Assembly: GCF_028657945.1 (NCBI RefSeq)
Contig: NZ_CP059693.1
Location: forward strand, 1,302,001 to 1,366,000
Source of the DNA: Thalassomonas haliotis
GTDB lineage: Bacteria; Pseudomonadota; Gammaproteobacteria; Enterobacterales; Alteromonadaceae
DNA length: 64,000 nt
Reading direction: 5' to 3'
The notes below the pieces were generated by a model. It had not been told where the DNA came from and did no database searches. It saw only the letters and a program-made list of their open reading frames with translations. Of this stretch, positions 1 to 64,000 are shown piece by piece. How positions within the stretch are numbered: the stretch's first letter is position 1; each line of letters starts with the position of its first letter. Position numbers and translations under genes: made by a program.

Positions 1-14
1 CTTACTTATTGTTC

Positions 15-45
15 ACGGCTTGTCTTGCGGCAAGCCGTTATTTTA
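15..45 (+). terminator. Rho-independent terminator of an upstream gene
   Basis: An 8-bp stem (ACGGCTTG / CAAGCCGT) with an 8-nt loop is followed by a T-rich tract. It presumably ends transcription of a gene lying before the window. Confidence 0.6.
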
Positions 46-88
46 TCCCGCTGTTTTTTCTATATCTTTGTTAAACTTCCCGCCAAGT

Positions 89-117
89 TTTCACACCGCC
101 GTCAGATAGTGTATAAT
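89..117 (+). promoter_or_regulatory. Probable sigma-70 promoter of thiI
   Basis: A perfect TATAAT -10 box lies at 112-117, with a weak TTTCAC-like -35 box 17 bp upstream. It is about 30 bp before the thiI start codon. Confidence 0.5.
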
Positions 118-149
118 GCGCGCCACTTTGAATACATGTGGTTTTGTTG

Positions 150-1604
150 ATGAAATTTATTGTTAAGTTACAAGCTGAAATTACCATTAAAAGTCGCCCT
201 GTGCGCAAGCGTTTTAGTAAAATATTAGAGTCGAACGTTAAGAATGTGCTGCGTCGTGTTGACGAGCAGGTAACGACGCGCTTGAACTGGGACAATATTG
301 AAGTTAACAGTAAAAATGAATCGCCTGAAAACCGCCTGCTGCTGATCGATACCTTAAAGAGCATCCCGGGGATCCCGACCTTTATCGAAGTGCAAAAAAG
401 TACCTTCACCGATGTACATGATATTTTCGAACAAACCTTAAAAGTCCATGCGAAAACCATAGAAAACAAAAGCTTCTGTGTACGGGTAAAACGCAGTGGC
501 AACCACGATTTTAACTCGTTAAAGGTTGAGCAATATGTTGGCGGCGGTTTGAACCAGAATGTTGACAGTGCCAGCGTAAAATTAAAAAATCCGGATGTCA
601 CCATACGTCTGGAAATTAAAAATGATAATTTGTTTGTGGTTACCGAAACCCATAAAGGTATGGGCGGTTTCCCTATCGCCACCCAGGAAGATGTCTTATC
701 CCTGATGTCCGGCGGCTTTGACTCGGGTGTTGCCAGTTACCAGATGATCAAAAAAGGCGCCCGTACCCATTATTGTTTCTTTAACTTGGGCGGCTCGGCC
801 CATGAAGTTGGCGTCAAGCAGGTCAGCTATTATCTGTGGAACAAGTTCGGCGCTTCTCATCGCATTAAGTTTTTTGCCGTTGATTTTGAACCCGTTGTTG
901 CCGAGATCCTGGAAAAGGTTGAAAACGGCCAGATGGGCGTAGTGCTTAAACGTATGATGATGCGTGCCGCCAGTAAAATTGCCGAGCAAAAAGGCATTAT
1001 GTCGCTGGTTACCGGTGAAAGCCTGGGGCAGGTTTCCAGCCAGACCCTGACTAACTTGAATGTGATTGACCGGGTAACCGATACCCTGATTTTAAGACCG
1101 CTGGCGGCTTATGATAAGCAGGAAATTATTGATATTGCCCGTAAAATCGGCACCGAAGATTTTGCGAAAACCATTCCTGAGTATTGTGGTGTAATTTCGA
1201 AAAAGCCGACGGTAAAGGCGGTATTATCGAAAGTAGAAGCGGAAGAAGACAATTTTGACTTCGATATTTTAGATAAAGTTGTCGAAGAAACCCGGGTATT
1301 TGATATCCGCGATATCGGCCAGGAAACCGAAGCGGAAATTCAGGCGGTGGACATGGTGGCGGATATTGATGCTGGCGCCGTAGTTCTTGATATCCGCAGC
1401 CCGGAAGAAGAAGATGAAAAGCCGTTAGAGATTGATAACGTTGAAGTAAAACATCTGCCTTTTTATAAGCTGGCGACCCAGTTCGGCGATTTGGATCAAA
1501 GTAAACAATACCTGCTTTATTGTGATCACGGGGTGATGAGTAAATTACAGGCTCTTTACCTGATAGACAACGGCTTTAGCAACGTGAAGGTTTACCGACC
1601 GTAA
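150..1604 (+). CDS. thiI: tRNA 4-thiouridine synthase ThiI with rhodanese domain
   Basis: ThiI adenylates U8 of tRNA and transfers sulfur from IscS to make s4U8. It also supplies sulfur for the thiazole ring of thiamine. The 484-aa protein has an N-terminal ferredoxin-like/THUMP region, a PP-loop SGGFDSG at residues 187-193, Cys346 in EYCGV and a C-terminal rhodanese domain with Cys458 ([10 protein letters not shown]). These match the two cysteines that form the catalytic disulfide in E. coli ThiI (C344, C456). I chose ATG 150 because MKFIVKL aligns with the E. coli N-terminus; a GTG at 138 is in frame but adds only four residues. The gene stands alone between its own promoter and terminator. 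Confidence 0.97.
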
Positions 1605-1621
1605 ACCTTCTTTTCTGCATT

Positions 1622-1650
1622 AATCCCTGGTATTTACCGGGGATTTTTTA
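1622..1650 (+). terminator. thiI terminator
   Basis: The stem AATCCCTGG / CCGGGGATT (one G-T wobble) has a 6-nt loop and is followed by a run of six T. Confidence 0.8.
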
Positions 1651-1706
1651 TGCAGGGTTTATGATGAAACTTTCTGTGGTGAATATTACTTCAACCCGAG
1701 TTGAGG

Positions 1707-2618
1707 TTATTTTAACAAGGTTGAAACCTGCTGCCATAAGCGGGTATTTTCCGGGGTAGCAAGATGCTCTTTTACTCCGAGTCGGTGAATATAACCACTG
1801 ATATAATCAATTTCGGTTTTTTTACCGCCAAGCACATCACAGCGCATCGAAGAAATATTATTGCTGGTTGCCTGCGCCACGCCTGTTACGACTTGCTCTA
1901 ATTCCCTGAGATCCAGCTCAATCCCCTGGCTTTTTGCTACTTGGCTAACTTCGGTTAATATCGCCGTTATTTGCGCCGTAAACTTATCTGCCAGTATCTG
2001 GCCATTTTTCAGCTGGTGCAGGGCAGTTAACGGGTTAATGACACTATTTACCGCCAGTTTACGCCACTGTTTTTCTACAATATTGTTGGTCCACTCTACT
2101 TGGGGCAGGGCAAGGTTTAACAAGCCTGTCAGCTCGGTTTGTTGTTTTACCGCCAGCTGACCCGACACTAAACCTATATCGCTGAAACCACGCCCGGTAT
2201 GGCGGATATGTCTGGGTTTAATACGCAAGCAGCCATGGGTGGTTAACAGGGCTAATATGGCATGTTTATCAATTATTTCTTCTGGCAGCTCTGCTAAGGT
2301 GCCCATGCCGTTATGGCTTAAAATGATGCTGCTACCGGTATTTAGATTAGGTAGTAGCGGCACCAGGGCCTGCTTGACCTGATAGGATTTCACACAAACC
2401 AGTAAATGATCACATTCGGTCAGGGCCATTTTATCGGCAGTTATCAGCGGCCTTTGTTCGCTTGAGCCAGAAAAGCAGGTGAAGGTAAATGTCTTACTGG
2501 CGGTTGGGGCAGCAGAGGAAGGGAATATTTTGACATTAACTTTATCACCGCCCAAGCGCTGTAGGGCGCGATACCAAAGCAGGCCTATTGCGCCCTGCCC
2601 GAGGATAACAACATTCAT
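1707..2618 (-). CDS. panE: 2-dehydropantoate 2-reductase (ketopantoate reductase)
   Basis: PanE reduces ketopantoate to pantoate with NADPH in pantothenate/CoA synthesis. The N-terminal Rossmann motif GQGAIG is at residues 7-12. The catalytic-lysine region KLAVNSVINPLTAL and the C-terminal SSMRCDVLGGKKTEIDYI segment (catalytic Glu and substrate contacts) are present. The start at 2618 gives 303 aa, the E. coli length, and has an AGAAG ribosome-binding site; a longer frame to 2654 is unlikely. The start codon overlaps the stop of the upstream VanZ-like gene by 4 bp (ATGA), so the two are probably translationally coupled. Confidence 0.93.
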   Translation of the reverse strand: MNVVILGQGAIGLLWYRALQRLGGDKVNVKIFPSSAAPTASKTFTFTCFSGSSEQRPLITADKMALTECDHLLVCVKSYQVKQALVPLLPNLNTGSSIILSHNGMGTLAELPEEIIDKHAILALLTTHGCLRIKPRHIRHTGRGFSDIGLVSGQLAVKQQTELTGLLNLALPQVEWTNNIVEKQWRKLAVNSVINPLTALHQLKNGQILADKFTAQITAILTEVSQVAKSQGIELDLRELEQVVTGVAQATSNNISSMRCDVLGGKKTEIDYISGYIHRLGVKEHLATPENTRLWQQVSTLLK

Positions 2619-2968
2619 ATTGCCGTTCTTCTTTGATAAAGGAAAATACACCATTTAAGCAGGGCAAAGGCCAATACGCCTAAGGCATCGGCATAAAAAT
2701 CCCTGAATTCGGCATTACGAAAGCCGAGATAATATTGCCCCAGTTCGCTTAGAGCACCATAAAATATCAGACAGGAGCAGCTGACAAAAAGGGAGATCTT
2801 GATCAAATAATGCAGCAGGGCGCCGAGCAGAAAAAAACTGATAAAATGCCCTGTGGTATCAAGTCGGGTGTGTTTATAAAGCAGGTTACCGGCCTCGGTA
2901 AAAAAAACGATGCCTGCCAGGCTACAGATAACCAATAAAAACAAATACAACTGTTGACGCACACTCAC
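2615..2968 (-). CDS. VanZ-like small membrane protein
   Basis: This 117-aa protein has about four hydrophobic segments. Its pattern GHFISFFLLGALLHY...ELGQYYLGFRNAEFRDFYADALG resembles the VanZ-like family (conserved polar and acidic residues around 'E..Q......R..D..D...N..G'). The biochemical role of the family is unknown outside VanZ teicoplanin resistance. It overlaps panE by 4 bp, so it is the first gene of a two-gene unit. The call rests on the motif pattern and length; no resistance function is implied. Confidence 0.7.
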   Translation of the reverse strand: MSVRQQLYLFLLVICSLAGIVFFTEAGNLLYKHTRLDTTGHFISFFLLGALLHYLIKISLFVSCSCLIFYGALSELGQYYLGFRNAEFRDFYADALGVLAFALLKWCIFLYQRRTAI

Positions 2969-3185
2969 AAAGACAGGTTTCCATTAATAACTAAGGCGAT
3001 AAAAAGCCATGATATCATGTTGGCAATTAAGTGCGCTAACCCATATGTTACTAAAATTAACTTTACGCCAGCGCTAAACTATCCAGACCCGCGCAGCACA
3101 GCGCTAGCCCTTGACTATTTGCTTTGTTATCATTGCCTTCATATATTTATCCATTAATTTATTTAGACATTTTTGAGAGCCTGTT

Positions 3186-3668
3186 ATGCCATCGTTAGAT
3201 ATCGTCTCTGAGATCAATTTAGAAGAAGTTCGTAACGCTGCCGAAAACTCGGTACGTGAATTAAGCACCCGTTTTGACTTTCGCGGCGTTGAAGCCAGCA
3301 TTGAATGGAATTCGCCGGTGATCACCCTGAAAGCCGAGCTGGACTTCCAGGTTAACCAGCTGCAGGATATTGTGCGCGGCCAATTAGCCAAGCGCCAGAT
3401 AGATGCAAAAGCCATGACGGTATCCGAGCCGGAGCATTCGGGCAAAACTTTCAGCCGCAAGGTGACTTTTAAAGAAGGCATCGAGCAGCCGGTAGCGAAA
3501 AAAGTAGTGAAGCTGATCAAAGACAGCAAGCTTAAAGTACAAGCTGCTATCCAGGGCGAGCAGGTACGGGTAACCGGTAAGAAGCGTGATGACTTACAAG
3601 CGGTAATGCAGCTGGTGCGTGAAGCAGACATGGAGCAATCGTTTCAGTTTAAGAACTTTAAAGATTAA
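3186..3668 (+). CDS. yajQ: YajQ family nucleotide-binding protein (UPF0234)
   Basis: The 160-aa sequence matches E. coli YajQ end to end. The opening [18 protein letters not shown], the central [17 protein letters not shown] and the ending FQFKNFKD are all hallmarks. The fold is two ferredoxin-like domains. Family members bind nucleotides, and Xanthomonas/Pseudomonas homologues bind cyclic di-GMP and act as co-regulators of transcription. Whether this one does so cannot be read from the sequence. It is monocistronic. An inverted repeat at 3742-3767 lies downstream but lacks a clear T-tract. Confidence 0.95.
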
Positions 3669-3898
3669 TTGCTGTTATTTCTGACCCTGTATCTTAACAG
3701 ATCAACACAGGGCTTTGCCTTGAGTCAGCACCAATAAAAAGTGATGGCAGCTTTCTTTGCAGCCATCATCTTATTCAACGTTTTCAATGTATCATTTCTT
3801 GGTTTTCAAGAGGCTTTTCACCCGGTTTTTTGCCCATTGGCAAAGATATTTTCATCACTTCAACTTTTTATTATTCTAAAATAAACAAACTTTTCATT

Positions 3899-3986
3899 TT
3901 TTATACAAAAGCTGTCGGATTTCTTTACACTCTAGGAGGGGGAGGAGCTACAGATATTGTAAACTGGCACTGGCTTGACTCTTGCA
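3899..3986 (+). promoter_or_regulatory. Sigma-54 promoter with upstream motif, PEP-CTERM gene 1
   Basis: TGGCTTGACTCTTGCA at 3971-3986 matches the -24/-12 consensus TGGCACGNNNNTTGCW in the GG and GC elements with correct spacing. A motif TTTATACAAAAGCTGTC begins at 3899, 72 bp upstream of the promoter. It recurs before the second PEP-CTERM gene at almost the same distance (71 bp), as expected for an enhancer-binding-protein site. The rest of the 3669-4032 gap holds a GATGGC...GCCATC hairpin at 3742-3767 and nothing else I recognise. Confidence 0.7.
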
Positions 3987-4032
3987 TTGTGGCGAGAACT
4001 TAAAATTTTCGTTGTATGGGACTAAAAAACCA

Positions 4033-4968
4033 ATGAAAAAAATACTTGCCGGGATGTTATCCGTATTACTTACCACAAATGTAAATGCTGCCTTAATCTC
4101 ATTTGAGATCTATGACTCTGAACTCTATGACAACTTAGGGTGGGCAGCTCACTTTGATGGAACTGAAAAAGGGTTAGTTGCCCAATCTAACGATATAGTT
4201 GAACTTTCGCTTGCTGTTAATAATATTGGTTCTTTTCGCACACGTAATCTTGCTCATCATGAAATGTCAGGGAGTCAGGGACAGGTAATCGGTTATTCTG
4301 ATCTTGATGCTGCTTGGGCTGCTATTAATCCTTTTTTATTGGAGCACCCATATTTGGCTGAGATGGCAGTGCTAAACAGCAAGTATATTAAAGAAGCTAC
4401 AGACAGTACAACGGAATACTTTTCTGAAGCGGCGACGCTGAGTGCGTTACATAGTTCCGTTAGTTTTTTTGAAGAGCAAAGTGCAGATCCTAATTATTTT
4501 GGAGATGTTGGCAATGTTGAGATATCAGCTAACTCTCATAATGAAAGATATTGGCTCAATAATGAAAATGGGACTATCGCCGGTCAGGCCATGATGACCA
4601 GGTACGACATTATATTTGAAGGTGATACAGAGTTGCCATTTACCAATTATGATGACCAAGATGAGCTTTTTAGTGCCATTGAAGATGCGATAGCAAAAGG
4701 CAGTGATTTTATTATAAGCCAACATATCAATTTAATTAGTTTCGAATTAATTAATCCGCTCGGTAACCCTTTGTGTACAGACGGTACTTCTAATTATTGT
4801 GAAGAAGTTGAAGGAGTTAAAATACTAAAAGAAGAGAGTTTGACGTACAAAGGAAAAGCAAGGGGGATTGCTATTGATTATGCCGATGTTCCAGAGCCTT
4901 CTACTAATCTCCTATTAGCAATGGGACTTATCGGCTTAGTACGTTTAAAAAGGCTCACTCAAGCTTAA
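4033..4968 (+). CDS. PEP-CTERM sorting domain protein, tandem copy 1
   Basis: This 311-aa exported protein is presumably cleaved and anchored or released by an exosortase. It has a signal peptide (MKKILAGMLSVLLTTNVNAA), a ~260-residue Asp/Glu-rich body with no recognised domain, and a C-terminal sorting signal: VPEPST, a hydrophobic stretch (LLLAMGLIGLV) and a basic tail (RLKRL). ATG 4033 is chosen because it starts the signal peptide and aligns exactly with copy 2; the frame is open back to 3982. The closest relative is the next gene, with near-identical signal peptide and shared C-terminal third. Function is unknown. No exosortase gene lies in the window. Confidence 0.88.
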   Translation: MKKILAGMLSVLLTTNVNAALISFEIYDSELYDNLGWAAHFDGTEKGLVAQSNDIVELSLAVNNIGSFRTRNLAHHEMSGSQGQVIGYSDLDAAWAAINPFLLEHPYLAEMAVLNSKYIKEATDSTTEYFSEAATLSALHSSVSFFEEQSADPNYFGDVGNVEISANSHNERYWLNNENGTIAGQAMMTRYDIIFEGDTELPFTNYDDQDELFSAIEDAIAKGSDFIISQHINLISFELINPLGNPLCTDGTSNYCEEVEGVKILKEESLTYKGKARGIAIDYADVPEPSTNLLLAMGLIGLVRLKRLTQA

Positions 4969-5125
4969 TTGATTTTATTGTAACGAAAGCACCTCTTAAT
5001 GGCTGCTTCTTGCGGCCATCATCTAACTCGAACCTTCATTGAGTTTTCAAGTTATTATCTAGCGGGTAATAGATTTTCAATATTTCTATAATTTGTTGTT
5101 GATGAATTTACATTTGTATCATTTT

Positions 5126-5212
5126 TTATACTAAAGCTGTCAGCTATTTTTACATCTGGCTTGATTGGTTTAACCTCAGGCCTAATAAAGCGCTGGTGGC
5201 TTGATTTTTGCC
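5126..5212 (+). promoter_or_regulatory. Sigma-54 promoter with upstream motif, PEP-CTERM gene 2
   Basis: TGGCTTGATTTTTGCC at 5197-5212 is a -24/-12 element. TTTATACTAAAGCTGTC at 5126-5142 is the upstream motif shared with copy 1. The leader just before both start codons is also conserved (TTCGTTGTATGGGACTAAAA). Confidence 0.7.
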
Positions 5213-5259
5213 TTTAGTCGAAACGTAATGAAACTTTCGTTGTATGGGACTAAAAACCA

Positions 5260-6144
5260 ATGAAAAGAATACTAGCCGGAATGTTATCCGTTTTACTTAC
5301 TGCTAATGTCAGCGCTGCGTTGATCTCACTTGAAGCATCTTACTCTAGCTTAAGTTATTATTCAGACCAAATTGATGAAACTTTAGAAACAAGTTTTGTT
5401 CCTTATGGGCTTTCCGTCAATATTGAGCCGACAGGAGCTATTAGTGAGTTTTCTCACTCAGGTATGGATGTGGATGACGAAGGAGAATTAACCGTTGATA
5501 TTAACATGAATGGTAAAACCTTTTTTTTATCGCCGGTTTCATTTGAGCACATGTTCACAGGAAATATGACTTCGTTTGCATCTAGTTTTCAACCCGGAGA
5601 ATCTGATGTCACAGTGGATAGCTATAACGCTTTAGATGTTTCTCATGTTAGTTATAGATCTACAGTTTCAGGGCCGCTTCCTGCTCACTATGGCTATGTC
5701 GACAACCAAAATGCGGTCATATCAGCCAGAGGCCAAACTATTCAGCACTGGGAAAAAAATGATAATGGTTTAATTACAGGTCAAGAAATGGTTTCGCTAT
5801 ACGAGATTACTCTATCTAATGGAGATAATAATTTAGCATATTCAAGTTATGATGACTTAAATGAGTTATATGCTGTGCTGGAGCAAGCCATGTTAGATGG
5901 TAGCCAATTTGCAATTTGGCAAAATATTTCGTTATATTCTTTTGAATATGAGGAGTCAAAACAAGGCAGTTTTTGCATCCAATGTGCAGATCCCAATGCA
6001 ACAGAAGTTGAAGTAGAGAGGCTTACTTTCTTTGCAAGTGCACAAGCAACAGCTTTTGATTATAGTGAAGTTCCAGAGCCTTCAACCAATATCTTGCTGC
6101 TATTAGGATTAATGGGTTTAATACGTTTAAAAAAACGAGTTTAA
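5260..6144 (+). CDS. PEP-CTERM sorting domain protein, tandem copy 2
   Basis: This 294-aa paralogue of the preceding gene has a signal peptide MKRILAGMLSVLLTANVSAA, a diverged middle and a C-terminal VPEPST plus hydrophobic segment and basic RLKKRV tail. The region before the tail (G.I.GQ.M...Y.I....., then Y.SYDDL.EL) aligns with copy 1, while residues ~30-150 barely do. The two genes probably arose by duplication of a ~1.23-kb unit including the promoter, followed by divergence of the exposed part. It ends at a strong hairpin terminator. The molecular role is not known. Confidence 0.88.
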   Translation: MKRILAGMLSVLLTANVSAALISLEASYSSLSYYSDQIDETLETSFVPYGLSVNIEPTGAISEFSHSGMDVDDEGELTVDINMNGKTFFLSPVSFEHMFTGNMTSFASSFQPGESDVTVDSYNALDVSHVSYRSTVSGPLPAHYGYVDNQNAVISARGQTIQHWEKNDNGLITGQEMVSLYEITLSNGDNNLAYSSYDDLNELYAVLEQAMLDGSQFAIWQNISLYSFEYEESKQGSFCIQCADPNATEVEVERLTFFASAQATAFDYSEVPEPSTNILLLLGLMGLIRLKKRV

Positions 6145-6170
6145 TTCACTTTTACGTAAATTTATTCACG

Positions 6171-6207
6171 AAAAATCATGGTTGCTTTGTTAGCAAGCAT
6201 GGTTTTT
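6171..6207 (+). terminator. Terminator after PEP-CTERM gene 2
   Basis: A 16-bp imperfect stem (left arm 6171-6186, right arm 6192-6207) has a 5-nt loop and ends in five T. Confidence 0.7.
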
Positions 6208-6427
6208 CTGATGATTAATTATAATCTTCTACTTCTTTAGGCTGTGAACCTTATTATTGTTTACCAACAAATTACTAGGCTTTACTTTCCTAGTAATTTT
6301 TTCTTTACAGTTTTAATCATGGTTAAAAACCGTTAAAAATAAGAAAAATCTCGTATAAGCCTATTTTTTTACCGCCACATTAAGTAAATTAACCCCGCTT
6401 TTAAATAATAATAAAGATGAAAATGTC

Positions 6428-7774
6428 ATGAGTGTGTCTAGAGGCGGGTTCAGCTCGCGTATTGGTTTTATTATGGCGGCGGCAGGCTCTGCCGTAGGTT
6501 TAGGAAATATCTGGGGCTTTCCCACCCAAACAGCAGGCAATGGAGGTGCTGCTTTTGTTTTAGTTTATCTGGTGCTGGCGTTCTGTCTGGCCTATCCCGC
6601 TTTTATGGCGGAGTTATTAATTGGCCGTTACGGGCAGGCAAATGCGGTAACTTCGCTGCAAAAAATGTCCAAGCGTCCCTGGCAGAAACATTTTGCCTTT
6701 GTCGTCGGTTTCGGCGGCATTATCTGTGCCTCCCTCATTTTAAGTTTTTACGGCATTATTGCCGGCTGGATGATGTCGTATGCGGTAGAGCCTGTGTTTA
6801 CCGTGGTTGGCTTGACCTCAATCGCTGAGTGGGTGATTAGCCAAGATCTTGTTCGTAACTTACTCTTTACCGTGCTCTTTATGTTTATGACCGTTTATAT
6901 TATCCGCCGCGGTGTTGAGCAGGGGATAGAAAAATGGTCAAAACGCCTGATGCCTATGATGCTGGGACTTTTGGTGTTGTTGATCATTTATGTGGTTAAT
7001 CAGGAAGGGGCGAGTGAAGGTCTGCAAGCCTACCTTAACCCGGATATTTCCCGGGTGCTGGAACCTGATTTACTGGTCAGTGCTTTGGGGCAGGCGTTTT
7101 TCTCCCTGTCGCTGGGTACCAGTGTGATGGTGATCTACGGCTCGTATATTTCTAAAAAAGAGAACCTGGTGACCTTAGGCGCGCAGGTGACCCTAATTGA
7201 TGTCAGCATTGCCTTTTTAGCCGGTTTGCTGATTATCCCCGCCATGTACGTGGCCCAGGCACAGGGCGTCGCTATTTTTGCCGAAGACGGTAGTTTGATC
7301 TCAGGTTCCAGCCTGGTCTTTACCGTGTTGCCAACCCTATTCGACTCCATGGGGTCCATGGGCTTGTTTATCGGTTTTGCCTTTTTTGTCCTGATGAGCA
7401 TTGCGGCGCTGACGTCTTCGATTTCTATGCTTGAAGGACCGGTATCTTATGCGGTAGAGCGTCATAATATCGCCCGGGAAAAAGCGACCACTTTAATTGG
7501 TGTGCTGATTTTACTGATCAGCATAGTCATCGTCTTCAATATTTCCTTTATGTTGGATATGGTGGCTATGATTGCCACTCAATACGGTCAACCTATCATT
7601 GCCATGTTATGTTGTGTTTTTGTCGGCTGGATCTGGCAGCGTAATGAGCTGTTAAATGAGATCAAGCTGGGCAATGAAACCGTCGAAAACGGCTTATTCT
7701 GGAAAGTTTGGCCCTGGTATACCAAGTTTGTTTGTCCTATAGCTATTGCTATGGTGTTTATCCACTCGCTGTAA
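6428..7774 (+). CDS. Sodium-dependent transporter, NSS/SNF family
   Basis: This 448-aa inner-membrane symporter of the neurotransmitter:sodium symporter family (LeuT-like) uses the Na+ gradient to import an amino acid or related solute. The N-terminal signature GFIMAAAGSAVGLGNIWGFP (TM1, with the unwound Na+/substrate-binding segment GSAVGLGN) is clear. About 11 membrane segments follow, as is common for bacterial members. The substrate cannot be assigned from sequence. The gene is monocistronic and followed by a strong terminator. Start ATG 6428 fits the family N-terminus. Confidence 0.92.
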   Translation: MSVSRGGFSSRIGFIMAAAGSAVGLGNIWGFPTQTAGNGGAAFVLVYLVLAFCLAYPAFMAELLIGRYGQANAVTSLQKMSKRPWQKHFAFVVGFGGIICASLILSFYGIIAGWMMSYAVEPVFTVVGLTSIAEWVISQDLVRNLLFTVLFMFMTVYIIRRGVEQGIEKWSKRLMPMMLGLLVLLIIYVVNQEGASEGLQAYLNPDISRVLEPDLLVSALGQAFFSLSLGTSVMVIYGSYISKKENLVTLGAQVTLIDVSIAFLAGLLIIPAMYVAQAQGVAIFAEDGSLISGSSLVFTVLPTLFDSMGSMGLFIGFAFFVLMSIAALTSSISMLEGPVSYAVERHNIAREKATTLIGVLILLISIVIVFNISFMLDMVAMIATQYGQPIIAMLCCVFVGWIWQRNELLNEIKLGNETVENGLFWKVWPWYTKFVCPIAIAMVFIHSL

Positions 7775-7800
7775 AGCCGGGAACTACCCTAAAATCAAAT

Positions 7801-7843
7801 AAAAGCCGCGATTAATCTTAAGGTTAATCGCGGCTTAATTTTA
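7801..7843 (+). terminator. Terminator of the NSS transporter gene
   Basis: A perfect 13-bp stem AAGCCGCGATTAA / TTAATCGCGGCTT is followed by AATTTTA. Confidence 0.8.
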
Positions 7844-7881
7844 TTGGCGAGTTTCATTTGTTAGCTTGCAGTTACCGGCTT

Positions 7882-8004
7882 TTATTCACCGACAAAAGCG
7901 CGAACCTGGGTTACCGAGGCGGCACCCACCTGGGATTAACCACTTCACCGTTTTCAATTAGCAATAAAGTCGGTATGCCGCGGATGCCAAAATTAGCCGA
8001 TTAG
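7882..8004 (-). pseudogene. Thioredoxin 3'-end remnant, outer copy
   Basis: Read on the minus strand this encodes a thioredoxin tail ending QVGAASVTQVRAFVGE and a stop, close to the functional gene's [15 protein letters not shown]. It shows silent and coding divergence and a 1-base deletion near 7935 that breaks the frame. No 5' half is present. It looks like the residue of an older, diverged thioredoxin duplicate. Confidence 0.75.
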
Positions 8005-8026
8005 TTCCCCTTATCCAACTTGTTTA

Positions 8027-8160
8027 TTATTCAACAAAGGCACGGACTTGTGAAACCGAGGCGGCACCCACCTGGGTATTAACCACTTCACCGTTTTCAA
8101 TTAACAATAAAGTCGGTATGCCGCGGATGCCAAAATTAGCCGATTAGTTCCCCTTATCCA
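8027..8160 (-). pseudogene. Thioredoxin 3'-end remnant, inner hybrid copy
   Basis: This copy sits exactly 143 bp from the functional gene's stop codon. Its gene-end part (8027-~8130) is nearly identical to the functional gene. Its other end (CCGCGGATGCCAAAATTAGC and the following linker) matches the outer remnant. The frame is interrupted after FGIRGIP. It looks like the product of unequal crossing-over between the remnant and the live gene. Confidence 0.75.
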
Positions 8161-8169
8161 ACTTGTTTA

Positions 8170-8499
8170 TTATTCAACAAAGGCACGGACTTGTGAAACC
8201 GAGGCGGCACCCACCTGGGTATTAACCACTTCACCGTTTTCAATTAACAATAAAGTCGGTATGCCGCGGATACCAAATTTTGCCATCAACTCCTGGGCAT
8301 TGTCGGCATCAACCTTAACCACCTTTAATTCCGGTTGCTCTGTGGCTATTTGCGCTACTACCGGGGCTATCATTTTGCAGGGTTGGCACCAGGGGGCATA
8401 AAAGTCTACCAGTACTTTGCCGCCGTGCTGATTTACTTCCTGTTCAAAGTTATCTGCGGTTATCTCTTTTACGAGATGATCTTTTGCTGCTGTTGTCAT
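8170..8499 (-). CDS. Thioredoxin with CQPC active site
   Basis: A 109-aa cytoplasmic protein-disulfide reductase. The fold signature VLVDFYAPWCQPCKMIAPV carries the redox pair Cys38/Cys41. The cis-proline motif RGIPTLLL and the C-terminal helix are present. The active site is CQPC; classical thioredoxin is CGPC, and residues between the cysteines tune redox potential, so this is probably not the housekeeping TrxA. It is transcribed divergently from a LysR-family regulator 140 bp away, a frequent arrangement for regulator and target. Two broken copies of its 3' end follow it. Confidence 0.92.
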   Translation of the reverse strand: MTTAAKDHLVKEITADNFEQEVNQHGGKVLVDFYAPWCQPCKMIAPVVAQIATEQPELKVVKVDADNAQELMAKFGIRGIPTLLLIENGEVVNTQVGAASVSQVRAFVE

Positions 8500-8638
8500 C
8501 TTGTTGCTCTCACTTCTGTTGTGTGTTGATGGCGGCCAGTGTAAACAAGTTGTGCTTTTTTGATTAGTGGGGTTTAATGGAAAATATTGTTCTATTTTCA
8601 GGACAAAATATCAAAGCGAACGATACAGGATGGAAAAC

Positions 8639-9523
8639 ATGCATCGGGCAAGTCTGGATGATTATTTATTATTTGTCACTTTGGTTGAATCCGGCTCTTT
8701 TACCAAAGCGGCGGCTAAGCTGGGCATGCCTAAATCTAAGCTCAGCCGCCATATTGCTCAGCTGGAACAGCAACTTGACAGTCAGCTGCTGGTACGCAGC
8801 ACCCGCCGTCAGGCCCTGACAGAAGCGGGGCAGGTGTTATATCGCTTGTGTAAGCCCTATACCGAAGAATTATCTAAGGTTGAAGAAGAACTGGTGGCGT
8901 TAGTCAGTCAGCCTAAAGGCAAGCTTAACCTGTTATTGCCGCTGGAGTTTTTTAACCAGGTGATGAGCGCCTTACTGGCCGAGTTTGCGGTGTTATACCC
9001 GCAGATCAGTATTTTTTGCCATCAGTATTCGGGGCCTATGCCGCAAGCAGATTTAAAATATGATTTGATCTTTGCCTTGCATGAAGATGAGTTGCCTGCG
9101 TCCGATTGGATCGCCAGAGCTTTGCTAAGTTTTCCCCAGTCCATCTACGCCTCCTGCGACTATGATGCCGGGCATTTATCGGCGCCGGAAGATTTACAAA
9201 ATGAAATGGCTATTCTGGCCGCTGCCAACCAGTCCTGGCTATTTCGCGGGCAGGATAGTACGCATAGCGTGCCGGTACATGGCCGGATAGTGCTGGCCAG
9301 CCCTGAAATGCAGTTGGGGGCAGCCATGCGTAATCTGGGGCTGGCAAAGCTGCCTGATTATGTGGTGCAGCTTGCGGGGGAAAAGGACGCCTTACAGCGC
9401 ATCTCTCTCAGTAAACAGCCTGTGGCACAGCAGTTAACTGTGATGTATCAAAGCCGCAGTATTGCGGCGAAAACCCGGGCTTTTCTCGACTACTTTCAAA
9501 GTAAAATAGGTTGTTTGTCTTAG
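8639..9523 (+). CDS. LysR-family transcriptional regulator
   Basis: A 294-aa regulator. The N-terminal winged helix-turn-helix (LDDYLLFVTLVESGSFTKAA...KSKLSRHIAQLEQQL, residues ~5-50) is followed by a periplasmic-binding-protein-like co-inducer domain. ATG 8639 has AGGA 8 bases upstream and begins directly before the HTH. ATG 8630 and an extended frame from 8567 are weaker choices. Transcribed away from the thioredoxin gene, it may control that gene and itself. The HTH plus short effector domain resemble the CrgA/AaeR-like LysR subgroup. The inducer is unknown. Confidence 0.9.
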   Translation: MHRASLDDYLLFVTLVESGSFTKAAAKLGMPKSKLSRHIAQLEQQLDSQLLVRSTRRQALTEAGQVLYRLCKPYTEELSKVEEELVALVSQPKGKLNLLLPLEFFNQVMSALLAEFAVLYPQISIFCHQYSGPMPQADLKYDLIFALHEDELPASDWIARALLSFPQSIYASCDYDAGHLSAPEDLQNEMAILAAANQSWLFRGQDSTHSVPVHGRIVLASPEMQLGAAMRNLGLAKLPDYVVQLAGEKDALQRISLSKQPVAQQLTVMYQSRSIAAKTRAFLDYFQSKIGCLS

Positions 9524-9550
9524 GTTAAGGCTTAACTCAAGGCATGAGTG

Positions 9551-10240
9551 CTAAAGCTCAGGCCAGTTCAGTAACCAGGGAGCGCCGATATCAAGCAGCT
9601 TATTGCCAAAATCGGTCTGGACAAATTCCTGGCCGCTACTTGGCGGACAAATAAAACTAAATTGCTCGCCTTTTAAAGTAAAGCGCAGTGCGTAGGCATG
9701 TAAATAACCGCGATCGCCGCTCGCCTGCGGGTAGTAATGGCTGTCGCCTAAAATCGGTGCGCTGATGCTGCTCAGGGCTACCCGGATCTGGTGGGTTTTG
9801 CCGGAATGGGGCTTGATGACATATAAACGTTTACCGCTACCCAGGGCATAAGAGAAAAACTGGCTGATGGCCGGGTTCTCTGTGGTGCGCAGCAACTTCC
9901 AGCTGCCGCGGCGGCTTTTTGCCATATCGCCTTTGATCAAGCCTTGTTTCTTATTGGGTTTTTTATCGCTCAGTGCCAGGTAGTATTTTTCTACCTGGTG
10001 GGCGGCAAACATTTGCTGGAAAACCTGAGTGCAGGCGAGATTTTTGGCAAAGATCACTAAACCTGAGGTCATTTTATCCAGGCGGTGTACCGGGTAGAGC
10101 TCATTTTGCTTAAGCTCGGCCTTAACCCGGTTAAACAGTCCCTGGCCCAAATCCTCTTCATCATGGAAGTTAACCCCGGCGGCCTTATCGACCACTAAAA
10201 AGTCCGGGTAGTCGGCAACCAGGGTAAATTCATTACTCAT
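9551..10240 (-). CDS. RluA-family pseudouridine synthase (TIGR01621-like)
   Basis: A 229-aa RNA-modifying enzyme that isomerises uridine to pseudouridine. The catalytic motif HRLDKMTSGLVIFAKN has Asp55. The later KPHSGKTHQIRVAL block is the RluA-family RNA-binding/active-site motif. There is no N-terminal S4 domain and the protein is short, which fits the TIGR01621 subgroup rather than RluA, RluC or RluD. The RNA target is not known. Its start codon directly abuts the stop of the upstream NhaC-type antiporter gene, so the two are probably one transcript. Confidence 0.88.
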   Translation of the reverse strand: MSNEFTLVADYPDFLVVDKAAGVNFHDEEDLGQGLFNRVKAELKQNELYPVHRLDKMTSGLVIFAKNLACTQVFQQMFAAHQVEKYYLALSDKKPNKKQGLIKGDMAKSRRGSWKLLRTTENPAISQFFSYALGSGKRLYVIKPHSGKTHQIRVALSSISAPILGDSHYYPQASGDRGYLHAYALRFTLKGEQFSFICPPSSGQEFVQTDFGNKLLDIGAPWLLNWPEL

Positions 10241-11599
10241 TTAGAAGCTCAATCCAACTAAAGTGTAAAGCAGCAGGGTTGCGGCACCTGCTACCAGGGC
10301 GTAGGGCAGTTGGGTTTTGACATGCTCGAAGTGATCGCAGCCGCTGGCAATGGAAGCGACGACTGTGGTATCTGAAATCGGTGAGGCGTGATCGCCGAAG
10401 ATACCGCCGCCTAACACCGCGGCTACCAGGAAATGTACCGGTAAACCGGTTTGCGCTGCCACAGGTACCGCAATCGGAATTAATATTGCAAAAGTTGCCC
10501 AGGAAGTGCCGGTCGCAAAAGCCATAATGGCAGCGGCGATAAAAATGATCGGCGCCATCAAAAATAGCGGTACTTCGACATGCATCAGCTGGCTGACATA
10601 AATTCCTGTGCCCAGGGCTTTAATGGCGTCGCCAAAGGCAAAAGATAATACCAGGATGGCCACCGGCAGCAGCATGTAGCGTATGCCTTCGACCGAGGTT
10701 TTAAATACCTCTTTCATGGTCAGTAAATGGTAAAGCTTGATCAGGGCAATCAATAATACCAGGGCGCTGATAATGGCCCAGAAAACAGAGAAAGAGCCTG
10801 AACCGCGGCGGATATCGCCATCACCGGTGATCCATAACAGTGCCAGGGTGATGCCGAGCAAGGCAATAAACGGCAGCCACATCACCCGTGCCGGGGCAAC
10901 CCGGGAGCTAAATTCCGGTTGCATCAAACCATTGCCTACGGCGGCATTTTTCATCGGGCCGTAGACTTTACCGGAAAAGGCGGTGTAATAAGCCAGTGCC
11001 ACGGCGATAATGGCGTAAAAGTTAAAGCCGATGGTGCCGATCAATATCCCTACGGGATCTTCGAAGGAGTAGCCGTCCAGTAAGCCGAGCACATAGGCGC
11101 CCCAGCCGTTTACCAGGATCAGTATGCTGATGGGGGCACAGGTGGAGTCGAGCAAATAAGCCAGGCGTGCCCGGCTGAGTTTATGCTGGTCGAACAGTTG
11201 CTGGCTGGCCATGCCGCCGGTAAACATACTTAAATTGGTATCGGTAAAAATGCTGGTGCCTATGATGGTCGGCAGCAGGCTTGCCTGGCGGGAATTTCGG
11301 ACCAGTTTTAACGCTGACAGGTGGTTGATAAAGCCGTTGACGGCGCCTGAGGCATTCATAAGTTTCACCAGGGCGCCGATCAGCAGGCTGAAGGTGATGA
11401 TATAAACATTACCCAGGGAGGAAAAAACCGTAGCAAGGCCTTCGACACTGCCGGCAATCCCGGCTAGCGGCTGCCACTGTGCCACCATTATCTGGCAGAG
11501 CACCAAAGCGCACAATAAAGCCAGCAGGGCGCTTTTACGCCAGATGGCGATGGCGATGGCAACAATCGGCGGCAGTAAACTTAACACACTATCTTGCAT
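10241..11599 (-). CDS. Na+/H+ antiporter NhaC-family protein
   Basis: A 452-aa inner-membrane protein with about 11-12 hydrophobic segments. The motifs TGTSWATFAILIPIAVPVA and GGIFGDHASPISDTTVVAS are diagnostic of the NhaC/ion-transporter superfamily (COG1757). Members exchange Na+ for H+, or amino acids such as malate/lactate or arginine/ornithine, so substrate is uncertain. ATG 11599 starts the first hydrophobic segment; the frame is open to 11644 without a better start. It lies immediately upstream of the pseudouridine synthase gene with no gap. The 365 bases to gshA hold no feature I recognise. Confidence 0.87.
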   Translation of the reverse strand: MQDSVLSLLPPIVAIAIAIWRKSALLALLCALVLCQIMVAQWQPLAGIAGSVEGLATVFSSLGNVYIITFSLLIGALVKLMNASGAVNGFINHLSALKLVRNSRQASLLPTIIGTSIFTDTNLSMFTGGMASQQLFDQHKLSRARLAYLLDSTCAPISILILVNGWGAYVLGLLDGYSFEDPVGILIGTIGFNFYAIIAVALAYYTAFSGKVYGPMKNAAVGNGLMQPEFSSRVAPARVMWLPFIALLGITLALLWITGDGDIRRGSGSFSVFWAIISALVLLIALIKLYHLLTMKEVFKTSVEGIRYMLLPVAILVLSFAFGDAIKALGTGIYVSQLMHVEVPLFLMAPIIFIAAAIMAFATGTSWATFAILIPIAVPVAAQTGLPVHFLVAAVLGGGIFGDHASPISDTTVVASIASGCDHFEHVKTQLPYALVAGAATLLLYTLVGLSF

Positions 11600-11964
11600 T
11601 GTTTTTCTTCTTATAAATAAACCAGCGAACCAAGCCGGTTTCACACTTGGTTATTTTTTCGCTGGGCTGTTGATTTGACTGGGGATTTTTACCCGTATTC
11701 AGCCTTTATTTGCATTATTCTCTCATTGAACGCAAGAAATGGCTATCAAGAATGTCGATGGCGAGGGATAATAGCCGGGCTGTTATCTGTATTTACGAAG
11801 ATATTTGTAATTATTTAATCGTCTCTACGGTCAGCTACTGCTTAGGATAGCAATGTTTTGTTACTTTACTTAAGGTAAATAAATTTCGGCTATCATTGAA
11901 AAGCTTAGTTATATCCCTTAAATAGGGGATATCTTTTGCAAAACTATTTGCTCCGGGAGTGATT

Positions 11965-13530
11965 TTGTCATCTTTTAACGATTATATTGTGGCCTTTAAT
12001 CAGGAGGCTTATTTACCGTCTCTCACCGGCATTGGCCGGGGAATTGAGCGGGAAGCGCTACGGGTGCTGCCTGAAGGTAAATTATCTGAAAAGCCACATG
12101 CTTATGATATCGGTTCGGCATTGACACACCCGAATATCACCACGGATTACTCGGAAACCTTACTGGAGTTTATTACTCCGGTGAGTTTTGAGCCGGAAAC
12201 GGCGATTGCACAATTGCAGGACATCCAAAAGTTTACTTTAAAGCAGATTGACGGTGAATTGCTCTGGCCCTTGAGCATGCCCTGTTTTGTAAATGACGCC
12301 GATAAAATTCCGTTGGCGCAATACGGCAGCTCGAATATCGGCCGGATGAAAACCACGTACCGCCAGGGCTTGAAAAACCGTTACGGCAGTATGATGCAGG
12401 TGATCGCCGGGATACATTTTAATTTTTCATTTTCCCGGGACTTCTGGCAAAACCTGCAAAAAATCGACAACAACAGCGACAAGCTGGATGATTTTATTTC
12501 CGACCGCTATTTTGCCCTGATCCGCAACTACAAGCGTTTTTGCTGGTTGATCCCCTATTTATACGGCAGTTCACCGGTGATCTGCTCTTCGTTTTTACAA
12601 AACAAGCCCCAGCAATTGCCTTTTAAAAAGTCCGGCAACGGTTACTTATATTTAGAGCATGCCACTTCATTGCGCATGAGCGATTTAGGTTATACCAACA
12701 GTGCCCAGTCGGCTTTACATATCTGTTATAACAGCCTGGACGGTTATGTGGCGGGCGTGCAGGAAGCTATCGGCCTGAGTTCGGATGAGTTTTCAGAGAT
12801 CGGCGTCAAGGTCAACGGTGAATATCGCCAGCTTAACGGCAACATCTTGCAGATTGAAAATGAGCTTTACGCCCCTATCCGTCCCAAGCGGGTAGCCAGG
12901 TCGGGCGAAAAGCCGTCTGAAGCGCTACAGCGCAGAGGGGTGGAATACATAGAAGTCAGGGCGCTGGATATTAATCCATTTGTCGATACCGGCATCAGTC
13001 TTGAGCAGGTTTACTTTTTAGATATCTTCCTGACCTATTGCGCCTTATTGCCTAACCCTGGCTTAGATGCCGAAACCCAAAAGGTTTTTGAAGGCAATAT
13101 GGATGAGGTGGTACTGCGCGGACGTGATCCGGCTTTACTGTTACACGACGGCGAGCAGGAAAAGTCTCTGGTGCAATGGGGCAATGAAATTTTCAAAGAT
13201 TTAACCCAAGTCGCTGCCTTGCTGGATAAAGCCAATAACTGTCATAACTACCAAAAGTCGGTCACCGAGGAGTTGGCTAAGATTAACGACGCCGATTTGA
13301 CCCCGTCGGCCCGTTTAGTTGATTTAGTGGTTAACCAGGGGCAAAGTCTGACCAAGTTTGCCCTGTCGTCTGCCACAAACTACCGGGAATCACAGCTGGA
13401 TAATGGCTATCAGTTTTATAATGAAAGTACTTTTGTTGCCAGTGTCGCCAAGTCACATCAGCAACAGGCGGAAATTGAAGCCAGTGACGAATTAAGTTAT
13501 GACGACTTTCTAAAAGATTATTTCGCATAA
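11965..13530 (+). CDS. gshA: Glutamate-cysteine ligase
   Basis: GshA makes gamma-glutamylcysteine from Glu, Cys and ATP, the first step of glutathione synthesis. The 521-aa cytoplasmic enzyme carries the proteobacterial signature GIGRGIEREALRVLPEGKL near the N-terminus, TDYSETLLEFITP, and EYIEVRALDINPF in the C-terminal half. I chose TTG 11965 (giving MSSFNDYI) because GGGAG lies 5 bases before it. A GTG at 11959 is in frame but overlaps that ribosome-binding site. E. coli gshA also starts with TTG. Monocistronic. Confidence 0.94.
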   Translation: MSSFNDYIVAFNQEAYLPSLTGIGRGIEREALRVLPEGKLSEKPHAYDIGSALTHPNITTDYSETLLEFITPVSFEPETAIAQLQDIQKFTLKQIDGELLWPLSMPCFVNDADKIPLAQYGSSNIGRMKTTYRQGLKNRYGSMMQVIAGIHFNFSFSRDFWQNLQKIDNNSDKLDDFISDRYFALIRNYKRFCWLIPYLYGSSPVICSSFLQNKPQQLPFKKSGNGYLYLEHATSLRMSDLGYTNSAQSALHICYNSLDGYVAGVQEAIGLSSDEFSEIGVKVNGEYRQLNGNILQIENELYAPIRPKRVARSGEKPSEALQRRGVEYIEVRALDINPFVDTGISLEQVYFLDIFLTYCALLPNPGLDAETQKVFEGNMDEVVLRGRDPALLLHDGEQEKSLVQWGNEIFKDLTQVAALLDKANNCHNYQKSVTEELAKINDADLTPSARLVDLVVNQGQSLTKFALSSATNYRESQLDNGYQFYNESTFVASVAKSHQQQAEIEASDELSYDDFLKDYFA

Positions 13531-13728
13531 TAACGGGCAGATAGTAGATGTGAGTAAACATTTGCATTTAATATCTGCTATTGCCCGTCAATATCATTTC
13601 AGGCGGACAGGGAACAGGGCCGTTGTGATTATGTAATGGCTTTGTCTGTGAGCCGCATCTGTTGTTTTAAATCCCCCGCATAAATTACTCTTTCGGCGTT
13701 ACTCCACTTGGAAAGATAAATACCAGGC

Positions 13729-13849
13729 AAAAAAAAGCGCGTTGTAAAAACGCGCACTTTGTTTATAAAACATAAAAATCACTAAGGGAAATAGAAGTCT
13801 CTCAATCTTCATATCGTTAGTATGAGTCGGTGAAAACCGATAAGTTCAT
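13729..13849 (-). ncRNA. Candidate small RNA, copy A of a tandem pair
   Basis: Read on the minus strand, about 120 bases begin near GAACTTATCG with a small hairpin (TCGGT-TTTC-ACCGA). A conserved unstructured stretch GACTTCTATTTCCCTTAGTG follows. The end is an intrinsic terminator: stem GCGCGTT / AACGCGC (13737-13755) and eight T. A second copy lies 190 bp away with the same order of blocks. No open frame of note is present. The C/U-rich UUUCCCUU is the kind of segment that pairs with ribosome-binding sites. I do not recognise the family. Confidence 0.5.
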
Positions 13850-13918
13850 TAATCGTTAATTTTTTTCACTTTATTTTTTCACTTTTCTTTTCCTGCAAAC
13901 AGGCGGGGAAAATCAGGC

Positions 13919-14036
13919 AAAAAAAAGCGCGTTATAAAAACGCGCGTTGTATGCAATAAACATAAATCACTAAGGGAAATAAAAGTCTCTCGTAAAGTAG
14001 GAGTAAACCGGTGCGATAAAGTTCATTTTAAATGGC
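13919..14036 (-). ncRNA. Candidate small RNA, copy B of a tandem pair
   Basis: Same architecture as copy A on the minus strand. It starts at GAACTTTATCG, has the core GACTTTTATTTCCCTTAGTG, and ends in a GCGCG/CGCGC terminator stem (13927-13945) with eight T. A TAAAAT sequence just before the shared start could be its -10 box. The sequence outside the shared blocks differs from copy A, so this is an old duplication in which the core and terminator were kept. Confidence 0.5.
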
Positions 14037-14206
14037 AATCCGGGAAAATTTCTTACATTTTTGCCAAGAAGCATCTGCAACCGCGGAAAAACCTGTGCTT
14101 TGAGTACGGGATTTTCGAATGCTTGTCGCAAGTTAATTGATTTTCAGCCTGTATTTTTATTTTTAATCTGGCATCATGCGGATATATTAAACGGGAGTGA
14201 CTATTT

Positions 14207-14827
14207 ATGGGTGTTTCAAAATCAGCAGTACTTGCTGCTGTCCTGACTGTTAGCTTGGCAGGTTGCGCAACTGCTCCACCAAAAAATCCCGAAAACCTTT
14301 GTGAAATATTCAGGGAGCACAGGGACTGGTACTTTGCTGCCAAAGAAGTGAGGGAAAGATGGGGAGTGCCGATACATGTGCCTATGAGCATGATGTATCA
14401 GGAAAGCTCGTTTAAGGCGGATGCATTGCCTCCCAGGGATTACCTGCTCGGTTTTATCCCCTGGGGAAGGGTAAGCAGCGCATATGGTTATTCGCAGGCA
14501 AAAACCATGACCTGGGATGACTATATCCGTGAAACCGACAATTCCGGCGCCGACCGCGATGACTTTGATGATGCCATAGACTTTATGGGCTGGTTTATTT
14601 TCAAAACCCAGAAGATGAACAAGGTCTCTAAATGGGACGCCTATGGCCAGTATTTGAATTATCACGAAGGCTGGGGCGGCTATAAGCGTAAAACCTACAA
14701 GAAGAAAGGTTGGTTGGTTAAAGTGGCGAGAAAAGTCGACAACCGGGCCAAACGTTACAGCAGCCAGTTAAAAAGTTGTGAAGCCGATTTAGATAAGAGC
14801 TGGTTATGGCGTATGTTCTTCGGTTAA
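14207..14827 (+). CDS. SLT-fold lipoprotein (putative lytic transglycosylase-like)
   Basis: A 206-aa lipoprotein. The signal peptide ends in a lipobox LAGC (Cys20). A lysozyme-like core follows: IHVPMSMMYQESSFKADALPP contains the catalytic-type Glu in the MYQESSF motif of SLT domains, and AYGYSQAKTMTWDDY resembles the AYGLMQ motif. Soluble lytic transglycosylases cleave peptidoglycan to 1,6-anhydro-muropeptides. The domain is short and the GLMQ motif altered to GYSQ, so activity is inferred only. It is probably anchored to the outer membrane. A terminator follows. Confidence 0.8.
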   Translation: MGVSKSAVLAAVLTVSLAGCATAPPKNPENLCEIFREHRDWYFAAKEVRERWGVPIHVPMSMMYQESSFKADALPPRDYLLGFIPWGRVSSAYGYSQAKTMTWDDYIRETDNSGADRDDFDDAIDFMGWFIFKTQKMNKVSKWDAYGQYLNYHEGWGGYKRKTYKKKGWLVKVARKVDNRAKRYSSQLKSCEADLDKSWLWRMFFG

Positions 14828-14854
14828 TACCCGGATGAAGCTTTTTTGATTGTT

Positions 14855-14890
14855 CAACCCCGCCGACGAAAGTGTTTGCGGGGTTTTTTA
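14855..14890 (+). terminator. Terminator of the SLT lipoprotein gene
   Basis: The stem AACCCCGC / GCGGGGTT is followed by a T-run. Confidence 0.8.
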
Positions 14891-14977
14891 TTTCTTGTTA
14901 CCGCTGTTGCCATACCCTGATGGCGGGCGCTCCTTTTTCAGCTAATCCTGATGTTGGCGTTAATTAATTCGATTTGA

Positions 14978-15371
14978 GATCGTTTATTGTTCGATCGGGA
15001 TCTTTGACGAGGGGCCAAGGTACTTTCCTGAAAATAATCAATGAAAATAGCCCTTATTAAGCAAAATCCTCTTGATTTTTTACTGCTTTTATATTCGAAA
15101 AATGGCCAAGGATCCGGCAAGTTTTAAAGAATAGATCTAGGCAAAAAGCAAGATTTTTATGGAAAAAAATACTTAATTTACCGGAGTAAAACTTTGTCTG
15201 ATTTCAAGAAAAAAATTATTTTTTTTTGTTAAAAACATATTGCAAATTCAAAAGCCTCTATTTGATTGGTCTGGCATTTGTTATCCACAGAATTTGTGGA
15301 AAGTTAATTTTTGATGTCTATGTTGTGGATAACTATGTTGGTAAGTTTTGTTTGTGCTTTTATTATCCACA
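14978..15371. other. DnaA-box cluster with GATC cluster in a convergent intergenic region
   Basis: Three exact DnaA boxes TTATCCACA occur at 15281-15289 (+), 15324-15332 (-) and 15363-15371 (+). A weaker inverted box at 15295-15303 forms a TCCACA/TGTGGA palindrome with the first. An A/T-only stretch (15205-15240) lies to the left. Five GATC sites lie within 14978-15137, where under one is expected by chance. The flanking genes converge, so these are not promoter sites. Candidates are a DnaA-titration locus (datA-like) or an accessory or ancestral origin. The 703-base gap has no gene I can see. Confidence 0.55.
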
Positions 15372-15519
15372 AAATGCTTTCTCAGGCTTGAGACTTTGAC
15401 CGGGATTTATGAGGGAAATATCATATTTTAGGACATCTAAATGCAAAATAAACAGTGTAAAATTATTGGTTTACACTGCTTATTCCTTGGGGATTAATCG
15501 GGAGTTTTATCGGGGAAAT

Positions 15520-15544
15520 GGCCAGTGAATTTTACTCACTGGCT
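15520..15544 (-). terminator. Hairpin overlapping the corB stop codon
   Basis: The perfect arms GCCAGTGA / TCACTGGC with a 7-nt loop span the end of the gene. The T-tract after it is weak. Confidence 0.4.
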
Positions 15545-16815
15545 TCTTTTTCAACATAATATTCCGGCATGATACGCACGGATTTGATCATATTGTCGCT
15601 GACATCGACGATCTCTACCGGATAGCCGGCGATCCTTACACTGAGTTTCGCCTGGGGAATATCTTCTAAATATTCGATAATCAAGCCGTTGAGGGTTTTA
15701 GGGCCGTCTGTGGGTAATTTCCACGACATGGCCTTGTTTATATCCCGTATATTGGCGCTGCCGTCGACCAGGTAACTGCCGTCTGGCTGCAGATGCACTT
15801 CATCACTGGCGGTAGGCGTCATGGTCGTGGTGAAATCACCGACGATCTCTTCCAGGATATCCTCCAGGGTGACTAAGCCCTGGATATCCCCGTATTCGTC
15901 TACTACCAGGCCCAGACGCTCTTTGGCGTGCTGAAACTTTAATAACTGGACGTTAAGCGGCGTACCTTCGGGAATAAAATAAAGCTCGCGCACCGCGCGT
16001 AACAGGGTGGCCTTGGTAAACTGGTTTTTTGACAACAGTTTGAGCGCGTCCCTGACATGAACATAGCCGACGACATCGTCGATATTGTCACGATAAAGTA
16101 ATACCCGGGTATGGTTGGACTGGGTTAACTGTTTTTGGATCCTTTTCCAGTCGTCATTGACATCGATACCGATAAGCTCGTTACGGGGGATCATGATGTC
16201 TTCAACATGGACTTTTTCCAGATCTAGGATACTGACCAGCATGTCCTGGTTACGCTCGGGGATCAGGGCGCCGGACTCGTTGACCACAGTGCGTAGCTCT
16301 TCCGTACTCAAACTGTGCTGCTCTCTTTGCTCTGAGCTGATCCCCAGTAACATCAAGATCCCGTTGGTGATCCAGTTAACGGCAATTACAAAAGGGAATA
16401 ATAGTTTCAGCAACAGGCTTAATACCAGGGAGCTGGGAAAGGCTACTTTTTCGGGGTAAAGGGCTGCGAGAGTTTTTGGTGTCACCTCTGCAAATATAAG
16501 GATAACCAGGGTTAAGACTATGGTGGAAACCAAGACCCCGACATCCCCTAATAAGCGTAAGCCGATGATGGTAGCGATAGCAGAAGCGGCTATGTTAACC
16601 AGGTTGTTGCCGATTAAGATCAAACCGATCAAACGATCGGGACGGGCCAATAAATTGCTGACCCGCTTTGCACCTTTGTGATTTTGCTTTTCAAGATGCC
16701 TTAACCGGTAACGGTTCAGGGCCATCATGCCGGTTTCTGAGCTCGAAAAATACGCTGAAAATACGATCAATAAGCCAAGCATGGCAAAGAGTATTTCTGT
16801 TGATATGTTGTCCAA
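15532..16815 (-). CDS. corB: CNNM/CBS-domain protein CorB (HlyC/CorC family)
   Basis: A 427-aa inner-membrane protein of the YfjD/CorB type, linked to Mg2+/Co2+ efflux or homeostasis. It has an N-terminal DUF21 domain (~residues 1-190, four membrane segments, with the SSSETGMMALN motif). A CBS pair follows (~200-330: VEDIMIPRNEL, DEYGDIQGLVTLEDILEEIVGD), then a C-terminal CorC/HlyC domain. It is encoded next to ypjD and divergently from ffh, the same order as in E. coli. ypjD ends 74 bases upstream, so the two are probably co-transcribed. Confidence 0.92.
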   Translation of the reverse strand: MDNISTEILFAMLGLLIVFSAYFSSSETGMMALNRYRLRHLEKQNHKGAKRVSNLLARPDRLIGLILIGNNLVNIAASAIATIIGLRLLGDVGVLVSTIVLTLVILIFAEVTPKTLAALYPEKVAFPSSLVLSLLLKLLFPFVIAVNWITNGILMLLGISSEQREQHSLSTEELRTVVNESGALIPERNQDMLVSILDLEKVHVEDIMIPRNELIGIDVNDDWKRIQKQLTQSNHTRVLLYRDNIDDVVGYVHVRDALKLLSKNQFTKATLLRAVRELYFIPEGTPLNVQLLKFQHAKERLGLVVDEYGDIQGLVTLEDILEEIVGDFTTTMTPTASDEVHLQPDGSYLVDGSANIRDINKAMSWKLPTDGPKTLNGLIIEYLEDIPQAKLSVRIAGYPVEIVDVSDNMIKSVRIMPEYYVEKEASE

Positions 16816-16889
16816 AAAGGGGTTCCTAGGTTGTTACACAATAGTTTTAGCCTAATTCACTAAAACTATTGTACTTTATACCTTAAAAA

Positions 16890-17705
16890 TTATGACAAGA
16901 GAAATTCTTTCACGAATCGGCTGCCAAAATATGACAATGTCAGCAAAGATGTCGCACAAATGGTTAAAATCAGCACCCTGTGTCCGCGCCAGCCGCGTTT
17001 ATAATGGCCAAACAGGGTTACCGTATAGATTGCCAGGGCTATTAAAGACAGTACGGTCTTATGCAGCTTGTCTTTGGCGAAGAAATTCTCGAGAAAAATA
17101 AAGCCGCTTACTTCGCTGGCAAATAAACATAAGGTGCCTATGGCCAGAATAAGAAAAAGCTGGTTCTCCACCTGCATCAGCGGCGGCAGCTGGTTGACGG
17201 CGGCTAAATTTTTGCTTTTGAGTTTAAAGTTAATATAAGCCACCTGGAAGGCATATAAGGTGGCAATGACCAGCACGCAATAGGCTATGAGGGCCAGGGT
17301 GATATGGCTGATCAGCAAGGCTTTCTCCGCCGTTAACGGTATTTCACCGCCGCCGGGCATCAGCACCAGCAATAATTGCCAGATGCCGGCAAAGCCATAA
17401 ATCACCGGCAGCAGCAAATTAACCTTATAGCGGGTGGCCACCACAGAAATGCTCATGGTGATGATTAAGGATACCAGGGAGATCACATAAGGCAGGCTGA
17501 AGTTGACCTCCTCGGTGAGGAACATCTGCTGGCTGACCCCCAGGGTATGGGCAATAATCGCGACACAGCCGATCAGGAGCACCATGATTTGATTAGGCCC
17601 TTCGGGATGAAACAACCGGGTGATAATGGCCAGCGATGCCCCTAAATAAGCAATAAATGCGATAATAGAATAAGTTGCAAACAAATCCACAAAGTGCTCC
17701 CACAC
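16890..17705 (-). CDS. ypjD: YpjD, CcsA-like inner-membrane protein
   Basis: A 271-aa protein with about eight hydrophobic segments in the cytochrome c assembly (CcsA/CcmC-like) superfamily. The conserved positional histidines lie within membrane segments (IAHTLGVSQ near residue 50, LLISHITLALIAYC in the middle, FGHYKRGWRGHRV near the end). The Trp-rich haem-handling motif of true cytochrome c synthases is not visible, as in E. coli YpjD. The role is unknown; proposed links are to haem trafficking or cation transport with the neighbouring CorB. Identification rests on length, topology and the corB-ypjD-ffh context. Confidence 0.88.
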   Translation of the reverse strand: MWEHFVDLFATYSIIAFIAYLGASLAIITRLFHPEGPNQIMVLLIGCVAIIAHTLGVSQQMFLTEEVNFSLPYVISLVSLIITMSISVVATRYKVNLLLPVIYGFAGIWQLLLVLMPGGGEIPLTAEKALLISHITLALIAYCVLVIATLYAFQVAYINFKLKSKNLAAVNQLPPLMQVENQLFLILAIGTLCLFASEVSGFIFLENFFAKDKLHKTVLSLIALAIYTVTLFGHYKRGWRGHRVLILTICATSLLTLSYFGSRFVKEFLLS

Positions 17706-17845
17706 AATACAGTTATCAAAAAAATGAATAAACGGGTTATCAAATGAGATAACGATCCGCGGTGATTTTATCAGTTTGTTGCCAAAGCACCATGATCATA
17801 AACAAAAACTTACCAACAAAATGTTAGCAAAAGTTTTTTATGCCC

Positions 17846-19048
17846 TTATAGCCACTTTCTTCTCAGTGGTTTTATTGCCAGCAATGCCAATAAAATAGCG
17901 CAGCTTAGACTGAACCAATAGGGCAGCAGTTCATGGCTGTGCTGCATTTGCTGGTTAATATCGATATTAAACCTCATCAGGCCCCAGTCGAGCAGGTAAC
18001 CAAAGGCCAGAGCGCATAAGCCGATCCCGCCGAGGTAGCGTATCAGAACCCCTGAGCCCATTTCGTTTTTAATCACCCCCAGGGTTGAGATATTGGTCGC
18101 CGGTCCGGCCATCATAAACACTAAGGCGGTGCCGGGGGAAATGCCTGCGAGAATAAAACCTGCGGCTATCGGGGTCGAGGCGGTTGCACAAATATACATG
18201 GGGATAGAAATGGCTATCATGATCAACATGGCTTGTAACCCGCTGCCATAACTGGTGAGCAGCGACGGCGGCAATAAGGTTCTCACTAAGGTGGCAAAAA
18301 CCAGGCCGATAAACAGCCAGACGATGATGTCGTCGATTAACTGGGTGGCGGCGTATTTGATGCCCAGTAAGGTTTTGCGGGAAAAAGTCTCGCTGTTTTC
18401 TGTTTTATCGGCTGTTGAAGAGCAGCATCTTGCTGCCGCCTTGGGGGCCGGCGGGGGACAACAGCTGTTTTTTTCAGCAGCTGGTGGCTGTGAAGAAGAA
18501 CAACTTTTGCCGGTTAGCTCTTTTGGCGTCGGGGTACTGCAGCAACTGGTGCTGGCGACTGCTTCGGCGGCCGATGCAGGTGCACAACAGGTATTTGCTG
18601 TTAAGGAACTTTCTTTGTCATCATTTTTTGTTTGCCGGGCTGAGTTATCGGTGGAGACCAGCAAGCCAGTGATGATGGCGGAAGCAATTGCCGTTATCGG
18701 CCGGTAAATAGCAAATACCGGCCCTAAAATGGCATAGGAGACAGAAACCGAGTCGACACCGGTTTCCGGTGTGGCCACCAAAAAAGAAGCGGTGGCCGGA
18801 TCGGATGCGCCGCCGCGTTTTAATTCGGTAGCCACAGGGATCACACCACAAGAGCACAGGGGTAAAGGGGCACCTACCAGGGCGGCCTTAACGATCCCCG
18901 ATTTACCTTTGCCCAGATGCTTATTGAGCAATTGCTTGGGCAACCAGGCTTTCATTAATCCGGCAATGAGCAGGCCCAGCAATAACCAGGGGCTGGCTTC
19001 AGCCGCTAAATCAATGAAATTATTCAATAAGGCTATGAGCTGCTCCAC
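17846..19048 (-). CDS. SO_0444-type Cu/Zn efflux permease with Cys-rich loop
   Basis: A 400-aa permease of the COG0701/DUF318 family (ArsP relatives). Two blocks of membrane segments flank a ~100-residue central loop with about 13 cysteines, many as CC or SC pairs (CCAP, SCCS, SCCPPPAP, RCCSS). The motif PLCSCGVIPVATELKRGGAS in the first block is diagnostic. The cysteine-rich loop presumably binds the exported metal. The Shewanella homologue is named as a Cu/Zn efflux transporter. No MerR-type regulator is adjacent. Substrate is inferred from the family. Confidence 0.85.
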   Translation of the reverse strand: MEQLIALLNNFIDLAAEASPWLLLGLLIAGLMKAWLPKQLLNKHLGKGKSGIVKAALVGAPLPLCSCGVIPVATELKRGGASDPATASFLVATPETGVDSVSVSYAILGPVFAIYRPITAIASAIITGLLVSTDNSARQTKNDDKESSLTANTCCAPASAAEAVASTSCCSTPTPKELTGKSCSSSQPPAAEKNSCCPPPAPKAAARCCSSTADKTENSETFSRKTLLGIKYAATQLIDDIIVWLFIGLVFATLVRTLLPPSLLTSYGSGLQAMLIMIAISIPMYICATASTPIAAGFILAGISPGTALVFMMAGPATNISTLGVIKNEMGSGVLIRYLGGIGLCALAFGYLLDWGLMRFNIDINQQMQHSHELLPYWFSLSCAILLALLAIKPLRRKWL

Positions 19049-19282
19049 CTTGCCTTCCTTGTGTCTGATAAAATAAACTGGCGCTAGAATACCATAAAAA
19101 AGTACCGGGCAGATATCCCTATCTTATTCCGTGGCGGGAGAGTTTGATGCTGAGATGCAACAACTGGCGGTCGTTTTTCTGCTTATTTTGCCATTTATTC
19201 TGCTTTTGCCGGAATTTTATGCTTTCTCTTCTTTATGCTGCGGTTATAATGTGCCGATAAAGTTTGGCTTTTAGAGTAATCC

Positions 19283-20662
19283 ATGTTTGAGAATCTTTCC
19301 GATCGTTTAACGAAAACGTTAAAAAATATCAGCGGCCGTGGCCGGTTAACAGAAGACAATATTAAAGACACGCTGCGCGAAGTGCGTATGGCTCTGCTTG
19401 AAGCGGATGTGGCCCTGCCGGTTATCCGTGAATTTGTCAGCAAAGTGAAAGAGCGTGCGGTTGGTCAGGAAGTCACAAAAAGCCTGAGTCCTGGACAGGT
19501 TTTTGTCAAAATCGTCCGTGGTGAACTCGAAGCGGCCATGGGGGAAGTCAACGAAGCCCTGGATTTAAAAGCGGCGCCACCGGCTGTGATTATGATGGCG
19601 GGTTTACAGGGGGCGGGTAAAACCACCTCGGTCGCTAAGCTGGCAAAATTTTTGACCGAGCGTGAAAAGAAGAAAGTGCTGGTGGTCAGTGCCGATGTCT
19701 ACCGCCCGGCGGCGATCAAACAGCTGGAAACCCTGGCGCAGGAAATTAAGGTTGAGTTTTTCCCCAGCGATATCAAACAAAAACCTGTGGCCATTGCCGA
19801 AGCTGCCATCAACCACGCCAAGTTAAACTTTTTCGATGTTTTGATTGTCGATACTGCAGGCCGTTTGCATGTCGATGAAGATATGATGGCGGAAATCCAG
19901 CAGCTGCACGGTGCTATCAACCCGGTAGAAACCCTGTTTACCGTGGATGCCATGACAGGTCAGGATGCCGCCAATACCGCTAAAGCTTTTAACGATGCGT
20001 TACCTTTAACCGGTATTATCCTCACTAAAACCGACGGTGATGCCCGAGGCGGTGCTGCGCTGTCGATTCGCCATATTACCGGCAAGCCGATCAAATTTAT
20101 GGGGGTAGGTGAAAAGACCGATGCCCTGGAGCCTTTCCACCCGGACCGTATCGCTTCGCGTATTCTCGGTATGGGGGATGTCTTATCCCTGATTGAAGAA
20201 GTTGAGCATAAAGTCGATAAGAAAAAGGCTGAAAAGCTGGCCCAGAAGGTGAAAACCGGCAAAGGTTTTGACCTGGAAGACTTCCGGGAGCAACTCCAGC
20301 AAATGAAAAACATGGGCGGCATGATGGGGCTGATGGACAAATTACCCGGTATGGGCAATATGTCGGAGCAAATTAAAGGCCAGATGGACGATAAGGTTAC
20401 CGTGCGTATGGAAGCTATCATCAATTCCATGACCCCGGGTGAGCGTGCCCGTCCTGAAATCATCAAAGGTTCGCGTAAACGCCGGATAGCCAATGGTTCA
20501 GGCACGCAAATCCAGGATGTGAATAAACTAATCAAGCAATTCACGCAAATGCAGAAAATGATGAAAAAGATGTCCGGCAAAGGCGGCATGCAGAAAATGA
20601 TGCGCGGCATGAAGGGCATGATGCCTCCGGGTGGTATGGGCGGCATGCTCGGCCGTAAGTAG
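19283..20662 (+). CDS. ffh: Signal recognition particle protein Ffh (SRP54)
   Basis: The 459-aa GTPase binds 4.5S RNA and signal sequences of nascent membrane proteins and docks with FtsY. The N domain helices are at residues 1-85. In the G domain, the P-loop GLQGAGKT is near residue 107, with DTAGRLHVDED and TKTDGDARGGAAL. A methionine-rich M domain (KKMSGKGGMQKMMRGMKGMM) binds signal peptides. It is transcribed divergently from ypjD-corB. Start ATG 19283 matches family MFENLSDRL. Confidence 0.98.
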   Translation: MFENLSDRLTKTLKNISGRGRLTEDNIKDTLREVRMALLEADVALPVIREFVSKVKERAVGQEVTKSLSPGQVFVKIVRGELEAAMGEVNEALDLKAAPPAVIMMAGLQGAGKTTSVAKLAKFLTEREKKKVLVVSADVYRPAAIKQLETLAQEIKVEFFPSDIKQKPVAIAEAAINHAKLNFFDVLIVDTAGRLHVDEDMMAEIQQLHGAINPVETLFTVDAMTGQDAANTAKAFNDALPLTGIILTKTDGDARGGAALSIRHITGKPIKFMGVGEKTDALEPFHPDRIASRILGMGDVLSLIEEVEHKVDKKKAEKLAQKVKTGKGFDLEDFREQLQQMKNMGGMMGLMDKLPGMGNMSEQIKGQMDDKVTVRMEAIINSMTPGERARPEIIKGSRKRRIANGSGTQIQDVNKLIKQFTQMQKMMKKMSGKGGMQKMMRGMKGMMPPGGMGGMLGRK

Positions 20663-20692
20663 TTTTTACTGACCCTGAAAATATCACAACAT

Positions 20693-20720
20693 AAAAGGTA
20701 GCTAAGGCTGCCTTTTTTGT
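20693..20720 (+). terminator. ffh terminator
   Basis: The stem AAAAGGTAGC / GCTGCCTTTT has a 4-nt loop and T-run. Confidence 0.85.
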
Positions 20721-20822
20721 TGTTGGCACTATTATGAGCCTGGGTTGCCGTGGTCAGTACTATTACCTTAAACTGCTTGTTGCTGCGCTTTCCTTAATAT
20801 CGGGATATAGAGCTTATTTCTG

Positions 20823-21002
20823 AGCGTATTGATACCGGCCATCAACGTTTTTTCTGGCAGTTCAGATCGCGCCTGTCCAGGCGCAGGAAATTAGTGAAAT
20901 TTTGGTGGCAGCCGATGAGCAGGCTTGCTGTCGGTTATTGAGCAGCGTTATGGCTTGGAAAAATCGGACTTTTCCGGTTCACTTTTACCAGCCAAGCTTT
21001 GA
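20823..21002 (+). pseudogene. 3' remnant of a solute-binding-protein paralogue
   Basis: Translated pieces match the C-terminus of the next gene: RIDTGHQRFF against RFDTAYDRFF, then PVQAQEISEIL against PVQAGELNRIL, and EQRYGLEKSDFSG against YRRYGLKKPDFSG, ending at TGA 21000-21002. The pieces lie in different frames, so at least two frameshifts separate them. No 5' half is recognisable before about 20790. It is the remains of a tandem duplicate of the gene at 21132. Outside this remnant, 20721-21131 shows nothing. Confidence 0.75.
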
Positions 21003-21131
21003 TAGTAAGGCTTAATTGCTTACTGTGGCGGCAAATATTGTTGCCCGGGGCTGAATTAATCTTATTTAAAAGTGCCTTTAAGCTGCCTTTGCTATTTCTC
21101 AGGCTATTATTAGTTTTATGCGGAGAAGTAT

Positions 21132-21959
21132 ATGTTATTTTTTCAAATAAAATGGCGCTTAGTTAAATTAGCACTCTGCCTGGCTGTGCTTTGTTTTTTT
21201 TACAATCCTGGATATGCAGCAGCTTTACCGGCAGCGATTGAAATTAAGGTTGGCTCCAGTGCCCGTCCGCCTTTTCTTGCTGAAGAAGGTCTTTCGGGTG
21301 CCGCACCGGAAGTGATTGCCGCGATGAACAGCGTGCAAAATCAATTTGAATTTGTCCTGGTGCCGGTACCGATAAAGCGGCGTACCCAGTCGCTGGCCGA
21401 TGGCTGGGTGGATGTGGTGATGTGGGATAATCCCGCCTGGGGCTGGCAGGAAGAAGATCTGACCTTGACTATGGCCTTGGTTTCCTCAAAAGACATTTTT
21501 CTCGCCTTAAAGAAAAAAAACCGCAATCAGCAGTTTTTTGCTGAGTTAACCGATAAAAATCTGGTGGCCGTACACGGTTATCATTATAAATTTGCCAACT
21601 ATGTTACTGAACTGTCTGAGTTGATCAAACGCTTTAACATTACCTTGGTACGCTCGGAAGAAGTCACCATTAATATGATCCTGGCACACCGGGCAGAAGT
21701 TGCCGTGGTCAGTACCATAGCCCTGAACTGGTTTTTACAGCGCCATCCTGAATTTAAGGATAAGTTTATTGTCTCAAAGCGCTTTGATACTGCTTATGAC
21801 CGTTTTTTTCTGGTGCCGAAATCATCCCCGGTCCAGGCGGGTGAGCTCAATAGAATTTTGGCCAAAGCCGATCAGCGCGGGTTGCTGGCAGATATTTACC
21901 GGCGTTATGGTTTGAAAAAGCCGGATTTTTCCGGGTTATATCTACAGCCGGTACGTTGA
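21132..21959 (+). CDS. Periplasmic substrate-binding protein (SBP_bac_3-like)
   Basis: A 275-aa exported protein with a signal peptide (hydrophobic ~13-30, AAA cleavage region). The body has the two-lobe pattern of family 3 extracellular solute-binding proteins (KVGSSARPPFL..., DVVMWDNPAW, TINMILAHRAEVAV, LADIYRRYGL). No permease or ATPase gene is next to it, so it may feed a sensor or a distant ABC system. Orphans of this kind are numerous in Alteromonadales. The ligand is unknown. GGAGAAG precedes the ATG. A decayed twin lies directly upstream. Confidence 0.8.
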   Translation: MLFFQIKWRLVKLALCLAVLCFFYNPGYAAALPAAIEIKVGSSARPPFLAEEGLSGAAPEVIAAMNSVQNQFEFVLVPVPIKRRTQSLADGWVDVVMWDNPAWGWQEEDLTLTMALVSSKDIFLALKKKNRNQQFFAELTDKNLVAVHGYHYKFANYVTELSELIKRFNITLVRSEEVTINMILAHRAEVAVVSTIALNWFLQRHPEFKDKFIVSKRFDTAYDRFFLVPKSSPVQAGELNRILAKADQRGLLADIYRRYGLKKPDFSGLYLQPVR

Positions 21960-22159
21960 AGGCCATTGCATTTTCAATGCTTTGATTTGTATGTGTTTTT
22001 AATTATGGTGCCGGGCCAGTAACGCACTAATTCTGCTCACATTTTGTATATCTCTTGCAATCCTGCCGGGAAAGCGTAAAATACGCGAGCTTTTCTGTCA
22101 CTTGGTGTCAGAAAGTGTCTGGAAATTCGTTTTAACACTTAATATATATAGAGGACGAT

Positions 22160-22408
22160 ATGGTTACCATTCGTTTAGCTCGTGGTGGCGCTAAGAAGCG
22201 TCCATTCTATCAGGTTGTTGTTGCAGATAGCCGTAACTCTCGCGATGGTCGTTTCATCGAGAAAGTAGGTTTCTTCAACCCAACAGCACAAGGTCAAGCT
22301 GAAAAATTACGTTTAGACCTGGATCGTATCAACCACTGGGTTGGTCAAGGTGCTGGCTTATCTGATCGTGTGGCCAAGCTAGTTAAAGACGCTCAAGCAG
22401 CTGCTTAA
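22160..22408 (+). CDS. rpsP: 30S ribosomal protein S16
   Basis: An 82-aa small-subunit protein beginning [20 protein letters not shown], the universal S16 signature, with [14 protein letters not shown] following. It is the first gene of the classic rpsP-rimM-trmD-rplS operon. A strong ribosome-binding site (AGAGGACG) precedes the ATG. Codon use is distinctly biased toward highly expressed genes. The operon promoter lies probably in 22060-22130 (TAAAATACGCGAG). Confidence 0.98.
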
Positions 22409-22434
22409 TTAGTTGGTAGGTTTTAGGAATTATT

Positions 22435-22965
22435 GTGAGTAGTATGAAAGATAAGATCACGCTGGGTAAATTAGGTGCCGTTTACGGGATCAAGGGCTGG
22501 TTAAAGATTCATTCATTCACGGATGATCCCGAAGCTATTTTAGACTATATGCCTTGGTCTTTAAAATTAGGCGATAAAGTACAAGCAGTAGAAGTTACTG
22601 ATTGGCGTAAACATAACAATGGTCTTATTGCCAAGATTGCCAACTATGACGACAGAGATCAGGCGCAAACCCTGGTCGGCTCGGAAATATTGGCCAATCC
22701 TGAAGCTCTGCCTGATTTGCCCGAAGGGGAATTTTACTGGCGGGATTTAATCGGCATGGCAGTTGTTACCACCCAAGGTTACGACCTGGGAACGGTTTCC
22801 GATATGATGGAAACCGGCGCGAATGACGTACTGGTTGTAAAAGCTAACCGCAATGACGCCTTTGGCAAAAAAGAAAGGTTAATTCCTTACTTGTTTGAGC
22901 AAGTGGTGATTTCGGTTAGTGTTGAAAATAAACAAATTAGTGTTGACTGGGACCCAGGTTTCTAA
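22435..22965 (+). CDS. rimM: Ribosome maturation factor RimM
   Basis: A 176-aa assembly factor that binds S19 and helps mature the 30S head. The N-terminal RimM barrel (GKLGAVYGIKGWLKIHSFTDDPEAIL) is followed by a PRC-barrel domain with FYWRDLIGMAV and ending ISVDWDPGF. The GTG start has AGGA 5 bases upstream. An internal ATG (22444) is three codons later and too far from that site. It sits between rpsP and trmD, 3 bases before the latter. Confidence 0.97.
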   Translation: MSSMKDKITLGKLGAVYGIKGWLKIHSFTDDPEAILDYMPWSLKLGDKVQAVEVTDWRKHNNGLIAKIANYDDRDQAQTLVGSEILANPEALPDLPEGEFYWRDLIGMAVVTTQGYDLGTVSDMMETGANDVLVVKANRNDAFGKKERLIPYLFEQVVISVSVENKQISVDWDPGF

Positions 22966-22968
22966 CTC

Positions 22969-23775
22969 GTGAGCAGCAGCAACAGCTCTGATAAGAGCAA
23001 GTGGATTGGGGTGATAAGCCTTTTTCCCGAAATGTTTGATGCAATCACTGAGTATGGGGTGACTGGCCGGGCGATCCGTAATGGTCTGATTGAGTTCCAC
23101 AAGTGGAACCCGAGAGACTTTACCCATGATCGACATCGCACCGTAGATGACCGTCCTTATGGCGGTGGTCCGGGCATGTTGATGATGGTGCAACCGTTAC
23201 GTGATGCCATTAATGCAGCCAAAAGCGCTGCAGAAGCTAATGGCGGCAAGGCAAAAGTGATTTATTTGTCACCTCAGGGACGTAAATTGGACCAGGCCGG
23301 TGTGCGTGAGTTATCGCAACATGATCATCTGGTATTTATTGCCGGACGGTATGAAGGTATAGACGAGCGGATCATTGAATCAGATGTTGATGAAGAATGG
23401 TCTGTTGGTGATTACGTCTTAAGTGGCGGCGAATTGCCTGCCATGAACGTAATCGATGCCGTAGCACGTTTTGTGCCCGGAGTATTGGGACATGAGTTGT
23501 CAGCCGAGCAGGATTCATTTTCTGACGGTTTACTCGATTGTCCGCATTATACCAGGCCGGAAGTACTGGAAACCTCTGATGAAGAGGCGAAGTCGGTACC
23601 GAAAGTGTTACTCAGCGGTAATCATGAACATATCAGGCTTTGGCGCCAGCAGAAATCCCTGGAAAGAACATGGACCAGAAGACCCGAACTATTAACTGAC
23701 CTAGCTCTGACTGCGGAGCAGAAGAAAATGCTTGAGAAAATCAAGCAAGCTGCTGCTCAAGACAGTGAACTCTAG
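22969..23775 (+). CDS. trmD: tRNA (guanine-37-N1)-methyltransferase
   Basis: TrmD methylates G37 next to the anticodon and prevents +1 frameshifting. The 268-aa SPOUT-fold enzyme has [20 protein letters not shown] at the N-terminus, the knot motifs [14 protein letters not shown] and [15 protein letters not shown], and a C-terminal helical domain. It starts at GTG 22969, three bases after the rimM stop. The N-terminus carries a Ser/Asn-rich extension ([10 protein letters not shown]) before the conserved start. Confidence 0.98.
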
Positions 23776-23787
23776 GAAGAAGGTATT

Positions 23788-24141
23788 ATGAGTAAGATTA
23801 TTGATCAGCTCGAACAAGAGCAAATGAAAACTGACGTTCCAGCGTACGCCCCGGGCGACACTGTCGTTGTTCAAGTTAAAGTTACCGAAGGTGACAAATC
23901 ACGTCTTCAGGCATTTGAAGGTGTGGTAATTGCTGTTAAAAACCGTGGCCTACATTCTGCATTCACCGTTCGTAAGATTTCTAACGGTGTTGGTGTTGAG
24001 CGTGTATTCCAGACACACAGCCCTATTGTTGACTCAATTGAAGTCAAACGTCGCGGTGATGTTCGTCAAGCTAAGCTTTACTATCTTCGTGAGCGTTCAG
24101 GTCGTTCTGCACGTATCAAAGAGAAGTTGGCTAAGAAATAA
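23788..24141 (+). CDS. rplS: 50S ribosomal protein L19
   Basis: A 117-aa large-subunit protein with the L19 signature [21 protein letters not shown] and [20 protein letters not shown]. It is the last gene of the rpsP operon and is followed by a strong terminator. GAAGAAGG precedes the ATG. Confidence 0.98.
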
Positions 24142-24169
24142 TCATAGATTATTCATTAGTTTGAACAAG

Positions 24170-24201
24170 AAAGCCATGTGGGTAACCACATGGCTTTTTT
24201 T
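24170..24201 (+). terminator. rpsP-operon terminator
   Basis: A perfect 11-bp stem AAGCCATGTGG / CCACATGGCTT with GTAA loop is followed by seven T. Confidence 0.9.
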
Positions 24202-24296
24202 ATACATGGAAGTATTTATCCTGCGGGCACAGGGATGTGAAGAAGCAGGGTTTATACATGGAAGTATTTATCCTGCGGATACCGAAATGTCAGGGA
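24199..24296. repeat. Two tandem ~52-bp repeats after the rplS terminator
   Basis: TTTATACATGGAAGTATTTA followed by TCCTGCGG occurs at 24199 and again at 24251 (period 52). The first copy begins inside the terminator T-tract. A related array follows acs. The remainder of the 24142-24669 gap holds the hairpin CTGTCGG/CCGACAG near 24530-24550 and the start-site hairpin listed next. Confidence 0.75.
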
Positions 24297-24622
24297 CGAT
24301 GGAGTAATGGCTGATTTTTTCTAGGATCACCTCAAATCTTTGCGGTTATGCCTGTGCCCGGGAGTATATCCGTAGCAGCATTTTGATAGCAATCTTAGTG
24401 TCAAAAAAGAAAAATAAGTATTAACACGTATACTTAACATTCATGTCGAACTCAACAGGAGAAACTATCTCAGTTATTCCCCGTTACTGTTAGCGGTGTA
24501 AAGCGGTTATGGTCAAGTTGCCATACCCGGCTGTCGGCATTAAAACCGACAGAAAAGATGCTAATGGACAAAGTGCATTTTCAATGGCGAAGTCAACGCC
24601 GGAAATTTTGAAATTATGAACG

Positions 24623-24669
24623 ACTCCCGGGTACTGGGGGCGTCAGCAAATAATTTACGGGAGTAGTCC
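24623..24669 (+). promoter_or_regulatory. Hairpin that could mask the ribosome-binding site of the next gene
   Basis: ACTCCCG (24623-24629) can pair with CGGGAGT (24658-24664), which contains the Shine-Dalgarno GGGAG six bases before ATG 24670. A 7-bp G/C-rich stem over the site suggests controlled translation. Confidence 0.4.
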
Positions 24670-25293
24670 ATGAGAAGCTTTATTTATGCCGGCGCCCTGG
24701 CGTCTGCCTTGTTTGCCAGTTTTATCTTTTTCAATAATTCAGGAGCTTTAGCCGGGCCTTTAGTGCCGCTTGATAAGGGAGAGTTTAAATCAGCGTCCTT
24801 TTTTGCGAGCATAGCTAGCGGCTGGCAAAAAGCTGAGCAGAGTCAGATGTCGTCCCGACACCTGAAAGTGACTTTTACCCACCAGGAAAAGTTAAGTGAT
24901 TTTGTTAAGTTTTCCCCTGCAAAAGAATGGCAGCCGGTTACCATTGCTAACGGTGTCGCCATCGCCAATTATCAACTTATTACTGAAAAGCAAAGCTACC
25001 GCTTGGCTATTATTCGTATGAAAAAGGGCATGCCGCTTGAAGCGATTATGAATATCTGGCAGCAAAAAGCCGGCTTACCTGCAACAGATAAATTTGAAGT
25101 GGTTAAAACCATTAAATGCAACAATGAGCATATGTTGGATCTCTACCAGATCCGTGGTGAAAGCCAGTCAATTGCCCTGGCGGTCCATACCGGAGAAAAA
25201 TATACTTTTTTTCGCTTATCCGGCAAAGGGCTGATGGATAAGCTGGTGCTGGCTAAATTTACTGAGTTACTCTCTTCTGCCTCATTTATCTGA
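24670..25293 (+). CDS. Exported protein of unknown function
   Basis: Not recognised. The 207-aa product opens with a hydrophobic segment that reads as a signal peptide or anchor (FIYAGALASALFASFIFF, cleavage possibly after ALA). A mixed alpha/beta body follows with Lys-rich patches and one lone Cys in KTIKCNNEHML. Phrases such as GVAIANYQLITEKQSYRLAIIRM suggest a beta-rich soluble periplasmic domain. It stands alone, after the long leader with a possible SD-masking hairpin and before a hairpin terminator at 25303-25335. Confidence 0.75.
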   Translation: MRSFIYAGALASALFASFIFFNNSGALAGPLVPLDKGEFKSASFFASIASGWQKAEQSQMSSRHLKVTFTHQEKLSDFVKFSPAKEWQPVTIANGVAIANYQLITEKQSYRLAIIRMKKGMPLEAIMNIWQQKAGLPATDKFEVVKTIKCNNEHMLDLYQIRGESQSIALAVHTGEKYTFFRLSGKGLMDKLVLAKFTELLSSASFI

Positions 25294-25302
25294 TGGTACT
25301 TT

Positions 25303-25335
25303 AGCTCCAGCCCCGTGGTTGGAGCTGATAGTTTT
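25303..25335 (+). terminator. Terminator of the 24670 gene
   Basis: The stem AGCTCCA / TGGAGCT is followed by GATAGTTTT. Confidence 0.6.
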
Positions 25336-25540
25336 CATAAGGGGAAGCTCAGTCTGGTTTGAATTTGCAGTGAAATGAGTAATGATAAATATCAGCCAGT
25401 TTAAAATGAACCAAAAAAATTTAGTGATTTCTTAAATTCAATAAGGGTAAACTGGGTAACTAATTGCTGTAAATCACAATAAGCAAAGTAATCATAAACA
25501 AAACAATTATAACCAGAATCCACTACCTCAGAGAGTAGCT

Positions 25541-27481
25541 ATGAAGGAATTACAATCTCGCTATCCAGTGTCTCCACGTGCACAGGCAAGCAGCCACATC
25601 GATGCCGCCGCTTATGAAACCATGTACCGCCAGTCAATCGAGCAGCCCGATGCTTTCTGGGCGCAGCAGGCGGAAAAATTTATTGACTGGTATCAGCCCT
25701 GGCAGCAGGTCAGCAGCGTTAATTTTAAAGAATCACAAGTCAGTTGGTTTGCCGGCGGCAAACTCAATGTCAGCTACAATTGCATCGATCGGCATTTAGC
25801 TAAGAAAGCAAATGACATCGCTGTCATCTTTGAGGGAGATGAACCCGGTGATGATGATAAGGTGACTTATCAGCAGTTGCACGATCATGTCTGCCGCTTT
25901 GCCAACCTGCTGAAACAGCGGGGAGTGAAAAAAGGCGATCGGGTTTGTATTTATATGCCGATGATCCCCGAAGTGGGTTATGCCATGCTTGCTTGTGCCC
26001 GTATCGGCGCGGTGCACTCGGTGGTGTTCGGCGGTTTTTCTACCGAGTCCATTAAAGCCCGGGTTCTCGATGCCGATTGCCGGGTGGTGATCACCGCCGA
26101 TGAAAGTGTCCGCGGCGGCAAGCATATTCCCCTAAAAGCCAATGTCGACGAGGCGCTAAAAAGCTGCCCGAATGTCCATTCTGTGATTGTGGTTGAACGT
26201 ACCGGGGGCGACATTCACTGGAATCCTGCCCTGGATGTTAAATACAAAGAGGCTGTTGCCCAATTGCCTGCCGAGTGTGAGCCGGAGCAAATGGATGCCG
26301 AAGACCCGTTATTTGTGCTTTATACCTCAGGTTCAACCGGTAAGCCCAAAGGGGTATTACATACCTGCGGCGGTTATCTGCTGTATGCGGCCATGACCCA
26401 TAAATACGTCTTTGATTACCAGGATGGTGAAATCTACTGGTGTACGGCGGATGCCGGTTGGGTTACCGGCCATTCTTATATTTTCTACGGACCACTGGCT
26501 AATGGTGCTACTACTTTGGTATTTGAAGGGGTGCCGACTTATCCCGATGCCGGGCGTTTCTGGCAGGTTTGTGAGAAGCACAAGGTGAATGTCTTCTATA
26601 CCGCCCCGACAGCGCTGCGGGCGTTAATGGGGTTGGGCGATAGCCTGGTGGAGCAGGCGGATTTATCTTCAATCCGCCTATTGGGCACCGTTGGCGAGCC
26701 GATTAACCCCGAAGCCTGGCATTGGTATTATGAAATTGTCGGTAAGGAAAATTGCCCCATTGTCGATACCTGGTGGCAAACCGAAACCGGCGGTATTTTG
26801 CTGACCTCGTTGCCAGGCGCCGTGGATATGAAGCCGGGGGCGACCGGTAAGCCGTTTTTTGGTATTGAACCGGCGATCTTTGATAAAGAAGGCAATGAAC
26901 TTGAAGGTGAAGCTGAAGGTCTGCTGGTGATGAAAGGCAGCTGGCCGGGACAAATGCGTACCGTTTACGGCGATCACCAGAGATTTTATGACACCTATTT
27001 AAGCCAGTATCCGGGAAATTATTTTACCGGCGATGGCGCTAAACGCGATGCCGACGGCTTTTACTGGATCACCGGCCGGGTGGATGATGTTCTCAATGTG
27101 TCCGGGCACAGGTTAGGCACCGCGGAAATCGAAAGTGCCCTGGTATTACACCCGGCAGTCGCCGAAGCGGCGGTGGTGGGCTACCCCCATGATATCAAAG
27201 GGCAGGGCATTTATGCCTACGTGACCTTGATGGGGTCGGCCAGTGAATCTGATGCTCTGCAGGCGCAATTAACGGAATTTGTTGCCAAAGAACTCGGTCG
27301 TTTTGCCAAGCCGGATCATATTCAATGGGCACCGGGCTTGCCCAAGACCCGCTCGGGGAAAATTATGCGCCGCATCCTGCGTAAAATTGCCGAGAATGAA
27401 ATGGAAAATCTTGGCGATACCTCGACTTTGGCTGATCCGAGTGTGGTGGATCATTTGGTTACTAACCGTATTGTTAAGTGA
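25541..27481 (+). CDS. acs: Acetyl-CoA synthetase
   Basis: A 646-aa AMP-forming enzyme that activates acetate to acetyl-CoA through acetyl-AMP. It carries the adenylation motif [15 protein letters not shown], then TWWQTETGG and [24 protein letters not shown]. The C-terminal [12 protein letters not shown] contains the lysine that Pat-type acetyltransferases modify to switch Acs off. Length and start ([11 protein letters not shown]) fit the family. Monocistronic with a strong terminator. Its 247-base leader has no clear CRP site. Confidence 0.97.
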
Positions 27482-27518
27482 TAAAGCTAACAGCTCTTAA
27501 TGATGGTTGATAAGTTAC

Positions 27519-27547
27519 AAAGGCCGGCTAATATGCCGGCCTTTTTA
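27519..27547 (+). terminator. acs terminator
   Basis: A perfect 10-bp stem AAAGGCCGGC / GCCGGCCTTT is followed by T-rich DNA. Confidence 0.9.
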
Positions 27548-27692
27548 TATACAGGATGTATGGTATAACGCGGAGACAGGAAGGTATAGAGCGTTTATAT
27601 ACAGGATGTATGGTATAACGCGGAGACAGGAAGTCATAGAGCGCTTATATACAGGATGTATGATATAACGCGGAGACAGGAAGTCATAGAGG
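27544..27692. repeat. Three tandem 50-bp repeats after the acs terminator
   Basis: Units start at 27544, 27594 and 27644 with TTTATATACAGGATGTATGG, continue ...TATAACGCGGAGACAGGAAG, and differ at only a few bases. Each contains the small palindrome TACA-GGA-TGTA. The first unit begins in the terminator T-tract, as in the array after rplS. The arrays share the order TTTATA..ACA.GGA.GTAT...GCGG..ACAGG, so they appear to be one family. Confidence 0.85.
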
Positions 27693-27709
27693 AAACAGTT
27701 TCAATATTT

Positions 27710-28519
27710 TTATTTTTGCTTTTTTATTTTTGGGGTTTTGAACTTGGTTTTAACCAGCCCGGTGGGGGTTATGGAAGTACGGATCCCCAGATAAAGGCTG
27801 GTAGTCACCGAAATGCTCAACATCACAAAAATTGCCACTAAGATCACCAGCTGGTATTTAATTGCCGTGATTGGGTCGACTCCCCCCAATATTTGACCCG
27901 TCATCATACCGGGCAAGGTTACCAAGCCTGTGGTGGCCATAGAAGCCAGGATCGGGGCAAAGGCCTGTTGTATTGCAGACTGGACAAAAGGCAGGCTTGC
28001 CTGAGGCGGAGTGGCCCCTAATGCCAGTGCTCCCTCATATTCATCATTTTTATCCTTAAAGGCGGCAAACAACCTTTGCAGGGCGACGATATTGCCGCTG
28101 AGGCTGTTGCCTAGCAGCATGCCTGCCAACGGGATCAGGTATTGGGCGTTATAAACAGGTACAGGTTGCAGCAAAGCCAGTAATAGCAACAATAACAGCG
28201 GTACCAGCCCCAGCAATAAGCCGCTGAGTACCGGCAGGTAGAGATATTTTGCCTCCAGTGCAGTACTGGAAATGACGGCACTGGTGCCCACCAGCAGCAT
28301 CACCATTAGCCACATAAGATTCAGTAAGGGGTTGTTGAGTTCAAATAGAAACTGCAGATATAAGCCCACCAGTACCAGCTGTAAGCTCATACGTACTACC
28401 GCCAGGGTGATTTCCCGGGTGAGACCCAGGGAAAACCTGAAGTTAACCAGTAAAGGTACCAGCAGCACCAACATAAAAACGGCCAGTTGCCACCAGTTGA
28501 TATCAAGACTTGATTGCAT
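27710..28519 (-). CDS. FetB/UPF0014-family ABC transporter permease
   Basis: A 269-aa inner-membrane protein with about seven hydrophobic segments. The family motif is clear: LIPLAGMLLGNSLSGNIVALQRL, then EGALALGATPPQASLPFVQSA and LVTLPGMMTGQILGGVDP. E. coli FetB pairs with the ATPase FetA and is linked to iron homeostasis and oxidative-stress resistance. A fetA partner is not adjacent in this window: upstream lie ~720 bases without a gene. The permease is therefore either orphaned or served by a distant ATPase. Confidence 0.88.
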   Translation of the reverse strand: MQSSLDINWWQLAVFMLVLLVPLLVNFRFSLGLTREITLAVVRMSLQLVLVGLYLQFLFELNNPLLNLMWLMVMLLVGTSAVISSTALEAKYLYLPVLSGLLLGLVPLLLLLLLALLQPVPVYNAQYLIPLAGMLLGNSLSGNIVALQRLFAAFKDKNDEYEGALALGATPPQASLPFVQSAIQQAFAPILASMATTGLVTLPGMMTGQILGGVDPITAIKYQLVILVAIFVMLSISVTTSLYLGIRTSITPTGLVKTKFKTPKIKKQK

Positions 28520-29243
28520 ACTCAGTAATCAGGCTGTATTCGTTTAACAGATATTTTTATTTTACCCTGTTTTAAGGGCGGTTAGCTTTATCAGGATAAA
28601 AATAATTGATTTTTAGTTATTTATTCGCTTACTTCTGTGCCTGACCATTAATGCCGGCGGCAATATTTCTCCAAGCCTGAATGAGCACTTGGCGTTGCTG
28701 GTCATGGCGGCGGGCTGTCGGGGGAGATATAAATAACTGTTTGCTTATGCTCATTATAAAGCGAATAAATGATGAGCATAAGCTGTTTGGTTTTACGGTT
28801 TTTTTTCATTAAGAGCAGGCAAATATTGTTTTACTTTCGGCTGTTTTCAGGTAGTCGTTCAGCTAATGGGGAATTTTTCTGAGCCGTCACAAAATGCAGC
28901 GCTTATTTGCGGTAAATGAGTTGTGGCTTCTTGTCCGTCAATTGTGATTGTTTTTGTCAGTTATTGGGATATTTTATCCGGTGATTTATCCATGAAGGTT
29001 AGAGTGAAACAGCCGGGGTTGATTTCTTGTTTTTTTGACCATTGTTTGGCCGGACTTAGCTGATTAGCTGGTAACCTGCTTATTTTTAATGGCTTATTTA
29101 GAGGCGGGTATTTAGGGGGATTAAGAGATATGCGCAGGTGCCGGATACGGGCCGACAGCCAGGGTGGTTGTTTTTTTATGCCTGTGTACTAGGGTAGAGG
29201 TAGGAATTAACAGGATGTTACTTTACCGGCCAGGAAGGTTTTT
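28520..29243. other. Intergenic region with one long inverted repeat
   Basis: No open frame or RNA family recognised in these ~720 bases. The only clear structure is a perfect 12-bp inverted repeat GCTTATGCTCAT (28743-28754) / ATGAGCATAAGC (28772-28783) with a 17-nt loop. It could be an operator or an RNA hairpin. Confidence 0.5.
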
Positions 29244-30086
29244 ATGGATACTATTGTTTTATTTTTTCAGGCGCTTAGCCAATTATCTATGATGGAAGGC
29301 ATCATGGTGCTCTTACCTTTGATCGGCACTTTTATTGCCGGTCTCGCGCTTACTTTTATGAGTAAACACTTATACACCCGTATGGCTTTTGCTTTGCTGA
29401 CTTTAGGGGTTTTATTTGCCGCCCCTTTTAGCGCTAATTTGCAAGTCAGTACTTTAGTACAGACAGAGCAAATCCGTCAGGATGCCCTTAAATATCAGGA
29501 TTCTCTTGAGAGGCATTTTAATTTGCTGACCGGGGATGCAAAATCCAGGCATGAGACGGTGAATTCCCGATTAATGGAAAAGTTCAACCGTCTCGATACC
29601 GGGCAAAAAGAAGTGATTGAATTGCTTGCCGAAGTGGTGGCAGATGCCAACAAACGCCTGGTAAGCCAGATGGAACAGCAAACCCGTACCCTAGATGATC
29701 TGATAAGCGACAGCGAAGGTTATCTATCCGATAAAGTCAGCTCGGCCAGTGTTGATGTTATCGGGCATATGGCCCGGCCACAAGGGCTTCCTGATGGCAA
29801 GGTAATTAAAGGGGACCGGGAAATGTCTGCTTTGCTCAACCAGCAGACAAGAGTCTTGAGTCAGTCGATTGCGAGTTTAAGTGGTAAGTTTAAAGCCGAG
29901 CTTGGCAAGGAAATGGCAAGGCAAGATGAACATAATCAGCAGGTCAGCCGTGATTTGCTCCGGGTTTCAACACAAATCAAACAAATTAACCGTATGTTGG
30001 CTACCTACCAGGCAACACCGGCTATTTCCCGGTTGAAAGAAAAGTCCGGCTCGGCTGACGGTGTTGGCGGCCGTTCCGGTCAGTGA
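29244..30086 (+). CDS. Membrane-anchored coiled-coil protein of unknown function
   Basis: Not recognised. The 280-aa product has two hydrophobic segments near the N-terminus (~residues 18-38 and 47-64). A long, polar, heptad-rich region (~70-260) is predicted coiled coil by eye (LVQTEQIRQDALKYQDSLERH; LSQSIASLSGKFKAELGKEM). The C-terminus is Gly/Ser-rich. The layout resembles scaffold or chemoreceptor-like proteins without a signalling tip. GGAAGG precedes the ATG. The convergent neighbour is a diguanylate cyclase. Confidence 0.7.
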   Translation: MDTIVLFFQALSQLSMMEGIMVLLPLIGTFIAGLALTFMSKHLYTRMAFALLTLGVLFAAPFSANLQVSTLVQTEQIRQDALKYQDSLERHFNLLTGDAKSRHETVNSRLMEKFNRLDTGQKEVIELLAEVVADANKRLVSQMEQQTRTLDDLISDSEGYLSDKVSSASVDVIGHMARPQGLPDGKVIKGDREMSALLNQQTRVLSQSIASLSGKFKAELGKEMARQDEHNQQVSRDLLRVSTQIKQINRMLATYQATPAISRLKEKSGSADGVGGRSGQ

Positions 30087-30133
30087 GTTGAATAAGCAGG
30101 ATTATGCTGACGGCAGGGTGATGTTTTAGCCGT

Positions 30134-31573
30134 TTACATCTTGAAATTGGTTTTCTCTATCTGGTGAAACTGGTAATTGTTGCCGCCAAAGTTTTTGACT
30201 TTATACATGGCCATATCGGCATGGGGCATTAAGGTTTCATAGCTGTCGCCGTCTTCCGGGAAGGTGCTGATGCCGATACTGGCAGAAATCGACAACTGGT
30301 GGTTGGAAAGGTTTATCGGCTGTTTAATGCAGCGAAGGACTTTTTCGGCGACCACAGCCGCGTTATTACGTTTGCTTATGCTGGGCAGTAAAATGATAAA
30401 TTCATCTCCCCCGAAGCGGCAGGTCAAATCTTCCTTGCGCAGTGAGTTTTGGATGGCGGCGGAAACCTGCTGGAGTAAGGTATCTCCCATGGCGTGGCCA
30501 TAGGTATCGTTAATGGGTTTGAAATTATCTAAATCGATAAAGAGTAATGCCAGGCCATGGTGGCGCCGTCTGGCTTGTATTAATGCGTGTCTGACCGAGT
30601 CGGTAAAGTGGCTGCGGTTTGGCAGCTTGGTTAACAGATCGTAATTGGCCTGGTGGTATAGCTCTTCTTCGCTGTGCTTGCGTTCGGTGATATCCTGGGT
30701 AATGCCGATAATATGGCGAATTTTGTGTTGGTTTTTTTCTATCGGGATAAAGCAGGAGGAAAAAATCCTGAGATTGCCATTACATCTTAGTTGAAACTCA
30801 AACTCCGAGGAGTAACCTTTAAATGCTCTTAACATTAAATATTCGATGCGGGGTTTATCGTCATCGGCCACCAGGGACAAATAACGGCAGCCAAGGATTT
30901 GGCTGACATTGTTAAGATGCAACATCTTTAAACCTGAGTTGTTCATGGCGGTTAGGCAGCCATCTTTATCTATTTCATGAATACATACCGGGGCATTGTT
31001 CAGGAAGGTCTGATAGATATCCTGCTCCGGGAATAATAATTGCGGCACTTTTTGTCTTTGGGCCAGGCTGGTTGCAGAAATGATTATCCGGCTATGGTCG
31101 GTGACACTTTCCGGAATAATGGCTTTTATGACCACTTTGAACTGATGGCCATCCCTATGCCTGGCGGTGGCTTCGGTTTCAAAATAATGGCGTTGTTCGA
31201 GCAAGGCAAGCGCCAGCTTCTTTAATACCTCTAGTTGATCTTTATTGTGCTTGTTGGCTACCTGCTTTAAGAAAGTGGACTTGTCCTTGTCGCCGTACAA
31301 AGCCAGGGTGGGTACATTGACATCCAGCACTTTGAGTTGTCTGGCCAGGGCCAATAACTCAAAAGTATGCTTGGCAAAATAGTGATTGTAATCGCGGATA
31401 TCCAGCCGGGTGTACTTTTCCAGTTTACCCGGCAGTGTACCCAAGTCGACCAGCCACAATGAAATATTGCTCTGCTGGAAAGCGGTGCGGTACCAGTCAG
31501 CAATTTTACGCTGCTCTATGGTGAGATAGTCTTTTTCGGGAATAGGTAAATGTGAACCGGCTTTAATCATCAC
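30134..31573 (-). CDS. Diguanylate cyclase with PAS sensor region
   Basis: A 479-aa protein making cyclic di-GMP from two GTP. The C-terminal GGDEF domain is intact (RFGGDEFIILLPS), with NYDLLTKLPNR at its start and ADMAMYKVKNFGGN near its end. An RKED sequence just before the active site matches the inhibitory I-site RxxD, so product feedback is likely. Upstream is a PAS domain ending in ITQDITERKHSEEELYHQ; the N-terminal ~190 residues look like another PAS-like region. No membrane segment and no EAL domain. Monocistronic. Confidence 0.92.
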   Translation of the reverse strand: MMIKAGSHLPIPEKDYLTIEQRKIADWYRTAFQQSNISLWLVDLGTLPGKLEKYTRLDIRDYNHYFAKHTFELLALARQLKVLDVNVPTLALYGDKDKSTFLKQVANKHNKDQLEVLKKLALALLEQRHYFETEATARHRDGHQFKVVIKAIIPESVTDHSRIIISATSLAQRQKVPQLLFPEQDIYQTFLNNAPVCIHEIDKDGCLTAMNNSGLKMLHLNNVSQILGCRYLSLVADDDKPRIEYLMLRAFKGYSSEFEFQLRCNGNLRIFSSCFIPIEKNQHKIRHIIGITQDITERKHSEEELYHQANYDLLTKLPNRSHFTDSVRHALIQARRRHHGLALLFIDLDNFKPINDTYGHAMGDTLLQQVSAAIQNSLRKEDLTCRFGGDEFIILLPSISKRNNAAVVAEKVLRCIKQPINLSNHQLSISASIGISTFPEDGDSYETLMPHADMAMYKVKNFGGNNYQFHQIEKTNFKM

Positions 31574-31788
31574 AGACCCAGAACAAGCTGATGGCTATTG
31601 CTAGCCCGTTAATATCAACACTAATCATAGCAAAATAAGCGCACTTGCCCGTTAAGTTTGCATAGACGCCTTATTTGCACATGTACCCTTAACTATAGTC
31701 CATTCAGAAATATCTTTATTTGATCCCGGTTATTGCCGGTTAAAGGGTAATTTTTCAGCAAAAAGCCTATACCGGACATAACAAAGGG

Positions 31789-31829
31789 TGTAATATATAT
31801 CTTACAATTTGTGTAACGCTATCTTTACA
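31789..31829 (+). promoter_or_regulatory. Two TyrR boxes upstream of aroF-tyrA
   Basis: TGTAATATATATCTTACA (31789-31806) and TGTAACGCTATCTTTACA (31812-31829) fit the TyrR consensus TGTAAAN6TTTACA with two and one mismatches. Their centres are 23 bp apart, about two helical turns, as for strong/weak box pairs in E. coli. They predict tyrosine-dependent repression of the operon that starts at 31976. The rest of 31574-31975 shows nothing else. Confidence 0.7.
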
Positions 31830-31975
31830 AGGTTTGATGTTTTGTTTTTTGGTTTGAAAAACACGGAAATTAATCACGTTTATTTTCGATATTATCACTG
31901 AATCTCTATTGGCCGGGAATTACTGCTTAGCCGTTCACTTTATTCTATTTACTCTATATTTTACCGGAAGTTACC

Positions 31976-33061
31976 ATGGCTGAATCTACCCATATAACCC
32001 ATTTAAATGACGTTCATGTCAATGCTGAAGAAGTTTTAATTACACCGGAGGCGTTAAGAGCCGAGTTACCGCTTGATAATGAAGGGCGTGAGTATGTCAT
32101 GGCTGCGCGGGAAGTTATTTCCAATATTATTCATAAACGCGACCCCCGCTTGCTGGTGATCAGCGGCCCGTGCTCGGTACATGATGTTGAGGCGGCAAAA
32201 GAATATGCCCGTCATTTAAAAGCCTTGCATGACAAGTATCAGGATTCTTTGTACATAGTGATGCGGGTATATTTTGAAAAGCCAAGAACCACAGTAGGCT
32301 GGAAAGGTTTGATCAATGATCCCCATATGGATGGTTCTTTTGATGTCGAAAGCGGCTTGAGAAAGGCTCGTGAATTATTAATCTACCTCACCAAATTAGG
32401 GCTGCCGCTGGCAACCGAAGCATTAGATCCCATCAGTCCCCAATACCTGGCAGAATTGTTCAGCTGGTCGGCGATCGGCGCCCGGACCACTGAATCTCAA
32501 ACCCACAGGGAAATGGCCAGCGGTTTGTCTATGCCGATAGGTTTTAAAAATGGTACGAACGGCAGTTTGGATGTTGCGATTAATGCCCTGCAGTCAGCAG
32601 CTTCTTCCCACCGTTTTATGGGGATTAACCGTCAGGGGCAGGTGGCTTTGATCAAAACCTCCGGCAACCCGGACGGCCATGTGATTTTACGTGGCGGAAA
32701 GCAGCCCAATTATGACTCGGTTAATGTCGCCATATGTGAACAGGAATTATCCTCCCATGGTTTGGAGCTGGGGATCGTTGTTGATTGTAGCCACGGCAAC
32801 TCCAATAAAGATTACCGCCGCCAGCCTCTGGTGGCCGACAATGTCTTTAACCAGATCCTCGAAGGCAATAAATCCATCATAGGGGTGATGCTCGAAAGTA
32901 ACCTTAAACCAGGTAACCAAAGTGCTAATTTGCCAAAAGATCAGCTGGAATACGGGGTTTCGGTAACCGATGCCTGTATTGATCTTAAAGAAACGGAAAA
33001 ACTTATGGTGCTGGCCGAGACTAAGTTGGCGGATGTACTCAGAGCACGCATTAAAGGTTAA
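31976..33061 (+). CDS. aroF: 3-deoxy-7-phosphoheptulonate synthase (class I DAHP synthase)
   Basis: This enzyme catalyses the first step of the shikimate pathway, from phosphoenolpyruvate and erythrose 4-phosphate. The 361-aa type I-alpha protein has LLVISGPCSVHD, MRVYFEKPRTTVGWKG, GARTTESQTHRE, FKNGTNGSLDVA and VVDCSHGNS (metal and substrate ligands). It is followed by tyrA 41 bases later and preceded by TyrR boxes. This is the arrangement of the tyrosine-feedback isoenzyme AroF; the feedback specificity itself is inferred from context. Confidence 0.94.
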   Translation: MAESTHITHLNDVHVNAEEVLITPEALRAELPLDNEGREYVMAAREVISNIIHKRDPRLLVISGPCSVHDVEAAKEYARHLKALHDKYQDSLYIVMRVYFEKPRTTVGWKGLINDPHMDGSFDVESGLRKARELLIYLTKLGLPLATEALDPISPQYLAELFSWSAIGARTTESQTHREMASGLSMPIGFKNGTNGSLDVAINALQSAASSHRFMGINRQGQVALIKTSGNPDGHVILRGGKQPNYDSVNVAICEQELSSHGLELGIVVDCSHGNSNKDYRRQPLVADNVFNQILEGNKSIIGVMLESNLKPGNQSANLPKDQLEYGVSVTDACIDLKETEKLMVLAETKLADVLRARIKG

Positions 33062-33102
33062 TATTATTTAATAAGGCTATTAGCAAGGTTATTGCATTAA
33101 CA

Positions 33103-34236
33103 ATGGAAAATTTTCAAGAACAACTGAAAACGTTACGTGACGATATCGACGATATCGACAGTCAGATTGTGGCGTTACTGGTTAAGCGCCGTGGTATCAC
33201 CACTAAGGTTGGCCAGCTGAAAAGTCAGGTGGGCATGCCTATCTATGCCCCGGATCGGGAAGCGAGTTTATTAGAAGAGCGCCGCAACCAGGCGCAAGAT
33301 CAGGGCTTGTGCCCGGATCTGATTGAAGATGTGCTACGCCGCCTGATGCGGGACTCGTATAACAGTCAGGATGCCAGCGGTTATAAGTGCGTTAACCCTG
33401 ACTGTAAAAAGGTGGTGGTTATTGGCGGTAAAGGCCAGCTCGGCAGTATTTTTGTCGACCTCTTCACCCGTTCGCAATACTCGGTAACTGTGATGGAGCA
33501 GGAAGACTGGGGCCGCAGCGAAGAAATTTTTGCCGGTGCCAGTGTGGTCCTGGTTGCTGTGCCTATCCGTTTGACCACCACAGTGATCCAGCAGCTGGGG
33601 GCCTTGCCCGAGTCCTGTATTTTAGCGGATGTGACCAGTGTTAAAGAATCGCCGCTTTATGAAATGTTAAAAGTGCATAGCGGACCTGTGGTAGGGCTGC
33701 ATCCCATGTTTGGTCCGGATGTTACCGGACTGGTAAAACAAACCATTATCAGCTGTGAAGGCCGCTCTCCCGAGCAATATCAGTGGCTGTTGGAGCAATT
33801 TGCCGTCTGGGGGGCAAAAATTTATCCGGTATCTGCCAGCGCCCATGATCAGGCAATGTCTATGGTGCAGGTAATGCGGCATTTTTCCACCATAGCCTAT
33901 GGTTATCATTTAATGACCGAAGGTTCGGATATCGCCCAGCTGGTAGAGATGAGCTCACCCATTTACCGCCTGGAGCTGATCATGGTCGGTCGCTTGTTTG
34001 CCCAGGATCCTGTGCTCTACAGCGATATTATTTTTGCCAACCCGGAGAATGTTGCCATGATGAAACGTTTTGCCTATCGTTTCCTGGAGTTGCTTGAAGA
34101 CATAGAAATGGGGGATAAAGATGCCTTTGTCACTATGTTCAACCAGGTGGCGGACTGGTTTGGCGATTATGCGCAAGTCTTTTTACAGGAAAGTAAATCT
34201 ATGTTATTAAAGGCTAACGAATTAAAAAAAGACTAG
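33103..34236 (+). CDS. tyrA: Bifunctional chorismate mutase / prephenate dehydrogenase (T-protein)
   Basis: A 377-aa enzyme converting chorismate to prephenate and then to 4-hydroxyphenylpyruvate for tyrosine synthesis. The N-terminal AroQ-type mutase (~1-90: LRDDIDDIDSQIVALLVKR, with PIYAPDREASLLEERR) is fused to an NAD-binding dehydrogenase (~98-370: VVVIGGKGQLGSIFVDLF, GLHPMFGPD). Second gene of the aroF-tyrA operon, so under the same TyrR control. Confidence 0.96.
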   Translation: MENFQEQLKTLRDDIDDIDSQIVALLVKRRGITTKVGQLKSQVGMPIYAPDREASLLEERRNQAQDQGLCPDLIEDVLRRLMRDSYNSQDASGYKCVNPDCKKVVVIGGKGQLGSIFVDLFTRSQYSVTVMEQEDWGRSEEIFAGASVVLVAVPIRLTTTVIQQLGALPESCILADVTSVKESPLYEMLKVHSGPVVGLHPMFGPDVTGLVKQTIISCEGRSPEQYQWLLEQFAVWGAKIYPVSASAHDQAMSMVQVMRHFSTIAYGYHLMTEGSDIAQLVEMSSPIYRLELIMVGRLFAQDPVLYSDIIFANPENVAMMKRFAYRFLELLEDIEMGDKDAFVTMFNQVADWFGDYAQVFLQESKSMLLKANELKKD

Positions 34237-34302
34237 GCTGGCGTTTTTCATAGAAATGGATAACCTGGTCAGGCACCGGGTTCATTACACAGGAAGTCCG
34301 CT

Positions 34303-34773
34303 ATGAAAATTTATCGCGTCATCACTTCAACTGCTTTATTGCTCTTTACCTTGATGGCTTGCGCCCATGACGGTAAAGTTGCTGTAGGTGTTATCAAGCC
34401 AGATGACTTGTTGGCTCAGTATGCTGATTTTAGTCAGGCATATCAGCAGGCTGAATTAACCGGGCAGGAATTGGCACAAGTGAAGGCTTGGCCGGATAAA
34501 CTTGAGGTAACCACCTATTTTGCTACCTGGTGCCATGATAGCCAGCGTGAAGTGCCGAAAATGCTGAAAATACTGGCGTTGCGGCCGGAGCTTAGTTCAC
34601 AGTTAATCGCTTTAGATATTAACAAGTCGGATCCGGACGGAAAGGCGGCCGATGCCGGGATCGCTTTTACTCCGACTTTTGTCGTCACCCTTGAGGGGCG
34701 GGAAATTGGCCGAATTGTCGAGCGTCCTGAAAGCACATTGGTGACCGATATCAACGCTATGTTAGCTATTTAA
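34303..34773 (+). CDS. Thioredoxin-fold lipoprotein with a single active-site cysteine
   Basis: A 156-aa lipoprotein: the signal peptide ends at LMAC (lipobox, Cys20). The thioredoxin-like core has VTTYFATWCHDSQREVPKML, where the usual CxxC is CHDS, so only the first cysteine is kept. The cis-proline region is FTPTFVV. A dithiol oxidoreductase mechanism is unlikely. A monothiol (glutathionylation, peroxidase-like) or non-catalytic binding role is possible. The DUF-like N-terminal 45 residues are helical. It lies 66 bases after tyrA and has its own ribosome-binding site. Confidence 0.8.
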   Translation: MKIYRVITSTALLLFTLMACAHDGKVAVGVIKPDDLLAQYADFSQAYQQAELTGQELAQVKAWPDKLEVTTYFATWCHDSQREVPKMLKILALRPELSSQLIALDINKSDPDGKAADAGIAFTPTFVVTLEGREIGRIVERPESTLVTDINAMLAI

Positions 34774-35144
34774 CCCAGATCCCGGCGCGCATCGCGAAAG
34801 TTTTGTTAGCGTCGGAAATGCTGATTGTCGACATGTTGAGTCAATGCGCTGCTTTCACCTTTATTGCTATTCCCATCTTAGCGAACCATTTTTTGAACCT
34901 GCATGAATTAAATACTCAAAACTTGTTTAAGAACAAACTAAGTCAATTGTTTTTTTACTTTTCTTGAACTTTTTTTTTACATTTATACAATGCAGCTGTC
35001 TGATAAGGTTTGTAAATTAATTGTTTATTTAATTTTAATATTGTTGAACATTGATAATTTCCAACACCTTAACTCTCCGTATTTTATTGATTTTATAAAG
35101 TTCGTAAGAACGTAGTCAATGTAACCAATCAAAAGGAATTAAGT

Positions 35145-37739
35145 ATGAGGTCACGACTTTATTTGGCATTGCCCTTACTTTGTATAGGTATCATGTCTGC
35201 TGCACAGGGAAGTAACTTTATTGCCCCTGATCTGCTTGCAAATAATAATGCCCTGCCCAAGCTCAAAGCAATAACAACCACATTTGATGACAGCCAAAGC
35301 GGGGCGGATTATTTCCAAACCCTGGCATCGCGCACTGACTTTGAAGCCCTGGCGGCACGGAGCGATCAGCCCGGTGCACAAAGTATCCGCGAAGTAAAAT
35401 ACCTGATTATGGATGTCAATACCGACAATCCTAAGCTGTATTTTTTTAATACCGAACGCTACCCCTATCATTATGCCTTTGCTTCTGAAGGTTTAGGTTA
35501 TAGCGGCACGCTGTCGGCGTTTAATTCAACGACATATTTCCATGATAACCGGGCACATCTGGCGGGCTCTATTCTCGCCCATGATCATTTCAGCTCGCCA
35601 GAAGGGCCTGATGGCCTGTATACGGTGCAATTCTGGCCGGTAGACCCGGTAACTCCGCAGTTAACGGATAAAGCCTATAAAATGATCGCTGAGCAAATGA
35701 CCTTTGCCCGGGAGCAGATCCGCTATTATCCTGCCAGTGATGTGCAGCTGGATATTTATGACAAGAATCTGGCCTTTTTTGAATCGGCCGCCGTGCCGGT
35801 GATCAAAAGCGAGCAGCTGTTTGCCAATATCGATTTTTCTATCCTTAACCAGGGGCAAGGTTACGGTCGCTTACGCGTGATTAATCCCGGGGATCCGGTG
35901 CCTTCGGTCAGCGATGTAGTCATTTATACCTATATCCCCAATGACCTGGCCCATGTCGCCGGTATCATTACCGATTCGCCGCAAACGCCTTTGTCCCATA
36001 TCAACCTTAAAGCCAAGCAAAACAATACCCCCAATGCCTATATGCGCGATGCGGTCAATGACCCCCAGGTAGCGCCGTTAATTGGCGAGCTGGTGAAATA
36101 TGAAGTGACCGGGGACGGCATAGTGTTGACCGCCGCGACCCAGGATGAGGTGGACAGTTGGCTGGAGTCGGTACGCCCGGATCCGCAAACGCCGCTATCG
36201 GATCTTACGGTGACCGAACCGGCTTTATTAAGTGAGCTTGGCAATAGCGACTGGGTCGGTTTTGGTGCGAAAGCGGCGAATGTCGCTGAGCTGGCCAAAG
36301 CCTTAAGGGAGCTGGAAAGCGAATATGGCCATCAAATGGTGCCCCGAGGTTATGCGGTGCCGTTTTCCATGTATAACGATTATATGAAGCTGCCCCGCTG
36401 TCAGGAGCTGGAACAGGATGATTCGGGCAACCTTGTGCCCGATGGCAAGTACCGCGCCTTGTGCGATGCTGACCGTGCGACAAGGGTGAGAAATACCGAC
36501 AGCAATGCCTTATCGGTTTCCCTGTTTAACCAGGCTGCGCCAATTAGCCTGCAAGCCGGCAGTCAGGATATGGAACTGGTGCTGGATAATGCCAATGGCC
36601 TGGTGCTGTTTATGCGCGATGTTACGAATGAGCGCTGGTTGCTTAATCCGCTGCCGTTCACTGATACGCTATTAAGTGCTTCCGGCAGCAGCGAATACCG
36701 GGAATTGACGGTTAATTATCTGCGGGAAAACGATAAAAAAACGGTGACATTTTCCGGTCACACTGATTTTGAGCTGGAAATTTTTGTCCTGGCCTTATGG
36801 CAGGTCGAAGCAAATCTTGCCATCACGCAAACCCGGAAGTTGCCGGAAGATTACTATGTTGAACTGTCTTATTTTCAGCAAATTGAAAATATCATGGCGG
36901 ATGAAAGCTTCCAGGCTAGCCCGGATGTACGCGATGCCCGCTTAGAAGACTTCCGCAAAGAAGTGAAAAAAGGTGAAGTGACGGCGTCAATGCATGAAAA
37001 GCTGGAAGCCATGCGTTTATTCTGGGATCCACAGGGAGCCCCGTACAGCAAAAACATCCGGTTGCGCTCCAGTACCAATAATGAAGATCTCGCCGGTTTT
37101 AACGGCGCCGGTTTATACGAGTCCAATACCCATAAACCCGATGAAGGGGATATTGCCGACTCGGTGAAAAAAGTTTGGGCCAGTTTATGGACCCACAGGG
37201 CTTTTGAGGAGCGCCGCTTTTACCGTATCGATCATTTTAAAACCTACATGGGGGTTTTGGTACACGAAAGTTACGGTGATGAACAGGCCAACGGCGTTGG
37301 TGTGACCAAGAACATTTATGATGCCAACTGGGAAGGTTATTATGTCAATGTCCAGCACGGTGAAATTTCCGTCACCAACCCTGAGCCGATCATTACCTCA
37401 GAAGGGGAAGTCAGCTCGGTACCGGATGAATTTTTACTGGCGCACTTGTTGGCCGGGGACGACCCCTACAACGCTGAGCACTGGTGGTGGGCGCAGCAAT
37501 ATATCCGCCACTCCAATGTCGAAACCCTGTACGACCAGCCGGTGACGACGGAAAATGTGCTTACCGAAGCAGAAACGGTGCAATTAAGGCGTGCGATGCA
37601 GGCGATACAGAAACATTTCTGGCCTATCTATGAAGGGGATCGCAGCTTTGCCATGGATATTGAGTTTAAGATCACTGCTACCGATGACGGTTCCCGGGGC
37701 CATATGGAAATAAAGCAGGCAAGACCCTGGATTGATTAA
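35145..37739 (+). CDS. Exported glucan-water-dikinase-like / PEP-synthase-like protein
   Basis: An 864-aa protein with a clear signal peptide (residues 1-22, AAQG/S). Domain order: N-terminal unknown region (~25-230), a phosphohistidine swivel-like segment with TPLSHINLKAKQNNTPNAY (His285), then an ATP-grasp PPDK_N-type domain. The latter has FGAKAANVAEL (Lys376), RLRSSTNNEDLAGFNGAGLYE (Arg641 to Glu659) and the closing IKQARPW. His domain before ATP-grasp, and the 'RSS.N.EDLAG..GAGLYES' wording, match glucan water dikinases rather than PEP synthase; the PEP-binding TIM barrel is absent. Known dikinases are intracellular, so export is striking. Substrate and phosphate donor unknown. Other label: PEP/pyruvate-binding domain protein. 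Confidence 0.8.
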   Translation: MRSRLYLALPLLCIGIMSAAQGSNFIAPDLLANNNALPKLKAITTTFDDSQSGADYFQTLASRTDFEALAARSDQPGAQSIREVKYLIMDVNTDNPKLYFFNTERYPYHYAFASEGLGYSGTLSAFNSTTYFHDNRAHLAGSILAHDHFSSPEGPDGLYTVQFWPVDPVTPQLTDKAYKMIAEQMTFAREQIRYYPASDVQLDIYDKNLAFFESAAVPVIKSEQLFANIDFSILNQGQGYGRLRVINPGDPVPSVSDVVIYTYIPNDLAHVAGIITDSPQTPLSHINLKAKQNNTPNAYMRDAVNDPQVAPLIGELVKYEVTGDGIVLTAATQDEVDSWLESVRPDPQTPLSDLTVTEPALLSELGNSDWVGFGAKAANVAELAKALRELESEYGHQMVPRGYAVPFSMYNDYMKLPRCQELEQDDSGNLVPDGKYRALCDADRATRVRNTDSNALSVSLFNQAAPISLQAGSQDMELVLDNANGLVLFMRDVTNERWLLNPLPFTDTLLSASGSSEYRELTVNYLRENDKKTVTFSGHTDFELEIFVLALWQVEANLAITQTRKLPEDYYVELSYFQQIENIMADESFQASPDVRDARLEDFRKEVKKGEVTASMHEKLEAMRLFWDPQGAPYSKNIRLRSSTNNEDLAGFNGAGLYESNTHKPDEGDIADSVKKVWASLWTHRAFEERRFYRIDHFKTYMGVLVHESYGDEQANGVGVTKNIYDANWEGYYVNVQHGEISVTNPEPIITSEGEVSSVPDEFLLAHLLAGDDPYNAEHWWWAQQYIRHSNVETLYDQPVTTENVLTEAETVQLRRAMQAIQKHFWPIYEGDRSFAMDIEFKITATDDGSRGHMEIKQARPWID

Positions 37740-37962
37740 CCCTTTTAAAGAAGAGCAGAAGGAAAGTGTAAGGGTTTATTGAATTGCCGGTCACTGGTTT
37801 GCAGGCAATTCACTTTCCTGATAACTTTCTGGTGAGCGAAAAGGGGTCCTGAGTCAGTGCGGGGTCCCTTATTTGTAAAGAGTTGTTAAAAGGTAAAAAT
37901 ACCATCCCAGCCACCGGCAGTGCATGCCTAAGCAGGGAACGAATATCAAAAGGACCATATTG

Positions 37963-38514
37963 ATGAAAACATTCAAGCAAAGCCTGCTAACGGCTTGTTT
38001 ATTTCTCGGCGTAGCGCAAACGGCCATAGCGACTTGCCTGCCGGAAAAAATTTATCTGACCCGGCATGCGGAAAAGCTGATTGAAGAAGGCAACCGGGAT
38101 CCCGATTTGTCGGTTAAAGGCCAGGCCCGTGCCAAGCGTATTGCCGGTATGTTTGAAAACATTAAGGTGGACCACTTGTTGTCGACGCCTTATAAGCGTA
38201 CCCAACAAACCCTGATGCCGTTAAGCAAGGCGAAAAAGCTGGATATCACCGAATATGATCCGCGCAAAGGCCGCGAGTTTGTCGAGCGGCTGAAAAATGA
38301 CTATTGCAAACAAACCCTGGTGGTTTCCGGGCACTCCAATACCGTACCGAATATGCTGCAGGCACTCGGGATCAAGTTTGAGGTGAAAGTCGGCGGTTAT
38401 ACCTTTAAGCACCAGCCGAGCATTATTTTATCGGAAGCGGAATTCGGCCAGTTATTTGCCGTGAGCTTTAACCAGGGCAAGCCGGAATTGGAAGTATTGA
38501 GCAGCAACGGTTAG
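37963..38514 (+). CDS. Exported histidine phosphatase (SixA/PGAM-like)
   Basis: A 183-aa exported member of the histidine phosphatase superfamily. Signal peptide (~1-22, ending AIAT). The catalytic motif is TRHAEK (phospho-accepting His); the second catalytic His is in VVSGHSNTVPNML, with Arg in STPYKRTQQT. The small domain without insertions resembles SixA, which removes phosphate from phosphohistidine. ATG 37963 begins the signal peptide; the frame is open back to 37924. It lies 223 bases after the exported dikinase-like gene, same strand. Substrate unknown. Confidence 0.85.
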   Translation: MKTFKQSLLTACLFLGVAQTAIATCLPEKIYLTRHAEKLIEEGNRDPDLSVKGQARAKRIAGMFENIKVDHLLSTPYKRTQQTLMPLSKAKKLDITEYDPRKGREFVERLKNDYCKQTLVVSGHSNTVPNMLQALGIKFEVKVGGYTFKHQPSIILSEAEFGQLFAVSFNQGKPELEVLSSNG

Positions 38515-38535
38515 TTGCTGTTTTTAAGGGTAAAT

Positions 38536-38812
38536 AAATCAAGCTTATCAGCTGCCTATGCCAAAAAGGTGATAGATGCCATCAAGGGAGCGCTCAACGT
38601 TAACATCTGGTTTGATGTTAACGGTAACTAGCCGAACAAAGAAAAGTTCGAAATGATGATGACGCCGGAAATACAGCTTAATAAAAAAGTCTATGTCGGC
38701 CATTTCGGGGTTGCCCTTGATGCGGCAAGCGCCCTGGTGAGCTGGGAAGACTCTGTTAACAAAAACGAAAAGGCAGTTTTGCTTCGATGCGCGGCTAGGT
38801 TTATCCACGGCT
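38536..38812 (+). pseudogene. Possible gene remnant with one in-frame stop
   Basis: A plus-strand frame reads AYAKKVIDAIKGALNVNIWF, a TAG near 38631, then EKFEMMMTPEIQLNKKVYVG and ALVSWEDSVNKNEK to a TGA. The composition is protein-like on both sides of the stop. No start codon or ribosome-binding site is convincing and I do not recognise the family. A minus-strand frame over the same bases looks like a shadow. Confidence 0.35.
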
Positions 38813-38824
38813 GAATTTTCTAAA

Positions 38825-38852
38825 TATTGAAGGGGAAATATCCCCCTCAACC
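38825..38852 (-). terminator. Hairpin after the PAS chemoreceptor gene
   Basis: The arms TTGAAGGGG / CCCCCTCAA enclose a short A/T loop. The T-tract on the minus strand is weak (ATATTT). Confidence 0.45.
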
Positions 38853-38863
38853 TTCATTTTTGC

Positions 38864-40384
38864 TTACTTGTTCGGCACAAAGGTATTGGCCAGGTTGGCA
38901 ATTTCATCAACACTGCTTTGCAGCGCAGACATCTGCTCGGTGACCACATCTGTCTGGGTCCAGGTTTTATCTGTGGAGGTGTGAATCCCCTCGATATGGG
39001 TATTGATTTCACCCGAGACTTGAGACTGCTGTTCGGCGGCAGTGGCTATCTGGGTCGCCAGCTGGGAAATGTTTTTGACTCTTTCCACCACCAGCTCAAT
39101 TTTTTGATTGGACAGCTCAGCGGTTTCCACACAGTGTTCGGCTTCTTCCTTGTTTTTGTTCATCAGTACCACCCACTGTTCTATGATCCCCAGCATGGCC
39201 GTTAATCTCTGGTGTATTTCCTTGGCAGAATCCTGGGTGCGGGATGACAAACTTCTGACTTCGTCGGCAACCACAGCAAAGCCCCGGCCATGCTCGCCGG
39301 CACGCGCCGCTTCTATGGCGGCATTAAGCGCCAGTAAATTGGTTTGATCGGCAATAGACTGGATATCATCCATCAGCTCGCCGACATTGTTGGCAGACTC
39401 GGTTAAGGTATCGGCGGAAGCGGAAGCATTTTCAACTTCTTTGGCCAGGTGTTTGATTTTATCCGTGGTGTTATTGATGCCGTCCTGGGCTTCCTGACAT
39501 TGGTTAAAGGTATTGTCGAGATCGGCGGCAGCGGTCACGGTATTGCCGGCAATCTCATTGGTGGAGGCCTGCATCTGATTCATGGCAACCCCCAGCTGCT
39601 GGATTTCTGCCTTTTGCTGTTCCAGGTTTTCCCGGGTGAGTTCGACCCCGTTGATGACATTATTCATGACCTGCTTGATCGGTTTGGCGGTATCTAGCAT
39701 ACGTTCTAAAATCGCCTTCAATTTTGCCTTGATCATCGAGAAGTTAAAATCAAAAACGCTGGCGGTGCCCCTGCCGAAGTAGATTTTTCGCGAGACGGAA
39801 TCATACATATTCTGCATGTTCTGGGCGCGTTTGGCGGTGGGGATAATGTCGTGCCAAAAAATGACAATCGGCGCCATGGCACTGAAAGCGGCGATAAAAG
39901 CCGTTAACCAGCCTATTTGGGTAACGATATAAAGCTGGGCCAGCAGGGTCAGCAATACTAAAAAGCTGAATTTATGGTTTTTCGTCAGCTCGAAGGTTGC
40001 CCAAAACTGCTCTTTGTTGATGCCTTTATAAATTCTGGCGGTTTTTTTGATTAAGCGAGCGTCTGCCGGGTGGCTGACCGACTGGTAGCCGGTGATCTGG
40101 CCCCCTTCATATTGCGGTGTGATAAAAGTATCGAGCCAGAGATCGTCGCCTTTTTTACTTTTTATTCTTAATACTCCCCGCCAGGAGAACCCCCGGGCCA
40201 GGGTAGATTTTAAATCATCCAATACCTGTTTCGGCATACGGGGATGGGTCATGCTGTGGCTGTCCATTTCCAGTAATTCATCCTGAGAATAACCACTGAG
40301 GCGACAATAATCTTCATTGGCATACCGGTATTTATTATTGACGTCGGTAACAGATATCAGCTGTTGGCTACTTGTTTTCGGCAT
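38864..40384 (-). CDS. PAS-domain methyl-accepting chemotaxis protein (Aer-like)
   Basis: A 506-aa chemoreceptor. The N-terminal PAS domain (~5-115: [37 protein letters not shown]) resembles Aer, which senses redox state through FAD. Two membrane segments (~140-185) follow with almost no periplasmic part, again Aer-like. The signalling hairpin carries [32 protein letters not shown]. Whether FAD is bound is not shown. It would signal through CheW/CheA to the flagellar motor. Monocistronic. Confidence 0.92.
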
Positions 40385-40598
40385 AATTCATTTCATATTG
40401 CTGGAGGAAAAAATCTATAACATTATATTTTATAGGGTTATGTGATGTCTTGATCTTGTTCTAATAATGGCCAGACAAGGTGATAATAAATGAAAACCTG
40501 CTGTTGACCAAGACAAAACTAGCTTAAATTGTCATCAATTCAAGCCTTTAGATATTTATTCTTTTTCGGTGTTATTTGCGTTATCACCTTAGCGGCCA

Positions 40599-41213
40599 TT
40601 AAAAGCGATAGGCGATGCCGAAGGATATGGCACTGTCGAGCCATAGGGCGCCGTCAAAGCTGGCGATACAGGTCTCTGACTGACAAAGGATATCATCATC
40701 TTCATCGGTTAAACTGGCATACAGGCGCAACTCGGTTACCAGGGCCAGGTTTTTAGAAATTTCATAGCGGGTGCCTATGGCCGTGGTAATGGATGGGGAG
40801 AGGCTGCTGCCATTATCGGCATCGAAATAAGCGCCGCCAATGCCTAAGGCAACGGTTGTGCTGTAGCTTTGCTGTTTAAACTGGGCAACGCCGCTAAAAT
40901 GGGCGTAAATGATATCTATGCTGTGCTTTTGCTGGTCGAGATCGCCGGTAAAGTCATGGTTGACGGCATTAAAAAGAATTTGTCCCTGCCCCTGGTTGCC
41001 TGCCTGCCAGGCGATGGCAAAACCCAGGTGAGGATCGTCGGATACGGAAATTTCGGTGGAATCGTCGCTGCCGAGGATATCTGTGCTGTACATCTGGCCG
41101 ATATAGGGGGTGATCTCAAAACCACTGGCAGCGGCTGAGTTGAGTGGCAGCAAAGCACATATAAGTATGGTTATGCTATAAATCACGCCATAAAAAGAGT
41201 CGCTGGACTTCAT
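40599..41213 (-). CDS. Outer-membrane beta-barrel protein
   Basis: A 204-aa exported protein: signal peptide (hydrophobic ~12-30, AAA cleavage region). Alternating amphipathic strands follow (FEITPYIGQMYSTD, HSIDIIYAHFSGVAQF, TTVALGIGGAYFDA, LALVTELRLYASL). A terminal aromatic, IAYRF, is the usual C-terminal signal for Bam-dependent insertion. Size suggests an 8-strand barrel of the OmpA/OmpW-like type. Two cysteines (DILCQSETCIASF) may form a loop disulfide. ATG 41213 has AGGGTG upstream. Ligand unknown. Confidence 0.78.
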   Translation of the reverse strand: MKSSDSFYGVIYSITILICALLPLNSAAASGFEITPYIGQMYSTDILGSDDSTEISVSDDPHLGFAIAWQAGNQGQGQILFNAVNHDFTGDLDQQKHSIDIIYAHFSGVAQFKQQSYSTTVALGIGGAYFDADNGSSLSPSITTAIGTRYEISKNLALVTELRLYASLTDEDDDILCQSETCIASFDGALWLDSAISFGIAYRF

Positions 41214-41329
41214 ACTGATCACCCTGATTTATTCTTAGTATGGCTATTAAGAGTACTACCGATAATTTTGAATACAAGTGATAACGGCGCGATCGCGGGA
41301 ATTGTCTTTAAATTGCTCTTGAAAGCTAT

Positions 41330-41385
41330 GTTGCCGAAGAAAGTTGTCGAAGAAAGTTGCCGAAGAAAAAGTTGCCGGAGAAAAA
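41330..41385. repeat. Short tandem repeats (GTTGCCGAAGAA type)
   Basis: Four imperfect units of 13-15 bp, GTTGCCGAAGAA(A) with variants GTTGTCGAAG and GTTGCCGGAG, lie just beyond the terminator of the minus-strand gene at 41458. Confidence 0.7.
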
Positions 41386-41408
41386 AAGCTCCCTTTGGAA
41401 GGAGCCTT
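41381..41408 (-). terminator. Terminator of the 41458 gene
   Basis: On the minus strand the stem GGCTCC / GGGAGC is followed by seven T. Confidence 0.75.
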
Positions 41409-41457
41409 AACGCGAGAGTGAAAGAGGTATTGCTGAGATATTGTTGCCGCTGCTGGT

Positions 41458-41919
41458 TTAAAGCTGACCGGCGATTAACTGGGGCTGGTAAAACTTATGT
41501 CCCAGGGTTTGTCTAAATACCCGGGTATAACGTCTTACTTGAGTGTTTTGCGCCAGGTACTGAGCCGGAACACGGGTGGCCGTTGCGTTATAACCATAAT
41601 TGCTGGCAAGGCGGGTTCTTAACTGACCGGGTGTGCGTCTTTTATAGGTATGGCCTAAGGTTCTGACATAAGTTGACTTGCCTTCATAAGCCGGGGCAAA
41701 AGTATCGGTGGTGTTGGCCCAGCCCGGCTGCCTTCTCGGTAATGGCGTTAACTGGATCACGCCGGGAATTCTTTCTACGCTTGGCTCGACGGTTTTTGCT
41801 ACCGCAAAGGTAATGGCATTCGCCGAAGTGTTTTGTGCCCACTGAGGTGCTTTGGCATAACTTAAATGGCTCAGGCTGGTTAAGGCTATTAATAACAGCA
41901 ATGAAGTTAAGTTTTTCAT
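41458..41919 (-). CDS. Small exported basic protein of unknown function
   Basis: Not recognised. The 153-aa product has a signal peptide (LLLLIALTSLSHLSYA). The mature part is basic and Arg/Tyr/Thr-rich, with repeated aromatic-basic patches (YVRTLGHTYKRRTPGQLRTR, QVRRYTRVFRQTLGHKFYQ); the two 'TLGHxxY/F' stretches hint at an internal repeat. No cysteines. ATG 41919 has GAGAT upstream. Own terminator; upstream 350 bases show no feature. Confidence 0.65.
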   Translation of the reverse strand: MKNLTSLLLLIALTSLSHLSYAKAPQWAQNTSANAITFAVAKTVEPSVERIPGVIQLTPLPRRQPGWANTTDTFAPAYEGKSTYVRTLGHTYKRRTPGQLRTRLASNYGYNATATRVPAQYLAQNTQVRRYTRVFRQTLGHKFYQPQLIAGQL

Positions 41920-42270
41920 AATCAATATCTCTTTCGTTATGCCAGCAATGAAGGGCTAAAGCTTGTTAATGTGCGGGTTGCCAAACTTTTGACTTAACCC
42001 TTGTTTGATACTGATTCTGCATAAGTGGTGCCAATAATTTTTTGGATGAACAACTGTAATTTAAACAATGCCTTATAGTGATGTTTTATTGGCGTCTTGC
42101 TTGTTTTTCACCTCTGGTGAAGGTGATGGAAACCGGGAGGTTTTATTAAAAAACATTTGTTTGAATTTGGTGAAAAGCGGGTTTTTTAAACTTACACCGG
42201 ATATGGTAAGCTCAAAGCAGATTTATGTAGTTAAAAGGATGTTTTTATCTGTCTGTGTCGCAATAAAAGT

Positions 42271-42970
42271 ATGAAAAAACTCATATGCGGGATTAAAAAA
42301 GCAGTGTTTCTTTTGTTGTTGCTCCCTGGACCGGTGTTGGCAGATACCGTTTATCTTGCGTCTTTGTCCTGGCCTCCCTATGCGAGAGAGCAGTTAAAGC
42401 AGCAGGGAGCATCGGTTGCTGTTGCCCGCGCGGCTTTTAAAGCCATGGGGCATGAGCTGGTGGTGGATTTTTACCCCTGGAGCCGGGCGGTAAAGCTTGC
42501 GGCAGATCCCAATGCTAAATATGCCGGTTATTTCCCCGAATATCGTTATGCGACCAGCTTGTTTGAGTTTTCCGATGCCATGGGGCAAGGGCCTTTGGGG
42601 CTAATGGAAAAAGCCGTGCTCCCCTTAACTGGTCGAAGGTGTTAATTGCCAAGGGCGTTTTAGCTGTACAGGCGGCGGTTTCGGACGAGCTTAATATCAA
42701 AAAAGTTAATGCCGGTCGCATCGATGGTGCGATTATTGACGTCAATGTTTTTCATTATTTGCTCGGGCAGCAAAAGCAAAATACCGTCCTTAAAGAGCGG
42801 CTGAAAATTAATAAAAAGCTTTTGGCACACAAAAAGTTATATATGTCTATGTTAATAAACATAGACACACCTCCCGCTGGTTAACTATTTATAACCAGGG
42901 ATTGGCTAAGATAGATGTGAAAAAGATCATGAATGGTTATTTTCAGTCGGTGAAAATTAAGGCTAATTAA
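42271..42970 (+). pseudogene. Broken periplasmic solute-binding protein gene
   Basis: The first 115 codons encode a normal start: signal peptide (AVFLLLLLPGPVLA), VYLASLSWPPYAREQL, DFYPWSRAVKLA, then GQGPLGLMEKA. The frame is lost near 42620 and continues in another frame (LNWSKVLIAKGV; DELNIKKVNAGRIDGAIIDV), then shifts again near 42880 to finish NQGLAKIDVKKIMNGYFQSV and a TAA at 42970. The segment between SKVL and DELNIKK appears shortened against family members. At least two frameshifts and a deletion make it non-functional. Confidence 0.8.
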
Positions 42971-43108
42971 AGTCCGGTGCTTGCTGTCAATTATCTGTTA
43001 CCAGGTGTTGTTATATTCAAATTGGCGCTAATTAACCATGCTTGCTTAATTGTTGTGAGCATCATTTCTTTTTGACTGTGGTGTAACAGGAAACGGGACA
43101 CCCCTTAA

Positions 43109-43423
43109 TTTGCTAAAAATGCAGAGCCAAACTCGATAATTGAAAGTCAGCGTGCTGACGGCTCGTCGAGCGTGACATATTATGATGAGCAGGGTAGGAG
43201 ATTTAGTCGAGAGGATTATGGGCAGCAGAGTAATCACGGTGAAACGATTGGGCTACGTGAAGATGGTAGATCTAATCCTCATGAACATTTGTATCAGTAC
43301 AATGAACGAGGTTACTCAACAAGAGAAGATGTTTATAGAAAACTTACAGAAAATGGTGAGCCTGATGGGCCTTGGTTAATTAAAAAGAAAAAGAATGAGT
43401 CGCTGTATAAAAAACGGAGATAA
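43109..43423 (+). pseudogene. Orphan C-terminal tip of a polymorphic (Rhs-like) toxin
   Basis: The frame is open from 43109 but has no convincing start (GTG 43172 lacks a ribosome-binding site). It encodes ADGSSSVTYYDEQGRRFSRE, then NPHEHLYQYNERGYSTREDV and GPWLIKKKK. The 'YYDEQGR' junction followed by a His-rich tail is typical of the C-terminal ends of Rhs/YD-repeat toxins. The large N-terminal delivery part is missing, so this is a displaced toxin tip. The gene after it is a plausible immunity partner. The toxic activity class is not identified. Confidence 0.6.
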
Positions 43424-43473
43424 CTGTTATGGTGAGTAGTAAATAAAATTAAGAGAAAAGAGTATCGATAATT

Positions 43474-43953
43474 ATGAGTGAAACTATTATTGGCTACATT
43501 AATTTAATACCCAAAAGTGAATTGATCGCTTTAGAGAAAGACGTGCAGCAAGTTACTCCTTTTGGGTTTTATTTCATAGATGAATTGAAATTGTATAATT
43601 ACCCCATGAGTGAAGTGAAGAGCAAGGACATAGTTCAATTTGTAATAGCGGATTCAAATGACTCTGATACTGCGACTATTTTATTGGGAGATAATTATGA
43701 TCCGGAAGAGGAATTAGAGGATGATTTCCTGATGCAGTTTCCTGCATTGCTAAAAGATAGAATCTTAGCAATAACGAAGATAATTAAGCAGGTAGTTCAA
43801 TGGCCTTCAGTGCGAGAAATTGGGTTCTCAATAAGTTTTTGCGATGAGGTTAACCAAGTAAAGCATGGCTCTATTACATCGTTTGAAGACACTGTTGTTT
43901 TAGATTGTATGAATAGTTGTCCGCCGAGTACACTTTATATACTTGAAAAGTAA
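43474..43953 (+). CDS. Probable immunity protein
   Basis: A 159-aa acidic cytoplasmic protein without signal or membrane segment (runs such as YDPEEELEDDFLMQF). It lies 50 bases after the toxin tip on the same strand. It has low G+C and codon use unlike the housekeeping genes, as usual for exchanged immunity genes. I recognise no family; the call rests on position, acidity and size. If right, it protects against toxin delivered by related cells even though the local toxin is truncated. Confidence 0.5.
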   Translation: MSETIIGYINLIPKSELIALEKDVQQVTPFGFYFIDELKLYNYPMSEVKSKDIVQFVIADSNDSDTATILLGDNYDPEEELEDDFLMQFPALLKDRILAITKIIKQVVQWPSVREIGFSISFCDEVNQVKHGSITSFEDTVVLDCMNSCPPSTLYILEK

Positions 43954-44054
43954 AGAGTAAAACAAAGAAGAAAAAAGGGAAAAAAGGGCCCCCTAAATTG
44001 GATCTAAGGGTCTAGGCTTTAATTTAAGAGTTTATTTACTCGGAGGTTAAAGCC

Positions 44055-45131
44055 ATGACCCGTGCCCGTAAGCATCAAGTTTGTTTAGAAGAAACGCCTT
44101 ACTATCACTGTATTTGCCGCTGTGTTCGTAGGGCGTTTTTATGTGGTGAGGATAACAGTACCGGGCAGAATTTTGACCACCGAAAGCAATGGTTGGTAGA
44201 TAAAATAACCCAGTTGGCTTCAGTCTTTGCCATTGATATCTGTGCCTATGCCATCATGAGCAATCACTATCATTTAGTGCTTAGGGTAAATCAAGAGGAA
44301 GCGGCGCAGTGGCAGTGCCGTGAAGTGGCTTTGCGCTGGATGCAACTGTTCAAAGGGCACCCTCTGGTTGACCGGTATTTGTCAGATGTTAAAACCACGC
44401 AAGCGGAAAAAGATAAGGCGCTTGAGCTTATTGAAAAATGGCGTAATCGTTTATTTGAACTGGGTTGGTTTATGCGTTGTTTAAATGAACATATCGCGGT
44501 GCAGGCGAATAAGGAAGATAACTGTAAAGGCCGCTTTTATTCGTTACCATCCCTGGTACTCACCCTTCGGGCCAGCTAAAGCTGTTCTAATTTTTTCCTG
44601 AAAAATTAGTGGGAAGGACGTTTTAAGTCTCAGGCTTTGCTCGATGATACTGCCTTGCTGGCCTGTATGGCCTATGTTGATTTGAATCCCGTACGGGCGG
44701 CGATAGCACAGACCCCGGAGGAGTCGAATTTCACCAGTATCCAGCAGCGGATAAAAGCGCTGGCAGGTGCAAAAAAGGCTCAACAGTTACAGCCTGCTAA
44801 AATATTACCCTTTACCGGGTATAAACCCCATGGCAAACCAAGTCCAGGGTTACCTTTTAAACTCTTTGATTATTTAAATCTGGTGGAATATACCGGGCGC
44901 TGTGTCAGGGAAGATAAACGCGGTTTTATCCCGGCTGATCTTAAGCCCTTATTTACCCGTTTAAACATTAATGAACAAGACTGGCTGGACGTCATTAAAG
45001 ATTTTAACCGCCACTTCATTAGCGCCGCCGGTAGCCCTGAAAAGCTGAGCCGGTGGGCGGGGAAAACCCATAGAAAATGGTGCGCTACCCATCAATCGCT
45101 GCACCTTTATAACAAGCTTTATAATGAATAG
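44055..45131 (+). pseudogene. REP-associated tyrosine transposase (RAYT), interrupted
   Basis: This is a Y1/IS200-like transposase of the TnpA-REP class, which acts on REP hairpins. The first part has YYHCICRCVRRAFLCG, the HUH pair in AIMSNHYHLVL, and WFMRCLNEHIA. After CKGRF a 72-bp palindromic insertion (44538-44609) brings a stop codon. The original reading resumes with WEGRFKSQALLDDTALLACM and continues YVDLNPVRA to the end. Removing the insertion restores one continuous frame, so the gene was intact until recently. GGAGG precedes ATG 44055. Confidence 0.85.
44538..44609. repeat. 72-bp palindromic repeat element inserted in the RAYT gene
   Basis: The boundaries follow from the restored reading frame on both sides. 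The insert contains two hairpins: CAGC-TAAA-GCTG and a 9-bp stem CTAATTTTT / AAAAATTAG with a 5-nt loop. Compact paired hairpins are the form of REP/BIME-like elements that RAYTs mobilise. Confidence 0.7.
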
Positions 45132-45316
45132 CTATATAGGCTGATAACGCATCCAGTGTTGTTGATTTATCCAGCATTTTAGTCTATGAATTAACAGGTG
45201 ATCTCTTACCAAAGGAGGTGCTTAAAAGCCGTTATTAATTGAAAATCAGGCGCTATCCCCGAGTGCCATAACACCCGGAGACAGCTAACCAAAACGAACT
45301 TACACAGGAGTCCGTC

Positions 45317-45601
45317 ATGGCTGAATATTATCATACGCCAGAGCATTGTTTTGCAAAAGTAAAATATCCTGCCTATCGCCAGCTTACCGTACTGGAAACC
45401 ACCCGCGAGTCGTCATTGAAAACCCGTGGTATCGGCATTAATTATGTGCCGGTCAACCTTGAGCCTTGTATTGTGCTTAGGGGGAAATGGCTGGGGCAAG
45501 CCGGGTTTGCTATCGGGCAAAAGGTTAGTGTCGTTATTAATCAGGATGAAATTATGCTCAGCCCTCAACAGGCTGATATCGGCCGGTCACGCGAGAAATA
45601 A
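45317..45601 (+). CDS. SymE-family toxin (type I toxin-antitoxin)
   Basis: A 94-aa protein with the SymE core: Y.PVNLEPCIVLRGKWLGQAGFAIGQKVSVVINQDEIML corresponds to the C-terminal AbrB-like/SymE domain ('LRG.WL..AGF..G..V.V....G.I.L'). E. coli SymE is an SOS-induced toxin that condenses nucleoid DNA and impairs RNA, and is silenced by the antisense RNA SymR. No LexA box or antisense gene is visible in 45132-45316. It sits between the broken RAYT and yajD, in the accessory patch. AGGAG precedes ATG. Terminator at 45624. Confidence 0.78.
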   Translation: MAEYYHTPEHCFAKVKYPAYRQLTVLETTRESSLKTRGIGINYVPVNLEPCIVLRGKWLGQAGFAIGQKVSVVINQDEIMLSPQQADIGRSREK

Positions 45602-45623
45602 GCTAACGTAAAGCATCAGAGCC

Positions 45624-45660
45624 AAGCCACTGCAGTTGAGCTAAGTCGTAGTGGCTTTAT
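45624..45660 (+). terminator. Terminator of the symE-like gene
   Basis: The stem AAGCCACT / AGTGGCTT is followed by TAT. Confidence 0.6.
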
Positions 45661-45698
45661 CTGCGGGGTTGAGTTCAGAAGGAATAGTTCTTCTGTTG

Positions 45699-45811
45699 AA
45701 TCAGGGAAGATAAACGCGGTTTTACTAAGTCTGCTCCCCTTTTACTGAGAGTAGCGGATTGAGCAAGGGTTATGACAACCGCTATCTTAGCACTACGTAT
45801 AGATAGCGGTT
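45699..45811. repeat. RAYT-derived 24-bp copy and two inverted repeats
   Basis: From 45699, TCAGGGAAGATAAACGCGGT (plus TTTA) exactly repeats a stretch inside the RAYT gene near 44907. Beside it are CAGAAG/CTTCTG (45677-45696 area) and a 10-bp inverted repeat AACCGCTATC (45777-45786) / GATAGCGGTT (45802-45811). Confidence 0.55.
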
Positions 45812-45838
45812 GCGCTTCACTTTAATACCGCAGCAGTG

Positions 45839-46183
45839 TTATTTCTTCAGCATAGATTTTAAATCGGCAAAGGGATTAAAAGTTGCTGCTTCATGGTTAT
45901 TTTCCCCGGCAACCACTTCGGTTTTATACTGGGCGTGATCGGTATATTTGGCGTGTTCATTGTCGTGACAATAAATACACAATAACTCCCAGTTGCTGCC
46001 GTCGTTGGGGTTATTGGTATGATCATGGTCGATATGGTGAACGGTTAGTTCTTTGAGGTTGGAATACACGAATTCACGGGCGCAACGGCCGCAAACCCAA
46101 GGGTATAACTTAAGCGCCCTGTCCCGGTATCCCTGCTCTTTGCGTTTGTAATCTGGGCTGGTGCCGAACTTATCTGATGACAT
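45839..46183 (-). CDS. yajD: YajD-family HNH nuclease
   Basis: A 114-aa protein very close to E. coli YajD (115 aa). The zinc-knuckle pair WVCGRCAREFVY ... LLCIYCHDNEH encloses the HNH motif LTVHHIDHDHTNNP. HNH proteins cleave or nick DNA; the physiological role of YajD is unknown. The start at 46183 gives the family length. The frame extends to 46243 with several possible starts, none with a good ribosome-binding site, so the N-terminus is uncertain. Confidence 0.9.
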   Translation of the reverse strand: MSSDKFGTSPDYKRKEQGYRDRALKLYPWVCGRCAREFVYSNLKELTVHHIDHDHTNNPNDGSNWELLCIYCHDNEHAKYTDHAQYKTEVVAGENNHEAATFNPFADLKSMLKK

Positions 46184-46283
46184 GCTACTTGCTTGTGCTA
46201 TGGTTGATTGCCCCATTGTAGAGGCAAGTGTATTTGATGGCAAATACTTACCCGGGGCAGAGTTTTTATTGGCTTCGTCCTGT

Positions 46284-46454
46284 TTAGTTCTTACCCTGTT
46301 CTTCCCGGGTAAATTCTGCTATCCAGTTGTCGGCGCTTGTATTCTGGTATTGTTCCAGCAAGTGGTTAAATTCCTTCATTTCCTCAATGCTGGCATTGTG
46401 CTGATAAATCCTTTCTGACAACAGTTTGATACGGCTAATCTCAACAGAAACCAT
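46284..46454 (-). CDS. Small protein of 56 residues, unknown
   Basis: The frame opens MVSVEISRIKLLSERIYQHN, continues ASIEEMKEFNHLLEQYQNTS and ends EFTREEQGKN. It is a helical, charged, protein-like sequence directly upstream of yajD on the same strand. No strong ribosome-binding site. The yajD frame is also open through part of its 3' end, so the two may once have been arranged differently. Not recognised. Confidence 0.45.
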   Translation of the reverse strand: MVSVEISRIKLLSERIYQHNASIEEMKEFNHLLEQYQNTSADNWIAEFTREEQGKN

Positions 46455-46671
46455 AAAAAATATCTAAATTGTTATTTTGATCTAGCTGAGTTAAGTATTG
46501 TGGAAGATTTGCAGAAGGCCAAAAGTTAGCTGATTTTCCCCTGGCTTTATTGGTGCTACTTTTATTTTATATGAACCTAAGGCAAGATAATGGGGTATAG
46601 TGCTGCCTGATAACAGCTGCCGGATGCTGTTAAAATTAAACTTACCCGATGAGGTTAATCGTGGGAAATTT

Positions 46672-47430
46672 ATGAAAAGTCGTCTGATCTTCCCTGTCAA
46701 ATCAGGCGCATTCTTGTTGTTGTTCTGTTTTTTTTCTTTACATGCACATAATTTGCGTTTTGTTGCCGAAGAGCTGCCGCCGTTTCATTTTACCAATGAG
46801 CATAATCAGCTTGACGGTGCTCTGGTTGAACTCACCCGGGCGCTGTTATCCCAGGCTGGCCTGAAAGGGGATATTGAACTGGTGCCGTTTGCCCGCGCCT
46901 ATAATGTTACCAAAGGCACAGAAAATACCTTTTTATTGTCTTTGCTGAAAACGCCTGCCAGAGAAAAGAGTTTCAAATGGGTAGGGCAAAGTTACAAAAC
47001 CCGGGCTTTTCTGGTGGGCTTGAAAAGCCGCAAGGATATTAAGCTCAGCACGCTAGAGAGCGCCAAAGCCTATAATGTCGGCACCATTAGGGGCTATTAT
47101 TCTGAAACCTTTCTTAAACAGGCGGGGTTTAAGGAAAAGCAAAATCTCTCCTTAAGTGTCAAATACGAGCATATGTGGCAGATGTTGTTTAAGGGGCGTA
47201 TTGATTTGGTGCTGACCAACTTTATCGCCCTGGAGCGGGAAGTCGCCAGTATAGGGCTAGATGCCGGGGATATCGGCCAATATATCCAGGTTAAAGACTT
47301 CCCCGACGAACTTTATATTGCCGCCGGGCTGAAAACCCGGGATAAGTTGGTGCAGCAGTTAAGGGCGGCGTTAATACAGCTCAAGAGCAACGGCCGTTAT
47401 CAGCAAATTCTTGATAAATGGCAATTGTAA
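46672..47430 (+). CDS. Periplasmic substrate-binding protein (SBP_bac_3-like)
   Basis: A 252-aa exported protein: signal peptide (FLLLFCFFSLHAH). The two-lobe body has LRFVAEELPPFHFTNEHNQL, VELTRALLSQAG, VGTIRGYYSETFL, GRIDLVLTN and ending RYQQILDKWQL. It resembles the HisJ/FliY-like orphan family abundant in Alteromonadales and is a paralogue of those at 21132, 42271 and 58839. No transporter partners are adjacent. ATG 46672 begins the signal peptide; an extended frame to 46600 is implausible. Confidence 0.82.
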   Translation: MKSRLIFPVKSGAFLLLFCFFSLHAHNLRFVAEELPPFHFTNEHNQLDGALVELTRALLSQAGLKGDIELVPFARAYNVTKGTENTFLLSLLKTPAREKSFKWVGQSYKTRAFLVGLKSRKDIKLSTLESAKAYNVGTIRGYYSETFLKQAGFKEKQNLSLSVKYEHMWQMLFKGRIDLVLTNFIALEREVASIGLDAGDIGQYIQVKDFPDELYIAAGLKTRDKLVQQLRAALIQLKSNGRYQQILDKWQL

Positions 47431-47445
47431 GCTGTTCAGCTAAAT

Positions 47446-47487
47446 CCCCGGTTAGCCTGGGTGTTACTAAGTTAACCGGAGTTTTTG
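47446..47487. terminator. Terminator between convergent genes
   Basis: The stem CCCCGGTTA / TAACCGGAG is followed by TTTTT on the plus strand. It lies between the solute-binding protein gene and the PEP-CTERM gene that meet here. Confidence 0.7.
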
Positions 47488-47510
47488 TCTTAGCGCATTA
47501 TTCAACCGGG

Positions 47511-48362
47511 TTAAGCATTAAAATGCTTTTTTCTTTGGCCAAAAGAGAGCAGGCTAAGTGCCAGTCCCAACATGCCTAAACTGGCAGGCTCAGGTACATC
47601 AACCGGGGTGCTACCGGCAAAAGCGGCAACTAATTCGCTATCGTCTTCAAAATTTAAGCTCAGGGTATTCCAGGCATCGGCATAGCCATTTCTGGACTTG
47701 GCCTTCATCGACGCCACCACGAAGAAGTTTTCTCCCGGCTCCAGATCAAAGCTCAGGCTGCCAAGCTGGTTAACGTCATTGCCCTCGTTGATATACAGGC
47801 TGGTTTTGTCTTTTTCCATGTCATAGGCTAGTTCGTAATACAGGGTGGCTAAATCTGTGCTCCACTCCAGCGAATCACCAATGAAAATGGCAACGTCGGC
47901 CCTTAGATTGTTGCTGTTATAACCGCCGTTAACATTATCCCCGACCGAGCCGTGTAAATTTAAATCCAGATCTATGGTGGTGGCTTCAGTGCCGGTATAG
48001 GTATAGCGCTGCATGGCATAAGCTTCTGCATTGCTGCCCTTTTGATACTCGGAAGAGGCTTGTACTTTTAACGTTGGCAGGTATGAAGCACCGTCCAGTG
48101 CGGCATAGGCCTGGGAATAACCATAACTGACCTCAGTGGCATAGGCGTTATCGCTTGATAGTCCGCCATCATTTGCATTAAGCATATCCCCGCCGTTGGC
48201 TGTGGTGCAGTAGCTGGGGCAGTTACTGGCGGTATAGCCGGCGGCGTAGGCGCCGTAATGGGGCATCAGGCTTGCCTGGGCGGTGAATGAGATAACAGCG
48301 GATAAAGCTAAGCCAGCGGCAGCTTTTTTGATAAGTGGTAACGCTTTGATTTGATGAGGCAT
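47511..48362 (-). CDS. PEP-CTERM sorting domain protein, third copy
   Basis: A 283-aa exported protein, unrelated in its body to the pair at 4033-6144. Signal peptide (AAAGLALSAVISFTAQA), a beta-rich, Asn/Ser/Tyr-rich domain with one cysteine pair (NCPSYCTTANGG), and the C-terminal sorting signal VPEPASLGMLGLALSLLSF with basic QRKKHFNA. The 'TEATTIDLDLNLHGSVGD' and 'LEPGENFFVVAS' phrases suggest a lectin-like jelly-roll. It has no sigma-54 site; an FNR-like box lies 100 bases upstream. Function unknown. Confidence 0.85.
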   Translation of the reverse strand: MPHQIKALPLIKKAAAGLALSAVISFTAQASLMPHYGAYAAGYTASNCPSYCTTANGGDMLNANDGGLSSDNAYATEVSYGYSQAYAALDGASYLPTLKVQASSEYQKGSNAEAYAMQRYTYTGTEATTIDLDLNLHGSVGDNVNGGYNSNNLRADVAIFIGDSLEWSTDLATLYYELAYDMEKDKTSLYINEGNDVNQLGSLSFDLEPGENFFVVASMKAKSRNGYADAWNTLSLNFEDDSELVAAFAGSTPVDVPEPASLGMLGLALSLLSFGQRKKHFNA

Positions 48363-48461
48363 TTTTTCTAATCCATTGTTGAAAAATTAAAATTGCAGCA
48401 CTTTAGCAATTAACGGGCCTGAAAAATAAAGCGAAGCTAAAACAAGTGTTTAAATTAGTTG

Positions 48462-48477
48462 TTTGATCCAGATCAAA
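48462..48477 (-). promoter_or_regulatory. FNR-like box upstream of the third PEP-CTERM gene
   Basis: TTTGATCCAGATCAAA is a perfect 16-bp palindrome matching TTGATNNNNATCAA, the FNR/EtrA consensus. It is centred about 107 bp before the start codon at 48362 and also lies 50-60 bases past the end of the next minus-strand gene. Confidence 0.5.
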
Positions 48478-48525
48478 CGGTAAAAAATGACGGCTGTAAA
48501 ATTAATCGACATTAAGTTGTTGTTT

Positions 48526-49056
48526 TTATAAGCGATAAAGGTAAACCGGAGAATGGTAAAAGTCATTCAATTGCAGGGTTTTTGTCGGAGTCAGTGTCGG
48601 GCAGGCAAAATTATTGCTGATAAGGTAGCTTACCTGGTGTTGCCCGGTTGCCAGTTTGCCGGCTATCGCCTTCATTGCCCCGGGAAACAGATAACACACC
48701 AGTACCGAGTTTGAGCTGAGCTCTGCCGTTAAAAAGTCCGCCCGTTTCAAGGTTAGGTTGTTCAAGTTGAAAGACAACTTAAGCACATATGCCGTCAGGT
48801 ACGGGACCCAGGATAGTTCATAACCGGTGACTTTCCTCTCGGGAAAGGTTTTTGCGGCGGCAATAACAAAATGCCCCCAACCACTGCCAAAGTCGATAAT
48901 TTCGCCGTTTCCCGTGTCCTTGCACAGCTTCAGCATCGCCTGCCGGGCTTTGTCGGAGCTGGGCATGGGAGAAATACCCACGGCAAGAGTGCTCCAGATA
49001 ATGGAAAATGCCATCAGGATAAAGAAAAGCAGCAATAAAATTTCAAACAGCGACAT
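48526..49056 (-). CDS. Membrane-anchored class I SAM-dependent methyltransferase
   Basis: A 176-aa protein: one N-terminal membrane segment (LFEILLLLFFILMAFSIIWSTLAVG). A compact Rossmann-like methyltransferase core follows: motif I EIIDFGSGWGHFVIAAA, motif II acidic GYELSWVP, and motif IV-like NSVLVCYLFPGAM. Homologues of this small anchored type occur widely in marine gammaproteobacteria without an assigned substrate. The core is shorter than usual (C-terminal substrate elements reduced). Start ATG 49056. Confidence 0.78.
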   Translation of the reverse strand: MSLFEILLLLFFILMAFSIIWSTLAVGISPMPSSDKARQAMLKLCKDTGNGEIIDFGSGWGHFVIAAAKTFPERKVTGYELSWVPYLTAYVLKLSFNLNNLTLKRADFLTAELSSNSVLVCYLFPGAMKAIAGKLATGQHQVSYLISNNFACPTLTPTKTLQLNDFYHSPVYLYRL

Positions 49057-49197
49057 AACAGGGATTAAAACGTTTTTCCTTAGGATATCAGATGCTGGGA
49101 GGATTTAATAATGTGTATAATATCCGTTAACTCGCGGGCTTAGTGATTGCTGTTTTCTCATCAAGCCAAACCAGACCAGGAAAAAAGGAAAAATGTC

Positions 49198-49521
49198 ATG
49201 GCCCAGAAAGCCTCTGCCGAAGTTCAACAGCAAGCTATGCGTATCGCCAAAGCGACGCAAAAGCCCGGACAAACCAAAGAGCAGACCAAACTCATCAGCC
49301 AGGGCATAGAAAAAGGCATTGCCGAATATAAAAAGCAGCAAAAAGCCAAAGGCAGGGCCCGGGATAAACAGAAAAAGCAGGAAATCAAGGCGAAACACAA
49401 AGCGGCGAACGCGCAGGAACAGCCTGCGACATCCGCAGAAAAAGCGGCAAACCCTGTGTTACCCTGGCTGTTACTGGGACTTAGCTGGGCCGGTTTTGCC
49501 GGTTATTTATTGCTTGGTTAA
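49198..49521 (+). CDS. DUF2956-family small membrane protein
   Basis: A 107-aa protein with the DUF2956 signature AMRIAKATQKPGQTKEQTKLISQGIEKGIAEYKKQQKAK, a strongly basic helical region, Ala-rich linker and one C-terminal membrane segment (VLPWLLLGLSWAGFAGYLLLG). It is thus tail-anchored with the basic domain in the cytoplasm. Function unknown. ATG 49198 fits the conserved start; an upstream extension to 49147 overlaps non-conserved sequence. Confidence 0.82.
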   Translation: MAQKASAEVQQQAMRIAKATQKPGQTKEQTKLISQGIEKGIAEYKKQQKAKGRARDKQKKQEIKAKHKAANAQEQPATSAEKAANPVLPWLLLGLSWAGFAGYLLLG

Positions 49522-49687
49522 ATCCGGGGCGGGTAGTGCTTTTAGCCAAAGTGCCGAACCGTTAGGGTATTCGTGATAATATCTTACGAAAAGTAGCGAT
49601 TTTTTCTTATTTATCTTGGACTAAGACATATAAATGCCGGGATATGGTCTAGACTGGGATATAAGCACTCAGGCAAGGACGCATGAA

Positions 49688-49867
49688 ATGAAGAAAATTT
49701 CCGAGGCACTGGTAAAAACCTGGTTATTCCTGCTCAAAACCGACGATCCCGAATTAAAAAAATCCAAATATTACGCCAATAAACGCATACTGAGAACTTT
49801 TGGCAGCGTTGAAGTTGCTGAGATCTACCTGGAACAATTACGCGAAGAAGAAATCGATATTGTTTAA
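49688..49867 (+). CDS. Small conserved-looking protein, 59 residues
   Basis: Begins MKKISEALVKTWLFLLKTDD, then PELKKSKYYANKRILRTFGS and ends EVAEIYLEQLREEEIDIV. Charged, helical and without signal peptide. ATG 49688 is used; in-frame ATG 49634 adds 18 residues that look non-coding. I do not recognise a family. It is followed by a large hairpin shared with the convergent GDSL gene. Confidence 0.6.
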   Translation: MKKISEALVKTWLFLLKTDDPELKKSKYYANKRILRTFGSVEVAEIYLEQLREEEIDIV

Positions 49868-49890
49868 CTGAACGAGCCGGGCTGATTTTT

Positions 49891-49941
49891 CCGGGCGAGC
49901 ATTTGGCGGCATTTCTGCCGGCCGGGAATGCTTGCTCCCGG
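49891..49941. terminator. Large hairpin between convergent genes
   Basis: The outer arms CCGGGCGAGCATT / AATGCTTGCTCCCGG enclose an inner GGCA-TTTC-TGCC hairpin, forming a long imperfect stem in the gap between the small gene (+) and the SGNH hydrolase (-). Confidence 0.55.
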
Positions 49942-49951
49942 TTATAACGGT

Positions 49952-50668
49952 TTAGCTGATATCATCGGCCTGTTGCTGTATCAGTTTGGCGGCCTGTTGT
50001 CCCCACCAGGCATAATATTTTTCTCCCGGGTGAAAGCCGTCTTCGGCAATCAACTCCGGGTTTATCTCCACCCTGGCTTTTAATAAAAAGCAATTCTTTT
50101 GCCTGGCCAGCCATTGGCTGAGTTTATCGTTAAGGCGTTTGGCCCGGGCACCCAGATACCAGCGCAGCGGTTGCGGCAGGGCCGGAAACAGGTGCATAGG
50201 GGGCACTGCCGAAAAAATAATGGACTTTGCCGAAAACTTATCTTTCAACAAGGCCACTAAGGCCCTGTGGCCTTGCTGGCAACGTCTCATCGAGGTATTG
50301 GCGGTAACATCATTAACCCCGAGGGAGATCATCACAACATCAAATTCTTGCGCCGGCAACTCGGTTAAGGTGGAGATGGTCGAGTCGGTTGAAGCGCCGC
50401 TGGCGGCGATTAACTGCCAGTGGGTATTAAGCTCCGGGGTCAGGTTTTGCAATATTTGCCCGGCTAATGCCTGAGACTGCCTGGCAACCCCGACGCCGGC
50501 GGCGGCAGAATCTCCCAGGATCATCAAGCGTAATTTTTTCTTGCCCGCACCGGCAATACCGGTACGTTCACCTTCGGCTTCCGGCAGCTCCAGGGTGTTT
50601 TTTCTGACAAAATAACCCTGGGTAAAAAGCACAGGCGCCATGGCAAAAGAGATGATTTTATATGCCAT
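49952..50668 (-). CDS. SGNH/GDSL-family hydrolase
   Basis: A 238-aa esterase/lipase-type hydrolase. Block I LMILGDSAAAGVG (nucleophile Ser), block III-like SLGVNDVTAN, and block V DGFHPGEKYY (catalytic Asp/His) are all in order. The N-terminal hydrophobic stretch (IISFAMAPVLFTQGYFV) may be a signal or membrane anchor, so the enzyme is probably periplasmic or membrane-bound. The substrate (acyl ester, lipid or acetylated sugar) is not predictable. Confidence 0.86.
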   Translation of the reverse strand: MAYKIISFAMAPVLFTQGYFVRKNTLELPEAEGERTGIAGAGKKKLRLMILGDSAAAGVGVARQSQALAGQILQNLTPELNTHWQLIAASGASTDSTISTLTELPAQEFDVVMISLGVNDVTANTSMRRCQQGHRALVALLKDKFSAKSIIFSAVPPMHLFPALPQPLRWYLGARAKRLNDKLSQWLARQKNCFLLKARVEINPELIAEDGFHPGEKYYAWWGQQAAKLIQQQADDIS

Positions 50669-50761
50669 GTAGACACTCCCTGTTATTATTCTTTAAAGAT
50701 GTTTATTGATTATAGAGGGCAATAATCAGCTTTGTTAAAGCTATTGCGATTAAAAAATGCC

Positions 50762-50798
50762 GCATCAATTCCCCGTTATAATAACGGGGAATTGATGC
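50762..50798. repeat. 37-bp perfect palindrome
   Basis: The arms GCATCAATTCCCCGTTAT (50762-50779) and ATAACGGGGAATTGATGC (50781-50798) are exact complements around one base. On the minus strand TTTTTT follows five bases later, so it may terminate the gene at 50946. Confidence 0.7.
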
Positions 50799-50945
50799 CC
50801 GGGACAGGGTAATATCAGCTGTATTTGTTGTTAATGACCGCCACTTACCTGCTTGGGTCCCGGGTTTTCATGGTAGAAAATAGACTGAAAATTTAAGATT
50901 AACTTATCGTTTAAGTGGGGCGGAAAGCTTTCCTTTGGCAGCTAA

Positions 50946-51407
50946 CTACCCGTTTCGGATCCGTTGCAGCGCCAGTTGCTGGCGTTTAACGGTATCTCCC
51001 GAGCACCAGTCAAAGTTCAATGCCGGCCAGTTTTCGTCCCGGCTGTCGACTCCCAACAACTCAAGATAATATTGCTCTACCACCAGAAATTGATTTTTAT
51101 AGGGCAGGATAAAGCCGCCATGGTTTTTTTGCTGCAAACCGGCTTCCTTGTAGCTGGAGCACCACAGGTTTAATAAAGCGGAACATTGGGGTTTATACCA
51201 GAAGGTACCATAGTCCCGACAAACCTTGCCTTGCAGTACTTCTCGGGCATGGTCCCAGTGGCGAAAGCCGTATTTTCGGGCGATCACTAACTGGCTGTCT
51301 TTAAGGCGGGGCGGGTGACCTGAGCTTAAGGCGGCATCCGGCTCATTGCTTTGGGCTTTATGGTGTTTTTTCGCCTGGATTTTCAGTTCTTCAATGGGAG
51401 ATAACAT
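50946..51407 (-). CDS. Protein of unknown function with IARKYGF segment
   Basis: A 153-aa soluble protein. The N-terminal part (IEELKIQAKKHHKAQ..., LKDSQLVIARKYGFRHWDHA) matches a short helical module ('L.DAQ..IAR.YGF.SW..L') found at the ends of diverse regulatory and toxin-like proteins. The C-terminal half (FWYKPQCSALLNLWCSSYKE, FILPYKNQFLVVEQYYLELL) is not recognised; it has four cysteines. Monocistronic; a 37-bp palindrome lies beyond its end. Confidence 0.65.
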   Translation of the reverse strand: MLSPIEELKIQAKKHHKAQSNEPDAALSSGHPPRLKDSQLVIARKYGFRHWDHAREVLQGKVCRDYGTFWYKPQCSALLNLWCSSYKEAGLQQKNHGGFILPYKNQFLVVEQYYLELLGVDSRDENWPALNFDWCSGDTVKRQQLALQRIRNG

Positions 51408-51741
51408 AGATCTTTCCTAAATCATTTATTGTTTCCCGCCAAACAAATATTCAGGTTTGATTATGTCTTTATCTTATCTATCTATGCGATGTCAGGGTGA
51501 GTTCCTCTTGGCGGGTCAGGCGCCCCTACAGCCTGCAGCAAGAGTATGCCGCATCATCGGCTTGATTACAATGCCGGGGTTAGTTGCTTTCTCTGCGTGA
51601 AGCAGGTGATTTATGATAAACCAGGCAAATGCTTATAAGCAGCAAGAGTAAGAAAAAGTTAATCTTTTGTTCATGGTTAAGTCATGCATTGTTCATTAAC
51701 TGGCTGCTAGAATCCTTACTCTCATTCACTTCTTTATTTCA

Positions 51742-51768
51742 TTAAGTTGCAATATTAGTGCAACTTAA
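51742..51768. promoter_or_regulatory. Operator-like palindrome before the TonB2 operon
   Basis: TTAAGTTGCA and TGCAACTTAA are perfect 10-bp arms separated by 7 bp, ending 84 bases before the first gene of the operon. Size and symmetry suit a dimeric repressor. It does not match the Fur consensus. The rest of 51408-51851 shows nothing. Confidence 0.5.
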
Positions 51769-51851
51769 GTGTCACAATTGCTGTTTACCATAGCTGGCAA
51801 TTTCATAACCGAATATCAATTTTTTAGTATTAACTTTTATAAGGTTTTTAT

Positions 51852-52625
51852 ATGAACTTGTCCAAACTGGCGAAGGCTTGCGTATGCACGACACTTGCAA
51901 CGCTGGCATTGTCTACTCAGGCTCAACCTGAAAACAACCAGCTTGATAATGTGGTTGCCCAGGGGCAGCAAATCAATCAATCCGCCAATAAGTCCCAGCA
52001 GCGTGTTGATGCCCTAAATGACAAAACCCAGTCGAAATTACAACAATTTAAAACCGTTAATAAAGAAATCGATGGTTTGCAGGTGTATAACCGGCAAATG
52101 CAAAGCCAGCTCGACAATCAGCTGGCAGAGCTGGCGCAAATCAAAGAGTCTATGACCCAGGTCAGCATTATCGAACGTCAGGTTTCTCCTTTGATGTCAC
52201 GCATGATCACTACCTTGGAAAGTTTTATTGAACTCGATGTGCCTTTTTTGCCCCGGGAGCGGGCACAAAGGCTTGCCGGTTTGAAAAAGATGATGGAGCG
52301 CGCCGATATCGCGGTGGCGGAGAAGTTTCGCCGGGTACTGGAAGCCTATCAGGTCGAGGTGGATTACGGCCGTACTATCGAAACCTACAGCGGTTTACTT
52401 GAGGTGGCGGGCAGCGAGCGTGATGTCGACTTTTTACGTATCGGCCGGGTGAGTTTTGTTTATCAAACCCGCGACGGCAATCATCTTGGCCTTTGGGATC
52501 GGCAAAGTAAAAGCTGGCAGGAATTGCCGGCAAAATACCGCACCGATATCAATAAAGCACTGCGTATCGCCCGTAAGCAATTGGCCCCTGATTTGATCAT
52601 GGTGCCGCTGGATCTGGCCGAATAA
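51852..52625 (+). CDS. DUF3450 periplasmic protein of the TonB2 system
   Basis: A 257-aa exported protein: signal peptide (CVCTTLATLALSTQAQ), then a long coiled coil (~30-110, Gln/Asn/Lys-rich) and a globular part (FLRIGRVSFVYQTRDGNHLGLWD). These features match the DUF3450 family, which is nearly always encoded directly before ttpC-exbB2-exbD2-tonB2. It presumably works with the TtpC periplasmic domain; no reaction is known. First gene of a six-gene operon. Confidence 0.88.
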   Translation: MNLSKLAKACVCTTLATLALSTQAQPENNQLDNVVAQGQQINQSANKSQQRVDALNDKTQSKLQQFKTVNKEIDGLQVYNRQMQSQLDNQLAELAQIKESMTQVSIIERQVSPLMSRMITTLESFIELDVPFLPRERAQRLAGLKKMMERADIAVAEKFRRVLEAYQVEVDYGRTIETYSGLLEVAGSERDVDFLRIGRVSFVYQTRDGNHLGLWDRQSKSWQELPAKYRTDINKALRIARKQLAPDLIMVPLDLAE

Positions 52626-52641
52626 CACTGGAGTATTAACG

Positions 52642-54006
52642 ATGAAAAAAATAATCAACACAGTATCCGGTTTATTACTGACCGTAACCACAAGTCTGAG
52701 TTATGCGCAGCAGGCGGCCAATTTAGACGAACTGCTCAGCCAGCTTGAACAGGGCAAGATTGCCCAGAGTGAACAAAACCAGCAAAGGGAAGCAGAATTT
52801 AAAGCAAAACTCTCCCAGCAGGATCAGCTGTTAACCTCAGCGAAAAACAACCGGGATCAGCAAATTGCCCTGAGTAACCGCCTGGAGCAAGACTTTCAGA
52901 ACAATGAAATCAAACTGGCAAACCAAAGCGATGCCCTCAATAAACGTATGGGTGAGCTTAAGGAGCTGTTTGGCGTGCTGCAACAGGTCGCCGGTGATAG
53001 CAAAAGCAAATTTCAAACCTCGGTGATTTCTGCGCAAATTCCCGGACGTGATGTCTTTATGGAGGAGCTGGCGAAAAGCATGGGTTCAAGCTCAAAACTG
53101 GCGTCTATCGAAGAAATCGAGCGTTTATGGTTCGAGTTGCAACGAGAAATGACCGAAAGCGGCAAAGTCGCCAAATTTACTACCGAGATAGTGTTGGCCA
53201 ATGGCGAGCGCACGCCAAGTGAAGTGACCCGGGTCGGCGGCTTTAACCTGCTGAGCCAGGGAAAATATCTGGAATATATCAATGAAACCGGTTCTATCGC
53301 CGAGCTTATCCGCCAACCTTCGGCCCGTTACCTGGCAACAGCCGAGCAGGTTACTTTAACGCCTGCTGCTATCACGCCTTTTGCCCTGGACCCTACCGGC
53401 GGCTCTATTTTAGGCCTGTTGGTACAGGCACCCGATACCCAGGAGCGTGTCGAGCAGGGCGGCCCGGTCGGTTATGTGATTTTAGCCATCGGCCTGGTGG
53501 GTTTGCTGATTGCGCTTGAACGTTTTATCACCTTGTTCATTGTCGGCGCTAAAGTGAAGCGCCAGTTAAAACAACCAACCGCCTCCGGCAACAATCCGCT
53601 TGGCCGGGTGATGTTGGTGAAAAGCCAGAATCCGGATATCGACACCGAAACCTTAGAATTAAAACTGTCCGAGTCGATTTTAAGGGAAGTGCCGAAACTC
53701 TCCAGCCGCTTGACCCTGATTAAGATCATCTCGGTAGTGGCGCCGCTAATAGGTTTATTAGGAACGGTCACCGGCATGATCAATACCTTCCAGGCCATTA
53801 CCCTGTTCGGCACCGGCGATCCCAAGCTGATGGCGGGCGGTATTTCCCAGGCGCTGGTCACTACGGTATTGGGTTTAGTGGTCGCTATTCCTATGGTATT
53901 CCTGTTCACCCTGTTACATACCCGCAGCCGTAACATCATCAATATTTTGCAGCAACAAAGCGCCGGTATTATTGCCGAGCGGGCAGAAACCGAAAAAGGA
54001 GCATAA
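52642..54006 (+). CDS. ttpC: TtpC, MotA/TolQ/ExbB-family proton-channel protein
   Basis: A 454-aa protein: signal peptide, a periplasmic coiled coil (~25-110), a mixed domain (~110-260), then the ExbB-like channel part with three membrane segments (VGYVILAIGLVGLLIALERF; IISVVAPLIGLLGTVTGMIN; VTTVLGLVVAIPMVFLFTLL). The extra periplasmic domain distinguishes TtpC from ordinary ExbB. In Vibrio, TtpC is required with ExbB2/ExbD2/TonB2 for siderophore uptake. It lies 16 bases after the DUF3450 gene. Confidence 0.92.
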   Translation: MKKIINTVSGLLLTVTTSLSYAQQAANLDELLSQLEQGKIAQSEQNQQREAEFKAKLSQQDQLLTSAKNNRDQQIALSNRLEQDFQNNEIKLANQSDALNKRMGELKELFGVLQQVAGDSKSKFQTSVISAQIPGRDVFMEELAKSMGSSSKLASIEEIERLWFELQREMTESGKVAKFTTEIVLANGERTPSEVTRVGGFNLLSQGKYLEYINETGSIAELIRQPSARYLATAEQVTLTPAAITPFALDPTGGSILGLLVQAPDTQERVEQGGPVGYVILAIGLVGLLIALERFITLFIVGAKVKRQLKQPTASGNNPLGRVMLVKSQNPDIDTETLELKLSESILREVPKLSSRLTLIKIISVVAPLIGLLGTVTGMINTFQAITLFGTGDPKLMAGGISQALVTTVLGLVVAIPMVFLFTLLHTRSRNIINILQQQSAGIIAERAETEKGA

Positions 54007-54009
54007 ACC

Positions 54010-54537
54010 ATGATTATGTTCATCGACATGATGAATGCCATCCGTGAGTTTATGGATACCGGCGGTCAGGTACTGACCGTTATCGCCGCGGTTATTTTTG
54101 TGATGTGGCTGTTGATTTTTGAACGCCTGATGTTTGTATTTTACGGCTACCGCAAAGTAAAAAAACATTTGCAGCAAACCTGGTTTTCACGCAGTGAACA
54201 ACACTCCTGGTATGCCGAGCAAATACGTACCGCCCTGGTGGCCCGGGGCAGCGCCAGGCTCAATCAAAACCTGCCGTTGATCCAGACCCTGGTGGTGTTA
54301 TGCCCCTTACTGGGACTGATGGGCACGGTCACCGGCATGATTGAAGTCTTCGATGTTATGGCGATTTCCGGCAGCGGCAATGCCCGCTCTATGGCGTCCG
54401 GGGTTTCCCGGGCGACAATCCCGACCATGGCGGGCATGGTGGCGTCATTGTCCGGCGTCTTTGCTTCGACCTGGCTACAGCGCACGGCAAAGCGGGAAAC
54501 AGAACTATTGGAAGACAGTATGCCGGTGGCTCATTAA
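54010..54537 (+). CDS. exbB2: ExbB2, MotA/TolQ/ExbB proton-channel protein
   Basis: A 175-aa three-span inner-membrane protein forming the proton channel with ExbD. The first span is VLTVIAAVIFVMWLLIFERLM; LVVLCPLLGLMGTVTGMIEVF and TIPTMAGMVASLSGVFASTW are the conserved second and third. It starts 3 bases after ttpC. Its last ~100 bases are duplicated in the gap that follows, separating it from exbD2 by 193 bp; in this operon type the two genes usually adjoin. Confidence 0.92.
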   Translation: MIMFIDMMNAIREFMDTGGQVLTVIAAVIFVMWLLIFERLMFVFYGYRKVKKHLQQTWFSRSEQHSWYAEQIRTALVARGSARLNQNLPLIQTLVVLCPLLGLMGTVTGMIEVFDVMAISGSGNARSMASGVSRATIPTMAGMVASLSGVFASTWLQRTAKRETELLEDSMPVAH

Positions 54538-54609
54538 ACCGTTAAAAGACTGTAAGCAGACACAGGTTAGGAGCGGCATAAGTTTAAATGCTTATGTGTG
54601 CTCATCATT

Positions 54610-54712
54610 CTGGCTACAGCGCACGGCAAAACGGGAAACAGAGCTATTGTAAATCAGTATGCCGGTGGCTCACTGAGCCCTTAAGAGGGCGGGTAAGCAC
54701 AGGTTATAAGTG
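54610..54712 (+). repeat. Duplicated 3' end of exbB2
   Basis: From CTGGCTACAGCGCACGGCAA this block repeats the end of exbB2 and its trailer (54471-54575) with a period of 139 bp and about 85-90% identity by eye. In the original frame it reads WLQRTAKRETELL then a stop. It has no start and is non-coding debris within the operon. Confidence 0.85.
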
Positions 54713-54730
54713 AAATAAGGTGTAAAGATT

Positions 54731-55144
54731 ATGCGTTCACAATTAAATAAAATGCTGCAGGAGCAGGAAGAAAACGAAGAAATCAATATGACCCCTATGC
54801 TGGATGTCGTATTTATCTTACTGATTTTCTTTATTGTTACCGCTTCTTTTGTCAAGGAAGCCGGTATTGAGGTTAACCGCCCGGAAGCGGCGACCGCGGT
54901 GAAAAAGGAGCGGGCCAATATCCTGGTGGCGATCAGCGATAAAGGCGAGATTTGGATCAACAAGCGCCGCATCGATATCCGTGCGGTGCAGGCCAACATC
55001 GAACGGTTAAAGGCGGAAAACCCCCAGGGCACGGTTGTTATTCAGGCGGATAAAAAAGCCACCACCGATGTGTTAATCAAGGTGATGGACTCGGCCCGGG
55101 CTGCCGGGGTATTTGATGTTTCCATTGCGGCGCAAGAGGCTTAA
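54731..55144 (+). CDS. exbD2: ExbD2 biopolymer-transport protein
   Basis: A 137-aa protein with one N-terminal membrane segment carrying the proton-relay aspartate: NMTPMLDVVFILLIFFIVTASF. A small periplasmic domain follows (VVIQADKKATTDVLIKVMD). It energises TonB with ExbB2 and TtpC. It is preceded by the exbB2-tail duplication and followed 3 bases later by tonB2. Confidence 0.95.
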   Translation: MRSQLNKMLQEQEENEEINMTPMLDVVFILLIFFIVTASFVKEAGIEVNRPEAATAVKKERANILVAISDKGEIWINKRRIDIRAVQANIERLKAENPQGTVVIQADKKATTDVLIKVMDSARAAGVFDVSIAAQEA

Positions 55145-55147
55145 TCC

Positions 55148-55753
55148 ATGCGTTATATCACGGCAATTTTTCTGGCGCTAGCGGTAACTTTTTTGCTGTT
55201 GTGGGGCATGCAAACCCTGATCACCGGCGGCAATAATGCCCTGACCGAGCCGCCCAAAGGTAATGTGCTGGACTTTATCCGCCTGAAAAAAGAGCAGGAT
55301 ATCGTCAAGAAAGAGCGTAAACCGCAAAAGCCCCCCAAGCCGAAAGAGCCGCCGCCACCGATGGCGCCGCCGCAGATGCAGCAGGCCAACCCCAATGCTT
55401 CGGCGGTCAGCAACAGCTTTAGCGCCGATATCCAGGCGGATATGAGCCTGGCCAAAGGTTTGAGTTTAGAAAGCGGCGACGGCGACTATCTGCCGATAGT
55501 CAAGGTTGCGCCGGTTTATCCGCGCCGGGCCCAGGCCCGGGGTATTGAAGGTTTTGTGATTGTCGAGTTTACCGTCAGTAAAAACGGTTCGGTGATCAAC
55601 CCTATGGTGGTTCAGGCCCAGCCTGAGCATATCTTTGACCGGGCGGCGCTGGATGCGGCGGCTAAATTCAAATACAAACCCCGGGTAGTCGACGGAGTGG
55701 CGATGGAAGTTGCCGGGGTACAAAATAAAATCACGTTCCAGATAGACGGGTAG
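55148..55753 (+). CDS. tonB2: TonB2 energy transducer
   Basis: A 201-aa protein: N-terminal membrane anchor (ITAIFLALAVTFLLLWGMQ), a Pro/Lys-rich periplasm-spanning stretch (PQKPPKPKEPPPPMAPP) and a C-terminal TonB domain (PVYPRRAQARGIEGFVIVEF; PEHIFDRAALDAAAKFKYKP). It contacts TonB boxes of outer-membrane receptors. The short spacer is typical of TonB2-class proteins. It lies 3 bases after exbD2 and 9 before the TPR gene. Confidence 0.94.
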   Translation: MRYITAIFLALAVTFLLLWGMQTLITGGNNALTEPPKGNVLDFIRLKKEQDIVKKERKPQKPPKPKEPPPPMAPPQMQQANPNASAVSNSFSADIQADMSLAKGLSLESGDGDYLPIVKVAPVYPRRAQARGIEGFVIVEFTVSKNGSVINPMVVQAQPEHIFDRAALDAAAKFKYKPRVVDGVAMEVAGVQNKITFQIDG

Positions 55754-55762
55754 GAGATGGTA

Positions 55763-57076
55763 ATGAACGTAAAAAATCATTTATTGATGCTGTTAACCGC
55801 CGGGGTTATGTTTACCGCGCCTGCGATCTCCGGTATTGCCGGACAGGCACAGGCCGCCGAGCCTGTGGCCGCCAAACAGAAAAAATCGCTGAAGGTGCCG
55901 GCGATGCGCGACCGGGTTTACAGTCAACTGGCCCGGGCACAAAAGCTGGCGGATGAAGGCGACAGCGCAGCAGGCTTTGCCGTGCTCGACAAGGTTAAAG
56001 GGCGCCTGGACAGCTTAAACAGTTATGAAAAGGCGATGCTGTTTAATTTTTACGGTTTTATGTTTTACGCCGGTGATGATATCCCGTCAGCCGTTGCCAG
56101 TTTTGAACAGGTAGTGAAAGAGCAGCAGATCCCCGAGTCGTTATTGCTCTCCACCAGCTATTCCCTGGCGCAACTTCATATGCAGCAGGACAACTACGTC
56201 GGGGCTTTGGCCTGGCTGGAAAAATGGCAGTCAGCCAACAGCAAGCCGTTAACGGCAAACCAGCAAATTCTACTGGCGCAGGTACACTTCCAGCTGAAAC
56301 AGTATCAGCATGCCGTAGGCTATATCGAACAGGCGCTTGCTGGCGCGCACAGTGTTGGCGATATTCCGAAAGAGAACTGGCTGGTACTGCAAAGGGCGGC
56401 TTATTACGAGCTGGGGCAAAGCGATAAGGTCACCTTAGTGATGGAAGCCCTGGTGCGCTATTACGATAAAGGCGAATACTGGCTGCAACTTGGCGGCATG
56501 TACGGTGAAACCGGGCAGGAAAAGAAACAGCTGGCGGTAATGGAAGCCGCCTGGCAAGCCGGTTACGTGGCTAAATCCAGCGATATTATCTCCCTGGCGC
56601 AACTCTACCTTTATCATGGCGTGCCTTATAAAGCGGCAAAATTACTTGATGAGGCGATTGAAAAGGGTGAGGTGACTGCCCAGACCCAGTACCTGGACTT
56701 GCTGGCGCAAGCTTATGTGCAGGCGAAAGAGGATAAAAAAGCCATTCCTGTGCTGCAAAAAGCCGCAGAAATTGCCGATAACGGCAAGTTTGATGAAAAG
56801 CTGGCCCAGACTTATTTGAACCTGGAGTTATGGTCACAAGCGATAACCAGTGCGGAAAAAGCCCTTGAACGCGGCCAGTTAAACCAGGAAACCAATATGT
56901 ATCTGGTGCTTGGCATGGCGCAGTTTAATCTGCAAAATTATGATCAGGCGATTGTCGCCTTGCAAAGTGCTCAGGATGTTGCCGAGAAATCCGGACAAAG
57001 CCAGAAAATGGCGAAGCAGTGGCTGGCGTATGTTAAGCGGGAAAAAGGCCAGCAAATGAAGCTGGCAAAATTATAG
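55763..57076 (+). CDS. TPR-repeat protein of the TonB2 operon
   Basis: A 437-aa exported protein: signal peptide (LLMLLTAGVMFTAPAISGIA) and then TPR-like helical repeats through the whole length (YQHAVGYIEQALAGA, KAIPVLQKAAEIADNGKFD, YDQAIVALQSAQDVAEKSGQ). Such a TPR gene ends most TtpC-type operons and is thought to be a scaffold. ATG 55763 is preferred because GGAG lies 6 bases before it; ATG 55757 overlaps that site. Confidence 0.88.
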   Translation: MNVKNHLLMLLTAGVMFTAPAISGIAGQAQAAEPVAAKQKKSLKVPAMRDRVYSQLARAQKLADEGDSAAGFAVLDKVKGRLDSLNSYEKAMLFNFYGFMFYAGDDIPSAVASFEQVVKEQQIPESLLLSTSYSLAQLHMQQDNYVGALAWLEKWQSANSKPLTANQQILLAQVHFQLKQYQHAVGYIEQALAGAHSVGDIPKENWLVLQRAAYYELGQSDKVTLVMEALVRYYDKGEYWLQLGGMYGETGQEKKQLAVMEAAWQAGYVAKSSDIISLAQLYLYHGVPYKAAKLLDEAIEKGEVTAQTQYLDLLAQAYVQAKEDKKAIPVLQKAAEIADNGKFDEKLAQTYLNLELWSQAITSAEKALERGQLNQETNMYLVLGMAQFNLQNYDQAIVALQSAQDVAEKSGQSQKMAKQWLAYVKREKGQQMKLAKL

Positions 57077-57107
57077 CCCTGTGGGGCGATTATGTTCACC
57101 GGCGCGG

Positions 57108-58742
57108 TCAATCAAGCTTAAACCGGGTGACCGAGTCGCTTAAGGTGGTGGCCTGCTGCATAGTGCTGGTGGCCATTTCACCGTTTTCCCGGGCGCATTC
57201 ATGGTTGCCCCGGGTATGATCCGAGAGTATGGTCAGGTTTTTACTGACATCTTCGGCAACCTGGCTCTGCTGCTCTGTGGCTGAAGCTGTCTGGGCGGCG
57301 ACGTCGGCCACTCTCATGGCCGCGGCGCTGATGGCATCCAAAGCGGTTAAGGTTTTTTGCGATAAGGCTACCGTCGACTGGGTTGCGGCGTTACCGGTAT
57401 TAATGGATTGTACCGCTTCATCCACGCCATTTTGCAGCGCTTCTATCATTTTTTGAATATCTTCGGTGCTTTGCTGGGTTTTGCTGGCCAGGTTGCGTAC
57501 TTCATCGGCTACCACGGCAAATCCCCGCCCCTGTTCCCCGGCGCGGGCCGCTTCAATGGCGGCATTTAAGGCTAATAAGTTGGTTTGCTCGGCTATGCCC
57601 CGGATCACCCCCAATACCGAAGCTATATCGGTTGAGTTTTCCGAGAGCTTTACTATGACCTGGGTAGCATTGGCCACGGTTTCGGATAAAGCGGTAATTT
57701 CTGTTACTGTGGTTTGTGTGACTTGTTTGCCTTCATGGGTCAGATTGTTGACTTCTTTGATTTCGTTGGCGGTTTTTTGGGCATTTTCTGCGACTTCTTT
57801 GATGGCGTATGACATCTGGTTAACGGCCGTTACTATCATTTCGACGGATTCAAGCTGATGTAAACTGGTATCCTTGATATTGCCAGCCCCCTTATCCAGC
57901 TGATCGACTCCTTTTATCACCTGGGATGATTGTTCGACTATGGACTTTATCAACAGTGCCAGGCCATTGATTAATTCGTCCAAGTCATCGGCCACCAGGC
58001 CGATTTCATCTTTGCGCTTGCTGTTGATGCGTTTGGTCAGGTCACCGTCTCCCTGGTTCAGCCCCTTGAGTTCAAAGGATAAATGTTCCAGGGCATCGGC
58101 CATGGCCTTAGGGGCTGTTATGCCTGCGATTAAGGTCAAGAGGATGACGGTTGAACTGATGATCATCAGGGCATTTTGCTGGTTGTCCACGGATGCTATG
58201 GTGTCCTCGCTTAAGAGCAGGCTTTTTTTATCGGCAAGTTCACCGGCAATATTATAAAACTCCCTGAGCTGATCAAATGCCTGTTTTGAATGGCTGTCAC
58301 TCTGGTTTTTTGCCGCGGCAATTTCTCCCTGTTTTACCAGGGTGAAGACCTTGGCAGATTCCTGTTGCCACTGCCGGTAAGTGGCTTCAAAGCGGCTGAG
58401 CTTAACCAGTATATCCGGATACATGGCCAGCAGCTGTTTGTATTTTGCCATGCGCTCACCGGCTTGAGCGGCATTTTCCTGGTAGGATTTAAAGTGTTTT
58501 TGTGCCTGGTTGCTGCCTGGCTCAGTGACCAGTATTTGTAGCTCAGCCACCCGGGCCTGGTAGAGATCCCGGTCGGCATTGATCACGGCAGAAATCGCCG
58601 GGTTAAAGCTTTGTCCCAGCAATACCATGACTTTTTCGGTTTTAGCCACCAGTAAGAAATTCATGGTGACCAGGATAATAAAAAATGCGGCGATACTGCA
58701 GAAAGTCGCGGTATAACGTATCCGGATACTGCTAAAATTCAT
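57108..58742 (-). CDS. Methyl-accepting chemotaxis protein
   Basis: A 544-aa transmembrane chemoreceptor. Membrane segments at ~12-32 and ~190-212 enclose a ~155-residue helical periplasmic sensor (helical-bundle type). A HAMP domain ([21 protein letters not shown]) follows, then the signalling hairpin with [35 protein letters not shown]. Ligand unknown. A solute-binding-protein gene lies upstream in the same orientation, about 100 bases away, so receptor and binding protein may cooperate. No C-terminal CheR-binding pentapeptide. Confidence 0.93.
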
Positions 58743-58838
58743 GTTACAACCTGTGAGGCGGCCGTTAATTGAACAACTATAGCTCAGGAGTCGGCTTTTC
58801 GAAAATTCAGCTCTTTTGGCTGCGGCAAAGCGGGGAGC

Positions 58839-59621
58839 TTAAAACACTAAAATATTATCAACTACTTCACTGCTAATATTTTGCTGTCTGCGCAGGCGGG
58901 TCTGCCATTTTAGCGCTATGGCTTTTAGTTCGCCGCTTTGGCTCAGTTGTGAAAAGGCCTGTTGCCACCGGGAAAATAACGTCGTGGAGGTCCCGGTTTT
59001 CGACATCAAGATGTAGACATCTGATTGGTTGGCGATATAAACGGATTCAAACATTTTCAGGTCCAGCGCCAAATTGTCGGCGACATGTTTCAGTCCCTGG
59101 AGTTCATATAATATCGAGCTTATCCTGCCGCTTAGTAATCGCCTGATATTCTGTTCATGGTTGGTGACTGCCGAGATATTGGTAAAGCCCTGCTCGTTCA
59201 GCCATTCTTCCCTGACATCACCACGAACAACGCCAATAGAGGGCAGGGCTTTGAGCTGCTGAAGATCACCTATCTCCAGTTGTTGCTCTTTTAGGGAAAT
59301 GATGTGCCAGTTTTTACTTTGCACTTTTCCTACCCAGTGAAATAACGGCGTTCTTTTTTGGGTTTTAGAAAAGCTGAACAATAAAATGTTGGGGGTTTTA
59401 TGGGCGATCCTTAAGGCGCGAACCTCGGGAATAAACTCAATTTGAGTATTGTCGTTGAGTTTTCTCTGCAGCGCGTGGATGATGTCGGTAACAAAACCAT
59501 CCGGCTCTCCCCGGGTGTTGAGAAAATTGGCCGGGGGTTCTATAACGGAAATTATCCTGAAGTGTTCCGCATTTATCTTGCCTGATAACAATGCCATGAA
59601 AAGGGCAAGGATGAGTTTCAT
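58839..59621 (-). CDS. Periplasmic substrate-binding protein (SBP_bac_3-like)
   Basis: A 260-aa exported protein: short signal peptide (LILALFMALLSGKINA). The two-lobe body has FRIISVIEPPANFLNTRGEP, VTDIIHALQRKLN, SIGVVRGDVREEWLNEQGF, RRLLSGRISSILYE and a C-terminal ALKWQTRLRR. It is a diverged paralogue of the other orphan binding proteins in this window. It is encoded 96 bases upstream of a chemoreceptor gene on the same strand and without transporter genes, which favours a sensing role. Confidence 0.8.
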   Translation of the reverse strand: MKLILALFMALLSGKINAEHFRIISVIEPPANFLNTRGEPDGFVTDIIHALQRKLNDNTQIEFIPEVRALRIAHKTPNILLFSFSKTQKRTPLFHWVGKVQSKNWHIISLKEQQLEIGDLQQLKALPSIGVVRGDVREEWLNEQGFTNISAVTNHEQNIRRLLSGRISSILYELQGLKHVADNLALDLKMFESVYIANQSDVYILMSKTGTSTTLFSRWQQAFSQLSQSGELKAIALKWQTRLRRQQNISSEVVDNILVF

Positions 59622-59740
59622 TTTTTTGACATAATATTATTCGCTACTTTATCTAGCATAGCAGGGAAGCATTAGCTTCACCTGCCAGAGCCGGTAAGGC
59701 TTTACTTGCTGGGTTTAACGGCTAAATCTGTTTCTGCCGC

Positions 59741-60763
59741 CTAATCTGCTGTCGGCCAAATTTGTGCCACCAGGCTGCTTGGCATTTGCCAGTCGCCGGA
59801 AGCTATCCAGGTCGCCAGTGCTTTGGCGACATCGGGGAAATGTCTGGATTGACGCGGGCTAAGCTGTTGCAGCCAAGTGGTTATTACCTCACCGTCCAAA
59901 GTGTCCATTACCTGGGCGTAGCCGAGTTGGTTCAGGCTTTTGGCATTGGACAATTGTTCCATCTGCCCCTGGATGGGCTTGGTTAATATCGGCAAGCCCA
60001 GGTGCAGGCATTCGCTGATCAGTTCAAAACCTGAGTTGCAGATAACGCCGCGGGCCTTGGTCAGGTCACGTTTAAAACCGGCATAGCAGGTTTTTCTTTG
60101 TTTGACATTTATCACGGTTTTATCCTCAAGCTCGGGGGAGTAGAGGATAAACTCCTGGTTATGAAAGCGGTTTAGTAACCGGGTGACCTGGCGCTGATCT
60201 TCAAAAGGCAGGTAAACCAGGATGCTGCCGTCTTGCTCAGCCGGGGTAAGTGAGGTGTCTATGATCGGCGGGAAGATGGTTTCATCGAAAGGATGCCAGT
60301 GCAGGCCGGCGCTGATCTCGGCGGGGGCAAAATATTTCATGACCATTTTGGCGATCGGGTTGGCCCCGGCCACCGGCGTCTTGTGGCCAAAAGCGTACTG
60401 ATGGCCTATGCCGATCACGGTTTTATTCCTGAGTTTTCCGGCCCAGGCGGTAACCGGCTCGAAGTCGGTGATAACGACATCATAGGGCGTGAGATCTAAG
60501 GTATAAATATCCCGGACAAAGCGTACTAGGTTATTATTTATTGCGGTGGCGGCATAATTGACTTCGCCGTGGTTGGTAACAAAGGTTAAGCCCCGGCGGT
60601 GCTGGAAATCGCCAAAAACTTCCATATCGAACAAATCTTGCTTTGCCCTGCCGGAGACTAAATAGGTGACATCGATATTTTGCTGTTTCAGGTATTTTGC
60701 CATGATGCGGCAGCGGGAAATATGCCCGTTGCCGGTTGCCTGTATGCCATAAAGTACTTTCAT
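59741..60763 (-). CDS. MJ1255/VC2487-family glycosyltransferase
   Basis: A 340-aa GT-B-fold enzyme of the TIGR00661 group. The N-terminal MKVLYGIQATGNGHISRCRI matches the glycine-rich acceptor loop of the MurG-like superfamily. C-terminal GVICNSGFELISECLHLGLPILTKPIQGQMEQLSNA is the nucleotide-sugar-binding region. Substrates are unknown; the family is often encoded beside a PAP2 phosphatase, as here (the PAP2 gene ends 60 bases upstream). That pairing suggests work on a lipid-linked sugar. Confidence 0.88.
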   Translation of the reverse strand: MKVLYGIQATGNGHISRCRIMAKYLKQQNIDVTYLVSGRAKQDLFDMEVFGDFQHRRGLTFVTNHGEVNYAATAINNNLVRFVRDIYTLDLTPYDVVITDFEPVTAWAGKLRNKTVIGIGHQYAFGHKTPVAGANPIAKMVMKYFAPAEISAGLHWHPFDETIFPPIIDTSLTPAEQDGSILVYLPFEDQRQVTRLLNRFHNQEFILYSPELEDKTVINVKQRKTCYAGFKRDLTKARGVICNSGFELISECLHLGLPILTKPIQGQMEQLSNAKSLNQLGYAQVMDTLDGEVITTWLQQLSPRQSRHFPDVAKALATWIASGDWQMPSSLVAQIWPTAD

Positions 60764-60823
60764 GTTTTGCCTTGACTGCCTGTTAAAGCTGCTAATGAAT
60801 TGCTTGCAGATAATGAATAAAGT

Positions 60824-61339
60824 TTAAATCAACTGGCTTACCCCGAGCGCCAGACCTGTGCCCAGGCAGGCGCCGGCAAGTATATCCGAAGGAAAATGCA
60901 CTCCTAAGATAACGCGCGAACAACCGACGGCAAAGGCCCACAGATAAAGCGGCAAAGCGACCATGCCCAGGTAACCCAGGGCGATTCCGGCCAGTAAAAA
61001 AGCCGCCATGGTATGGCCGGAAGGGAAGCTGAACTGGTCGGCAGGGGCGATAACACTGGTAAAGTGGGCGACTACCTGCGGCGGGCGACGGCGTTTCAGG
61101 GTGTTTTTTAATATCAGGTATAAGGGTCTTTCGATACTAAAGGCAATTAAAATCAGAGACATAAACTGCCAGCTGTCTTCGGGATATATCAGGCCGTAAA
61201 CCAGGGGCAGGCTTAATTGCAAATAGCCGTCGCCGCTGCGGGAGACACCGCGGACAAAAGTGATGAACTGCGGATAAAACCGGGATTTCCGACACCATAA
61301 TAACATGCGTAAATCATATTGATATAAGTCGCTTAACAT
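60824..61339 (-). CDS. PAP2-family membrane phosphatase
   Basis: A 171-aa integral membrane protein with about five segments and the full PAP2 signature: KNTLKRRRP (motif 1), FSFPSGHTMAAF (motif 2) and SRVILGVHFPSDILAG (motif 3, catalytic His and Asp). Members dephosphorylate undecaprenyl pyrophosphate, phosphatidic acid or phosphatidylglycerol phosphate; which applies here is open. First gene of a pair with the glycosyltransferase. Confidence 0.9.
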   Translation of the reverse strand: MLSDLYQYDLRMLLWCRKSRFYPQFITFVRGVSRSGDGYLQLSLPLVYGLIYPEDSWQFMSLILIAFSIERPLYLILKNTLKRRRPPQVVAHFTSVIAPADQFSFPSGHTMAAFLLAGIALGYLGMVALPLYLWAFAVGCSRVILGVHFPSDILAGACLGTGLALGVSQLI

Positions 61340-61450
61340 AGCCCTGCCTCCAATGCTGTCTTATTGTTGACGAGCATAGAAGCAGCAGTTGACAGTTAAG
61401 TGACACTTAGGTGTCCCTTTAATGACAATTGGCGACGAGCAGTTAGGGTA

Positions 61451-61687
61451 CTAGCAACCGGGAACAGGCGGCTGTTGGTATTTTGCTGCAAAGGCTTGTG
61501 GATTGTCTTGATAGGCCCGGATACAGGCACTGCAAATGCAGGTTTTATCACTTTGCTGTGGCAATAACTCCAGTAAGGCTTTTGGTATTGTACTGGTGAA
61601 ACACCAGCATTGATGCTCTGTCTGTGCCTGGCAGTCATTGTCGTTGAGGCAAAAGGGACATTGTCTGGTATTTGCTGCTTGTTTCAT
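61451..61687 (-). CDS. Cysteine-rich CWC-family protein
   Basis: A 78-aa protein with CPFCLNDNDCQAQTEHQCWCF and, later, CICSACI: seven or eight cysteines in the order of the Cys_rich_CWC family (CWC motif present as QCWCF). It probably binds a metal such as zinc. No function known. ATG 61687 gives a normal N-terminus (MKQAANTRQCPFC); the frame runs to 61744. The 360 bases upstream contain nothing I recognise. Confidence 0.82.
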   Translation of the reverse strand: MKQAANTRQCPFCLNDNDCQAQTEHQCWCFTSTIPKALLELLPQQSDKTCICSACIRAYQDNPQAFAAKYQQPPVPGC

Positions 61688-62048
61688 GTTGTTCGCTTCA
61701 TAGAATAAATTTTGTAGTTGTCTGTTTGATGTTATAAAATTCAACGCTATATTTTATATTGTAAATCAAGTGGCTAGAAAGCTTTCCCGAGTGAAAGCTG
61801 TCAATGAAGGTTATTGCTGACTCCCGGTTGTTATCCTGAGCAAGGTATTTTTAGTTTAGCGTAAATGGAAGCTCCATCTTACCCGGTTTTGATGCGAGCA
61901 GAAATAGGACGGGAGCAGGGAAAAGTCAGCTTTTGAAGTTGATAGCTATCATTGATGCCTTGTCGGAAGCTTGCGCAGTAAATGCCACTTTTTTAGCATT
62001 AAATTTTAACGTTAATTATTAATAATCATTATTTTGTGAGTAATAAAT

Positions 62049-62867
62049 ATGTTTGAGTTACCTGAAATGGATACCCTGATGGACAGTTATATCTTGCCTT
62101 GGGGGATCAATATTGTGATGGCCCTGGTGATCTTTATTCTCGGTCGTCTGCTGGTGAAGTTTATTGTCAGCCTGACCGGTAAGGTGTTTGCCCGCTCGAA
62201 AATGGATGCCATGCTGAGTAACTTTTTGCTGGTGATCCTCAATACCATTTTATTGCTCTTTGTGGTCGTGGCCGCCTTAGATCAATTAGGGGTTGATACT
62301 ACCTCGCTGGTGGCCCTGGTGGGTGCTGCAGGTCTTGCCATTGGCTTATCCTTGCAGGGGTCGTTGCAAAACTTCGCCGCCGGCGTGATGCTACTGGTGT
62401 TTAAACCTTTCAGGGCCGGGGACTTTGTTGAAACGGCGGGTATCTCAGGGATAGTAGAAGAAATTCATATTTTTACCACAACCATCTGCACCACGGACAA
62501 TAAAGAAGTGATAGTGCCTAACGGTGATATTTACGGCGGCAATATCATCAACTATTCCGCCAAGGAAACCCGCAGGGTGGATATGGTTTTTGGCACAGGG
62601 TATGGCGATGATCTGAAAAAAGCCAAAGCACTGCTCACGGATATTGTTAACAACCATCCTTTGATTTTAGCTGAGCCCGCACCGACGGTAGCACTTTCAG
62701 AATTGGCCGACAGCAGTGTTAACTTTGTGGTGCGTCCCTGGGTGAAAACAGCAGATTACTGGACCGTAAAGTTTGAAATTACCGAAACGGTGAAATTACG
62801 CTTTGATCAGGAAGGCATCTCTATTCCTTTCCCGCAAATGGATCTCCATATGTCGAAAAGCGCTTAA
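62049..62867 (+). CDS. mscS: Small-conductance mechanosensitive channel MscS
   Basis: A 272-aa inner-membrane channel that opens under membrane tension to release osmolytes. Three membrane segments; TM3 has the pore-lining Gly/Ala pattern VGAAGLAIGLSLQGSLQNFAAGVML, followed by the beta domain (FRAGDFVETAGISGIVEEIH, NKEVIVPNGDI) and an alpha/beta C-terminus. Length is close to E. coli MscS (286 aa). Monocistronic; a hairpin with perfect 9-bp arms (CCTGGCCAG/CTGGCCAGG) lies at 62885-62908. Confidence 0.94.
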   Translation: MFELPEMDTLMDSYILPWGINIVMALVIFILGRLLVKFIVSLTGKVFARSKMDAMLSNFLLVILNTILLLFVVVAALDQLGVDTTSLVALVGAAGLAIGLSLQGSLQNFAAGVMLLVFKPFRAGDFVETAGISGIVEEIHIFTTTICTTDNKEVIVPNGDIYGGNIINYSAKETRRVDMVFGTGYGDDLKKAKALLTDIVNNHPLILAEPAPTVALSELADSSVNFVVRPWVKTADYWTVKFEITETVKLRFDQEGISIPFPQMDLHMSKSA

Positions 62868-63115
62868 TACCTGTATTAAGCTATCCTGGCCAGGCGGCTG
62901 GCCAGGTGCTCAACAATAAAGTCCGCCAGCAGCCACAGTTTGCCAGCCTGTCAGGCAGGGCGGTAATGTTGCCCGGCCAGATCATCAAACAAGATACATC
63001 TTGGCAACTTTGCTATGTTTAAACTTGCCGCGCCGCCGCTAATAAAGGACTGGCGCCTTTAGCGCTATTGCCGTCAACAACTTTCGTGAGCTGTTTTTCT
63101 TGACTTGCCTGCCGG

Positions 63116-63499
63116 TTATTTTTGGTACAACTCCAGCGGCAGGTGATCCGGATCGCTGAAAAAGGTGTATTTTTTGCCGGTATATTCATCCACCCTGACC
63201 GGCTCGGTTTCAATACCATAGGTTGCCAGGTGCCGGATAAAGGCCTGGATATCGTCCAGGGCAAAGGCTAAATGTCTTAATCCCCGGGCTTCCGGGTAGC
63301 TGGGCCTTTCTGGCGCGCTTTTAAAGGAAAACAATTCTATCTGGCTGCCGTCGGCTAATTGCAGGTCCAGCTTGTAGGAATCCCGCTCCTGGCGGTAATT
63401 TTCGGCAAGGACTGTTAATCCTAAAATTTCAGTATAAAAATGCTTGGATTTTTCATAATCGCTGCAGATGATGGCAACATGATGCAGGCCGGTCAGCAT
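63116..63499 (-). CDS. YaeR-type VOC-family protein (GloA2-like)
   Basis: A 127-aa vicinal-oxygen-chelate protein: LTGLHHVAIICSDYEKSKHFYTEILGL carries the first metal-ligand His, with IELFSF, GLRHLAFALDD and PDHLPLELYQ supplying the others. It is the length of E. coli YaeR (GloA2), a member without proven glyoxalase activity. ATG 63499 has AAGGAG 8 bases upstream. The frame is open to 63571 through a GTGAAA repeat (FHFHFH), which I treat as untranslated leader. Confidence 0.87.
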   Translation of the reverse strand: MLTGLHHVAIICSDYEKSKHFYTEILGLTVLAENYRQERDSYKLDLQLADGSQIELFSFKSAPERPSYPEARGLRHLAFALDDIQAFIRHLATYGIETEPVRVDEYTGKKYTFFSDPDHLPLELYQK

Positions 63500-64000
63500 A
63501 GGCAAGCTCCTTGCTATTGTTAAGTGAAAGTGAAAGTGAAAGTTAAAGCGTAAGCACTGGCGAAAGCACAAGTAAAACTAAGTGTGGTTTTTCGGTTTCA
63601 TCATAGAGTTTTTTCGCCCGGTAGAAAACCGGTTTTGAATTTTTATATGGCTATGATGATGTTTTTATGAATTGGCTGATTATTGCTTTTTTCCTGTTGA
63701 CTCGCTCCAGGCTTAAGGGCAAGATGTTGATGTAGATTAAGCAAAACCATAAATTAAACAAAGCGCAAACTAGTTACCATGAACTTTATTCTCTTATCGT
63801 CACAAGCAAGTCAGGTCTGCCTGAATATTACCAATAATGGTAATGTCCAATGGTGGAGTTGCCCTGTGGCGGGAAGAAAGTGCTGGTCTAGTTAGCCAAT
63901 CCCAAGCCGCAGCAAGCAAAACTGCGGTGTTTGTCCTTTCTCTTTAAATTCCGCAACTTTTCTTACTGCACTTTTACCGTGATTACCTGTGTTCAATTAA
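63500..64000. other. Terminal gap with a GTGAAA microsatellite
   Basis: No gene seen. It holds about 3.5 units of GTGAAA at 63524-63546, in the leader of the VOC gene, and a small inverted repeat ATTACCA-ATAA-TGGTAAT at 63826-63843. Confidence 0.6.

Follow-up and report, generated by a model that had tools for sequence, protein, structure and literature searches.

A Predicted Exported Dikinase of the PEP Synthase/GWD Superfamily and Its Neighbouring Histidine Phosphatase in Thalassomonas haliotis

Introduction

What an ATP-dependent dikinase might do outside the cytoplasm, and from where it would draw its ATP, is the question raised by a locus of Thalassomonas haliotis in which the gene of a dikinase-like protein with a signal peptide is followed by that of a signal-bearing histidine phosphatase. 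Confinement of ATP to the cytoplasm is regarded as part of the reason why phosphorylation outside bacterial cells is limited. The locus was examined within a stretch of 64,000 nucleotides (the window), which lies in a single replicon of 6.45 Mb.

Domain Architecture and Conservation of the Dikinase

The features of the dikinase, whose ORF has the N-terminus MRSRLYLALPLLCIGIMSAAQGS, and of its neighbour are listed in Table 1. The C-terminal ATP-grasp domain, which a preliminary description had recognised by the motifs RSSTNNEDLAG and GAGLYE, was confirmed by a Pfam match to PPDK_N at residues 597-861 (E 1.6e-18, 67.5 bits vs. a cut-off of 27), a family also matched by all 36 members of the family tally set. 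The two motifs occupy residues 641-651 and 654-659 and are followed by D838IE840F and Q858ARP. Because His285 precedes the whole ATP-grasp region (residues ~360-864), the domain order is indeed like that of glucan water dikinase (GWD), as had been proposed. In a profile alignment to PEP synthase 8a8e (E 7.5e-42), K376, R641, E840, and Q858 fell on the ATP-grasp domain, with GAKAANVAEL (Lys376) paired with GGKGANLGEM.

Table 1. Coordinates of the dikinase, the histidine phosphatase, and their parts, numbered from the first letter of the window
Feature	Position	Strand	Basis
Dikinase-like protein, predicted exported, 864 aa	35145..37739	+	ORF; PPDK_N; genus orthologues; distant full-length homologues
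Sec-type signal peptide, residues 1-22 (MRSRLYLALPLLCIGIMSAAQG)	35145..35210	+	Sequence; signal-like N-termini of homologues
N-terminal domain, conserved, residues ~55-230	35307..35834	+	Homologue pattern VKF...F.N...H..F...TY; confident model
Phosphohistidine-type (swivelling) domain, residues ~231-345	35835..36179	+	PF00391/PF22973 matches of family members
His285 codon, presumed phosphorylated histidine, within PLSHINLKAK	35997..35999	+	His in 79/79 homologues
Lys376 codon, in GAKAANVAEL	36270..36272	+	Lys in 79/79; PEP synthase ATP-grasp Lys aligned
Beta-sandwich insert inside ATP-grasp domain, residues ~440-565, lineage-specific	36462..36839	+	Model strands; Foldseek
ATP-grasp (PPDK_N) main part, residues 574-864	36864..37736	+	Pfam; conservation; PEP synthase/rifampin phosphotransferase structure alignment
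Histidine phosphatase, branch 1, predicted exported	37924..38514	+	His_Phos_1; RHAEK and GHSNT motifs; genus neighbour
Catalytic His of RHAEK in the phosphatase	38065..38067	+	Sequence; covered by PF00300 match

Among the 36 family members, 7 reached the PEP-utilizers family PF00391 (best E 5.7e-6) and 6 reached, weakly, GWD1_pHisD PF22973 (best E 1e-4), the window dikinase itself being below threshold for both in Pfam. The Pfam scan assigned no family to the N-terminal domain and found no match to a C-terminal pyruvate/PEP-binding domain, the protein ending three residues past the PPDK_N match; a carbohydrate-binding (CBM45-type/starch-binding) Pfam family was found neither in the window dikinase nor in the 36-member tally. 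NCBIfam held no equivalog for the window dikinase, with weak matches to RPH, PigC, and RedH. The AlphaFold model (mean pLDDT 83.6) was matched by Foldseek to rifampin phosphotransferase 5hv3 (3e-12), HpeI 9goj, PEP synthase 2ols, and PPDK 1kbl, and the window dikinase is a member of the PEP synthase/PPDK/GWD superfamily.

The preliminary description made no mention of a lineage-specific insert (residues ~416-573) inside the ATP-grasp domain. It is missing from most homologues in the alignment and holds a beta-sandwich that resembles the ADAMTS13 spacer (Foldseek of the AlphaFold model); the equivalent region in the homologue of a distant gammaproteobacterium (L087) matches PF05986 (E 4.4e-8).

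A scan of a genome collection yielded at least 574 candidate stretches encoding relatives, the best 80 of which were used, including 79 homologues from other genomes. Among these listed matches, all 79 keep H285, K376, R641, S642, S643, T644, N645, E647, and D648, and none of the 75 that extend over E840, Q858, and R860 has lost any of these three residues. The phosphohistidine-type segment claimed around His285 thus stands, and two observations named in advance as evidence against the dikinase reading, loss of ATP-grasp ligand residues (K376, R641, E840, Q858, and R860 are all kept) and absence of His285 from close homologues, were not made. A catalytically dead scaffold, whose fold is kept as a structural surface protein, would suit a location without the cytoplasmic ATP pool, but it is extremely unlikely, since the full ligand set is invariant across phyla and in the sister family described below, whereas loss would be expected in a dead enzyme.

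Identity to the window dikinase ranges from 30 to 57% over the best segment among the matches listed, in which full-length homologues including the N-terminal domain come from about eight phyla; the taxa represented are Gammaproteobacteria, Methylococcaceae, Verrucomicrobiota, Acidobacteriota, Planctomycetota, Myxococcota, Fibrobacterota, and Bacteroidota. Each of the other three genus genomes has an orthologue (86-91% identical), and none was found outside the genus among a 60-genome sample of the family and order. A plasmid search returned two distant Streptomyces matches only. Nothing relevant to an exported GWD-like family was found in the open-access literature, and the main texts of two Fibrobacter envelope-proteome studies make no mention of a dikinase. 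This is apparently a large, previously undescribed family of exported enzymes that spans many bacterial phyla.

Export of the Dikinase and Its Homologues

The view that the 864-residue protein bears a signal peptide and is exported was upheld by the Sec-type signal and by signal-like N-termini in 67 of the 75 homologues with complete 5' ends (among the matches listed), as judged by a simple hydrophobicity rule that is crude, since 43% of neighbouring genes pass it too. Lipoboxes (30 of the same 75 homologues) and fused domains are therefore the stronger evidence of export. Both long Bacteroidota proteins that were scanned carry a type IX sorting domain at the C-terminal end, fused lamin-tail and SprB domains were found in the scanned Bacteroidota homologues, and EF-hands occur in other homologues. 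Twin-arginine export, which could carry a pre-folded, ATP-loaded dikinase, was rejected because the motif is absent from the N-terminus. Signal-like starts were also seen in the partner phosphatases, the Cys-rich lipoproteins, and the PAP2 proteins described below. The window dikinase is very likely exported and enzymatically competent, as predicted from its sequence.

Comparison with Known Systems

Plant GWD and PWD, like the window dikinase, have a phosphohistidine-type domain followed by a C-terminal ATP-grasp domain, a likeness that was drawn from the generally known domain order and motif wording of GWD, without an aligned GWD sequence. On the other hand, GWD is plastidial whereas the window dikinase is predicted to be exported, the N-terminal domains differ, and a CBM45-type module is missing from the latter; for want of a starch-binding module, filing as GWD was ruled out and glucan activity kept as a candidate only. 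In potato GWD, the histidine entering the phosphohistidine comparison is His992 (PMC12892837).

PEP synthase and PPDK share the same ATP-grasp ligand residues and a related swivelling domain with the window dikinase, but unlike this exported protein they have the reversed domain order and a C-terminal pyruvate/PEP-binding domain. Filing as PEP synthase was likewise rejected, and the window genome has a separate PEP synthase-type ORF of 799 aa. RPH provides the closest solved ATP-grasp fold (5hv3, E 3e-12); its ATP-grasp precedes the His domain, which stands last, and the enzyme is cytoplasmic. The window dikinase could not be filed as RPH either, its score against NF041857 being 26.7 vs. a cut-off of 999 bits. 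CotH and Fam20C-type secretory kinases are the precedent for ATP-dependent kinases outside the cytosol, but unlike the window dikinase, they have a protein-kinase-like fold and lack a phosphohistidine step.

The weak NCBIfam matches and the rifampin phosphotransferases at the top of the structural matches would fit an ATP-dependent phosphotransferase or ligase, similar to RPH or PigC/RedH, that alters or inactivates a secreted small molecule outside the cell, as would a Streptomyces homologue without a signal peptide whose gene is flanked by that of an ATP-grasp protein on one side and that of an MFS transporter on the other. Nevertheless, RPH and PigC/RedH are cytoplasmic with the opposite domain order, and the lipoprotein or type IX anchoring and the EF-hand and lamin-tail fusions fit surface macromolecules better, which makes this reading rather unlikely.

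The Neighbouring Histidine Phosphatase and Other Partners

The likelier start of the phosphatase is the Met at 37963 (183 aa), with AAAGGA upstream and the signal peptide MKTFKQSLLTACLFLGVAQTAIA. The protein matches His_Phos_1 (PF00300; E 2.1e-11, 44.3 bits vs. a cut-off of 21.7) and shares the RHAEK/GHSNT catalytic motifs with SixA, PmrG/Ais, and other branch-1 phosphatases. Its earlier description as an exported SixA/PGAM-type phosphatase holds at the superfamily level but not for SixA proper (27.9 vs. 74.5 bits for TIGR00249), and it falls below every NCBIfam equivalog cut-off. PmrG, which has the same fold, is described in NCBIfam as an LPS core heptose(II)-phosphate phosphatase.

A third observation that the preliminary description had named as adverse, absence of co-occurrence of the two genes in related genomes, was not made either: they occur together throughout the genus as well as in Flavobacteriaceae and a distant gammaproteobacterium. 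The exported phosphatase gene is the next gene downstream of the dikinase, on the same strand, in each of the four genus genomes, the phosphatases of the other genomes being 84-93% identical to that of the window. The window genes are separated by 185 bp, a gap that leaves co-transcription uncertain, and an intergenic promoter/terminator scan of this pair gave 4 promoter-like sites where shuffling predicts 7.3. An exported phosphatase also lies beside the dikinase in the distant gammaproteobacterium L087, in convergent orientation. In the main survey, all 11 flavobacterial loci have the phosphatase upstream on the same strand, the spacing being 19-64 nt at nine of them and about 220 nt at the other two, and in Flavobacteriaceae the pair is kept while the outer neighbours change. 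Among 199 genomes sampled in addition, five flavobacterial ones have the long form, and in all five, some of which overlap with the main-survey set, the phosphatase likewise adjoins the dikinase; a shorter form (630-730 aa) in five flavobacterial genomes has no adjacent phosphatase. In one genome (G950), the single His_Phos_1 gene in 1.6 Mb is the dikinase neighbour.

In the dikinase tree, which was built by a quick method and has several long branches, unpaired clades lie between the two clades to which the phosphatase-paired members belong, and the phosphatases of the two paired clades form separate lineages in their own tree. Together, these patterns suggest that the phosphatase was recruited independently and repeatedly. 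Of 37 related genomes that do not belong to the genus, 16 carry phosphatase homologues but no dikinase, implying other roles for the phosphatase; since most dikinase clades also lack a phosphatase neighbour, the pair is not obligate. The occurrence of phosphatase homologues without the dikinase and the 185-bp gap might indicate a merely coincidental neighbourhood. However, the probability of adjacency is about 0.1-0.3% per genome (from gene counts), whereas the arrangement is seen repeatedly, in two clades whose phosphatases are of separate lineages, and the flavobacterial pair outlasts changes in its outer neighbours, so that coincidence is very unlikely. From this gene context, functional coupling of the dikinase to the phosphatase is quite likely.

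The phosphatase pairing is one among several partner arrangements of the dikinase family, as neighbour clustering gave four patterns: histidine phosphatase, Cys-rich lipoprotein, FG-GAP repeat protein (the neighbour in Methylococcaceae), and PAP2. The lipoprotein gene adjoins the dikinase in 22 Fibrobacter and myxococcal/delta loci, in up to three copies; its product has invariant cysteines, a conserved GGNHH motif, and a confident structure model, with no Pfam family for the protein and no PDB structural match for the model. Such a neighbour could be the partner protein of an extracytoplasmic phosphorelay, in which the dikinase would phosphorylate a protein and the phosphatase would act on phosphohistidine like SixA; SixA-type enzymes are reported to remove phosphohistidine (PMC7948535). 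This has a limited probability, given that the window genus lacks a lipoprotein gene next to the dikinase, the clades do not all share any one partner protein, and the phosphatase is under the SixA cut-off.

The exported PAP2 phosphatase, which adjoins the dikinase in three Fibrobacter loci (L152, L155, and L156), together with the marine MAGs that are the source of many homologues (by record titles, among the matches listed), could point to scavenging of phosphorus or nucleotides, whereby the dikinase would consume extracellular ATP and the exported His_Phos_1 or Fibrobacter PAP2 enzyme would free phosphate for uptake. Simple nucleotidases would do for that purpose, though, transfer to a specific acceptor is implied by the swivelling domain and by the invariance of His285, and the recurrent neighbour clusters that were scanned contained no recognisable phosphate-uptake gene; scavenging is thus distinctly unlikely.

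Sister Family and the Source of ATP

A sister family of ~990 aa has the same domain order, motifs, and ligand set as the window dikinase family, and signal-like N-termini were seen in all 20 sampled members. In 18 of 20 sister loci, the neighbouring gene encodes an exported Beta-lactamase2-family protein and usually overlaps or lies a few bases away. Genes of the TLC ATP/ADP-transporter type (PF03219) also occur near the sister-family genes. In a class-wide sample, PF03219 was present in 30/33 sister-family genomes vs. 37/336 others (Fisher p 3e-22, which is indicative, as the genomes are not phylogenetically independent and family assignment was made by inspection), and within 5.5 kb of the sister-family gene in 20 of the 33. 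This proximity makes the TLC transporter a possible source of ATP for the sister family. The characterised TLC members are those of parasites and plastids, while free-living bacterial ones are uncharacterised (PMC5381601).

PF03219 was found neither in the window genome nor in the three other genomes of its genus, so that the possible ATP source of the sister family does not explain the window dikinase and TLC was rejected as a family-wide explanation. The puzzle of the ATP donor outside the cytoplasm, raised in the preliminary description, is a real one.

Proposed Mechanism and Implications

Overall, the locus probably encodes an exported, catalytically intact dikinase of the PEP synthase/GWD superfamily that is paired with an exported phosphatase, and the dikinase would likely work through a phosphohistidine intermediate. 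In the proposed mechanism, the C-terminal ATP-grasp domain would bind ATP outside the cytoplasm, and His285 of the swivelling domain would take a phosphate, by analogy the beta-phosphate. The swivelling domain would then swing and hand the phosphate to an extracytoplasmic acceptor, for which the N-terminal domain, the beta-sandwich insert, or both might provide the binding site. The modification could be reversed by the histidine phosphatase encoded next door, which would strip phosphate either off the acceptor or off His285. For the acceptor, a glycan at the surface or outside the cell is a tentative candidate; a protein is a weaker possibility, and a small molecule is doubtful.

A broader and rather speculative idea is that exported GWD-like dikinases and phosphatases of many phyla might use ATP to phosphorylate polymers reversibly at the surface or outside the cell, in an external counterpart of the GWD/SEX4 starch cycle of plants, with ATP exported via TLC in the ~990-aa branch.

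With an exported family, an intact ATP site, and a recurrent phosphatase pairing, the assumption that ATP confinement limits phosphorylation outside the bacterial cell becomes testable. Moreover, the strong link between the sister family and TLC suggests a role for these nucleotide transporters in free-living bacteria. Should the target prove to be glycans, the dikinase and its partner phosphatase would represent a new modification of surface polymers.

Gene neighbourhoods of the dikinase and its homologues

The gene for an exported thioredoxin-like protein 5' of the window dikinase is kept across the genus. At some Fibrobacter loci, the dikinase is adjoined by an exported PAP2-superfamily phosphatase, which differs in fold from the histidine phosphatase. 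Fibrobacter and Myxococcota dikinases also neighbour a Cys-rich lipoprotein family (up to three copies), for which a Pfam scan returned no family; its fold was confidently modelled by AlphaFold, and comparison of the model with the PDB gave no match.

The sister family of exported dikinases (~990 aa; loci L167-L186) is accompanied by a Beta-lactamase2-family gene and a TLC transporter-type gene (PF03219). In a class-wide sample of phylogenetically non-independent genomes, assigned by reading search output, TLC was present in 30 of 33 genomes with this family versus 37/336 without it. The plasmid-borne Streptomyces homologue, in which a signal peptide was not evident, has an ATP-grasp gene on one side and an MFS transporter on the other, and its neighbourhood is possibly a biosynthetic cluster.

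Coordinates of dikinase-associated features (L-numbers, homologue loci with internal coordinates)
Feature	Position	Strand	Remark
Exported thioredoxin-like protein	window 34303-34773	+	immediately 5' of dikinase gene
Sister-family cassette (example)	L172:1087-2379	+	one of L167-L186
Sister-family cassette (example)	L186:6611-7894	+	one of L167-L186
Exported PAP2-superfamily phosphatase	L152:8003-8791	+	beside Fibrobacter dikinase
Exported PAP2-superfamily phosphatase	L155:7925-8713	+	beside Fibrobacter dikinase
Streptomyces dikinase homologue	L063:5881-7893	+	
Cys-rich lipoprotein	L149:5154-5819	+	adjoins dikinase; likewise at 21 more loci
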